From NCBI GenBank assembly GCA_002159065.1, contig LZRV01000028.1:1-40564 (forward strand): a stretch of 40,564 nt of DNA, written 5' to 3'. Positions 1 to 40,564 of this stretch are shown one piece after another. Both the position numbers and the translations under genes were made by a program. Below the pieces are notes generated by a model, which saw only the letters and a list, made by a program, of their open reading frames with translations, did no database searches and was not told the DNA's origin. Origin of the DNA: Paenibacillaceae bacterium ZCTH02-B3 (GTDB lineage Bacteria > Bacillota > Bacilli > Paenibacillales > Paenibacillaceae). The stretch's first letter is position 1; every line of letters starts with the position of its first letter.

Positions 1-127
1 GCGTTTGCCTCCGGCTTCCTTCAGATCCCGCCTCGCGGCAGGCACCCTTGCCTTTGGCTAATGGTAGGCGCTCGCCAGCCCCCATTCCGGACTTTCACCG
101 TAGAGATGACGCCCATGCTGGGCGTAC
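1..127 (-). mobile_element. Group IIC intron, 5' end (partial)
   Basis: Read on the minus strand, the segment starts GTACGCCCAGCATGGGCG, continues with GGTGAAAGTCC and GGCAAGGGTGCC, and reaches GATCTGAAGGAAGC followed by CGGAGGCAAAC. These are the conserved domain I blocks of bacterial group IIC introns, in the same order as in the Oceanobacillus iheyensis intron. The intron runs off the left edge, so its reverse transcriptase and domains V/VI are not visible. Its 5' boundary lies two bases after a strong terminator hairpin, which is the usual IIC target. The boundary is placed by motif and may be off by a few bases. Confidence 0.85.
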
Positions 128-129
128 AA

Positions 130-175
130 GGAAGGGCGGCGGACGGCGATTGACGCGGCCGCCCGCCGCCCTTCC
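130..175 (-). terminator. Rho-independent terminator interrupted by the intron
   Basis: An 18-bp inverted repeat (130-147 with 158-175) forms a nearly perfect GC-rich stem in the minus-strand transcript; the only mismatch is a G-U wobble. The U tract expected after it is cut to TT by the group IIC intron. It lies just past the stop of the pseudouridine synthase gene and presumably ended that operon before the insertion. Confidence 0.85.
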
Positions 176-177
176 CG

Positions 178-1035
178 TCAGCCGTTCTTTCTGCGCCGGC
201 GCAGGATGCGAAGCGCTTCGGCGAAATCGTCCGGAAGCGGCGCCTCCACCTCCAGCTTCTCCCTGGTCCACGGATGGTTCCAGACGAGTTTCTCTCCATG
301 GAGCGCCTGCCTGGCGATCAGGTCGCGGTGGCCGCCGTACATCCCGTCGCCGGCCAGCGGATGGCCGATGTGGGACAGATGCACGCGAATCTGGTGGGTG
401 CGTCCCGTTTCCAGTTCCAGCCGGACCAGCGTATGGGTGTCAAAACGCTCCACCACAAAAAAGCGGGTGACCGCGGGGTCCCCCGTCTCGCTGACCCGGC
501 GCCGCGTGGGATGATGCCGGTCCTGGCCGATGGGAAGGTCGATCTTGCCCCTGTCCCGGGGGATGACGCCTTCCGCCAAAGCCAGGTAGATGCGGCCGAT
601 CTTTTTTTCCCGCATCATCCTGTCATAGTGCTGGTGGGCAAACTCGTTCTTGGCGTAGAGAATGGGGCCTGTCGTTTCCTTGTCCATCCGGTGGATGTGC
701 CGCACGCGCAAATCCTGCCCCGTCATCTCGTAATAAGCCGCCACCGCGTTGGCCAGGGTACGGCGCTGGCCTTTGACGCTGGGGTGCATCTCGATGCCGG
801 CCGGCTTGTTGACGACCAGCGTGAAATCGTCCTCGTACAAAATGTTCAGCTCCATCCAGTCGGACGGAAAATCCCGGCGCTCCCTCGGAAACAGCCGCAG
901 GCGAAGAAACGGCCCCTGAATATGTACGCCGCGGCTCTCCAGCAGCTTGTCCAGCAGCTTGGCCGGCAACGGCGTCCGCTTGAGCACCGCGTGCAACGGC
1001 ACGCCGACCAGGGAATCGGGCAGGCGGATTTCCAT
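178..1035 (-). CDS. RluA/RluD-family pseudouridine synthase
   Basis: The 285-residue product would isomerise specific uridines in RNA to pseudouridine. It holds the family signature HRMDKETTG at about residues 115-123, with D118 as the predicted catalytic aspartate. Further family elements are VVNKPAG near residue 75, the GRTHQIRVH block and HPLAGDGMYGG. The usual leucine of HRLD is methionine here. The start chosen is the ATG at 1035 (MEIRLPDS), preceded by GGAAAGGCGAG. An ATG at 1119 with GGGGTG upstream would add 28 basic residues. No clear N-terminal S4 domain is seen. The gene lies 225 nt behind tsaD on the same strand and ends at the intron-interrupted terminator. The exact RNA target cannot be told. 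Confidence 0.88.
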   Translation of the reverse strand: MEIRLPDSLVGVPLHAVLKRTPLPAKLLDKLLESRGVHIQGPFLRLRLFPRERRDFPSDWMELNILYEDDFTLVVNKPAGIEMHPSVKGQRRTLANAVAAYYEMTGQDLRVRHIHRMDKETTGPILYAKNEFAHQHYDRMMREKKIGRIYLALAEGVIPRDRGKIDLPIGQDRHHPTRRRVSETGDPAVTRFFVVERFDTHTLVRLELETGRTHQIRVHLSHIGHPLAGDGMYGGHRDLIARQALHGEKLVWNHPWTREKLEVEAPLPDDFAEALRILRRRRKNG

Positions 1036-1260
1036 CCACTCGCCTTTCCGCTTGCCCGGTTTCAACATGGATGCCGGCGGGAGGGACGCCTGCCGGCCGT
1101 TTCGTCTTTTTCCGCTCATCACGCAACACCCCAATGCCGCTTTGACGGACGCGGATCAGCGCTTCCGGAAGGACGACGGACGATTCCGCCGCATGCCGCA
1201 AGCCCGGCGACGCGGGACGCCTCCAACGCGCCGCAACGGCGGACCGGCCGCAGCCGGCGG

Positions 1261-2298
1261 TCATCCCGCGCGGACGGACCAATCCTCCAGCGGCATGAGC
1301 GGTTCCGCGTGCATGTCCAGCGGGGTGAACTGCCCGCGCCGCCACTTAAGGTCGGCGGCCGCCGCAATCATGGCCGCATTGTCCGTGCACAGATCCATCG
1401 GCGGGATGAGCAGCGGCAACCCGGCTTCCCCGCACAGCTCCCGCATCCGGCTCCGCAGGCCCCGGTTGGCGGCGACGCCGCCGCAAAGCAGCACCTGTTT
1501 GACGCCGAACACCCGCGCCGCGCGCATCGTTTTGCCGGTGAGCACGTCCACCACGGATTCCTGAAATCCCCGGGCCAAAGCGGCGAACATCGGGACTTCT
1601 CCCCGCATGACGGCGCGGTTCACTTCCGACAGCACCGCGGTCTTCAGGCCGCTGAAGCTGAAATCGAAGGAATCGGGCTCCAGCCAGGCGCGGGGCATTT
1701 CGATGCAGTCGTCCGCATCCGCCGCCAGCCGGTCGATGTGGGGGCCGCCGGGGTACGGGAAACGCAGGGCGCGCGCCACCTTGTCGTAGGCTTCCCCGAC
1801 GGCGTCGTCCCGCGTCTGTCCGATGATGCGGAACACGCCTTCCTCCGGCAGCAGCACCAGTTCGGTATGCCCGCCGGAGACCACCAGGGCCAGGGCGGGA
1901 TAGACGATTTCGCCGACCAGCCGGTTGGCGTAAATGTGGCCGGCGATGTGATGCGTGCCGATCAGCGGCACGTCAAGGGCCAGGGCCAAAGCCTTGGCCG
2001 CCGAGATGCCGACGAGCAGCGACCCGACCAGGCCGGGCCCCTGCGTCACGGCCACGGCGTCGATATCGCCCCGGCTCACGTCGGCGCTCCGGAGCGCTTC
2101 TTCCACAATGACCGTGATTTGTTCCACGTGCTTCCGCGAGGCGATCTCCGGGACGACCCCGCCGAAGCGGCGGTGAATGTCCGTCTGGCTGGCGACGATG
2201 TTGGAGAGGACTTCACGTCCGTCCCGCACGACGGCGGCGGCCGTCTCGTCGCAGCTTGTTTCGATGGCCAGAATGAGACTGGGTTTTCCGGATTGCAT
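1261..2298 (-). CDS. tsaD: tRNA N6-adenosine threonylcarbamoyltransferase TsaD
   Basis: TsaD transfers the threonylcarbamoyl group from TC-AMP to A37 of ANN-decoding tRNAs, working with TsaB and TsaE in the cytoplasm. The 345-residue product has normal length and the Kae1/Qri7 landmarks: [11 protein letters not shown] near the start, the metal-binding HHIAGH at 116-121, VVSGGHTEL, and a C-terminal LCTDNAAM with the last metal ligand. The ATG at 2298 follows GAGGAGAAGAAGG. It is the fifth gene of the thiL-tsaE-tsaB-rimI-tsaD operon and follows rimI by 33 nt. All t6A-specific partners except TsaC are present here. Confidence 0.97.
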
Positions 2299-2331
2299 GT
2301 ACCTTCTTCTCCTCGTTACGGGACGCCGGCC

Positions 2332-2859
2332 TTACCCTTCGCCGCTTGCGCCGGTCCCGTCATGCCCGGATGCCGGTTCCCGGGAAGGGTCCGACAGAGC
2401 CGCGGGTTCCGGCGGCAGGTCCGCCCACATGATCAGGGCATCTTCCATGTTGTCGGTGTAATAGCCGGGCCGCACGCCGCAAGAGACGAATCCGAGCTTG
2501 CGGTACAACCGCTGTGCGCGCGTGTTGGATACCCTTACTTCCAGGGTCATCCGCCGCGCGCCCAGCGAGCGCGCTTCTTCCATCAGCCGCCGCATCAGCC
2601 GCTCGCCCAGTCCCCGTCCGCGGAACGGCTCCCGCACGGCGATGTTCGTCACATGGGCTTCGTCCGCAATGACCCACATCCCGCAGTATCCGATGATCTG
2701 GCCGTCCTGTTCCAGCACGGAATAACGGGCAAACCGGTTGTGCGCAAGTTCGGTGCGGAAAGCTTCGGCGGACCAGGGCAGCGTAAACGATTCCTTCTCA
2801 ATCCGGGCGACTGCGGGGACGTCCTCCGGCGCCATCGCCCGAATCACCGGTTCGCTCAT
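2332..2859 (-). CDS. rimI: Ribosomal protein S18 alanine N-acetyltransferase RimI
   Basis: This is a 175-residue GNAT acetyltransferase that uses acetyl-CoA. The acetyl-CoA pyrophosphate loop is seen in [10 protein letters not shown], after the core strand AHVTNIAV, and the C-terminal half holds [19 protein letters not shown] and [17 protein letters not shown], characteristic of RimI. The ATG overlaps the tsaB stop (ATGA), which points to translational coupling. Placement between tsaB and tsaD is the standard Firmicutes order. The last 25 residues are proline- and glycine-rich and probably disordered. Confidence 0.94.
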
Positions 2860-3785
2860 GGGAGCTCCGCCTGCCTGGCCGCCAGCTTGATCTCCGCTTC
2901 GGACGGCTGCGTGTAGTTCGGCGCGAACGGATGGACGTCGTCCCGCTCGCCGCGGAAATGGCGCAGGGCCGCGAGCTTCCCGACGGCGGCGGCATCCATC
3001 TGTTGCGTTCCGCGGGACACGGGAACGGCGGCATGTGCGGCAAGTTCGGCGATGGCGCCGGCGAACGGCTCGATCTCGCCGACGAAGCGCACCTCCGGCG
3101 CGCCCGCTTCCTTCGCCGCGTCAAGCACCCCTTCCGCCCAGCTTCGAAACGGCCGGATGCCGTCGGCTTCGACGCGCCGCCATTCGTCCGGGCCCGGTCC
3201 TCCCTCGAACACGGCCGTATAGGCGTCTCCCCGGCGGGCGTTCATCACCGGGACAAACCAGATCCGTCCGCCCGCCGTGCGGTCCGGCCCGGCGGAACGC
3301 CGCGCCGCCTCTTCCCGCATCGCCTCTTCCCGCGCCGCGTACGCCAAAGCTTCCAGGCTGGAGACGCCGATCAGCGGTTTGTCCCAGGCCCAGGCCAGCG
3401 TCTTGGCCACGGTGACGCCGATGCGCACCCCCGTGTACGAACCGGGTCCCCGGCCGACGGCGATGGCGGCCAGCATCCTGGGCGTGACGCCGTGCCGGAC
3501 CATCAGTTCCCGGATCTCCGGCACCGTGCGCACCGAATGGTTCCGCTCCAACAGCAACTTGCGGGATTCCACCGTCACCGCTTCGTCCGCCTTCGGCTTC
3601 CCGTCCGACTCCGGATCCTGCTTCACGTCCGCCGCCTGTTTCACGTCCGCTTCCAGCTTCCCGTCCGCCTCCGGCTCCCCTTCCGTCGCCGGATCCGGTT
3701 TCCCGCGCAGCTCAAGCAGCGCGCACGCCAGCGTCGCGGTGGAGGTGTCCAGCGCCAGCAACATGCGCGGATTCAATAAATTCAT
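2856..3785 (-). CDS. tsaB: t6A biosynthesis protein TsaB, with low-complexity insert
   Basis: TsaB is the catalytically inactive TsaD paralogue that scaffolds the TsaB-TsaD-TsaE complex. The product of 309 residues has the N-terminal [15 protein letters not shown], the block [17 protein letters not shown] and the later [12 protein letters not shown]. The oddity is a hydrophilic insert at about residues 28-69, built from degenerate repeats of the type EADGK/EADVKQ. It separates the first beta strand from the conserved block that usually follows directly. The reading frame stays open and codon use is normal, so it looks translated. The ATG at 3785 overlaps the tsaE stop by 4 nt. Confidence 0.95.
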
Positions 3786-4291
3786 TCCCCTGATCCCTCC
3801 CGCGCCGGAGCCATCCCCGCATCGCGGCAAAGCCTGTCGTACCGCTCCCCGGCCGGTATGGCGGTGATCTTCCGCGAGACGGGGCCTGCCGCTTCAAAAT
3901 GGAGATGCAGCCGCTCCGGCGGAAGAATGGGCCCGATGCGCGACGCCCATTCCACCAGCGTCACCCCGTCTCCGAAAAAATAATCGTCCAGTCCGAGTTC
4001 CTCCGCTTCTTCGGAAGAAATCCGGTACATGTCCATATGGTAAAAAGGCAGCGTTCCGCCTTCATATTCCTTGATGATCGTAAACGTGGGACTGTTGACG
4101 ATTCCGGGGACGCCGAGCGCGCGGGCGAAGGCCTGGGCAAACCGCGTTTTGCCGGCGCCCAGTTCCCCGTCCAGGGCCAGTGTCATGCCGGGCCACGCCA
4201 ATCCCGCAAGCCGTGAGGCCAGCTCCACGGTGCCGGCTTCGCTGTCCGCCCGCCATATGTAGCGATTTTCCCCGTTCATGTTCCGATCCAT
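3782..4291 (-). CDS. tsaE: tRNA threonylcarbamoyladenosine biosynthesis ATPase TsaE
   Basis: TsaE is the small P-loop ATPase that drives cycles of the t6A complex. The Walker A motif GELGAGKT lies at residues 42-49, followed by [18 protein letters not shown] and LVEWASR, all typical of TsaE. The start is uncertain: ATGs at 4291 and 4279 both come after a GGGAAGG stretch, and an upstream ATG at 4363 lacks a ribosome site. With the 4291 start the protein has 169 residues, close to the family norm. It overlaps tsaB by 4 nt and follows thiL by about 96 nt. Confidence 0.94.
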
Positions 4292-4387
4292 GCCTTCCCA
4301 CCGCCATCCGGGTATCCGCCGCCAGTCTTTCCCCTTCGATGCAGCCCGCGATCCGCCCGGCATTTCCGGCGCACAGCGGAACGCCGC

Positions 4388-5416
4388 TTATCCACCCTCG
4401 CCGTCTTCGCCGCGAAAATGGTCGTAGCCGCGCTTCGCCACGGCAACCCGTTTCCCCGTCGCCGTTTCCAGCCAGACGCCCGGCGGACCGGACACCGTCT
4501 CGCCGACAAGAAAAAAAGGCAGCCCCGCTTCGCGGAAGGCTCGCTTCGCCTCGTCCTCGTCCGCCGCGTCGATGGTGCCGACCAGCGCGTAATCTTCTCC
4601 GCCGTACAGCATCCAATCCAGGGGTGACCGTCCGCACCGCCGGGCATAGGCGGCCAGCTCGCCGGCCACCGGCAGATCTTCCTCGCGCAGCACCATGCCG
4701 ACGCCGGACGCCTCGGCGATCTCCCACGCCTCGCACGCCAGTCCGTCGCTGATGTCGTTCAGCGCCCGTCCAAACCCCTGCTCCGACAGCAAAAGTCCCG
4801 CTCTCACGTGGGGCTCCGGCCGCCGGTGAGCCCGGACCAGCGAATCGGGAGGACGGGGCGCTTCCGGATGGAGCAGGCCGTACAAACCGGCCGCCGCCAG
4901 TCCGATCGGACCGGTAAGAAACACCTTTTGTCCCGGCGAGGCGCCGCTGCGCAATATCGCCCTCCCCGCGCGCACCTGGCCCGTCACCGTCACCGAAATG
5001 ACAAGATCGGCGCGCGATGCCGTGGTGTCTCCGCCGATGATCGCCACCCCGTGGCGGTCGGCACACGCATACAGCCCGTCATACAGCGCCTGCGTCCGCG
5101 CGGGCGTCCACGACGGCGGAACGCACACCGTCACCAGCGCATGCAGGGGCCGGCCTCCCATGGCGGCAATGTCGCTGATGCAGGAAGCCATCGCCTTATA
5201 CCCCACGTCGGCGTCTCCCATCGTCTCGGGTCGAAAATGGACGCCTTCCGCCATCGCGTCGACGGTGAGCAGCCATTCCGTCTCCCCGCCCGGCGAGGCC
5301 ACCACCGCCGTGTCGTCGCCGATGCCGGTAACGACGCCCCGCGAGGACAGGAAATCCGCACGCTGGCGTCCTTCCGTCCACGCGCGGATCAGGGCGAATT
5401 CGTCGGGATGCGCCAC
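4388..5416 (-). CDS. thiL: Thiamine-monophosphate kinase ThiL
   Basis: ThiL phosphorylates thiamine monophosphate to thiamine pyrophosphate, the last step of TPP synthesis. The 342-residue protein starts with a GTG at 5416, 8 nt after AAAGGAGC. Conserved elements are GIGDDTAVV, LLTVDAMAEGVHF, DISDIAAMGG in variant form (CISDIAAMGG), IIGGDTTAS, LNDISDGLA and YGGEDYAL, with the expected metal and ATP ligands. It opens the t6A operon and is read from a good sigma-A promoter upstream. Coupling of thiL to t6A genes is common in Firmicutes. Confidence 0.96.
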   Translation of the reverse strand: MAHPDEFALIRAWTEGRQRADFLSSRGVVTGIGDDTAVVASPGGETEWLLTVDAMAEGVHFRPETMGDADVGYKAMASCISDIAAMGGRPLHALVTVCVPPSWTPARTQALYDGLYACADRHGVAIIGGDTTASRADLVISVTVTGQVRAGRAILRSGASPGQKVFLTGPIGLAAAGLYGLLHPEAPRPPDSLVRAHRRPEPHVRAGLLLSEQGFGRALNDISDGLACEAWEIAEASGVGMVLREEDLPVAGELAAYARRCGRSPLDWMLYGGEDYALVGTIDAADEDEAKRAFREAGLPFFLVGETVSGPPGVWLETATGKRVAVAKRGYDHFRGEDGEGG

Positions 5417-5464
5417 GGCGCAAGCTCCTTTCCGCGACCGTGTCCAACTTCATTGTACAACGGT

Positions 5465-5493
5465 ATTATATCGGGGGCCGGCCAATCATGCAA
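5465..5493 (-). promoter_or_regulatory. Sigma-A promoter for the thiL-tsa operon
   Basis: On the minus strand TTGCAT is separated by exactly 17 nt from a perfect TATAAT (5465-5470). It lies about 50 nt upstream of the thiL start and just downstream of the terminator of the small-peptide genes. Confidence 0.8.
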
Positions 5494-5501
5494 AAACATG
5501 C

Positions 5502-5530
5502 AAAAGAAAAAAGCCCGTGTCCGGGCCTTC
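5502..5530 (-). terminator. Terminator of the GG-leader peptide genes
   Basis: The minus strand reads GCCCG-GACA-CGGGC followed by TTTTTTCTTTT, 14-40 nt after the stop of the second peptide gene. A nearly identical copy lies at 6123-6150 behind the degenerate third peptide copy. Confidence 0.8.
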
Positions 5531-5543
5531 GGGTTATTCACCA

Positions 5544-5741
5544 TTAACCGTTGGCAGCATATACTTCGTGCCCCACATTAACGTGTTGTGCATATTCAAG
5601 CGGTGAAACAATGGTGGTTTGGCAAGTTTTGCAATAATAGACCTGCAATCCGCGTCCGCCCGCAACCCGTTCCAGATCCGTTTCCTGCAGCCCGGAGGGT
5701 TCGGATTCGTTGCCGCCTGGCCATTTCGCTTCCTTGTCCAT
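5544..5741 (-). CDS. Double-glycine-leader peptide with C2H2-type core (copy B)
   Basis: The 65-residue product is not a family I can name. Residues 1-29 form an acidic leader that ends in DLERVAGG, like leaders of double-glycine peptides cut by C39 peptidases. The remaining 36 residues contain CKTC (37-40), twelve residues, H53, four residues and H58: Cys-X2-Cys-X12-His-X4-His, the spacing of a classical C2H2 zinc finger. The ATG at 5741 follows AAGGAGGAAATATCC. It is a tandem duplicate of the gene 31 nt upstream, including its ribosome site; the cores differ mostly at synonymous positions, so the protein is under selection. No modifying enzyme or peptidase-transporter is adjacent. It may be a secreted peptide, a RiPP precursor or a small zinc protein. 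Confidence 0.75.
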   Translation of the reverse strand: MDKEAKWPGGNESEPSGLQETDLERVAGGRGLQVYYCKTCQTTIVSPLEYAQHVNVGHEVYAANG

Positions 5742-5772
5742 GGATATTTCCTCCTTCGGATTTCGTGTACGA

Positions 5773-5967
5773 CTAGCCGTTCGCATATACTTCGTGACCC
5801 AAATTCACATGTTGTGCATATTCCGTGAGTGAAACAATTGTCGTCTGACAAGTTTTGCAATAATAGACCTGTAATCCGCGTCCACCCGCAACCCGTTCCA
5901 GATCCGTTTCCTGAGGCCGGGAAGATTCGGATTCGCCGCCGCCGGGAAATTTCGTTTCCTTGTCCAT
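5773..5967 (-). CDS. Double-glycine-leader peptide with C2H2-type core (copy A)
   Basis: The 64-residue product parallels copy B: an acidic leader with E12-S-E-S-S16, the DLERVAGG cleavage-type motif at 22-29, then a 35-residue core with C37, C40, H53 and H58 in C2H2 spacing and several aromatic residues (Y35, Y36, Y50, Y61). The ATG at 5967 follows AAGGAGGAGTATCC. Compared with copy B, QTTIV is spelled CAGACGACAATT instead of CAAACCACCATT and HVN is CATGTGAAT instead of CACGTTAAT, all silent changes. The core codons are AT-richer than the neighbouring genes, which may indicate transfer. The two genes are probably one transcript ending at 5502-5530. Confidence 0.75.
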   Translation of the reverse strand: MDKETKFPGGGESESSRPQETDLERVAGGRGLQVYYCKTCQTTIVSLTEYAQHVNLGHEVYANG

Positions 5968-6122
5968 GGATACTCCTCCTTCGGATTTCGTTTGTATGGC
6001 TCAAGCATAAAACAGCAAGATTAAGTGAAATTAAAGAAATGATAAAATTTACTTAAAATTTCACATGCCACGGCGTCACACAGGCAGGTTCGCGACGAAC
6101 CGGCGCGAGACTGAAGCTCGAT

Positions 6123-6211
6123 AAAAAGAAAACAGCCCGCGTCCGGGCCTTGCAAAAGTTCCCGCAACCACGAAGATTCGGATTCGCCGGCGCCGGGAAA
6201 TTTCGCTTCCT
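6123..6211 (-). pseudogene. Relic third copy of the GG-leader peptide gene
   Basis: Positions 6172-6211 match 5921-5960, within the leader of copy A, at 38 of 40 bases. The segment at 6123-6150 matches the terminator of copy B at about 26 of 28 bases. The start codon, the GG site and the whole C2H2 core are missing; only about 20 unrelated bases join leader and terminator. It is a remnant of an older tandem copy with its middle deleted. Confidence 0.7.
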
Positions 6212-6219
6212 CGAAATCA

Positions 6220-6249
6220 ACAAAACCGCCGGTCCCGACGGACCGGCGG
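6220..6249 (-). terminator. Terminator of the coiled-coil protein gene
   Basis: Ten-base perfect arms (6226-6235 and 6240-6249) with a 4-nt loop, followed on the minus strand by TTTTGTT. It lies 27 nt behind the stop of the gene ending at 6276. Confidence 0.85.
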
Positions 6250-6275
6250 CCGAAAATCGTCTTTGGTCCCGCCCG

Positions 6276-6785
6276 TTATTGGTAATACCGGGGAGCCTGC
6301 CCCTGGGTTTTTGCCGAGTAGGACGTGCCGAAGCCCGATCCGCCGGTCAGCTGCCGGGTCGACGGATTGAAGCTGAACGACGGATTGTTCGCCGTCACCG
6401 CCTGACTCGACGAGGCAAACTGCTGTCCAGCCGAGACATGGGAGGCCGGCGAACCGAAGGAAGCGGGCTGCTGGGTCCAGCCGGTCTGGGCGGCGTAGGA
6501 CGGCGACTGCGCCGGCTGGGCGAACGACGCCTGTTCCAGCTGCTTGCACATTTGCTGGATCTGGTTCAGCTGCTGGACGACGTTATGGTGGTTCTGCAGC
6601 GCCTGCTGGATGGCGTGCACCGCTTCCTGCTCCTTCTGGATCAGCTGCTGCAGCTCCGTGATGTTTTGCTGTTCTTTTTGCAGCATTTGCTGGTACACCT
6701 GGCTGGACCGGTTCGTCGTGTCGATCAGTTGCTGCGCGATCTGTTCGCATTGGCGGGCGATGCTCGAGACGTTCACTTGATGCAT
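6276..6785 (-). CDS. Glutamine-rich coiled-coil protein, possibly spore- or surface-associated
   Basis: The 169-residue product is not assigned to a named family. The first 90 residues form a long amphipathic coiled coil rich in glutamine (QQMLQKEQQNITELQQL). The last 80 residues are a low-complexity Ser/Ala/Gln/Gly tail with no charged clusters. There is no signal peptide or membrane segment. The ATG at 6785 (MHQVNVSS) follows GGGAGGATC at normal spacing; an upstream ATG at 6836 has no ribosome site. Composition resembles small coat or germination-associated proteins of spore formers, but this is inference only. Confidence 0.75.
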   Translation of the reverse strand: MHQVNVSSIARQCEQIAQQLIDTTNRSSQVYQQMLQKEQQNITELQQLIQKEQEAVHAIQQALQNHHNVVQQLNQIQQMCKQLEQASFAQPAQSPSYAAQTGWTQQPASFGSPASHVSAGQQFASSSQAVTANNPSFSFNPSTRQLTGGSGFGTSYSAKTQGQAPRYYQ

Positions 6786-6859
6786 GTCGGCTGATCCTCC
6801 CTGGATAAATTGATGTGGGGGCATCCATCCCGGCATAGTATGATCGGGCGCCCGGGGAT

Positions 6860-7060
6860 CTATGCCCGGCGTTCCGGCTTCCCAGGTCCGGACAAAGGCG
6901 CAAAATCGTCCGGCTCCGCCGTCGTGTCGCCGATGTATCCGTTGTGTTCCGTGACGCGTCCCCCGCCCAGCCCCTCGTTGACCATCCGGTCCACGTCGAG
7001 TTCGTATTTCCCTTTTCCTTCAAAAGGCAAATCGTCCGCGGAAGTTCCTTTATTGTCCAT
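6860..7060 (-). CDS. Small acidic hypothetical protein
   Basis: A 66-residue hydrophilic protein of unknown function with a conserved-looking centre (VDRMVNEGLGGGRVTEHNGY) and a proline-rich acidic tail. No cysteines, signal or membrane segment. The ATG at 7060 (MDNKGTS) is preferred because GAGGGG lies 9 nt upstream; an ATG at 7069 would overlap that site. It is transcribed away from ku and lies 74 nt upstream of the coiled-coil gene, possibly in the same transcript. Confidence 0.65.
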   Translation of the reverse strand: MDNKGTSADDLPFEGKGKYELDVDRMVNEGLGGGRVTEHNGYIGDTTAEPDDFAPLSGPGKPERRA

Positions 7061-7231
7061 ATCGCTCATCCCCTCGCGGCAAAAAATCATTCCGGCCGTC
7101 CGCGCGGACCGCCGTTACCCGCCAATATGCCCCGGGACGCGGAACTTCATGCGCTCCGGCATGCCGGACACGCGGGAGTAATAAAATAAGAAGGCAATCC
7201 GCATGCCAACAGGAAAAAGGAGCCGAAAGCC

Positions 7232-8098
7232 ATGCAAACGGTGTGGAAAGGGGCCATCAGTTTCGGTCTGGTGCACGTGCCGGTGAAGATGTTCGCGTCC
7301 ACCGAAGACAAGGATGTCCATTTCCGGCTGATCCACAAAGCCTGCGGGACTCCCGTTTCGTATGTCCGGACGTGTCCGCATTGCGAAACGCGGGTGGAAT
7401 GGGAGGACATCGCGCGGGGATACGAATACGAAAAAGGACGCTTCGTCCTGTTCGACGAGGAGGAACTGGAGGCCATCAAGCCGGAAAGCGCCCGCACCAT
7501 CCGGATCCTGGATTTTGTGTCCCTGGAGGAAATCGATCCGATCTACTTCCAGAAAACATACTACCTCTCCCCCGACCAGGCCGGGGAAGGGGCATACGCG
7601 CTGCTCCTTGAGGCGATGCGCCAGACCGGCCGCATCGGCATCGCCCGGGTGGCCATCCGCAGCAAAAGCAGCCTGGCGGCGATCCGGGCGTACGGGGACT
7701 GCATCTGCATGGAAACGATGTTCTATCCCGACGAAATCCGTTCCCTTGAGGCCGTGCCCAACCTGCCGAAGGAAACCAGGGTCGATCCGCGGGAGCTGGA
7801 TCTGGCGAAAATGCTCATCGAACAGCTGACCGCGCCCTTCGACGCGGCCAAATACACCGACGATTACCGCGCCGCCGTGCTGGACGCGATCGGGCGGAAA
7901 ATCGCCGGGCAAGGAGCGGATGTGGTCGCCGCGCCGGCCGCCGAGCGGACCAACGTCATCGACCTCATGGCCGCGCTTCAGGCCAGCCTTGAGGCGGTCA
8001 AAAACAAAGGCGAGGCGGGGGAAGCCGGCGCCGGCGCCGCGGACGGAACGTCCAGGCCCAAGCGCCGGACGGCCCGGGCGAAAGAGCCTGTGCGCTAG
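7232..8098 (+). CDS. ku: Non-homologous end-joining protein Ku
   Basis: Bacterial Ku forms a homodimeric ring on DNA ends and recruits LigD for double-strand break repair, important in dormant or germinating spores. The 288-residue product begins MQTVWKGAISFGLVHVPVK and has FRLIH, a CPHC pair, YEYEKGRFVLFDEEEL, KTYYLSPDQ and the Ku core through about residue 255, followed by an Ala/Gly then Arg/Lys-rich tail (KRRTARAK) of the kind that binds DNA or LigD. The start is fixed by AAAAAGGAGCC 8 nt upstream. No ligD is adjacent; the gene faces an ABC exporter operon with 10 nt between stops. Confidence 0.96.
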   Translation: MQTVWKGAISFGLVHVPVKMFASTEDKDVHFRLIHKACGTPVSYVRTCPHCETRVEWEDIARGYEYEKGRFVLFDEEELEAIKPESARTIRILDFVSLEEIDPIYFQKTYYLSPDQAGEGAYALLLEAMRQTGRIGIARVAIRSKSSLAAIRAYGDCICMETMFYPDEIRSLEAVPNLPKETRVDPRELDLAKMLIEQLTAPFDAAKYTDDYRAAVLDAIGRKIAGQGADVVAAPAAERTNVIDLMAALQASLEAVKNKGEAGEAGAGAADGTSRPKRRTARAKEPVR

Positions 8099-8108
8099 CG
8101 GCTTTCGC

Positions 8109-9974
8109 CTACCCCGTCTGCGCCCCGTACATCCGGCTGTAATAGCCGCCCCGCCGCAAGAGTTCTTCGTGTTTGCCCCGCTCCACCACGGTGCCGTCCT
8201 CGATGACCAGAATTTCGTCGGCTTCCCGGATCGTATTCAGCCGGTGGGCGATGACGAAGCTGGTCCGCCCTTTCATCAGGTTCAAGAGCGCCCGCTGGAT
8301 CTGCCGCTCGGTGCGGGTGTCGACGCTGCTGGTCGCTTCGTCGAGGATCAGGATGGACGGGCGGGTCAGCATCACCCGGGCGATGGCCAGAAGCTGCCGC
8401 TCGCCGTGACTCAGGTTGCCGCCGTTTTCGGTCAGCACCGTGTCGTACCCCTTGGGCAGCCGCCGGATGAACCGGTCCGCGCCGGCCAGCCGGGCGGCTT
8501 CCTCCATTTCCTCGTCCGTGGCGTCCGGCCGGCCGTATTTGATGTTTTCCCGGATGGTGCCGGCGAACAGGTACGTGTCCTGCAACACCACGCCGAAGCA
8601 GCGCCGCAGGCTGTCCCGCGTGTATTCCCGGATGTCGCGGCCGTCGATCAGGATGCGCCCTTCCGTTACATCGTAAAACCGCGTGAGGAGATTGACGATG
8701 GTGGTTTTCCCCGCGCCGGTCCTGCCCACCAGGGCCACCGTGGCGCCGGCGGGAACGGAGAACGACACGTCCCGCAGGGCCGGCACATCCGGACGGTAAG
8801 AAAACCGGACATTTTCGAACACCACGTGGCCGCGGGGGTGTTCCAGCGGGACGGCGCCCGGAGGGTCGGGGGGTTCCTCCCGTTCGTCCAGTACCTCGAA
8901 AGCCCGCTCCGCCCCGGCCACGCCGGACTGGATCATGTTGAACAGGTTGGCCATGTCGTTGAGCGGCCGGACGAACTGTCGGGAGTAGGTCATGAAAGCG
9001 GCGATGGCCCCCACGGTGATATCGCCCCGAATCGCCAGGACGCCTCCCGCGACGGCAACGACCGTGAAGCCCAGGTTGCCGATAACGTTCAGCATCGGCA
9101 TCAGGAAACCGGACAGGATCTGGGCTCTCAGGCCCGTGTCGTACAGATCGCCGTTGAGTTCGTCGAACTCGGCGACGGCGCGCTCCTCCCGGCCGTACGC
9201 CCGGACCGTGCGCAGGCCGGTGATGGTCTCCTCCACATGGGCGTTCAGCCGCCCGAGGGCGGCTTGCTGTTCCCTGAACAGGACGCGGGTACGCCGGGTA
9301 ATGCTCCGCACGAGCCCGTAGACCAGCGGCACCGTCACCAGGCTGGCCAGGGTGAGCAGCGGGCTGATGAACAGCATCATCGCCAGCGAACCGATGAGCG
9401 CGACGGCGCCGGACATGAACTGGATCGCGGGCTGCGAAAGGCTGGAGCTGACGTTGTCGATGTCGTTGGCCAGCCGGCTCATCAGCTCCCCGTGCTGCCG
9501 GGCGTCGAAATAGGCCAGCGGCAGTTTCTGCAGCTTCCCGAACAAGGCCGCCCGGAGCCGGCGTACCACCCGCTGCGAAATGGCGGCCGACAGCCGCCCC
9601 TGCGCCAGATGGAGCAGGGCGTCCGTCAGATAGGCGGCCGCAAGGACGACGATCATGATCCGCAGCAAATCGGCGTCGACGCCGGTTTCCGCTCCGATGG
9701 CATCCACCGCCACGCCGACCCCGTAAGGCGCCGCCAGCGCCAGGACGGAAGAGCCCATCACGGCAAGAAGCGCCAGGGCAAGCCGGCCGCGTTCCGGGCC
9801 AAGCCATCCCCACAGCCGCCTCAGGGTGCCGGTGAAGCTCTTCGGCTTGGCTGCCGGGCCGCCCCGGTGGTGGCCGCCGAAATGTCCCATCGGGCGGGGA
9901 GGCGCGGGCGGCGCCGGATCGGCGGCGCGGTCCTTGCGCTCTCCGGCGGCGGAGCGCATGCGCGGGTCAGACAT
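8109..9974 (-). CDS. Heterodimeric ABC exporter, catalytic subunit (TM288/YheH-like)
   Basis: A 621-residue half transporter: a Gly/Pro/His-rich N-terminal tail, six membrane helices from about residue 55 to 350, and a C-terminal ATPase with GRTGAGKTT, the Q-loop VVLQDTYLFAGT, Walker B ILILDEATSSVD with intact glutamate, and the H-loop VIAHRL. Its signature is LSHGE instead of LSGGQ, as expected for the subunit that lends its signature to the degenerate site of a heterodimer. The ATG at 9974 overlaps the upstream subunit gene by 8 nt and has AAAGGAGG upstream. Likely exports drugs, lipids or peptides; no C39 peptidase domain is present. Confidence 0.93.
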   Translation of the reverse strand: MSDPRMRSAAGERKDRAADPAPPAPPRPMGHFGGHHRGGPAAKPKSFTGTLRRLWGWLGPERGRLALALLAVMGSSVLALAAPYGVGVAVDAIGAETGVDADLLRIMIVVLAAAYLTDALLHLAQGRLSAAISQRVVRRLRAALFGKLQKLPLAYFDARQHGELMSRLANDIDNVSSSLSQPAIQFMSGAVALIGSLAMMLFISPLLTLASLVTVPLVYGLVRSITRRTRVLFREQQAALGRLNAHVEETITGLRTVRAYGREERAVAEFDELNGDLYDTGLRAQILSGFLMPMLNVIGNLGFTVVAVAGGVLAIRGDITVGAIAAFMTYSRQFVRPLNDMANLFNMIQSGVAGAERAFEVLDEREEPPDPPGAVPLEHPRGHVVFENVRFSYRPDVPALRDVSFSVPAGATVALVGRTGAGKTTIVNLLTRFYDVTEGRILIDGRDIREYTRDSLRRCFGVVLQDTYLFAGTIRENIKYGRPDATDEEMEEAARLAGADRFIRRLPKGYDTVLTENGGNLSHGERQLLAIARVMLTRPSILILDEATSSVDTRTERQIQRALLNLMKGRTSFVIAHRLNTIREADEILVIEDGTVVERGKHEELLRRGGYYSRMYGAQTG

Positions 9975-11796
9975 GGGACAGCGCCTCCTTTCCGAGCTGC
10001 GTTTCGCAGATTTCCCGGTAAAGGGGGCACGAACGCAGCAGGACCTCGTGGGCGCCGATGCCGGCGACCTCGCCATGGTCCAGCACGATGATTTTGTCGG
10101 CGTCCATCACGGTGGCAATCTTCTGGGCGATCAGGATGCGGGTGACGCCTTGCCCCAGGGATTTCAAGGCTTCCCGGACGCGGGATTCCGTCACCGCGTC
10201 CAGGGCGCTCATGGCGTCGTCGAGGACGAGAATCCGCGGCCGCCGCACCAAGGCCCGCGCCAGGGCGATGCGCTGCTTCTGGCCGCCCGACAGGTTGACG
10301 CCCCGCTGTCCGAGGCGGGTTTCGTATTTTTCCGGAAACGCCTCGATGAAATCCCGGGCCTGCGCAAGCCGCGCCGCCTCCGCAATCTCTTCCATGGTCG
10401 CGTCCTCTTTGCCCATCCGGATGTTGTCCGCGATGGTGCCGGTGAAGAGGGACGCGTCCTGGGTGACGCAGGCGATGCTTGCCCGCAGGATGCGGGGATC
10501 CATGGAGCGGACATCGGTGCCGTCCACCTTCACCGCCCCCGAGGTGACGTCGTACAGCCGAAGCAGGAGGCTGACCAGCGTGCTTTTGCCGGAGCCGGTG
10601 GGGCCGATGATGCCCACCGTTTCGCCGGGCAGGCACGTGAAGGTGACCTCCCGCAAGGCCGGAAGCCCGTCATTCCCCTCGTCCGAGGGATAGCGGAACG
10701 TCACCCGCTCGAAGTCGATGCGGCCGCCCGCGGCCGCCTGGGTCCCCGCTTCGGACTTTGCGGCGGTCCCGCCGGCGGGACCCGCCGCAACCGCCGGTCC
10801 GGCCGGCTCCGGCGCAACGGTTGGACCCGTCACACCCGCCAACATCTCCGCTCCGTCCCCCGCCGCAAACACCTCGCCGATGCGCAGCGCCGACGTGCGG
10901 GCGCGGACAAACATGGCGAACACCATGAAGATCATCATCAGCGAAAACAAGATCTGCGTCATGTAGCTGAGAAACGCCATGGTCTCGCCCACCTGGACGC
11001 GGCCGGTCCGCACGCCCCATCCGCCGATCCAAAGCACGGCGACCAGCCCCAGGTTCACCGTCAGCATGACGGCCGGATTGAAAAGCGCCATCGTCCGCAG
11101 GGCGCGGGTGGTGGCCTGCTGCAGCTCCGCATTGGCCCGGTCGAATTTTTCCGTTTCATACGAAAACCGGTTGAACGCCTTCACCACGCGGACGCCCGCC
11201 AGATACTCCCGCATGGCGCCGTTCACCCGGTCCATCGCCCGTTGCACCCGCTGGAAAAGGGGAAAACCGTATTTCATGTTCAGCGCAAGGAGCAAGAGGA
11301 CCACCGGAACGACCGCCGCCAGAACGGACGCCAGATAAAGGTTCAGGCTGGCGGCCATGATGAGGGCGCCGACGCACACGAGAGGCGCCTTCACGAAAAT
11401 GCGCATCAGGCCGTTGACGAAGTTCTGCACCTGCGTCACGTCGTTGGTGATGCGCGTCACCAGCGAAGCCCGGTCGAACCGGTCAAGGCTGGCCAGGGGC
11501 ATCGACTGGATGCGGCGGTACATGTCCGCGCGCAGCTCCTTGCCGAACCGCTGCGACACGCGGCTGGAGATCACGTTGCGGGCCGTGGCCGCCAAGGCGC
11601 CCGCGGCGGTCAGCAGCAGCATGATCCCGCCGAGTCCGAGCACGCGGCGGAGATCGAGATACGCCACGCCCTCGTCGACAATGCGCGCCAGCAGCGCCGG
11701 CTGCATGAGGTCCACCGCCGCTTCCAGGGTCAGGCACAGGATGGACGCCATGAACCACGCCCCGTGTCTCCGGACGTAAGGACGCAGAAAGCGCAA
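9967..11796 (-). CDS. Heterodimeric ABC exporter, degenerate-site subunit (TM287/YheI-like)
   Basis: A 609-residue half transporter starting from a TTG at 11796 with GAAGGGG just upstream. Six membrane helices precede an ATPase with GPTGSGKST and canonical LSGGQ. Two catalytic residues are replaced: Walker B reads ILVLDDAMSALD (Asp for the catalytic Glu), and the switch histidine is Gln in ILIAQKIAT. This is the pattern of TM287 and related asymmetric exporters. A roughly 35-residue Ala/Gly/Pro insert joins the membrane and ATPase domains, near 10720-10850. It is co-transcribed with its partner gene. Confidence 0.93.
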   Translation of the reverse strand: MRFLRPYVRRHGAWFMASILCLTLEAAVDLMQPALLARIVDEGVAYLDLRRVLGLGGIMLLLTAAGALAATARNVISSRVSQRFGKELRADMYRRIQSMPLASLDRFDRASLVTRITNDVTQVQNFVNGLMRIFVKAPLVCVGALIMAASLNLYLASVLAAVVPVVLLLLALNMKYGFPLFQRVQRAMDRVNGAMREYLAGVRVVKAFNRFSYETEKFDRANAELQQATTRALRTMALFNPAVMLTVNLGLVAVLWIGGWGVRTGRVQVGETMAFLSYMTQILFSLMMIFMVFAMFVRARTSALRIGEVFAAGDGAEMLAGVTGPTVAPEPAGPAVAAGPAGGTAAKSEAGTQAAAGGRIDFERVTFRYPSDEGNDGLPALREVTFTCLPGETVGIIGPTGSGKSTLVSLLLRLYDVTSGAVKVDGTDVRSMDPRILRASIACVTQDASLFTGTIADNIRMGKEDATMEEIAEAARLAQARDFIEAFPEKYETRLGQRGVNLSGGQKQRIALARALVRRPRILVLDDAMSALDAVTESRVREALKSLGQGVTRILIAQKIATVMDADKIIVLDHGEVAGIGAHEVLLRSCPLYREICETQLGKEALSHV

Positions 11797-12035
11797 GCCC
11801 CTTCACCCGCCTTTCTTCATTTAGGATGATAATCCTGCCCGGCCCGTTTGTCACCCCGACCCGGCTCCCGGTTCTTTCGTCCTGTTCGGACGGTCTTCCA
11901 ATCAGGTTATGGAACCGTTTAAATTTGCTGGATATATTTTCATTATTTTTTCTATACAACGAGGAAAAAAACACCTATTTTTGTGTTTAGCTGAATCTAC
12001 ATACGGATTAGCAATTTCTCAGGAGGATTGACAAC
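11797..12035. other. Divergent intergenic region upstream of the exporter and chemoreceptor
   Basis: About 240 nt between two divergent genes. It contains an imperfect palindrome AGGATGATAATCCT at 11823-11836, close to the exporter start, and an AT-rich stretch at 11920-11990. The chemoreceptor ribosome site TCAGGAGG is at the right end. I see no convincing sigma-A or sigma-D promoter. Confidence 0.5.
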
Positions 12036-13859
12036 ATGACAGACAACCTGGACGCGAAAAAAAGTCGGGGAACGGCCGAACTCAAAACCGGAATGAAACG
12101 TGTCAAACCGGTGTTGTCGCGGATGTGGAAATTCAAGGATATGCGGATTCTTTTCAAACTTTACAGCGGATTCGGCGCCATATTGATCATTACGCTTCTT
12201 GTCAGCCTGTTCAGCCTGTTCAGCATGAACCAGATCGGGGGCAAAACCAAGGAACTGTATGAAGAAAGACTGACCAACGTTTCCGACATCCTGACCCTGG
12301 CCGTCAAGTTCCAGGAGTTCAACTCGAACATCGGCAACATTTTGCTCAATACCGCGGGTGCCCAGGAGTTATCCACCGAAGATCTGAGACAGGCGCTGGA
12401 CGAAATCCGGGGTCTGCTTGACAAGTCGACCGGAAAAATGAAAGACATGGGCATACAAGAGTCGCAAATCACCACGTTCAACATCCTCTGGGACAACTAC
12501 TTGAAAGATTTTGAAAACTTCAGCTCCATGCTGGAGCGGGGCGACGAAAAGGTGGGCAACGTCACCGGCTTTGAAGCGGCCAAGACGATCTACACAGTTA
12601 ACATCAGCACCAAAACGGTGACGATGAACAACTATCTGTCCCAATGGGTGGACATCAACAAAGAGCTGGCCGAAGCAGCCTACCGGTCCGCCCTGAATCA
12701 GCAGACTTCGCAAATCATGCTGCAAATCATCCTGATCCTTGCGGCCGTCGCCTTGACGGTGCTGGTCGGCTGGGCGGTGGCCCGGTCCATCATCAACCCG
12801 CTGTCCCTGGTCGTGCAAGCGGCGGGCGAAATGTCCAAAGGAAGGCTGAACCAGTGCGTGGAGCTGATTCGCGGGGACGAACTCGGAACCCTCGCCTCTT
12901 CCTTCAATGAAATGGCGAAAAACATCCGCGAACTCATCCTCCAGGTCAAAAACGCCGGAGACAGGGTGTTCGACACGTCCCAAAATCTGTCCCTCATCTG
13001 CAGCCAGACGGCGGACGCCTCCCAGGAAGTGGCCCGGGAAATCACGAAAATCGCCGACAACGCGGAAACCCAGAAGCGGTCGGCGGAGGACAGCGCCCGG
13101 GCGATGAACGAAATGGCCCAGGGCGTCCAGCAGATCGCGGAAGCGTCCGAGGAAGTCACGAATCTGGCAATGGCGGCCAACCAGGAGGCCAGAGGGGGCA
13201 ACGAAGCGGTACAGAACGCCATTCGCCAGATCGAATCGGTCAAGGACACGGTGGAAACTTCGGCGTCCATCATCCGCAAGCTGGAGCAGCGCTCCGACGA
13301 AATCGGCAGCATCGTGGAAGTCATCACCGACATCGCGGCGCAAACGAACCTTCTGGCCCTCAACGCATCCATCGAAGCGGCCCGGGCCGGCGAGCACGGC
13401 CGCGGTTTCGCGGTGGTGGCGGGCGAAGTCCGGAAGCTTTCGCAGCGGTCCAGCGAGTACGCCCAGCAGATCAACAATCTGATCCAGGCCATCCGGAAGG
13501 ACACGGCACAGGCCGTGGAAGCGATGAACAGGGGCACGCGGGAAGTGCAGGAAGGCGTGGCCGTGGCGCTGCAGGCGGGAGAAGCGTTTGAACGAATTTC
13601 CCGCTCCATCGACAACGTGTTTGCGAAGATCGAAAACGTGACGTCGGTGGTGGAAGAGCTGTCCGCCGGCACGGAGGAAGTGGCGGCCTCCGCCGACGAG
13701 AGCGCCCGCATCGCCAAGGAAATGTCCGGCAACACGCAAAGCGTGGTGGCCGTCACCGAAGAGCAGCTGGCCGCCGTGTCGGAAATCTCCGAATCCGCGG
13801 AAGGTTTGCGGCGCATGGCGCAAGACCTTCAGGAAACCATCGCGCGGTTCGAGGTGTGA
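12036..13859 (+). CDS. Methyl-accepting chemotaxis protein
   Basis: The 607-residue membrane receptor signals to CheA through CheW. A 42-residue basic cytoplasmic N-terminus is followed by TM1 (about 43-63), an extracellular four-helix-bundle-type sensor domain (64-225), TM2 (227-250), a HAMP domain ([17 protein letters not shown] onwards) and the long signalling coiled coil. The hairpin tip at about 430-470 includes [20 protein letters not shown] and [14 protein letters not shown]. There is no C-terminal pentapeptide tether. The start is set by CAGGAGG upstream. No other chemotaxis gene is near; the ligand cannot be inferred. Confidence 0.96.
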
Positions 13860-13872
13860 CGGCGAAGCGAGA

Positions 13873-13925
13873 CGCCGCCGGGGAATTTCGTCGTGTGGCG
13901 AAATCCCCCGGCGGCTTTTGCTTTT
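13873..13925 (+). terminator. Terminator of the chemoreceptor gene
   Basis: A long inverted repeat, GCCGCCGGGGAATTTCG pairing with CGAAATCCCCCGGCGGC with one bulged base, followed by TTTTGCTTTTT, starts 14 nt after the receptor stop. Confidence 0.88.
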
Positions 13926-14056
13926 TGAAGGAACATCCCGCCGATTCCCGAAGACTTTTGCCGGTGCGAAAACGGAACGAAAAAGGTATACTGGAATGGG
14001 TGTTCCAGGACAGCGCTTTCAACCAGTGTCGGCAAATACATGGCGGAGGGACAGCC

Positions 14057-15172
14057 TTGATCGGATTCGTCGTCAACCCGGTTTCCGGCAACGGCAAGGG
14101 CATCAGGACATGGAAAAAAATCGAACGGACGCTGCGAAGGAAGAAAATCCCGTATCTGATGCACATCACCGGAAAGCCCGGGGACGCTTCGGTTTTCGCC
14201 CGAGAGCTCGCCGAACGCGGCGACTGCGCCGCCGTCGTGGCCGTGGGCGGCGACGGAACGGTCAGCGAGACGGCCGCCGGTCTGCTGGCGGCGGGGGCGC
14301 GGAAGCCCCTCGGACACATTCCCGCCGGCTCCGGCAACGATTTCTCCCGCACAATGGGCATTCCGGCCGGCAAACCGGAAGCGCTGGCCTCCGCGTTGAC
14401 CGCCGCAATGCCCGGCTCGACCGGCGCACCGGATAGCCCTCCCGCCGAGTTGTCCGCCGCGCGTTTCGGTTCGCCCGGCATGCCGTCCGGTTCAACCGAC
14501 GGTCCGTCCGGCAACACGTCCGCCGCGGCGAACGCTCCGCGGCGCATCGACGTCTTTGCCCTGCGGCGGGATGCCGGGCCGGACAGAGCTGGCGGCACGT
14601 CCGGCCCGTCGGGCGACGGTCCGGGCATCGCCGTCTGCTCGGTCGGGGCCGGATTTGACGGCAAGGTGGCGTTCGAGACCAACCGGGCCGCGCACAAGAG
14701 ATGGCTGAACCGTCTCAGGCTGGGCGCCCTCGCCTATCCGCTGTCCATGCTGGCAACCCTTGTCACTTACAAGCCTTGTCCGGTCCGGGTCATCGTCGAC
14801 GGACAGGCGTTTGATTACGACGCCGTCTGGCTGGTGGCCGTCGCCAATGTCGCCACGTATGGCGGCGGCATGCGGATTTGTCCCCGCGCGCGGCCGGACG
14901 ACGGGCTGGCCGACGTATGCGTCGTGCATCGGATCGGCAGACTCACGTTTCTGCGCTATTTTCCCCGCGTCTACTCCGGCCGCCACATTGAACTTCCGGG
15001 CGTGAGCCTTCACCGGGGCCGGCGGGTGGAAATCCGCGCGGACCGGCCCCTCTTCGTCCATGCCGACGGGGAATACGCCGGCGAAACGCCGCTGGAAATC
15101 CGGGTCATCGCGGACGCCTTGCCGGTCCTCGCCGCCGCCCCGGGTCCGAAAAAGCCGGTTCACGGCCCGTGA
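14057..15172 (+). CDS. Diacylglycerol/lipid kinase family protein (DgkB/YegS-like)
   Basis: A 371-residue cytoplasmic kinase with the DAGK catalytic fold: FVVNPVSGNGKG at the N-terminus, VAVGGDGTVSETAAG near residue 65 and IPAGSGNDFSRT after it, then GAGFDGKVAFETN and DGEYAGETPLEIRV at the end. It would phosphorylate diacylglycerol or a related lipid. The start chosen is TTG at 14057, with CGGAGGG 7 nt upstream; an open frame further upstream runs through the terminator and is not used. Between the two lobes lies an insert of about 60 residues rich in Pro, Ser, Gly and Ala (near 14405-14620), absent from typical members. Confidence 0.9.
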   Translation: MIGFVVNPVSGNGKGIRTWKKIERTLRRKKIPYLMHITGKPGDASVFARELAERGDCAAVVAVGGDGTVSETAAGLLAAGARKPLGHIPAGSGNDFSRTMGIPAGKPEALASALTAAMPGSTGAPDSPPAELSAARFGSPGMPSGSTDGPSGNTSAAANAPRRIDVFALRRDAGPDRAGGTSGPSGDGPGIAVCSVGAGFDGKVAFETNRAAHKRWLNRLRLGALAYPLSMLATLVTYKPCPVRVIVDGQAFDYDAVWLVAVANVATYGGGMRICPRARPDDGLADVCVVHRIGRLTFLRYFPRVYSGRHIELPGVSLHRGRRVEIRADRPLFVHADGEYAGETPLEIRVIADALPVLAAAPGPKKPVHGP

Positions 15173-15314
15173 CCTTTCCCGATCCCTGTCATCCCCGGAC
15201 CGGTGCGGAAATTCTCCGGGAACCGGACAAACGCACGGACTGCACGGACACAGGGACATAAACTGGAACCGTGATGGCAACATCACCAAACCAACGAAAC
15301 GGGAGGTACGGAGA

Positions 15315-15431
15315 ATGAGCTACCCGGTGGCAGGCTACAGCTACGGAGGCGGCTACAGCAAGGCTGTCGCGTTCGTGCTCGTGCTCTTCATCCTGCTGGT
15401 CATCATCCTGAAAAGCGGCATTCTTTACTGA
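15315..15431 (+). CDS. YjcZ-family sporulation miniprotein
   Basis: A 38-residue protein, MSYPVAGYSYGGGYSKAV followed by one hydrophobic helix (AFVLVLFILLVIIL) and a short tail. The YGGG motif before a single membrane segment is the hallmark of the tiny YjcZ family found in Bacillales spores and forespore membranes. GGGAGG lies 8 nt before the ATG. It is a monocistronic unit ended by a strong terminator, and supports the spore-former assignment. Confidence 0.9.
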   Translation: MSYPVAGYSYGGGYSKAVAFVLVLFILLVIILKSGILY

Positions 15432-15469
15432 TCGGGCCGGCAGGACCGCGCGCTATCTGATCCTCCCTC

Positions 15470-15502
15470 CATCCGCCCGTGACGGGCGGATGGCTTTTTT
15501 TG
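15470..15502 (+). terminator. Terminator of the YjcZ gene
   Basis: Perfect 11-bp arms CCATCCGCCCG and CGGGCGGATGG with a TGA loop, then CTTTTTTT. It acts on the plus strand only. Confidence 0.92.
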
Positions 15503-15524
15503 TCCGTGTCCTGCGTGTCCGCCG

Positions 15525-16505
15525 CTACCGTTCAAAGACTTCCCGGTTCACGAGATGGGCCGGCAGGCGTCCCGAAAGGGCGTCCAGCAGGTTGTCGGCG
15601 GCCATTTCGGCCATGCGCGTCCTCGTCCGCACCGACGCGCTGCCGATGTGCGGAAGCGCCACCACGTTGGGCAGCGTCAGGAGCGGATGATCCGGCTTCA
15701 CCGGCTCTTCCTCGAACACGTCGAGACCCGCCGCCCAAATGTCGCCATCCCGGAGCGCGCGGTACAGGGCGTCCTCGTCCACGATGCCCCCGCGGGCCGC
15801 GTTGATGAGCACCGCCGTGCGCTTCATCCGCCCAAGTTCCCGTTCCCCGATGAGACCCCGGGTTTCGGGCGTCAGCGGCGTCAAAATCACCACGAAATCC
15901 GACTGCTCCAAGAGTTCGTCCAGCGTCGCGTACTCCGCGCCCAGCGTCCGCTCGGCTTCCTCCCTGCGGGTGCGGTTGCAATAGAGAATCCGCATGCCGA
16001 AGCCTTTGGCCCGCCTGGCCACCGCTTCGCCGATTCTGCCCATTCCGATAATGCCCAGGGTCGCCCCGTAGACGTCCATGCCGGTCAGCAGCATGGGCGA
16101 CCAGGTCTTCCAGCGGCCCTGCCGGAGAAAATCGGACGCTTCCACCAGTCTGCGCGCCGTCGCCAGAAGCAGCGCAAACGTCAGGTCGGCGGTGGTCTCG
16201 GTCAGCACGCCCGGCGTGTTGGTGACCATGATCCGCCGCCGGCTTGCCGCCTCCACGTCGATGTTGTTGTAGCCGACGGCCATGTTGCTGACCACCTTCA
16301 GCTTCGGCGCCGCCGCCAGCAGCGCGTCGTCCACCGTCTCCGTCAGCAGGCAGTAGAGCCCGTCCGCGTCGCGCACCATTTCTTCCAATACGTTTCGGGG
16401 AACCGGCTCGTCTTCTTCCGGCCAGAGCTTCACTTCGCACTTTTCCCGCAGCCGCTCCAGGATGGATTCGGGAATTTTGCGCGTCACTGCCACCTTCGGT
16501 TTCAT
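15525..16505 (-). CDS. D-2-hydroxyacid dehydrogenase (glyoxylate/hydroxypyruvate reductase type)
   Basis: A 326-residue NAD(P)-dependent dehydrogenase reducing 2-keto acids such as glyoxylate or hydroxypyruvate. The Rossmann loop GIIGMGRIGEAVARRAKGFGM sits mid-protein, and the catalytic Arg, Glu and His occur in NAARGGIVDE, GLDVFEEEP and LPHIGSAS. The substrate loop NMAVGYNNID is typical of the GyaR/GRHPR branch. ATG at 16505 preceded by GGAAAGGAAGGAC. It is monocistronic and convergent with the YjcZ unit. Confidence 0.92.
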   Translation of the reverse strand: MKPKVAVTRKIPESILERLREKCEVKLWPEEDEPVPRNVLEEMVRDADGLYCLLTETVDDALLAAAPKLKVVSNMAVGYNNIDVEAASRRRIMVTNTPGVLTETTADLTFALLLATARRLVEASDFLRQGRWKTWSPMLLTGMDVYGATLGIIGMGRIGEAVARRAKGFGMRILYCNRTRREEAERTLGAEYATLDELLEQSDFVVILTPLTPETRGLIGERELGRMKRTAVLINAARGGIVDEDALYRALRDGDIWAAGLDVFEEEPVKPDHPLLTLPNVVALPHIGSASVRTRTRMAEMAADNLLDALSGRLPAHLVNREVFER

Positions 16506-16662
16506 CGTGCTGTCCTTCCTTTCCCTGCGCGTGACCGCGAATCGTGTCGCATCCGTTCATCCCGGGCAGGCGGCCGCCCGCAAAATGGAAGCGCGACCCG
16601 CGTTTAGCCGCGAGTTTCCTGATGAAATGGCGAATCCCCTTCTGTCCTTGTCCTATCCTATC

Positions 16663-16692
16663 AAAAAACCGGCCGGACGTCATGCCGGCCGT
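16663..16692 (-). terminator. Terminator of the APH-like kinase gene
   Basis: The minus strand reads CGGCCGG, 8-nt loop, CCGGCCG, then GTTTTTTG, about 30-60 nt after the stop codon at 16723. Confidence 0.82.
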
Positions 16693-16722
16693 GTCGGAAC
16701 CTGCGGGACGTTTCCCGGGCCG

Positions 16723-17727
16723 CTAGCCATACCATTGTCTGTATAACGGATAGGCCCGTTCATGGACGGCCCGGGCGCGGCTTTGCGCCGCCTCCCGGAA
16801 ATCGGGCGCCCGTTCGGCTTCCACATAGTCGGCCAGCGAATCGATCACCTCATCGAACAGGTTGGCCCTCTCATACAACCGCATGCGCTCCGCGGTTTCG
16901 CCGCCCGCCAGCGCGGCCGCCGTTTCCCGCAGCGCAGGCCACGAAGGGGTGTGTCGAAGCGGCCAGAGGAAAACGGAATAATCCGCCGCGGCGTCCCCAT
17001 CCGCCGTCAGATCATCCCAGTCGATGATCCAAAATCCGCCCGAGCCGTCGGTCAGCACATTATGCCAATTCAAATCCTGATGCGCGACGTCGCGCGCCTG
17101 GCCAGCGAAGAGCGGCGAACGTTCCGCCGCTTCCCGCAGCCGTTCGATTTCCCCGCGAAACCATTCGAATGCCTCTCGGGCCACGAAACCGAGCAGGGCT
17201 CGCCCTTCGAGCACCGTTTCCAAATCCTCTTCGAAGCGGGAAATATACATATCCATGAACGCTTCGGCGTACGTGCGCCCGCGCGGCCGGTCCGCTCCCG
17301 CCCGGCGGCCGACGAGCCCGGCGATCCGGCGATCGCGGTGGAGACGGGAAATCGTCCGCATCACCTCCGGCACGATCCGCTCCGCATCCGGCGCGTCGGC
17401 CATTGGCCGCCCATCCACGTATTCGGTGACCAGTCCGAACGGATAACCCGGAATCATTTCCTGGGAAATCGTGTCGACGATCCGCGGCGCGGCGTATTCC
17501 CGTGCCAAAAAATCGCCGACAGCGGCCCAACGCCGCAAACTGTCCGCGTGATCCGCCGGAGCCAGCTTGACATGGAACCTCCGGTTTCCGTCGGTCAGGA
17601 GAAACGACAGGTTGACGAATCCGCCGGGATTCCAGATGGATCTCGCCTCGATCCGTCCCGCCTCCAGCCCGAGCGTCCGGGAGTGCCGAATCCCCCAAGC
17701 GGCGACGGTTTTTTCGAATTTCCGCAT
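16723..17727 (-). CDS. Aminoglycoside phosphotransferase-family kinase
   Basis: A 334-residue protein of the APH/choline kinase fold. It shows the nucleotide-lobe strand FHVKLAPA, the catalytic loop VAHQDLNWHNVL (Brenner-type H-D-N pattern) and the metal-binding IIDWDDL. The substrate is unknown; neighbours give no antibiotic-resistance context. The start at 17727 (MRKFEKT) is preferred, with GAGGTGAAGG upstream. An ATG at 17844 preceded by GGGGGAC would add a 39-residue Arg-rich extension that does not look domain-like. It follows the sugar dehydrogenase gene on the same strand and may be co-transcribed. Confidence 0.85.
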   Translation of the reverse strand: MRKFEKTVAAWGIRHSRTLGLEAGRIEARSIWNPGGFVNLSFLLTDGNRRFHVKLAPADHADSLRRWAAVGDFLAREYAAPRIVDTISQEMIPGYPFGLVTEYVDGRPMADAPDAERIVPEVMRTISRLHRDRRIAGLVGRRAGADRPRGRTYAEAFMDMYISRFEEDLETVLEGRALLGFVAREAFEWFRGEIERLREAAERSPLFAGQARDVAHQDLNWHNVLTDGSGGFWIIDWDDLTADGDAAADYSVFLWPLRHTPSWPALRETAAALAGGETAERMRLYERANLFDEVIDSLADYVEAERAPDFREAAQSRARAVHERAYPLYRQWYG

Positions 17728-17900
17728 GTCCGCCTTCACCTCGCCAGTCGACACCGGCGGCGCCGTGTTTACACGGAACCTGACACCGCGGCGTCCGCCC
17801 CTTTTGCGCCGGCGGCGCCAATCCGTGCGCTCCGGAGCCGCCATCCCGTGTCCCCCGGTGCCGCCGCCCCCGCGTCCGCGGCAAAACGGCAAAACCCGGG

Positions 17901-19412
17901 CTAATCCGCCCGCACGATCCGCAAAATTTTCCCGTCCAAAACGCACGCGTACAATTCGCCGTTTTCATCGACCCCGAAGGAGGAAATCCCCTGCTGCCGG
18001 ATGTCCAATTCCGTCGCACGGGCCGGGCCGCTGCCGTCGTATTCGAGGACCCACATCCGGCCGTCCATGTAGTCGGCGAACACGTATTTCCCCTGAAGTT
18101 CCGGAATTTCTTTTCCGCGATAGACATAGCCGCCCGTCACCGAAGCGCCTCCTCTTCCCCCGAGCGGCGGATATTCCCAGACGGGCAGGGTGAGGCCGTC
18201 CTGCCTGCAGCCCGACCGGGGATTGAAGCAGAGGCTGCCTTCCATGACGTTCCAGCCATAGTTTCGGCCTTTTTCGATGATGTCGATTTCCTCCATGGCG
18301 TTCTGCCCCACGTCGGCCGCCCACAGCCGGCCCGTCGCCGGGTCGAAGCTGAACCGCCAGGGGTTGCGGAGGCCGTAGGCGTAAATTTCCTCCCGGTATC
18401 CGTCCCGATTCCCCGCGAACGGGTTATCGGGCGGAATCGCGTAGTTCAGGCTGCCGCTTTGGCGGTCCACGTCGATGCGCAAAATTTTGCCGAGCAGCGT
18501 CTTCAGGTTCTGGCCGTTGCCTTGCGGGTCCCCGGCGGATCCTCCGTCCCCGGTGGCGATGTACAGATACCCGTCGGCACCGAACGCGAGCTGACCGCCG
18601 TTGTGGTTCTGGTACGGCTGGTCGAATTCCAGGAGAATGAGTTCGCTGTCCGGGTCCGCCCGGTCCGGATTGGCCGGGTCCGCCCGGTAGCGCGCGATGA
18701 CCGTGGTCCTTTGGGTGGTATAGTTGATATAGAAATAGCCGTTCCGCTCAAAATCCGGATGAAACGCCAGGCCGAGCAATCCCTGTTCCCAGCCCCGGTC
18801 GTACACCCTGTCGCGGATGTCGAGAAACACGCTCCGCTCCGGATGGCCGGAGGCGCCGCTCAGCATGACGATGCGCCCGGGCTGTTCCACCACGAACAGC
18901 CGTCCGCTTCCGTCACCCGCGTGAACCAGGGCGACGGGCTTCGTGAACGTCATGCCGCCGAACGCGTCGACCAGGCGCAGCCTGGGCGGCCCGGAAGGAG
19001 CCGGCTCCGCGGAAGCCGGCGGCGGCTCCGAAGGTCCCGGCGATGCGGAAGGACTTGCAGGCTGCGGCGACTCCCCCCGGGACGCGCCGCCTTCCCGGGA
19101 CGCCCCTTCCCGTCCCGGCGACGGAGACGCGATTCCGGGGGGTTCCGACGCGTTCCCGTCCGGCTGTCCTGGGCCGGACCCTGCGCCGGAACCTCCGCCG
19201 GCCGGATCCGTCGCCTGCGGAACACCGACGGGGGCGGTTCCTCCCGTTTGGGCAGGCGGCTCCGCCGAGACCGCCGGGGTGTCCGACGGCGCCGGTTCCG
19301 TCCCGCTCCGCTGTCCCGAACATGCCGCCAGCATCAGCGTCAGCGCCACACCCGCCAAAACCAGAAGCTGTGTTTTCCGTTTCTTTTCCGCATTGCGCCC
19401 CATGCCCGTCAT
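17901..19412 (-). CDS. PQQ-dependent sugar dehydrogenase-like lipoprotein
   Basis: A 503-residue secreted lipoprotein of the soluble glucose/sorbosone dehydrogenase (GSDH) beta-propeller family. The signal peptide ends in LAAC with C31 as the lipidated residue. Residues 32 to about 143 are a Pro/Ser/Gly/Ala-rich linker; the propeller follows, with LLGLAFHPDF, GYFYINYT, NHNGGQLAFGADGYLYIATGDGG, GKILRIDVD and GLRNPWRFSFDP. PQQ dependence is not proven; members in Firmicutes may be cofactor-free sugar-binding proteins. The ATG at 19412 has GGGGGCTGGAG upstream; 19403 is an alternative. Confidence 0.92.
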   Translation of the reverse strand: MTGMGRNAEKKRKTQLLVLAGVALTLMLAACSGQRSGTEPAPSDTPAVSAEPPAQTGGTAPVGVPQATDPAGGGSGAGSGPGQPDGNASEPPGIASPSPGREGASREGGASRGESPQPASPSASPGPSEPPPASAEPAPSGPPRLRLVDAFGGMTFTKPVALVHAGDGSGRLFVVEQPGRIVMLSGASGHPERSVFLDIRDRVYDRGWEQGLLGLAFHPDFERNGYFYINYTTQRTTVIARYRADPANPDRADPDSELILLEFDQPYQNHNGGQLAFGADGYLYIATGDGGSAGDPQGNGQNLKTLLGKILRIDVDRQSGSLNYAIPPDNPFAGNRDGYREEIYAYGLRNPWRFSFDPATGRLWAADVGQNAMEEIDIIEKGRNYGWNVMEGSLCFNPRSGCRQDGLTLPVWEYPPLGGRGGASVTGGYVYRGKEIPELQGKYVFADYMDGRMWVLEYDGSGPARATELDIRQQGISSFGVDENGELYACVLDGKILRIVRAD

Positions 19413-19693
19413 TTCTCCAGCCCCCTTTCCCCGCGCATTTTCCTGCTAAAAGTAGTTTACTATACTGCCCAACCCGAAGCCAAAATACCGGGGTTATAAC
19501 CGTACAACCCTGCCCTCGGGAAGCCGGCGCGCTGAAGAAGCCGGACGGAATCCGTCCTTGAGGTAGCGGAAAAATTAAAACGTCCGGAACTTCCCGAACG
19601 GGTCCGGAACCAGGTCCGTCAGCCGCGCTGAGGTCCGAAAAAACATCGGACCGGATTTCCGGGCAAAGCCGGCCATCCGATCCTTGGCCACCC
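19413..19693. other. Intergenic region with GTCCG-type inverted motifs
   Basis: About 280 nt without a gene. It has several copies of GTCCGGAA/GTCCGA words, including GGTCCGA and TCGGACC separated by 7 nt, and TCAGC-CGC-GCTGA. These resemble decayed versions of the palindromic element found further right. No clear promoter for the dehydrogenase was found. Confidence 0.4.
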
Positions 19694-19712
19694 ATCGGAC
19701 GGGATGTCCGAA
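19694..19712. repeat. Isolated copy of the TTCGGAC-N5-GTCCGAA palindrome
   Basis: ATCGGACGGGATGTCCGAA matches the 19-nt palindromic unit clustered at 20321-20514, with the same 7-5-7 layout. It sits 8 nt upstream of the -35 element of the DUF6220 gene. Confidence 0.65.
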
Positions 19713-19720
19713 ACTGGGAA

Positions 19721-19758
19721 TTGCTTTTTCTATCATTCATAGTAAACTGATTATGAAT
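19721..19758 (+). promoter_or_regulatory. Promoter with overlapping inverted repeat for the DUF6220 gene
   Basis: TTGCTT (19721-19726), 16 nt, TAAACT (19743-19748) form a plausible sigma-A promoter. A perfect inverted repeat ATTCATA / TATGAAT (19735-19741 and 19752-19758, 10-nt spacer) covers the -10 element and would be well placed for a repressor dimer. The regulator is unknown. Confidence 0.6.
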
Positions 19759-19789
19759 ACTAGGAAAAGGAAACGGAGGCGTACGCCGC

Positions 19790-20182
19790 ATGTCCAACGA
19801 CATTGACGCAAAATCGTACGTGAAGTATTCCCGCTGGTGTTTTGCCGCCTGTGCCTGGATATTTGCCCTGCTTGTCGCGGTTCAGGTCTTCATCGCGGGC
19901 TTGGCGACTTTTGTCGATCCCGTGCATTGGAGCACGCACACGAATTTCGTCCGCATCCTGGAGGTATTCCCCCTGCTGATGTTCATCCTGTCGTTCTTCG
20001 GCAAGGTTCCCGCGGCACTTCGCTGGTGGAGCCTCGCCCTCATCGCGCTCATCGTGCTGCAATACGTGACGGCCAACCTGGGCTCCGCTCCGGCGGTCGG
20101 CGCCCTGCATCCGGTCATCGCCATGATCATGTTCTGGTTGGCGGTATTTGTCGCGGCTCGAGTTCCTGTCAGATCGCGTTAA
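19790..20182 (+). CDS. DUF6220-like four-helix membrane protein
   Basis: A 130-residue integral membrane protein with four predicted helices (about 17-40, 53-72, 77-98, 102-122), one His/Trp-containing loop (DPVHWSTHTNFVRI) between helices 1 and 2 and a conserved histidine (LHPVIAM) in helix 4. This layout matches DUF6220 proteins of unknown function. The ATG at 19790 has GGAGGCGTACGCCGC upstream. It stands alone between palindromic repeats. Confidence 0.75.
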   Translation: MSNDIDAKSYVKYSRWCFAACAWIFALLVAVQVFIAGLATFVDPVHWSTHTNFVRILEVFPLLMFILSFFGKVPAALRWWSLALIALIVLQYVTANLGSAPAVGALHPVIAMIMFWLAVFVAARVPVRSR

Positions 20183-20303
20183 CTTCAGGCCGGGAAAATC
20201 GGGATCGACCTCCTCGCGCAACCCAACTTGACGATCGCGGGAGAGATGTGTCGACCGTCTGTGGCCGGAACTTGGGTTCCGGCCATTGCGTCAAATGGTG
20301 GAG

Positions 20304-20529
20304 TTCGGTCCCGAATCCGTTTCGGACATGGAGTCCGAATTAAAGCGAAAATCCGGCCCGTTTCCCATATATTCGGACATACAGTCCGAAATAAAGCGGT
20401 TTGGATCGTTTGTAAACGATTGCAAGCCGAAGGATATCGCCTTTTTCGGACTATATGTCCGATTTTTTTCTGTGAAACTGTTTTCAAGGCCACAATTCGG
20501 ACTGTATGTCCGAAATCGGGGTATGTCCG
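20304..20529. repeat. Cluster of TTCGGAC-N5-GTCCGAA palindromic repeats
   Basis: Four 19-nt units lie at 20321-20339, 20372-20390, 20445-20463 and 20496-20514, plus partial units at 20304-20315 and 20521-20529. Units 1 and 2 are followed by TTAAAGCG and ATAAAGCG. Unit 4 is the exact reverse complement of unit 2, so the cluster is two units facing two units and can fold into small hairpins or a larger cruciform. Between them ATCGTTTGTAAACGAT is another palindrome. Short open frames across this block repeat the same words in protein and are byproducts. The 380-nt interval between 20182 and 20562 holds nothing else I can recognise. Confidence 0.85.
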
Positions 20530-20561
20530 TCAGGTCTGCAATGCCTTCCAAATAAAAGGAC

Positions 20562-21239
20562 ATGGCCTGGTATTTTGAAGACGAAATCTCCTCCACTTTT
20601 CAGCGATTTCCGCAAGCCCGGGGAGAAATCATTGTCTTCCTGCCGGAAGGAACGCATCTCCATCCCGCACTGTGGCAGACTTTGCGCAATCTGAAAGTCG
20701 GACCGGAAACCATGATCGCGTCGAGAAGCAGGCAGCCCCTGTTCCCGCCTCATTGGCGGCATCTGCCCGCTTCCGCATACCTGCCCGTCATGATGGTGGA
20801 CCGGGAAGAGCTGTGGTACGGAGTGACCGCCTCAGATCCGGTGGTTTGCAGGGTTTTTGCGCCGAAAACCATAAAGGTTCTGCTTGATTATCTGAGAGTG
20901 GGGCTGATTCAGAAATCCGCAAAGGAAGTTGCCGCGACTTCGCAGATGCTCCGGCAATCCATGCGGTTTCGCGATTACGCGGAACATCGGGCCCATTGCC
21001 GCGTCTGCCATTCCAAGGTATTCCTCAAAATCTCGACCCGGGGCAAGGTGTATTACAAATGCGATTATTGCGGCACGGCCGGCGGCGTGCCCGTCGGTCT
21101 GTTGGACAATTATCTGGCAGCCGTCCGCGTGTACTGCCCGGAATGCAAAAGAAGCCTGTCCGCACACCGCGGACGCTTCGGGGTCTATGCGAAATGTACC
21201 GGCTGCAAGAAAACCTGGGAACTCAGCGTTTTCTGGTAA
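20562..21239 (+). CDS. Zinc-ribbon protein with degenerate PLD-like domain, perhaps N-terminally truncated
   Basis: The 225-residue product is only partly recognisable. Residues about 20-110 (GEIIVFLPEG, then LPVMMVDREELWYG and VCRVFAPKTIKVLLDYL) resemble the C-terminal part of phospholipase D-like nuclease domains, but no HKD motif is present. The C-terminal half holds two zinc ribbons: CRVC with CDYC, and CPEC with CTGC. An in-frame TAA lies 9 nt before the ATG, and the only ribosome-like stretch, AAAGGA, is 1 nt from it, so the start is poor. The palindromic cluster directly upstream may have replaced the 5' part of a longer helicase/nuclease gene. It may be a remnant. Confidence 0.65.
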   Translation: MAWYFEDEISSTFQRFPQARGEIIVFLPEGTHLHPALWQTLRNLKVGPETMIASRSRQPLFPPHWRHLPASAYLPVMMVDREELWYGVTASDPVVCRVFAPKTIKVLLDYLRVGLIQKSAKEVAATSQMLRQSMRFRDYAEHRAHCRVCHSKVFLKISTRGKVYYKCDYCGTAGGVPVGLLDNYLAAVRVYCPECKRSLSAHRGRFGVYAKCTGCKKTWELSVFW

Positions 21240-21250
21240 TGTGCCGTACG

Positions 21251-21306
21251 CAAAAAGCCGCCGCTCCCCGGCCGGTTGATCGCCAGGGGGCGGCGGCTTT
21301 TTTTCA
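21251..21306. terminator. Bidirectional terminator between convergent genes
   Basis: AAAAAGCCGCCGC and GCGGCGGCTTTTTTT arms, extended by CCCC/GGGG pairing, form a long stem with A tract on one side and T tract on the other, suiting both the zinc-ribbon gene and the HD-GYP gene. Confidence 0.88.
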
Positions 21307-22773
21307 AGGACACGACACGCCCGGCGGGTTGGACGGCGCGCGGAACGCGTGCAGACGGTTCTGGGCGATGAACGTGTTCGGATATTCGTACACCTTCGGT
21401 TCGCGCGCGCAGATGCGCAGCCACGCGTCCACGCATTGCGGGTCGAAATGGGTGCCGCGCCCTTCGCGGATCAGCTCCAGCGTCTGCTCATGCGTCCATG
21501 CCGGCCGGTAGGCCCGGTGGGATGTAAGGGCGTCGTACACGTCCGCCACGGCCACCACCCGGGCCAGCAGCGGGATCCGTTCCCCGGAGAGGCTTTCCGG
21601 ATAGCCGGTCCCGTCCCATCGCTCGTGATGATACCGGACGATGTCCAGCTCCTCCTTCATGAAACCGAGAAGCCGGCAAATTTCGTAGCCGACCACCGGA
21701 TGCTGCTCGATGAGGTCCCGTTCCTCCGGCGTCAGCACGCCGGGCTTGTTCAGGATCGCGTCGGGAATCCGGATCTTGCCCACGTCGTGCACGATGGTCC
21801 CTTGAGCCAACGCGCGCATCTGGTCGGGGGACAGCCCCAGCTCCTCCCCGATCTTGAGCGCGTACAGCGTCACGCGGAAATTGTGGCCGGCCGTGTACGG
21901 GTCCCGGCTTTCCGTCGCCTGGATGAGGGCCCGCACGCCGGGCGACAGGCTGCTCGTCACCCGCTCGACGGGATCGGTGGTAAACAGCGCGCGAAACGCC
22001 AGGGGAAACGGCCGGATGCCGGCGTGCTGCCGAAGAAGCCCGGCCACCATCACGATCACGGCGGCGAGCAGCAGGAAATGGTACAGCCACCAGCTCAGCC
22101 TCCACAGTTCGCCAATGACCATGATGATGATGGAAGCCGCCATCAGGGCGCATCCATAGACCACGGCGATCTGCAGCGGAAAGCGTGAATAGCGGTAAGC
22201 CTGAAAATAGCGCCACGCGGAGACGAAGCAAAACAGGATGACGGCCGACGTCACCACCGCGTCCCATGGCGTCTGACGGAACGGGATGCGTTCAATCCAT
22301 TCGTCCAGCAGCATGGCCGCAATCCCGAATACGCCGAGAATGGCCGTCCATCCGATGACCAAACGGTTTCCAAGCCCGGCGAAAAATTGCATGATTTTAT
22401 GGTCGGACGGCAGAGTGGATATCCAAAGCCAGAATGAAGCCAGCAGCACGCTGAGCGGGGAAGTGATGCTCGCCAGACGCGTGGTATGTACCAGCAAGTG
22501 CGGCGTCGCCAGCCCGTGCACCGCGAACACCGCCGCCAGGGACACGAACGCCAGCGACAGAACGGTCACCTTGATGTCACGCAGCCTGCTTCCCGCGATT
22601 CCGACCGCCACGGCGATTCCGATGGCCAGGAGCGCCACCGCGGACACGATGTAGAAGTGCCCGGCGGGAGCCTGCAAGGCCAAGTCCAGGGACTCGTCCG
22701 ACCGCAGCCAGAAGAAGAACAGCAGCGGCAGTGCGGCGGCAAGAACGGGCCCCGTCCAACCCACTCTGCGCAT
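21304..22773 (-). CDS. Membrane-anchored HD-GYP domain protein
   Basis: A 489-residue protein: about eight membrane helices in residues 1-255, then a cytoplasmic HD-GYP domain. The domain shows AGHNFRVTLYALKIGEELGL, the metal site HDVGKIRIPDAILNKPG, HPVVGYEI, RYHHERWDGTGYP and DVYDALTSHRAYRP. Such domains hydrolyse cyclic di-GMP or related dinucleotides, and the metal ligands appear intact. The membrane part may sense a signal. The ATG at 22773 has AAAGGAG 12 nt upstream. It is divergent from the nitrogen operon, whose GlnR boxes lie in the shared region. Confidence 0.92.
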   Translation of the reverse strand: MRRVGWTGPVLAAALPLLFFFWLRSDESLDLALQAPAGHFYIVSAVALLAIGIAVAVGIAGSRLRDIKVTVLSLAFVSLAAVFAVHGLATPHLLVHTTRLASITSPLSVLLASFWLWISTLPSDHKIMQFFAGLGNRLVIGWTAILGVFGIAAMLLDEWIERIPFRQTPWDAVVTSAVILFCFVSAWRYFQAYRYSRFPLQIAVVYGCALMAASIIIMVIGELWRLSWWLYHFLLLAAVIVMVAGLLRQHAGIRPFPLAFRALFTTDPVERVTSSLSPGVRALIQATESRDPYTAGHNFRVTLYALKIGEELGLSPDQMRALAQGTIVHDVGKIRIPDAILNKPGVLTPEERDLIEQHPVVGYEICRLLGFMKEELDIVRYHHERWDGTGYPESLSGERIPLLARVVAVADVYDALTSHRAYRPAWTHEQTLELIREGRGTHFDPQCVDAWLRICAREPKVYEYPNTFIAQNRLHAFRAPSNPPGVSCP

Positions 22774-22967
22774 GCGCCATTCATGCTCCTTTTAGACGGA
22801 ATTTTTCTCATGCTTCTATTTTTATATATCGTACCACAAATGAAACGGTTTTCAGAGATGAAAGTTCGGGACAACTTGCGGTTGCGGGAATCCGGCGGCC
22901 CCAAATTTTTCTCTACTCCAAAAATTTTTCAGTCGTTCACAAATCGGCCGGCTGACCGGATTAATGG

Positions 22968-22984
22968 TGTAATATTTTATAACA
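22968..22984 (+). promoter_or_regulatory. GlnR/TnrA box, distal (cyanurate operon)
   Basis: TGTAATATTTTATAACA matches the GlnR/TnrA consensus TGTNA-N7-TNACA at every defined base. It lies 85 nt upstream of the candidate -10 element and 129 bp (start to start) from the proximal box. Confidence 0.85.
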
Positions 22985-23046
22985 AATTCTTCGGGATATT
23001 TGTGAAAAATGAGAGCCATACTCACACACTTTTTGCAATTTTCCTA

Positions 23047-23075
23047 AAGACACCTTCGATTTTTTGTAATAATAT
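23047..23075 (+). promoter_or_regulatory. Candidate promoter of the cyanurate operon
   Basis: AAGACA (23047-23052), 17 nt, TAATAT (23070-23075). Both hexamers are weak, 4 of 6 each, as expected for an activator-dependent promoter. The choice is supported by geometry shared with the second operon: the proximal GlnR box begins exactly 21 nt after the -10 in both. Confidence 0.5.
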
Positions 23076-23096
23076 ATACCCAATACTACAGATCAG

Positions 23097-23113
23097 TGTA
23101 ATATTTTCTAACA
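23097..23113 (+). promoter_or_regulatory. GlnR/TnrA box, proximal (cyanurate operon)
   Basis: TGTAATATTTTCTAACA is a perfect match to TGTNA-N7-TNACA. It sits downstream of the candidate -10 and ends 19 nt before the biuH start, a position suited to repression by GlnR. Confidence 0.85.
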
Positions 23114-23132
23114 CATATTGGGGGTGTGCATC

Positions 23133-23825
23133 ATGCGGAGCGTGCAGATCGAAGCCCGACCCTACAAATGGCCCTATGACGGCGGGATCGTGCCGGAGCG
23201 GACCGCGCTTATGGTGATCGACATGCAGACGGATTTCTGCGGACCGGGCGGCTACGTGGCGCGGATGGGATACGACATCTCGCTGACCGCGCGGGCAATC
23301 AAGCCGATCCGCCGTCTTCTCGACCGCGTGCGGCGGATCGAGGGATTCACCGTCATCCATACGCGGGAAGGCCACCGCCCCGACCTGTCCGACTTGCCGG
23401 AAAACAAGCGGTGGCGCAGCCGGCTGGCCGGCGCGGAGATCGGCTCGCGGGGGCCGATGGGCCGCATTCTCGTGCGGGGCGAACCCGGCTGGGACATCGT
23501 CGAGGAACTGAAACCCCTGGAAGGGGAGATCGTGATCGACAAACCGGGAAAAGGGAGCTTCTATGCCACCGATCTCGACATCATCCTGCGTTCCAGGGGC
23601 ATCACCCATCTGATTCTCACGGGCATCACCACGGACGTCTGCGTCCACACCACCATGCGGGAAGCGAACGACCGGGGCTACGAATGCCTGATCCTCGAGG
23701 ACTGCACGGGCGCCACGGATGAAGGCAACCATCTGGCCGCATTGAAGATGGTCACCATGCAGGGCGGCGTGTTCGGCTGCGTCAGCAGTTCGGAACACGT
23801 GCTGAAGGCGCTGGAGGCTTTTTGA
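23133..23825 (+). CDS. biuH: Biuret hydrolase (isochorismatase-like cysteine hydrolase)
   Basis: BiuH converts biuret to allophanate and ammonia. The 230-residue product has the cysteine-hydrolase triad: Asp in MVIDMQTDF (D30), Lys in DKPGKGSF (K137) and Cys in TDVCVHTTMREAND (C170), plus Q210 in MQGGVFG. As I recall the Rhizobium leguminosarum enzyme (K142, C175, Q215), all three later positions keep a constant offset of five, and the N-terminal WPYDG and GYVARMGYDIS also resemble it. The ATG at 23133 has GGGGGTG upstream; it is first in an operon with the importer, cyanuric acid amidohydrolase and allophanate hydrolase. N-carbamoylsarcosine amidase or RutB-like activity is the alternative. 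Confidence 0.85.
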   Translation: MRSVQIEARPYKWPYDGGIVPERTALMVIDMQTDFCGPGGYVARMGYDISLTARAIKPIRRLLDRVRRIEGFTVIHTREGHRPDLSDLPENKRWRSRLAGAEIGSRGPMGRILVRGEPGWDIVEELKPLEGEIVIDKPGKGSFYATDLDIILRSRGITHLILTGITTDVCVHTTMREANDRGYECLILEDCTGATDEGNHLAALKMVTMQGGVFGCVSSSEHVLKALEAF

Positions 23826-23881
23826 GATCAGGGCGCGGAACGCGGTTTGGCCAATTTCTTCATGAAGGAGCGGAGAGAGAA

Positions 23882-24925
23882 ATGAAAAAGATCATCGGAA
23901 GTGCCGTCGTGGTCGTGCTGGCGCTTGCGGCGGTGTTGCTGGGGGCTTGCGGAAGATCGCCGGGTTCGACGGCGGCCGGTCCGGCGTCGCCGGGCGCGGC
24001 GCAGGAATCATCGAAACCGGCGGCAACCGGCGAAGAGCCGAAGAAAGTGATCGTTCGCCTGAAATGGGTGCACCAGGCGCAGTTTGCCGGTTTCTACGCC
24101 GCCGCCGAAATGGGCTACTACCGGGACGCCGGCCTGGACGTGGAAATCCGCCCCGGCGGTTCGGACTTCCCGGCGGTGCAGATCGTCGCCTCGGGAACCG
24201 AACATTTCGGCGTCACCGGCGCGGACCAGATCCTGCTGGCCCGCGAGAAGGGCGTTCCGCTGAAGGCGATCGCCGTCATCTACCGGGAAACCCCGTTCGT
24301 GCTGTTCAGCCTGAAAGATTCGGGCATCGCGAAGGTGGAAGATTTCATCGGCCGCAAAGTGGGCGTCAAGCTCGGCGGCAACGAGGAGCTCACCTACCGG
24401 GCCATGGTGAAAAACGCCGGGGTGGACGCGGGCAAAATCGAAGAAATCCCCATGAAGTTCGATCTCAGCCCGCTGCTTAGCGGCGAGATCCACGTGTGGC
24501 CGGGATACGTGATCAACGAAGTGCTGGCGGCGCAGGAGCAGGGGCATGAAGTGAACATCATCCGCCCCGCCGACTACGGCATCAATTTCTACGCGGACAC
24601 GCTGTTCGCCACGGAATCCCTGATCGAGAAAGACCCCGAACTCGTGAGAAGCTTCGTGCAGGCCACCATGAAAGGCTGGCGGTACGCCGTCGAACATCCG
24701 GAAGAAGCGGCCTCCTTCGGGCTCAAATACGCGGACAACCTGAACCTCGAGCACGAAGTGAACATGATGCTAAGCAGCGTTCCGCTGCTAAAGCCGGAAA
24801 ACCTCCCCCTCGGCAAGATGGACGGATCGGCGTGGGAATCGCTGCAGGAGAGCCTCCTGGAGCTGGAATTCCTGAAGAGCCCGCAAAACGTGGAAGACGC
24901 GTACACCAACGAGTTTTTGGAATAA
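23882..24925 (+). CDS. ABC importer substrate-binding lipoprotein, NMT1/ThiY-like
   Basis: A 347-residue lipoprotein: basic start MKK, hydrophobic segment and lipobox LLGAC with C23 lipidated. The mature part begins VRLKWVHQAQFAGFYAAAEMGYY, the signature of the NMT1/THI5-like family that binds pyrimidine-like and other small ring compounds. GAGAGAGAA lies before the ATG at 23882. No TPP riboswitch or thiamine gene accompanies it; the operon instead degrades cyanuric acid and biuret, so the ligand is probably one of these or a related ureide or triazine. The ligand itself cannot be read from sequence. Confidence 0.88.
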   Translation: MKKIIGSAVVVVLALAAVLLGACGRSPGSTAAGPASPGAAQESSKPAATGEEPKKVIVRLKWVHQAQFAGFYAAAEMGYYRDAGLDVEIRPGGSDFPAVQIVASGTEHFGVTGADQILLAREKGVPLKAIAVIYRETPFVLFSLKDSGIAKVEDFIGRKVGVKLGGNEELTYRAMVKNAGVDAGKIEEIPMKFDLSPLLSGEIHVWPGYVINEVLAAQEQGHEVNIIRPADYGINFYADTLFATESLIEKDPELVRSFVQATMKGWRYAVEHPEEAASFGLKYADNLNLEHEVNMMLSSVPLLKPENLPLGKMDGSAWESLQESLLELEFLKSPQNVEDAYTNEFLE

Positions 24926-24938
24926 GGAGGGAGGCGCC

Positions 24939-25730
24939 ATGCAGCCGGCGTTGGTCCGGGAAAACCGGGAAGACCGCCCCGCGGCGGTCCGTTTGCGGAA
25001 CTGTTCGCTCTCCTTCGGCGGGGTCCCGGTGCTGAAAAACGTATCCCTTGACGTATACCGGAACGAGTTCGTCTCCATCCTGGGCCCGAGCGGATGCGGC
25101 AAATCCACGCTGCTTCGGCTCATGCTGGGACTGGTCAGGCCGGAAGGCGGCGGAACCATCGATTTCGCGGGCAAGAGCCCCAGGATCGGCATCGTGTTCC
25201 AGAAGCCGGTCCTGATGCCCTGGCTGACGGCGCTGCAAAACGTGGAGCTCGCCTTGAGCCTGGGCGAAAACAAGCGGAAGTGGCCGAAACGCGAGCGGCG
25301 CGAGAAGGCGGAGGAAGCGCTGCGCCTCGTCGGGCTGCAGGATTTCCGCCGCCATTACCCGCACCAGCTGAGCGGCGGCATGCAGCAGCGGGTCGCCATC
25401 GCCCGCGCCCTCGCCACCGATCCGGAAATCCTGCTCCTGGACGAACCGTTCAGCGCCCTGGACGAGCTGAATCGGGAAAAGCTGAATCTGGAGCTTCTCC
25501 GCCTGTGGGAAAATCCCCGCACCAGCCTGAGCACCGTCGTCATGGTGACGCACTCCATCCCGGAATCGGTCCTCATGTCCGACCGGGTGCTGGTCATGTC
25601 CCCGCGGCCCGCGGAAGTGACGGCCGTCGTGCCGGTGCCTCTCAAGCGTCCGCGGGAAACGGGGATGGAAAAGGATCCGGCGTTCTACCACACCGTCGGC
25701 GAACTGCGAAAGCGGGTGAGGCAACCGTGA
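24939..25730 (+). CDS. ABC importer ATPase, SsuB/TauB-type
   Basis: The 263-residue ATPase powers the NMT1-type importer. It shows GPSGCGKST (Walker A), VFQKPVLMPWLT (Q-loop), LSGGMQQR (signature), LLLDEPFSALD (Walker B) and VTHSIPES (H-loop). All catalytic residues are intact. AAGGAGGGAGG precedes the ATG, 13 nt after the binding-protein stop, and the stop overlaps the permease GTG by 4 nt. Confidence 0.93.
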   Translation: MQPALVRENREDRPAAVRLRNCSLSFGGVPVLKNVSLDVYRNEFVSILGPSGCGKSTLLRLMLGLVRPEGGGTIDFAGKSPRIGIVFQKPVLMPWLTALQNVELALSLGENKRKWPKRERREKAEEALRLVGLQDFRRHYPHQLSGGMQQRVAIARALATDPEILLLDEPFSALDELNREKLNLELLRLWENPRTSLSTVVMVTHSIPESVLMSDRVLVMSPRPAEVTAVVPVPLKRPRETGMEKDPAFYHTVGELRKRVRQP

Positions 25731-26488
25731 AAAGCGTGAAGGGATGGATGCGGAACTTCCTCTATCCCGCAGCGTTTGCGGCAGGTTTTCTGGCGTTGTG
25801 GGAAGCGGCGGTGCGGGTTTTCCGCATTCCCGTGTATCTCCTGCCCGCGCCCAGCGCCGTGGCCGCGGAGCTGGACGCGCAGCTGTGGCGGCATACGCTG
25901 GTGACGCTGACGGAAGCCTCGGTCGGGTTCGTCCTGGCGAACCTGCTCGGTTTCCTCGCGGCGGTGATCTTCGTCCACGCCCGGCCGATCGAGCGGGGCG
26001 CCTTTCCGCTGGCGATCGCCCTGAAGACGACGCCGCTGGTCGCGCTGGCCCCGCTGCTCGTCGTGTGGCTCGGCACAGGGTATGCCTCCAAGGTGGTCGC
26101 TTCGATGCTCATTTGTTTTTTCCCGATCCTCGTCAACAGCGTCCGCGGCCTCAAGGCCATCGAACACGAGGCCTGGGAGCTGTTCGCCACCTACGGGGGC
26201 TCGAAATGGGACATCTTCCGTTAGCTCCGGCTGCCGGCCAGCCTGCCCTATGTGATGTCGGCGCTCAAAATCTCCAGTTCGCTGGCGGTGGTCGGCGCCA
26301 TCGTCGGCGAATTCGTCGGCGCCAACAAGGGGCTGGGTTACGTCGTGCTGGTGTCTTCCTACCACCTGGAGACGCCGGCCATGTTTTCGGCGATCCTGGC
26401 CTCCGCGGCCTGCGGGCTGTCCCTTTTCTGGCTGCTTTCCTTCCTGGAGAAAAAACTCGTGTTCTGGCAAAGGGTGGATGAGGTTTGA
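25727..26488 (+). pseudogene. ABC importer permease interrupted by an in-frame TAG
   Basis: From GTG at 25727 (overlapping the ATPase stop) the frame encodes a six-helix permease of the SsuC/TauC type. It runs for 165 codons to TAG at 26222-26224, then continues in the same frame for 87 codons to TGA at 26488; undamaged it would be about 253 residues. The stop lies inside the conserved EAA loop that contacts the ATPase (EAWELFATYGGSKWDIFR, stop, LRLPASLPY), at a position usually Lys or Gln, so one base change explains it. The second half has an ATG but no ribosome site. It may be a real nonsense mutation, read-through or a sequence error; the adjoining genes are intact. Confidence 0.85.
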
Positions 26489-26496
26489 GGTGCTGG

Positions 26497-27702
26497 ATGG
26501 TCAAGGTGCCGGCCGCCGCTCCCCACGATGTGTCCGGCCTGGAGGCGCTGGCGCGGGAAGGCGCCTTCGATCCCGCGGAAGTGGTCGCGGTGCTGGGGAA
26601 AACCGAAGGCAACGGGTGCGTGAACGATTTTACCCGCGGCTACGCCGTCCGGGCCTTGCGCGATCTGTTTTCCGGCTGGCTCGGCGGCGATGCCGCGTCG
26701 CGGGTCTTGTTCGTCATGTCCGGCGGCACGGAAGGCGTCCTGAGCCCGCATTTCACCGTGATCGGCCGAAGCGCCGGCGGGCCGTCCGGCTCCGGCGGCG
26801 GGAAACCGGCGGAAGGCGGAACGCCGGCGGGGGACGCGAAATCGGCGGGAAGGGTCACGGCCGGCGGCGGAATGCCGGCGGACGGCAGAAGTACCGCAAC
26901 CGGCGGAATGCCGCCGGCCGCCGGGCGCCCCGATGCCGCCGGAAAGTCGCTCGCCGTCGGCGTGGCGCGCACGCGGGACCTCAAGCCGGAAGAGATCGGC
27001 CGCCTGGCCCAGGCGGAACTGGTGGCCCAAGCGGTGCGGGAGGCGATGCGCCAGGCCCGCATCGCAAACGCGGCGGACGTCCACTTCGTCCAGATCAAGT
27101 GTCCCCTGCTCACTTCGGAATCGATCGGGGAAGCGGCCCGCCGGGGAAAGGACACGGTGACCGACGACACATACAAATCAATGGGCTATTCGCGGGGGGC
27201 GTCGTCGCTGGGCGTCGCCGCCGCGCTGGGCGAGATCGACGCGGCGGAACTGGCGGACGCGGACATCTGCAAGGCGTGGCACAAATACAGCCGCGTCGCT
27301 TCCGCCTCCGCCGGGAGCGAACTGGCCTGTTGCGAAGTGATCGTCCTCGGCAATTCCGCGGAGGCGGACGGATCCTATTTCATCGACCACGGCGTGATGC
27401 GCGACGCCATCGACGGGGAGGCCCTGAGGCGCGTGCTGGAGGCGCACGCCGGCGCGGAGCTGGTGCAGGTGCTGGCCAAGGCGGAGGCGGACCCTTCCGG
27501 CTTCGTGCGGGGGCGCCGGCACACGATGCTGAACGACTCGGACCTGAACCACACGCGCCATGCCCGCGCCGTCGTGGGCGGCGTGCTGGCCGCCGTTTGC
27601 GGAGATCCGATGATTTACATTTCGGGAGGGGCCGAGCACCAGGGGCCGTCCGGCGGCGGCCCGGTGGCGGCCGTCTTCCGAAGAAAAAATTTGCCGGTTT
27701 AA
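26497..27702 (+). CDS. atzD: Cyanuric acid amidohydrolase (AtzD/barbiturase family)
   Basis: AtzD opens the cyanuric acid ring; the product loses CO2 to give biuret. The 401-residue protein has three related domains, each giving a Lys and a Ser: K35 in GKTEGNG with S75 in MSGGTEG, the Lys of VQIKCPLL with the Ser of RGASSLGVA, and the Lys of LAKAEADPSG with the Ser of ISGGAEHQGPSGGG. It is about 35-40 residues longer than usual, owing to a Gly/Ala/Pro-rich insert near residues 91-143. ATG at 26497 with TGAGGTG upstream is preferred; TTG at 26485 would overlap the permease. Barbiturase is the alternative, but biuH and atzF in the same operon favour cyanuric acid. Confidence 0.88.
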   Translation: MVKVPAAAPHDVSGLEALAREGAFDPAEVVAVLGKTEGNGCVNDFTRGYAVRALRDLFSGWLGGDAASRVLFVMSGGTEGVLSPHFTVIGRSAGGPSGSGGGKPAEGGTPAGDAKSAGRVTAGGGMPADGRSTATGGMPPAAGRPDAAGKSLAVGVARTRDLKPEEIGRLAQAELVAQAVREAMRQARIANAADVHFVQIKCPLLTSESIGEAARRGKDTVTDDTYKSMGYSRGASSLGVAAALGEIDAAELADADICKAWHKYSRVASASAGSELACCEVIVLGNSAEADGSYFIDHGVMRDAIDGEALRRVLEAHAGAELVQVLAKAEADPSGFVRGRRHTMLNDSDLNHTRHARAVVGGVLAAVCGDPMIYISGGAEHQGPSGGGPVAAVFRRKNLPV

Positions 27703-27718
27703 GGGGAGGAGATCGGCC

Positions 27719-28147
27719 TTGAGCAAAACCCCGCACGTGCAGACGCGGATCGGCGACGACATGGAATGGGAACCGATGCCGGTGCATCCGAAGCTTTACC
27801 ACCGCGAAATCGTGTCCGCGAAGGACGCCGACGCCCTGGGCATCCGCCTGAATTCCGTCCTGTGGGAAAAAATCGGCGTCGGCGGACGGATCCTACCGCA
27901 TTACCACGATGTCGCGGATATCGTCCATATCACGGCGGGCCGGGTGAAACTCTTGTGCAACGGCGAATGGAAATCGTTCAAGGCGGGCGACACGTTCCAC
28001 ATCCCGGCCGGCGCCGTCCATTCCGTGGCCAACGACGGCGACGTCCCGAGCGAACAGATCAGTATTTTCATCCCCGAAGTTTCCGGCGCCCCCGCGAACG
28101 TCCGGTTCGGAACCAACCTGGTGGAAAACGTCTATGGCGAACCGTAA
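27719..28147 (+). CDS. Single-domain cupin in the cyanurate operon
   Basis: A 142-residue single cupin of unknown activity. Motif 1 is GGRILPHYHDVADIVHITAG with H61, H63 and D67 in place of the usual Glu; motif 2 is GDTFHIPAGAVH with H101. The metal site therefore looks complete. TTG start at 27719 with GGGGAGGAG upstream. Its last 14 nt overlap the PucR-type regulator gene, so it is tightly part of the operon. It could be a small enzyme acting on carboxybiuret or another intermediate, or a sensor; cyanurate clusters known to me do not need a cupin. Confidence 0.85.
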   Translation: MSKTPHVQTRIGDDMEWEPMPVHPKLYHREIVSAKDADALGIRLNSVLWEKIGVGGRILPHYHDVADIVHITAGRVKLLCNGEWKSFKAGDTFHIPAGAVHSVANDGDVPSEQISIFIPEVSGAPANVRFGTNLVENVYGEP

Positions 28148-29765
28148 CGTCCCCGGTTTCACCTGCGGGGACATCCTGCTCATCCCGGATTTCCGGGAGG
28201 CGGCCGTTCTGGCGGGGGCGAACGGCCTGGACCGCCCGGTCACCCGCGTGAACGTCATGGAAGTGCCCGACGTGATCGACTGGGTCCGGCCGGGCGAGTT
28301 TCTCATCACCACCGGTTTTCCATTTCGGGACAACGCCGATGTGCTCGCGGATCTCATCCCGCAGTTGAACGACAGAGGCGTCTCCGCCCTCGGCATCAAG
28401 ATCAAGCGGTTCATCGACCGGATCCCGCAGCGGGCGCTCGACATCGCGGAACGCCTCGATTTTCCCGTGTTCGAGCTTCCCGCCTCCACCGTATTTTCCG
28501 ACGCGGTGCGCAGCATCATGGAACGGGTGCTGGTGCAGGAAGCGAAGGAATTGTCGCTTTTGCAGAGCAGGTTCCGGACGCTGTCGCAGCAACTCCTTCA
28601 CGGGAAGGGAATCGGCGGATTTCTGGAAACGCTGGAAGAAATGCTGGACAATCCGGTTTTGCTGCTGGACGAGGGGGATCACGCGTACTTTTCCCCGCAG
28701 GCGTCCTGCCTGGGGCTGCCGGATTCTCCCGCTGACTGGCGGCGGATCCGCGACGAAATCCGTCCCGGAATCTTCTTCGCCACCGTTGCGGGACGCCGAG
28801 CCCGCGCCTACGCGGCGGAAATTTCCAACAAGGACATGTGCGCGTATCTCGTGGTGCCGGAATGGAACCGGGAACATTCCGTCGTGGACCAGCTGACCAT
28901 CGACCGGGCCGGCCTTCTGGTCGGCATGGAGATGATCAACGCCTACGCGCGGCGGGAAGTGGAAGCGAAATACGTCGACCAGTTTCTGCAGGACTGGCTG
29001 TCCGGCCGCATCGCGACCCGGGAAGATCTGGCCATCCGGGCGGAAGCGTGCGGCTGTCCCCTGCGGGAAGGGCATGTCTATTACGCGGGCGTGATCCGCT
29101 GGATCGACGGCAGGCCGGCCCTGCACCGGCTCAGGCAGACGGCGAAACGGACCCGCCTGCGCATCGCGGAGGCGCACGTCCACACCACCGTTCTGGAAGG
29201 CGAGCTGGCGCTGCTCTTCTCCCTTCCGCCCGCTTTCCCCGTGAAACGCGCGGCGGACGAGGTCATCGCGCAGATGCGGGCGGGCCTTCCCGACAACGGC
29301 GCGTTCTCGGTCTGCCTGGGCAACCGGGCGGAGCGGGCGGACCAGGTTCACGTGAGCTACCGGCAGGCCCGGAAGGTCCACGCCATCAGCCGCGTCTGCG
29401 GCGTGCGGGAACCTCTCGTCGACGCGGCGCGTCTGGGCGTCTATCAGCTGCTCTATCTGCTGCCCGATTCGGAAGAGGTGCGCCATTTCCGGGATCGTTT
29501 CATCGTTCCCCTGGCCGAGTACGACCGGAAACACGGCACCATGCTGCTGGAGACGCTGAAAGTCTATTTCCGGCACAACCGCAGCGCAAAAAAAACTTCG
29601 GCGGAGCTCTTCACCCATTACAATACGGTCAACTACCGGGTGGAACGGGCCCTGGAACTGCTCGGCATCGACGCGGAATCCGGCGACGACATGCTGCAGC
29701 TGGAACTGGCCATCAAATTGCGGGACATGTGGCCGCAGGAAGGCGAAACCGGCCATTCCCCCTGA
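28134..29765 (+). CDS. PucR-family transcriptional regulator
   Basis: A 543-residue regulator. The N-terminal PucR domain (about 8-125) includes VTRVNVMEVPDVIDWVRPGEFLITTG. A central CdaR/GGDEF-like region follows, and the C-terminal helix-turn-helix (LETLKVYFRHNRSAKKTSAELFTHYNTVNYRVERALELLG, about 485-525) is of the PucR/HTH_30 type. PucR proteins control purine and ureide catabolism, and here it may respond to cyanurate, biuret or allophanate. The ATG at 28134 lies inside the end of the cupin gene with GGTGGAAAAC upstream. Confidence 0.92.
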   Translation: MANRNVPGFTCGDILLIPDFREAAVLAGANGLDRPVTRVNVMEVPDVIDWVRPGEFLITTGFPFRDNADVLADLIPQLNDRGVSALGIKIKRFIDRIPQRALDIAERLDFPVFELPASTVFSDAVRSIMERVLVQEAKELSLLQSRFRTLSQQLLHGKGIGGFLETLEEMLDNPVLLLDEGDHAYFSPQASCLGLPDSPADWRRIRDEIRPGIFFATVAGRRARAYAAEISNKDMCAYLVVPEWNREHSVVDQLTIDRAGLLVGMEMINAYARREVEAKYVDQFLQDWLSGRIATREDLAIRAEACGCPLREGHVYYAGVIRWIDGRPALHRLRQTAKRTRLRIAEAHVHTTVLEGELALLFSLPPAFPVKRAADEVIAQMRAGLPDNGAFSVCLGNRAERADQVHVSYRQARKVHAISRVCGVREPLVDAARLGVYQLLYLLPDSEEVRHFRDRFIVPLAEYDRKHGTMLLETLKVYFRHNRSAKKTSAELFTHYNTVNYRVERALELLGIDAESGDDMLQLELAIKLRDMWPQEGETGHSP

Positions 29766-29790
29766 ACGCTGAACAAGGAGGTTTTTCCCC

Positions 29791-31557
29791 ATGCGAGAAG
29801 CGATCCGTCCGGAAGTTCCGCCGGACCGGCTGACGGTTCCATCCGAAAACCGGTTCACCGTGCGGAAACTGAAGGACATGTACCGGCGCAAGGAAATCAC
29901 GCCGGCGGACGTGATCCGGGAAATCATCCGCCGCGCGGAAGCCGACGCGGACATGAACATCTGGATCACGCCGCCGTCCATGGAACGCCTGGCTCCCTGG
30001 CTGCGGCGGCTTCGCCGGATGGATCCGGATTTGCCGCTGTGGGGCGTTCCGTTTGCCGTCAAGGACAACATCGACGTGGCCGGCATGCCGACGACGGCGG
30101 CTTGCCCGGCCTACGCCTATACCCCGGAACGGCACGCATCCGTCGTGGAGCGGCTGGTCGCCGCGGGAGCCATCCCGCTCGGCAAAACGAACCTGGACCA
30201 GTTCGCCACCGGGCTGGTCGGCATCCGGTCGCCCTACGGAGAGACGCACAACGCGCTGCGGCCGGAACTCATCAGCGGAGGTTCCAGTTCCGGCTCGGCG
30301 GTGGCCGTGGCGCGGGGCCACGCGGCTTTCGCCCTCGGCACCGACACGGCGGGATCGGGCCGGGTGCCGGCGGCCTTGAACGGGCTCATCGGCTGGAAAC
30401 CGAGCGTGGGCGCCTGGCCGTCGCGCGGCGTCGTGCCCGCCTGCGCCAGCCTCGACTGCGTGACGGTGTTCACCCGCGATCTGGATGACGCGATCCTCGT
30501 GGACCGGATCGTCCGGGGCGAAGACGACGCCGATCCCTGGTCCCGGAGCTTTGGGCCGCCGCGGGCCGAGCGTCCCGCCAGGCTGATTGTGCCGCGGCGG
30601 CGGCCGGAGTTTTTCGGCCCCTTCGCGGAACGGTACCGGTCCGCCTGGGACGAAGCCGTGGAGCGCCTGCGCTCGCTGGGGATTCCGGTGGAAGCGTCGG
30701 ATACCGGGCTGTTCGAGGAAGCCGCCGCCCTGCTGTACGACGGGCCGTGGATCGCGGAACGGTGGGCCGCCCTCGGCGCCTTCATCGAATCGCATCCCGG
30801 CGCGGCCCATCCGGTGACGGAATCCGTCCTGCGGCAAGGCTCCGGCGCCTCCCGGACGGCGGCCGACGTCTTTGCCGCGTTCCACCGGCTTCAGGAGCTG
30901 AAGCTGGCGGCCAGGTGGCTGCTGAAGGACGCCGTGTTGGCGATGCCCACCTGCGGCGGCACCTGGACGCGGGAAGAAGCGCGGAACAACCCGATCGCCG
31001 CCAACAGCGCGCTGGGGCGCTACACGAACCATTGCAACCTGCTGGACCTGTGCGCGGCGGCGGTGCCGGCCGATCCCGCGGACCGGGATCTGCCCTTCGG
31101 CATCACCTTCTTCGCCCTCGCGGGGCGGGAAGGCCTCATCGAGGAGACGGCCCGCCTGTTCCTGCGGCGGAAGGCGACGACGCCCGTCGCCGTCTGCGGG
31201 CTTCATATGCGGGGATTCCCCCTCGAAAGCCAGATGCGGGAACACGGCGCCCGGTTCGTCCGGGCGGCCCGGACGGCCCCCAAATACCGGATGGTCCGGC
31301 TGCCCGCCCGTCCGGCCAAGCCCGGGTTGATCCGGGTGGAAGAGGGCGGCGCCTCGCTGCCCCTGGAAATCTGGGAAATGCCGCTGGCGTCGTTCGGCGC
31401 CTTCGTGGCGTCCATCCCCGCTCCGCTCGGCATCGGCCGGATCGAGCTGGAAGACGGCGCCGAAGTGCCCGGTTTCCTGTGCGAAAGCTATGTCCTGTCC
31501 GCCGGGGCGGAAGACGTGACCAACCCGGACGGCTGGCGGGGCGTCGCATCCGGATAG
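29791..31557 (+). CDS. atzF: Allophanate hydrolase
   Basis: AtzF splits allophanate into ammonia and CO2. The 588-residue protein has an amidase-signature domain (about 20-440) with K91 in VPFAVKDNIDV, S165 in SGGSSSGSA and nucleophile S189 in LGTDTAGSGRVPA. The positions coincide with those I recall for the Pseudomonas enzyme. The C-terminal domain (about 470-588, from VAVCGLHMRGFPLE) is the allophanate hydrolase C-terminal domain needed for decarboxylation. AAGGAGG precedes the ATG at 29791. It ends the plus-strand operon; there is no fused or neighbouring urea carboxylase, so allophanate should come from biuret. Confidence 0.94.
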   Translation: MREAIRPEVPPDRLTVPSENRFTVRKLKDMYRRKEITPADVIREIIRRAEADADMNIWITPPSMERLAPWLRRLRRMDPDLPLWGVPFAVKDNIDVAGMPTTAACPAYAYTPERHASVVERLVAAGAIPLGKTNLDQFATGLVGIRSPYGETHNALRPELISGGSSSGSAVAVARGHAAFALGTDTAGSGRVPAALNGLIGWKPSVGAWPSRGVVPACASLDCVTVFTRDLDDAILVDRIVRGEDDADPWSRSFGPPRAERPARLIVPRRRPEFFGPFAERYRSAWDEAVERLRSLGIPVEASDTGLFEEAAALLYDGPWIAERWAALGAFIESHPGAAHPVTESVLRQGSGASRTAADVFAAFHRLQELKLAARWLLKDAVLAMPTCGGTWTREEARNNPIAANSALGRYTNHCNLLDLCAAAVPADPADRDLPFGITFFALAGREGLIEETARLFLRRKATTPVAVCGLHMRGFPLESQMREHGARFVRAARTAPKYRMVRLPARPAKPGLIRVEEGGASLPLEIWEMPLASFGAFVASIPAPLGIGRIELEDGAEVPGFLCESYVLSAGAEDVTNPDGWRGVASG

Positions 31558-31608
31558 GAGCGCTTCCGTCAGGCGGAGAGCCCGCGGGTCCGTCACCGGC
31601 CGTCGCTG

Positions 31609-32328
31609 TCATCCTGAAGCCGCGGCGTTTTGGGAAAGCGCGGAGATGAAGTCCCGCGCTTTCGCCGTCCATCCGAAGATGCCGCCCTGCTGGCGGACCA
31701 TTCGGATGGCGGCTTCATGGTCGCGGGGGTCGAACGCCGCGGTGGCGTCTTCCAGCACGAGGCACTCGTACCCGCGGTCGTTGGCTTCCCGCAGGGTCGA
31801 ATGCACGCAGACGTGGGTCGTCACGCCGCACAGCACGAGGGATTCGATCTTCGCCCGCCGCAGCAGGGAGTGAAGCCCGGTGCGATAGAACGCCCCCTTC
31901 CCCGGCTTGTCGACGACGGGCTCACCCGGCAGCGGCGCCAGCTCCGGCACGATGTCATGGCCGGGCTCGCCCCGGATCAGCAGGCGGCCCATCGGCCCTT
32001 CGTCGCCGATGCCGGCCCCCTGCCGCCGGCTGCGCGCCAGCTTGGACGGCGGGCAATCCGACAAATCCGGCAGATGCCCTTCGCGGGTATGCAGGACGAA
32101 GAGGCCGCATGAGCGGGCCGCCTCCAGCACGGAGGCGATGACGGGAATGATGGCCCTTGCGGGCCCGATGTCGTTGCCGAGGCGTTCCCCGAAGCCGCCG
32201 GGGGCGCAAAAATCGTTCTGCATGTCGATGACGACGACCGCCGTCCGTTCCGGACGCATCCGGAACGGATACGGCAGCGCCTCCTCCACGGTCAGAACGG
32301 CTTCCTTCTTTTTTCGCCTTCCGTCCAT
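31609..32328 (-). CDS. BiuH paralogue, isochorismatase-like cysteine hydrolase
   Basis: A 239-residue cysteine hydrolase clearly related to the biuH product of this window: VVVIDMQNDFCAPGG, THTREGH-type block (LHTREGHLPDLSD), DKPGKGAF, THVCVHSTLREANDRGYECLVLEDA and MVRQQGGIFGW. The triad Asp, Lys, Cys and the downstream Gln are kept, but the region equivalent to NKRWRSRL is changed to PSKLARSRR, so substrate preference may differ. Triuret, biuret or another ureide are candidates. ATG at 32328 has AAAGGGGATCGG upstream. It is transcribed toward the end of atzF and follows the terminator of the BMP operon. Confidence 0.88.
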   Translation of the reverse strand: MDGRRKKKEAVLTVEEALPYPFRMRPERTAVVVIDMQNDFCAPGGFGERLGNDIGPARAIIPVIASVLEAARSCGLFVLHTREGHLPDLSDCPPSKLARSRRQGAGIGDEGPMGRLLIRGEPGHDIVPELAPLPGEPVVDKPGKGAFYRTGLHSLLRRAKIESLVLCGVTTHVCVHSTLREANDRGYECLVLEDATAAFDPRDHEAAIRMVRQQGGIFGWTAKARDFISALSQNAAASG

Positions 32329-32428
32329 TTCCCGATCCCCTTTCTGCTTGCCGGATGTTTGATGCGGAAGAATCCGAACCGGTTTTTCCGGAGAGATTCC
32401 CATTGAAGAAAACCGGACGGCCTGCCCG

Positions 32429-32462
32429 ACGAAAATCCCCCGGACCGGGTCCGGGGGATGCA
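32429..32462 (-). terminator. Terminator of the BMP transporter operon
   Basis: ATCCCCCGGAC and GTCCGGGGGAT with a 3-nt loop (32435-32459), followed on the minus strand by TTTTCG, about 24 nt after the BMP gene stop. The T tract is short, so some read-through into the BiuH paralogue is possible. Confidence 0.8.
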
Positions 32463-32482
32463 TGCCGTCCGTCATGCCCGCG

Positions 32483-33679
32483 TCATTGCGGAATGTTGCC
32501 GATGACGCCTTCCACCAGGTAGTCGGTGGACTCCAGCTCCTCAACGGTGGGAATCACGCCTTCTTCGATCCGGACCGCGCCCGACTGGTCGCGGACCGGT
32601 CCCGCGAACGGATGCAGCCGGCCGCTTAACAACTCTTCCTTCTTCTGCTCCACCAGCGTCCGGACATCCTCCGGAACGTTCTCGCCGAAACCGGTGAGCC
32701 GCACCACGTTGTCGGCCAGCCCGCCGCGGAATTTGCCGTCGTATTTGCTGCCCTTGAAGTTTCCTTCAACGGCCGTTTTCGCCATGTCGACGAACAGATC
32801 CGGCCAGTTCCAGACGGAGCCGACGATCCATCCCAGGGAAGCCAGGGAAGAAGCGTCCGCGTGATACCCCACCGACATGACGCCGCGGCGTTCGGCCGTC
32901 TCGATGATCGTTTTCGTGCAGTCCTGGTGCTGGGTGAGCACGTCCGCGCCGCCGTCGATCAGCGAGTTGGCGGCGTTGGCCTGCTGTCCGGGATCGCACC
33001 AGCTGCCGGTAAACACCACCGTCGTCGTCGCGTCGGGATTGACGGACCGGGCGCCGAGGGTGAACGCGTTGATGTTGAGCAGCACCTGCGGGATCGGCAC
33101 GGATACGATGTAGCCCAGCTTGCCGGTTTTGGACATTTTGCCCGCGGCGATGCCCGCCAGATAGACCGGCTCCCAGATGGTGCCGAAGTAGGTGCCGAGG
33201 TTTTCGGCCGTCTTGAGGCCTCCCTGGTGGAAAAACACCGCGTCCGGATGCCGCGCCGCCACGTTGAGGGCGGGATCGAGGTGGCCGTAGGAAGTCGGAA
33301 AGAGGATTTTCGCCCCGTCCTTGATCATCTGTTCCAGGACGCGCTCGGCTTCGGCCGTTTCCGGGACGTTCTCCGCGCGCAGCACTTTCAGGTCCGGAAA
33401 CGCCTTTTCCACCGCCTCGCTGCCGATGTAGGCCGCCTGGTTGTATCCATAGTCGTCCTTTGTGCCTACGAAAATGAATCCGATCGCCGAACCTCCCGTC
33501 CCCGGCGCTTCGCCGCCGGAAGAACCGGACGGTCCGCCGGACGATTCCCCTGACGATCCCCCCGACGATCCGCCTGACGATCCGCCGCCGGCGCCGGGCT
33601 GGCTGCAGGCCGCCATCAGCATGAGCAGCGCCATGAGCGCGCACACCCATCCGGCCTTTCTGTTCCGTTTCCTCTTCAT
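32483..33679 (-). CDS. BMP-family substrate-binding lipoprotein
   Basis: A 398-residue lipoprotein with a basic N-terminus, hydrophobic segment and lipobox LMAAC (C25). A Gly/Ser-rich tether (about 28-60) precedes the BMP/PnrA-like binding domain: IGFIFVGTKDDYGYNQAAY, DGAKILFPTSYGHLDP, GTIWEPVYLAGIAAG, GGADVLTQHQDC and GVMSVGYHAD. BMP proteins bind nucleosides or nitrogen heterocycles; the triazine-binding protein AtzT of Pseudomonas is, as I recall, of this type, so cyanuric acid is a plausible ligand. It is the last gene of the BMP transporter operon. ATG at 33679 has AGAGGGGAACC upstream. Confidence 0.92.
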   Translation of the reverse strand: MKRKRNRKAGWVCALMALLMLMAACSQPGAGGGSSGGSSGGSSGESSGGPSGSSGGEAPGTGGSAIGFIFVGTKDDYGYNQAAYIGSEAVEKAFPDLKVLRAENVPETAEAERVLEQMIKDGAKILFPTSYGHLDPALNVAARHPDAVFFHQGGLKTAENLGTYFGTIWEPVYLAGIAAGKMSKTGKLGYIVSVPIPQVLLNINAFTLGARSVNPDATTTVVFTGSWCDPGQQANAANSLIDGGADVLTQHQDCTKTIIETAERRGVMSVGYHADASSLASLGWIVGSVWNWPDLFVDMAKTAVEGNFKGSKYDGKFRGGLADNVVRLTGFGENVPEDVRTLVEQKKEELLSGRLHPFAGPVRDQSGAVRIEEGVIPTVEELESTDYLVEGVIGNIPQ

Positions 33680-33783
33680 GTTTCGGTTCCCCTCTCTCCC
33701 ATTGAATGTGAATCTATAAGATCTGTCGCGCCACGGACCGGCGGTCCGGTTGTCCCGCGAAGCCGGTCCGGCGGGCTGCGGCG

Positions 33784-34695
33784 TTAACCGTCGGCGTCGG
33801 CCGCAAACACCCTGGACAGGCCTTCCGGCACCGAACTGCGCTTTCGCCTTTCCACAATCAGCAGCGCGGCCAGCGTCAGCACATACGGCGCCATGAACAG
33901 GAAGTACGGCGAGATCGGCAGTCCCTGCTGCTGGACGGTGAGCTGCAACGCCTGGGCGGCGCCGAACAGGTATGCGCCCAGCATGGCCCTGAACGGCCGC
34001 CAGGCGGCGAAAATCACCATCGCGACGGCGACGACGCCGCGGCCGGCGGTCATGTTCTCGACCCAGCTGTGGGTATAGGCCACGGAAAGCTGGGCGCCGC
34101 CGATCCCTGCCAGGAAGCCGCCGGCGAGCACGGCCGCGTAACGGACGAGCCGGGGATTGACGCCGCACGCGAACAGCACCTCCTCCCGCTCTCCGGCCGC
34201 CCGCAGGATGATGCCGATCCGGGTGCGGAACAGGACAAACCAGAGCGCCGGCACCAGCAGCATGGACAGGTACGTCAGCGGATCGTGGTTGAACAGCACT
34301 TCTCCGAGGACCGGAATGTCGGACAGGACCGGAATCGGCGCCGGATTGAACCCGACGATCTGTTCGCTCACGAAACTTCGCCCGAGAAAGGCGGTCACCC
34401 CGATGCCGAAAAACATGAGCGTCAATCCGGAAGCCAGCTGGTTGGCGCCGCGGTCGAGCACGAGACAGGCGTGGATCAGGGAAAGGAGCATGCCGCACAG
34501 CCCGCCCGCCAGCGCGCCGAGCCAGGGATTGCCCGTCCAGACCGTCGTCGCGAAACCGCCCAGGGCGCCGGCCAGCATGCACCCTTCCGTGCCGAGGTTG
34601 ATGACGCCCGCGCGTTCCGAGATCAATTCTCCCTGGCTGGCCAGCATGACGGAGGTGCCGGAACGAAGCGCGCCGGTAAGGATGTCCGCGATCAT
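33784..34695 (-). CDS. Nucleoside-type ABC importer permease 2 (NupQ/YufQ-like)
   Basis: A 303-residue membrane protein of the BPD_transp_2 family with about eight to nine helices. It begins with the typical ISERAGVINLGTEGCMLAGAL loop and contains a later RYAAVLAGGFLAGIGGAQLSV motif. It pairs with the larger permease encoded just upstream, overlapping it by 4 nt. Together with the ATPase and BMP protein it forms an importer for heterocycles or nucleosides. Confidence 0.92.
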   Translation of the reverse strand: MIADILTGALRSGTSVMLASQGELISERAGVINLGTEGCMLAGALGGFATTVWTGNPWLGALAGGLCGMLLSLIHACLVLDRGANQLASGLTLMFFGIGVTAFLGRSFVSEQIVGFNPAPIPVLSDIPVLGEVLFNHDPLTYLSMLLVPALWFVLFRTRIGIILRAAGEREEVLFACGVNPRLVRYAAVLAGGFLAGIGGAQLSVAYTHSWVENMTAGRGVVAVAMVIFAAWRPFRAMLGAYLFGAAQALQLTVQQQGLPISPYFLFMAPYVLTLAALLIVERRKRSSVPEGLSRVFAADADG

Positions 34696-35762
34696 GCCTT
34701 GCGCCCCCTTGCGCCGCCCATCAGGAAAAAGAGCACCAGAGCCATCAGCATGTGGACGGACGAGGACGGAAGCCCCGACCCGATCTCCAGCTCGTTGCCC
34801 GCCACCGCGATCATGCCGAGCAGGAAGGACGTCAGCAGGAGCCGGAGCGGATGGTTCCAGGCCATCCAGGCGGCAAGAAATCCGAGATACCCGTAGGTCG
34901 CCCCCGTGGTCGGACGGAGCCTGCCTTCGATGCCGGCGATTTCGATCATCCCCGCGATGCCGGCCAGCGCGCCCGCGGCGAGCAATACCCCGGCATAGAT
35001 CAGGCTCACGCGGATGCCGGCCCGTTCCGCCGCGATGCGGTTGCCGCCCAGCACGCGGATGCGGAAACCGGTCCCCGTTTTTGCCAGAACCAGCCAGACG
35101 AGGACGGCGAAGGCGATCGCCAGCAGAAATCCGATGTGCAGCCGCGTTCCGTCAAAGACCGGCAGGCGAAGCTGGCGGGCGATTTCGGGGGAAAACGGCC
35201 AGTTGAACGAATGGGGATCTTTCAGAGGCCCGTGCACGAAATAGCCGACCAAAAACACGGCCACATAGTTCAGAAGCAGGCTGGCAATCGTCTCGTTCAT
35301 CCGCCCCGCCACCTTCAGCAGGGCGGTGACGCCGGCCCACAGGGCCCCGCCCAGGGCGCCGGCAAACAGCATCAGCGGAATGCCGGCCGCCGCCGGGACG
35401 GCGTCCAGCAGCCACACGGCGGCCATGGTGGCCAACAGCGCGCCGATCGCCAGCTGCCCCTCGCCGCCGACGTTGATGAGGCCGGCCCGGGCGGGCAGCG
35501 CCGCGGCCAGCCCGGTGAGCAGGATCGGCGTCGCCTTGATCAGCGTCTCCCCGAAACCGAACCAGTCGCCGAAAGCGGACCGGACCATGGACACGTACAG
35601 CTCCCAGGGGTTGACGCCGTTGTACAGCAAAAACAGGCCGTACAGCACGAACGGAGCGAGAAAAACAAAGATCTGTCTTCCGATCTTCCGGGCCGGACGA
35701 AGCCTGCCGACGGCCCGCGCAGCCTGCGGCGACAGCGGCAGAAGGTCGGCTTCCGTCTTCAT
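34692..35762 (-). CDS. Nucleoside-type ABC importer permease 1 (NupP/YufP-like)
   Basis: A 356-residue BPD_transp_2 permease with a basic cytoplasmic N-terminus and about nine to ten helices. The conserved [21 protein letters not shown] loop and [37 protein letters not shown] are typical of this subunit. Both ends overlap neighbouring genes by 4 nt (ATGA), so the three membrane-complex genes are translationally coupled. Confidence 0.93.
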
Positions 35763-37432
35763 GCCGTCTCACCCCGCAGCATCCGCTCCCCGATCCGGAA
35801 CGCATCCGTTTCGGCGGGATCGTAGGGACCCAGCAGCCGCTTGCCGAACAACACCATGAGCCGGTCCGACAGCTTGAACAGTTCGTCGAGATCTTCCGAG
35901 AACAGGAGGATCGCCGTTCCGCTTTCGGCCAGCCCGATCAGCTGCCGCTGGATGGCATGGACGGTGCCGATGTCCAGTCCGCGGCTCGGGTAGCTGACGA
36001 TGAGCACCCGCGGCCTGCGGATGAGCGCCCGGGCCAGCACCATGCGCTGGACGTTGCCGCCGGAAAGCCGGTCGGCGCGGCGTCCGGCCTCCGCCAGGTT
36101 CAACGCCCGCGCTTCTTCGCTCGCCTCCAGCGCCTCCCGGGCATGCCGCCAGTCGATGCCCATCCGCCGGCGGCGCAGCGGAATGCCTTCCAGGGCCATG
36201 TGTTCCAGGATGGTAAACCCCGGAACCACCGATTCCCGCAGCGGATCTTCCGGCACGCAGGCGACGCCGGCTTCCAGAAACTCCCGCGGCCCGCCGGCGA
36301 CCGGCTTGCCCCCGATCGTCACGGTTCCGCGCTTCAGCCTGCGCAGGCCGCACAGCGCCTCCGCCAGCTCGCGCTGGCCGTTGCCGGAAATGCCGGCGAC
36401 GCCGGTGATCTCTCCCCGGCGCAGCGTCAGGTTGACGGATTCCAGCACCAGTTCCCCGTGGTCGCCCGCAATGGCGCCGTTTTCCAGACGCAGGACTTCC
36501 CCGGGCCCTTCGGACGGACACCCGGGGTGCGAGGTTTCTTCGGACGGATGCTCCATACGCGAAAGCGCTTCGGGCGGCATGTCCGCAAACCGAGGCTCCG
36601 GGCGCGGGACTTCTTCGGACGGATGCCCGGAACGCCGCGCCTCTTCCGTCGGACGTTTGCCGGCCCGATCCCGCTTTGTCACCGGTTGCGGCGTCCTTTC
36701 CCCCAGCATGGCGGACACCAGCCTTTCCGCGGTCCATCCTTCGTCCCGTTCCGCCCGGTACGTCAGCCGGCCGGCTCGCAGCACGGACACCTCGTCGGCG
36801 CACGCCAGAACCTCGTCGATCTTGTGCGTGATCAGCAGGATGCCGAATCCGTCCTTGCGCAACAGGCCCAGCATGTCCAGGAACGCCCGCACTTCCTGCG
36901 GCACCAGCACGCTGGTCGGTTCGTCGAAAATGATGAGCCGGACGTTCGGCGCCATCAGCGTTTTCACGATCTCGAGCCGCTGCCGCTGGCCGAGGTCGAG
37001 CTGCCAGACGGGGACGTCCGGGTTGACGGAGAGTCCGTATTTCGCGGAAATTTCCAGCATCCGTTCGCGCAGGGAGCCGCGGCGGAAACGCCACCCGCTG
37101 CCGGCCGCAAGTGCGACGTTGTCCAGCGCCGTCATCGCCGGGATCAGCCGGAAATCCTGGAACACCATGCCGATTCCCTTCTCCCGCGCCCTGGACGGCG
37201 GATGGAGCGTGACCGGACGGCCGTCCATGTAAATCTCGCCTTCGTCCGGTTTGTAGACGCCGTACAGCATTTTCATCAGCGTGCTTTTGCCCGCCCCGTT
37301 CTCTCCCAGCACGGCGTGGATGGTTCCCGCTTTCACGGCAAGGTCGATGCCCTGGTTGGCGACCAGGGAACCGAAGCGTTTGGTCAGTCCCACGGTGCGC
37401 AAAAGAACTCCATTGGAACCCTGGTTCTCCAT
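35759..37432 (-). CDS. Nucleoside-type ABC importer ATPase (NupO/YufO-like, two NBDs)
   Basis: A 557-residue tandem ATPase. The first domain has [19 protein letters not shown], a modified signature region ([15 protein letters not shown]) and [10 protein letters not shown]; the second has the usual degenerate loop [27 protein letters not shown] and [10 protein letters not shown]. Between them lies an insert of roughly 60 residues built on repeats such as GHPSEE and EHPSEE (about 36500-36680), not seen in typical members. ATG at 37432 follows AAGGAGGGGGCGGC. It is the first gene of an operon controlled by a GlnR box pair. Confidence 0.94.
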
Positions 37433-37488
37433 GCCGCCCCCTCCTTGTCGGATTTTCAGGCAAACGTGATGCCGCCATCCAATCTTTA

Positions 37489-37505
37489 TGTTAGATATAT
37501 TTACA
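37489..37505 (-). promoter_or_regulatory. GlnR/TnrA box, proximal (BMP importer operon)
   Basis: TGTTAGATATATTTACA (plus strand) matches TGTNA-N7-TNACA perfectly. It lies 57 nt upstream of the ATPase start and 21 nt downstream of the TATAAT at 37527-37532. Confidence 0.85.
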
Positions 37506-37526
37506 TTGAACTCTAATTTCGGTCAT

Positions 37527-37555
37527 ATTATATAACCAGTTAAGCCCGAATTTCC
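37527..37555 (-). promoter_or_regulatory. Candidate promoter of the BMP importer operon
   Basis: A perfect TATAAT (37527-37532, minus strand) has no good -35 element at 17 nt (GGAAAT). A strong -10 with a poor -35 suggests activator dependence, in line with the upstream GlnR box. Confidence 0.55.
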
Positions 37556-37616
37556 TTGGAATAACGTGAAACTTTGGCCCATTCACGCTGTTTTTTTCAC
37601 AAAGACAACCAACATA

Positions 37617-37633
37617 TGATATATTTTCTTACA
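37617..37633 (-). promoter_or_regulatory. GlnR/TnrA box, distal (BMP importer operon)
   Basis: TGATATATTTTCTTACA (plus strand) matches TGTNA-N7-TNACA with one mismatch (A for the third base). It lies 84 nt upstream of the -10 and 128 bp from the proximal box. It also sits 25-41 nt upstream of the -35 of the divergent RCC1 gene. Confidence 0.7.
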
Positions 37634-37657
37634 AATCTCATCGAAAATTTCCCGGCA

Positions 37658-37686
37658 TTGACGGCGAGCCGGCGGAAATTTACAAT
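37658..37686 (+). promoter_or_regulatory. Sigma-A promoter of the RCC1-repeat gene
   Basis: TTGACG (37658-37663), exactly 17 nt, TACAAT (37681-37686), about 40 nt before the start codon. Confidence 0.75.
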
Positions 37687-37725
37687 AACCCTGATTTTGA
37701 CAGTCGGGAAGACATGGAGGAAAAC

Positions 37726-38364
37726 ATGATCCGTCTTGCGCCAAAAACCCCCGGAGTCACCCTCGCGGCGGGACGCCGCCATACCGTCGCCGTCCGATCC
37801 GACGGGACGGTGGCGGCCGCGGGCGACAACCGGTGCGGCCAGTGCGATGTGGGCGATTGGAGGGGCATCGTCGCGGTGGCGGCAGGCAACGTCCACATGG
37901 CAACCAACACGGGCCATTCCCATACCGTCGGCCTTAAAGTCGACGGGACGGCGGTCGCCGCAGGCTGGAACCGGCACGGCCAGTGCGACGTGTACGGCTG
38001 GCGCGGTCTCGTGGCCGTCGCGGCGGGCGCGAACTCGCACGGCCAATGCGACGTCGGCGCCTGGCGGAATCTCGTGGCGGTCGCGGCGGGCAGCCTGCAC
38101 ACCGTCGGTCTGAAAGCCGACGGAACGGAGGTGGCGGCGGGGGACAACACTTTCGGCCAATGCGACGTGGAACATTGGCGCGATCTGGTGGCCGTCGCGG
38201 CGGGCTGCGCCCATACCGTCGGCCTGAAAGCCGACGGCACGGTAGTCGCGACGGGCGACAACTCCTTCGGCCAATGCAAGGTGATCGCCTGGCGCGGCAT
38301 CCGGCTTCCGAATGATCCGTTTCCGGGGGTTGAGGCGCGGGAAGGCCGGCAGCGGGCAGGCTGA
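37726..38364 (+). CDS. RCC1-repeat protein
   Basis: A 212-residue cytoplasmic protein made almost wholly of RCC1-type beta-propeller repeats with the consensus HTVGLKADGTVVAAGDN-x-FGQCDV followed by WRxLVAVAAG. There are about four and a half units: the second carries an extra ten or so residues and the third keeps only its last half (ANSHGQCDVGAWRNLVAVAAG). A closed propeller needs about seven blades, so the protein may oligomerise or be a reduced form. The ATG at 37726 is chosen because GGAGG lies 5 nt upstream; the ATG at 37714 is less well placed. Function unknown. Confidence 0.82.
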   Translation: MIRLAPKTPGVTLAAGRRHTVAVRSDGTVAAAGDNRCGQCDVGDWRGIVAVAAGNVHMATNTGHSHTVGLKVDGTAVAAGWNRHGQCDVYGWRGLVAVAAGANSHGQCDVGAWRNLVAVAAGSLHTVGLKADGTEVAAGDNTFGQCDVEHWRDLVAVAAGCAHTVGLKADGTVVATGDNSFGQCKVIAWRGIRLPNDPFPGVEAREGRQRAG

Positions 38365-38383
38365 CGGCGGATCGGATATCCAT

Positions 38384-38420
38384 AAAAAATCCCGGATGCG
38401 GCGGATCGCCGCATCCGGGA
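38384..38420 (-). terminator. Terminator of the GH105 gene
   Basis: TCCCGGATGCGGC and GCCGCATCCGGGA arms with a 5-nt loop, followed on the minus strand by TTTTTT. It lies about 35 nt after the stop at 38455. Confidence 0.9.
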
Positions 38421-38454
38421 GCCAAGGCGTGCGCCGGCCGGCCAAGCCGCGGGT

Positions 38455-39433
38455 TCAGCCCAGCCGCTCCACTTCCACGCCGGCCAGGATGAACGCGCCC
38501 ACGCCTTTGGGATCGTCGTCGGCCACCGGTTCGCTGACGTAATACTCGAAAGTCCCGTTCCGTCGGGGATTCAGCCCGAGTCCCGCCGTCTTGCACGTGC
38601 CCCTGAGCACCGGCAGGCCGTCCCCGTCCTCCGCGACGAACCGCTTCAGAATGCCCGCGTACGCGGTGTCCAGGGCTTTCCGGAATTCGGCGGACAAACA
38701 CCCCATCCGCAAGCCCTTCGCCAGGGCATACGCAAACATGCAGGAAGCGGAAGCCTCGGGGTAGTTCCCGTTTTCGGCCGGACGGTCCACAATCTGGTTC
38801 CATACCCCCGTTTTCGGATCCTGCACCTTGACAAGGGCGGTCATGAGGCTGCGGAACACCTGCCGAATCTTCTCCCGCTGCGGGTGATCCGCGGGCAGGA
38901 TGTCCAAGGTCCGCCATCGCCATCGCGAACCATCCCATCGCCCGGCCCCAGAAGCTGGGCGAGCGGCCCGTCTTCGGATCGGCCCAGAATTGCGTCCTCG
39001 TCTCGTCCCAGCCGTGGCAGTGAAGGCCCGTATGCTCGTCCCTCGTATATTTGGCCAGAAGCAGAATCTGTTTCGCCGCGTCGTCAAAGATTTCCGGTTC
39101 CCCGTACTTCGCCCCGAATTCGGCGTAGAACGGCAAAGCCATGCAGGAGCTGTCCAGAAACATTTGCCGCGGAAACACCGGCTTGTGCCACAGGCCGCCT
39201 TCGTCCGTGCGCGGATGGGTGCGAAACTGGTCCCGCAGTCGGAAAGCCGCCTTCCGGAAGCGCTTCTCCCCCGTCCGGTCGCAGAGCGGGAAGAGCAGCC
39301 GTCCGCTGTTGATGTTGTCCAGAATGTAATCTTCCGAATCGTACCCTTGAATCTTCCCTTCTTCGTTCGCCAGGGGAGAAATGCCGCGGTAAAGGCAATC
39401 GAAATATTTGTCGTCCCGCGTCTCACTCCACAC
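38455..39433 (-). pseudogene. GH88/GH105 unsaturated glycuronyl hydrolase, frameshifted
   Basis: The gene resembles YteR/YesR, which remove unsaturated galacturonic acid from rhamnogalacturonan fragments. One frame from GTG at 39433 gives FLDSSCMALPFYAEFGAKYG, HCHGWDETRTQFWADP and SPSFWGRAMGWFAMAMAD. Near 38905 homology jumps to a second frame, beginning LDILPADHPQREKI and ending at 38455. A loss of two bases or gain of one at GCGGACCTTGG explains this. The N-terminus also seems short by some 30-60 residues compared with the family, and in the starting frame a stop lies close upstream. Unless due to sequence error, the gene is inactive. Confidence 0.8.
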
Positions 39434-39637
39434 TTCCAGGACGCGCGCAGCGCCGTTCTGACCCAGCGTTCGTCATCATCGAGGGGGGGAACAACGCGAT
39501 TTTATGATTTTTTGTAAATTTTTTAGGGTGTTTCGCGGGGCATAAGATGCGGTTTCCAGGCATAGAGAAGCGAAGGAGGGGCGCCGGGCGGCATCCGCGG
39601 CGTCCGGTCCGCGATTACGCCGGGAAGGATGATGAGG
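39434..39637. other. Intergenic region between GH105 remnant and DUF3298 gene
   Basis: About 200 nt. On the minus strand the first 50 nt can be read as DDDERWVRTALRASWK in another frame, perhaps the lost N-terminal part of the hydrolase. The middle is AT-rich (TTTTTTGTAAATTTTTTAG). No convincing promoter; the ribosome site GGGAAGG is at the right end. Confidence 0.4.
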
Positions 39638-40270
39638 ATGACCACCGCCGATCCGGGCAGATTCCCCGTTCGCATCGAAACCATGACGCATCGCGCGCCG
39701 AACGTGCAAATCTTTTTTCCCCAGGCGGCGGGGCTTGCCGACCGCGAGGCCCAGACGCGCATCAACCGGACGATCGCGGCGCAGACCCGGGAGCTGATCC
39801 GCCGGCAGTTGTCCGCGCAGATCAAGGGCATGACGCAGATGCAGGGCTATTACGAGATCAAAACCAACGAGCGCGGCGTGCTCAGCCTGATCCAGGTCAA
39901 CTACGCCTACACCCCGCCGATGGCCCACGGCATGACCTTCGCCGGATCGCTGACGTTTGCCGTCGCCACCGGCCGGCCGTATGCGCTCGGCGATCTGTTC
40001 AAACCGGGCAGCCCGTATGTCGCCCGCATTTCGGAGATCGTCCGGGAGCAGATCCGCGAGCGGGATTTTCCCACCCTGAGCGAGTTTACCGCCATCCGGC
40101 CCGACCAGGACTATTACATTGCCGACAAGGCGCTCGTCGTCTACTTCCAGCTCTACGAAATCGCGCCGTATGCGGCCGGGTTCCCGATGTTTCCGATTTC
40201 CGTCTACGCGCTGCAGGACATGGTGGCGGAAGGCAGCCCGCTGGGCGCCATGCTGGCGGACGTGTGTTAG
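39638..40270 (+). CDS. DUF3298/DUF4163-like (RsiV-type) protein
   Basis: A 210-residue protein with the layout of DUF4163 followed by DUF3298, the fold of RsiV and PdaC extracellular domains: YYEIKTNERGVLSLIQVNYAYTPPMAHGMTFAGSLTFAVATGRPYALGDLF, cited here only for position (about 69-119), then FTAIRPDQDYYIADKALVVYF and a C-terminal FPISVYAL. No signal peptide or membrane helix is present, so unlike RsiV it appears cytoplasmic. The ATG at 39638 is 9 nt after GGAAGG; the ATGs at 39629 and 39632 are too close. Confidence 0.8.
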   Translation: MTTADPGRFPVRIETMTHRAPNVQIFFPQAAGLADREAQTRINRTIAAQTRELIRRQLSAQIKGMTQMQGYYEIKTNERGVLSLIQVNYAYTPPMAHGMTFAGSLTFAVATGRPYALGDLFKPGSPYVARISEIVREQIRERDFPTLSEFTAIRPDQDYYIADKALVVYFQLYEIAPYAAGFPMFPISVYALQDMVAEGSPLGAMLADVC

Positions 40271-40331
40271 AGTAAAATTTGCGTGGGGGTAAAGTCTGGA
40301 AAAAGCGAACATAGAAAAAGAGCTTCTCCCT

Positions 40332-40396
40332 TGGTAAAGTGAATTTGCCACAAAACACACACCAAGAGGAGGAAGCTCCTGTGCAGCACTTTACCA
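40332..40396 (+). promoter_or_regulatory. Inverted repeat around the transposase start codon
   Basis: TGGTAAAGTG (40332-40341) and CACTTTACCA (40387-40396) are a perfect 10-bp inverted pair that encloses the ribosome site GAGGAGG and the GTG start. A second imperfect pairing is AGCTTCTCCCTTGG (40321-40334) with CCAAGAGGAGGAAGCT (40362-40377), which would bury the ribosome site itself. Either fold could limit transposase translation. Confidence 0.5.
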
Positions 40397-40564
40397 CAAT
40401 CATTCCCTCAATGAAAGAGCTTGAGCAGTGGATGTTGCGGGAGATGCAGGAAGCGTTCGCCAGCGCGATGAAGACAGCGCTGGAGATGTTGGATCAGATC
40501 ATCCTTGAGCAAAGGGATCGCCAGCGTTTTCGCGTCAAGGCGGAACGGGAAACCAGCGTCGCCT
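40381..40564 (+). CDS. ISLre2-family (UPF0236) transposase, N-terminal fragment
   Basis: GTG at 40381 preceded by GAGGAGG opens a frame that runs to the window edge. The 61 visible residues, including KELEQWMLREMQEAFASAM and LDQIILEQRDRQRFRV, match the N-terminal pattern of ISLre2 transposases, where a helical segment ends in a charged E-x-RDRxRY/F-type motif. The catalytic part is outside the window. Confidence 0.72.
   Translation, partial: MQHFTTIIPSMKELEQWMLREMQEAFASAMKTALEMLDQIILEQRDRQRFRVKAERETSVA

Follow-up and report, generated by a model that had tools for sequence, protein, structure and literature searches.

The DNA analysed here (the window) is 40,564 nucleotides long and comprises the whole of contig C28 of the Paenibacillaceae bacterium ZCTH02-B3 assembly (3.12 Mb, 98% complete). 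Two small genes lie in tandem on its minus strand, between a glutamine-rich open reading frame (ORF) at 6276-6836 and a thiL-like ORF at 4388-5416, and these encode MDKETKFPGGGESESSRPQETDLERVAGG / RGLQVYYCKTCQTTIVSLTEYAQHVNLGHEVYANG and a copy that is 86% identical. An original prediction, made from the sequence without database searches, described both products as having a leader that ends in DLERVAGG and a core with the spacing C-x2-C-x12-H-x4-H, and we can confirm this arrangement. The locus contains the following features:

6134-6212, minus strand: apparent remnant of a third copy, consisting of a leader fragment (6159-6212) and a terminator-like hairpin (6134-6149)
6004-6044, minus strand: shared promoter element, 11-bp direct repeats CTTTAA-N5-CTTAAT and then a -10-like TATGCT
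5973-5979, minus strand: Shine-Dalgarno-like GGAGGAG of peptide 1, by sequence reading
5773-5967, minus strand: peptide 1 ORF, 64 amino acids
5881-5967, minus strand: peptide 1 leader, residues 1-29, ending in ETDLERVAGG, with Gly-Gly at -2/-1, Val at -4, Leu at -7, Asp at -8, and Pro replacing Leu at -12
5773-5880, minus strand: peptide 1 core, 35 amino acids, C37-x2-C40-x12-H53-x4-H58, plus stop codon
5750-5754, minus strand: Shine-Dalgarno-like GGAGG of peptide 2, duplicated together with the gene
5544-5741, minus strand: peptide 2 ORF, 65 amino acids
5655-5741, minus strand: peptide 2 leader, residues 1-29, with Leu at -12, Asp at -8, Leu at -7, Val at -4 and Gly-Gly
5544-5654, minus strand: peptide 2 core, 36 amino acids, ligands spaced as in peptide 1, plus stop codon
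5509-5530, minus strand: intrinsic terminator-like hairpin, 3' of the peptide 2 gene

The ribosome-binding region is part of the unit that has been duplicated in this pair. Further upstream, the leader fragment (match E = 0.89, 67% over 18 amino acids) and its hairpin look like a dead third copy of the peptide gene. The glutamine-rich ORF (186 amino acids, minus strand) and a 76-amino acid ORF (6860-7090, minus strand), both upstream of the peptides, adjoin a Ku-like gene, and neither gave a match in a Pfam search. Elsewhere in the window, positions 37714-38364 hold a 216-amino acid ORF composed of RCC1-like repeats (HTVGLKxDGTVVAxGDNxFGQCxV).

Comparison of the two peptide genes bears out the original view that the differences between their cores are largely silent and that the protein is selected. 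Core codons 30-62 carry ten silent and three replacement changes (Nei-Gojobori dN 0.056, dS 0.79; dN/dS about 0.07). Leader residues 19-29 (QETDLERVAGG) show zero replacements, and the N-terminal 18 residues of the leader are freer to vary than these. Since silent and replacement changes are distributed unevenly along the peptide, selection acts on the end of the leader and on the core. Across its six frames the window contains two instances of the C2H2 spacing, where 60 third-order Markov resamplings lead one to expect 0.13; as at least one of those 60 also gave two occurrences, the pattern by itself is not overwhelming. It is selection and homology that raise these peptides above chance.

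Members and distribution of the family

Profiles of the family, made at first with four peptides and later with ten, identified seven members in the ZCTH02-B3 genome: the two in the window, one on contig C107, two on C77 and a pair on C31 that has an mdh-like gene on one side and an HD-domain gene on the other. The C107 member (locus L040, 9636-9870, minus strand) lacks an in-frame start codon close to its ribosome-binding site, the ATG that would be expected there being out of frame with the remainder. The gene therefore looks frameshifted, and is either a dead copy or the result of faulty assembly.

Beyond this genome there are at least nine relatives, all of them in Paenibacillales; they come from Paenibacillus xylanexedens, P. 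algorifonticola, P. oenotherae, P. plantiphilus, other Paenibacillus strains and a second family of the order. The E-values of profile matches to paralogues and relatives reach as low as 1e-34, bearing in mind that any member included in a profile is bound to match it. The first match to the C31 genes, however, came from a single sequence (E = 3e-4), and some relatives were detected before they entered the profile. Single-sequence searches with peptide 1 (396 genomes of the family, phages, plasmids and a collection of genome contigs) gave no match outside its own genome, and the relatives elsewhere were reached by profiles only. A thin, class-wide sample of genomes contained zero members beyond Paenibacillales.

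Several candidates were set aside in the course of these searches. A match in genome G449 (E = 5e-4) lies within a 1093-amino acid frame and was excluded from the family, while several family-level matches with E-values of 0.01-0.1 were dropped on account of stop codons or long frames. The possibility of a prophage or plasmid gene was rejected, given that the phage and plasmid collections gave no match. The author of the original prediction knew of no described family that combined a double-glycine leader with a zinc-finger core, and our literature search, with subscription journals outside its scope, likewise found no description that joined the two. Double-glycine-leader zinc-finger peptides form a real and, as far as is apparent, hitherto undescribed family.

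Leader, exporter and shared promoter

The original prediction would have been refuted by homologues without the Gly-Gly motif or the Cys/His ligands, and all 16 representative homologues retain both. Substrates of C39 (PCAT/AMS) exporters are recognised by GG, GA or GS at -2/-1 together with hydrophobic residues at -4, -7 and -12, and the family follows this pattern. Leu at -7 and Val or Ile at -4 accompany Gly-Gly in each of the 16; Leu at -12 is present in 15, the sole exception being peptide 1 of the window, which has Pro. C39 domains bind Val-4, Leu-7 and Leu-12, and in the C39 protease LahT the residues at -4, -7 and -12 occupy a groove, changes to them blocking cleavage (PMC6363468). The ComA consensus is L(-12)xxxE(-8)L(-7), and most substitutions of Leu-12 blocked a characterised C39 protease (PMC6363468); the Pro at -12 argues against C39 processing of peptide 1. 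Haft et al. described these leader residues as common to class II bacteriocins and to NHLP and Nif11 precursors, and noted that the latter two can be encoded at a distance from their export genes (PMC2887384).

With no processing enzyme nearby, the original prediction supposed that the task would fall to a C39 peptidase encoded elsewhere. The assembly contains one such domain (C77:72441-72824, E = 1.9e-40), which belongs to an NHLM_micro_ABC1 protein (1130 bits to TIGR03796, cut-off 853). Its neighbours are the partner proteins ABC2 and HlyD (TIGR03797 and TIGR03794), Nif11 precursors and a LanM, and the same region encodes an SBP_bac_3-like protein and a dicarboxylate symporter. Two zinc-ribbon-like members of the family lie on C77 about 16 kb from this exporter; the window genes are distant from any exporter.

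Across the order, presence of the family tracks the exporter: all ten peptide-positive genomes are TIGR03796-positive, against 21 of 395 sampled genomes overall. Fisher's test gives p = 1.6e-14 (2.9e-13 without this genome, 1.7e-13 if G449 is counted as a member), values that overstate the evidence because related genomes are not independent. The co-occurrence agrees across members of two families and several genera. When the neighbours of the homologues were inspected, as had been proposed, the peptide gene of the relatives proved to lie inside the NHLM cluster itself, between the acyl-chain genes and a solute-binding protein (SBP) gene. The order is fixed, running from the exporter through an NHLP peptide, dctA, GNAT, ketosynthase, ACP and two reductase-type genes to the zinc peptide, SBP and a 7TMR-DISM hybrid kinase. 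Peptide-free NHLM clusters in the sample are also without SBP and dctA, save on one truncated contig. At locus L115 (contig C107 of genome G014), an NHLM cluster has SBP and dctA, no zinc peptide was detected and the contig ends in the exporter; a peptide gene may lie beyond this end.

Two further observations concern related clusters. The Paenibacillus NHLM clusters of loci L079-L086 (about 500-14700) combine NHLP leader peptides, GNAT and acyl-chain genes (ketosynthase, ACP, FabG-like, and a PPTase in L086), which suggests that they make selidamide-like lipopeptides with the acyl supply encoded in the cluster. Locus L134 (9620-11023; G000:C52, about 103.6-105.0 kb) is a tandem array of four Nif11-like double-glycine precursors with similar leaders. 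Neither an NHLM exporter nor a LanM was recognised in the 20 kb examined around this array, and its first precursor weakly matches the shared promoter.

Proteins with C2H2 or NinF-like folds usually reside inside the cell, and the window genes lie away from exporters, so that the products might be intracellular zinc-finger microproteins, such as nucleic-acid or protein adaptors, from which the leader is never cleaved. We think this unlikely, as the full C39 recognition pattern is kept while the N-terminus varies, and because strict co-occurrence and linkage with a C39 exporter are at odds with a cytoplasmic role. The conservation of the leader residues and the linkage of the family to NHLM also lead us to reject the earlier suggestion that the Gly-Gly might be incidental.

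A common arrangement, in which A/T-rich repeats with a spacing of 11 bp (CTTTAA-N5-CTTAAT) are followed in many cases by TGGCATG and then by a TAnnAT-like -10, precedes the window pair, each of the two C31 genes, the copy on C107 and one of the C77 genes. We aligned five sites by eye to make a promoter profile. In leave-one-out tests the sites of the window, C31a and C107 outscored every non-training segment among 351,098, a comparison biased by the fact that loci were chosen because they contain these genes. The profile also selects the region before the NHLM hlyD (equalled by 0 of 500 column-shuffled profiles) and that before one C77 Nif11 gene (p = 0.006); several other Nif11 genes scored poorly. 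A strict version of the pattern, allowing three mismatches, has three matches in the genome, all before family members, and its reversed control has none. Repeats spaced by 11 bp are typical of OmpR/PhoB-family regulators. An OmpR-type regulator (PF00072 and PF00486) stands beside the C77 peptide and adjoins hlyD in seven of the seven relatives checked, and the repeats fit, short of proof, a linked regulator of this type.

The core and its four ligands

Every one of the 16 representatives has four Cys/His ligands arranged as two close pairs. The window, C31 and C107 copies take the form CC..HH, and the C77 copies and all relatives the form CC..CC; the C2H2 form is thus confined to this genome, relatives elsewhere having C4 only. 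Such interchange of Cys and His pairs at one position usually marks a zinc site. The sequence evidence supports the original proposal of a metal-bound core, but C2H2 is only one core form among others that are C4 and zinc-ribbon-like, and 'four-ligand zinc site' is the better description of the family.

Comparisons with known folds give graded results. The L086 core matches the NinF model PF05810 at 42 bits, above its cut-off of 27.5, and the L084 core falls narrowly short at 25 bits; the window peptides do not reach this cut-off. The ligand spacing of these peptides falls within the C2H2 pattern C-x2-C-x12-H-x3-5-H, and they resemble Pfam zf-met weakly (E = 0.007-0.019), all their matches to Pfam zinc-finger models being under curated cut-offs. 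AlphaFold2 predicted a beta-beta-alpha core for peptide 1 (strands at 33-37 and 42-44, helix at 47-56; pLDDT about 67-78 in this block); the Cys lie at the hairpin, and His53 is within the helix. The mean pLDDT of the whole model was 64 with the two sequences alone, and a mixed C2H2/C4 alignment gave a poorer result (54). Foldseek returned C2H2 fingers as best matches, but with a best E-value of 0.57 its backing for this fold is weak, and a sequence search of solved structures found weak zinc-finger matches only.

The two Cys of the core are accompanied by several Ser/Thr, and a LanM (TIGR03897, 671 bits) is encoded within the NHLM cluster of this genome. These genes might therefore specify lanthipeptide precursors, in which the C77 LanM would dehydrate Ser/Thr and form thioether rings with both Cys before export, the His being present by chance. 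In marine Synechococcus, a single LanM is reported to act on many different Nif11 precursors (PMC10783134). Yet a LanM beside the peptide was not found in the L079-L086 or G518/G519 loci, the two occurring together only in this genome, and the absence of an adjacent LanM from the relatives examined makes such modification unlikely as a general rule. In-place replacement of Cys pairs by His pairs suits metal ligands and not thioethers, and the zinc-ribbon match of the L086 core also counts against this origin, which we regard as improbable. Exported Cys-rich peptides frequently carry disulfides, but a metal-free peptide with redox or structural disulfides formed outside the cell is very unlikely here, since the CCHH members have two Cys only, three residues apart, together with conserved His, and a CxxC followed 9-12 residues on by a His or Cys pair matches zinc-ribbon models.

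Proposed pathway and relation to known systems

We consider it likely that these genes encode precursors of secreted zinc-binding mini-proteins, which are processed and exported in trans by the NHLM system. The C39 domain of the C77 exporter would recognise the leader of approximately 29 residues and cleave it off behind Gly-Gly in the course of export; the liberated core of 35-36 residues would then fold round a single metal ion, probably Zn2+, with two Cys and two His as ligands. This one exporter would serve all the precursors, scattered as their genes are. The shared promoter, to which the OmpR-family regulator encoded in the NHLM cluster probably binds, would activate the peptides along with the exporter and one or more Nif11 precursors.

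Once exported, the peptide would most likely act as a signal or an antimicrobial. The exporter class favours an antimicrobial; we lean slightly towards a signal because the peptide gene of the relatives directly precedes those for the solute-binding protein and the 7TMR-DISM kinase. It is conceivable, though we advance it tentatively, that the peptides are autoinducers with a single zinc site, released by NHLM, sensed via the linked SBP and kinase and induced via the OmpR-type regulator.

Bacteriocins, pheromones and RiPP precursors are known to carry double-glycine leaders, and most of their cores either lack a fold inside the cell or undergo chemical modification. If our proposal is correct, a ready zinc finger or ribbon can be the cargo, with metal coordination stabilising the secreted peptide without modifying enzymes, and genome mining guided by nearby enzymes will overlook precursors that are dispersed in this way. 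It also raises the question of whether the core traverses the exporter unfolded and acquires zinc outside.

Each part of this system has analogues elsewhere. The L086 core scores above the cut-off of the NinF zinc-ribbon model, but the window peptides are CCHH and not CCCC, and NinF itself, a protein of phages, has no leader for export. With class II bacteriocins and ComC-type pheromones (TIGR01847, PF10439, PF03047) the family shares a short leader with L-12, L-7, V/I-4 and Gly-Gly; it differs in its finger- or ribbon-type core and produces sub-threshold matches only, the class II bacteriocin models TIGR01847, TIGR03949 and PF10439 giving none above the curated cut-off (best E = 0.008-0.05). 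The Paenibacillus clusters are similar to those of selidamide type, in which an NHLP precursor is paired with a GNAT maturase, in that they hold NHLP peptides, GNAT and acyl-chain genes, but the zinc peptide is an additional gene. The zinc peptides share with NHLP and Nif11 precursors (TIGR03793, TIGR03798; PMC2887384) the 13-residue stretch before Gly-Gly, the NHLM exporter and genes that may lie far from it. Unlike them, they have a short leader (about 29 amino acids) and no nitrile-hydratase or Nif11 domain; the long-leader models TIGR03798 and TIGR03793 gave nothing above cut-off, one of ten members reaching TIGR03798 at E = 0.15. Where NHLP and Nif11 precursors carry a hypervariable stretch, the zinc peptides carry a conserved four-ligand domain.
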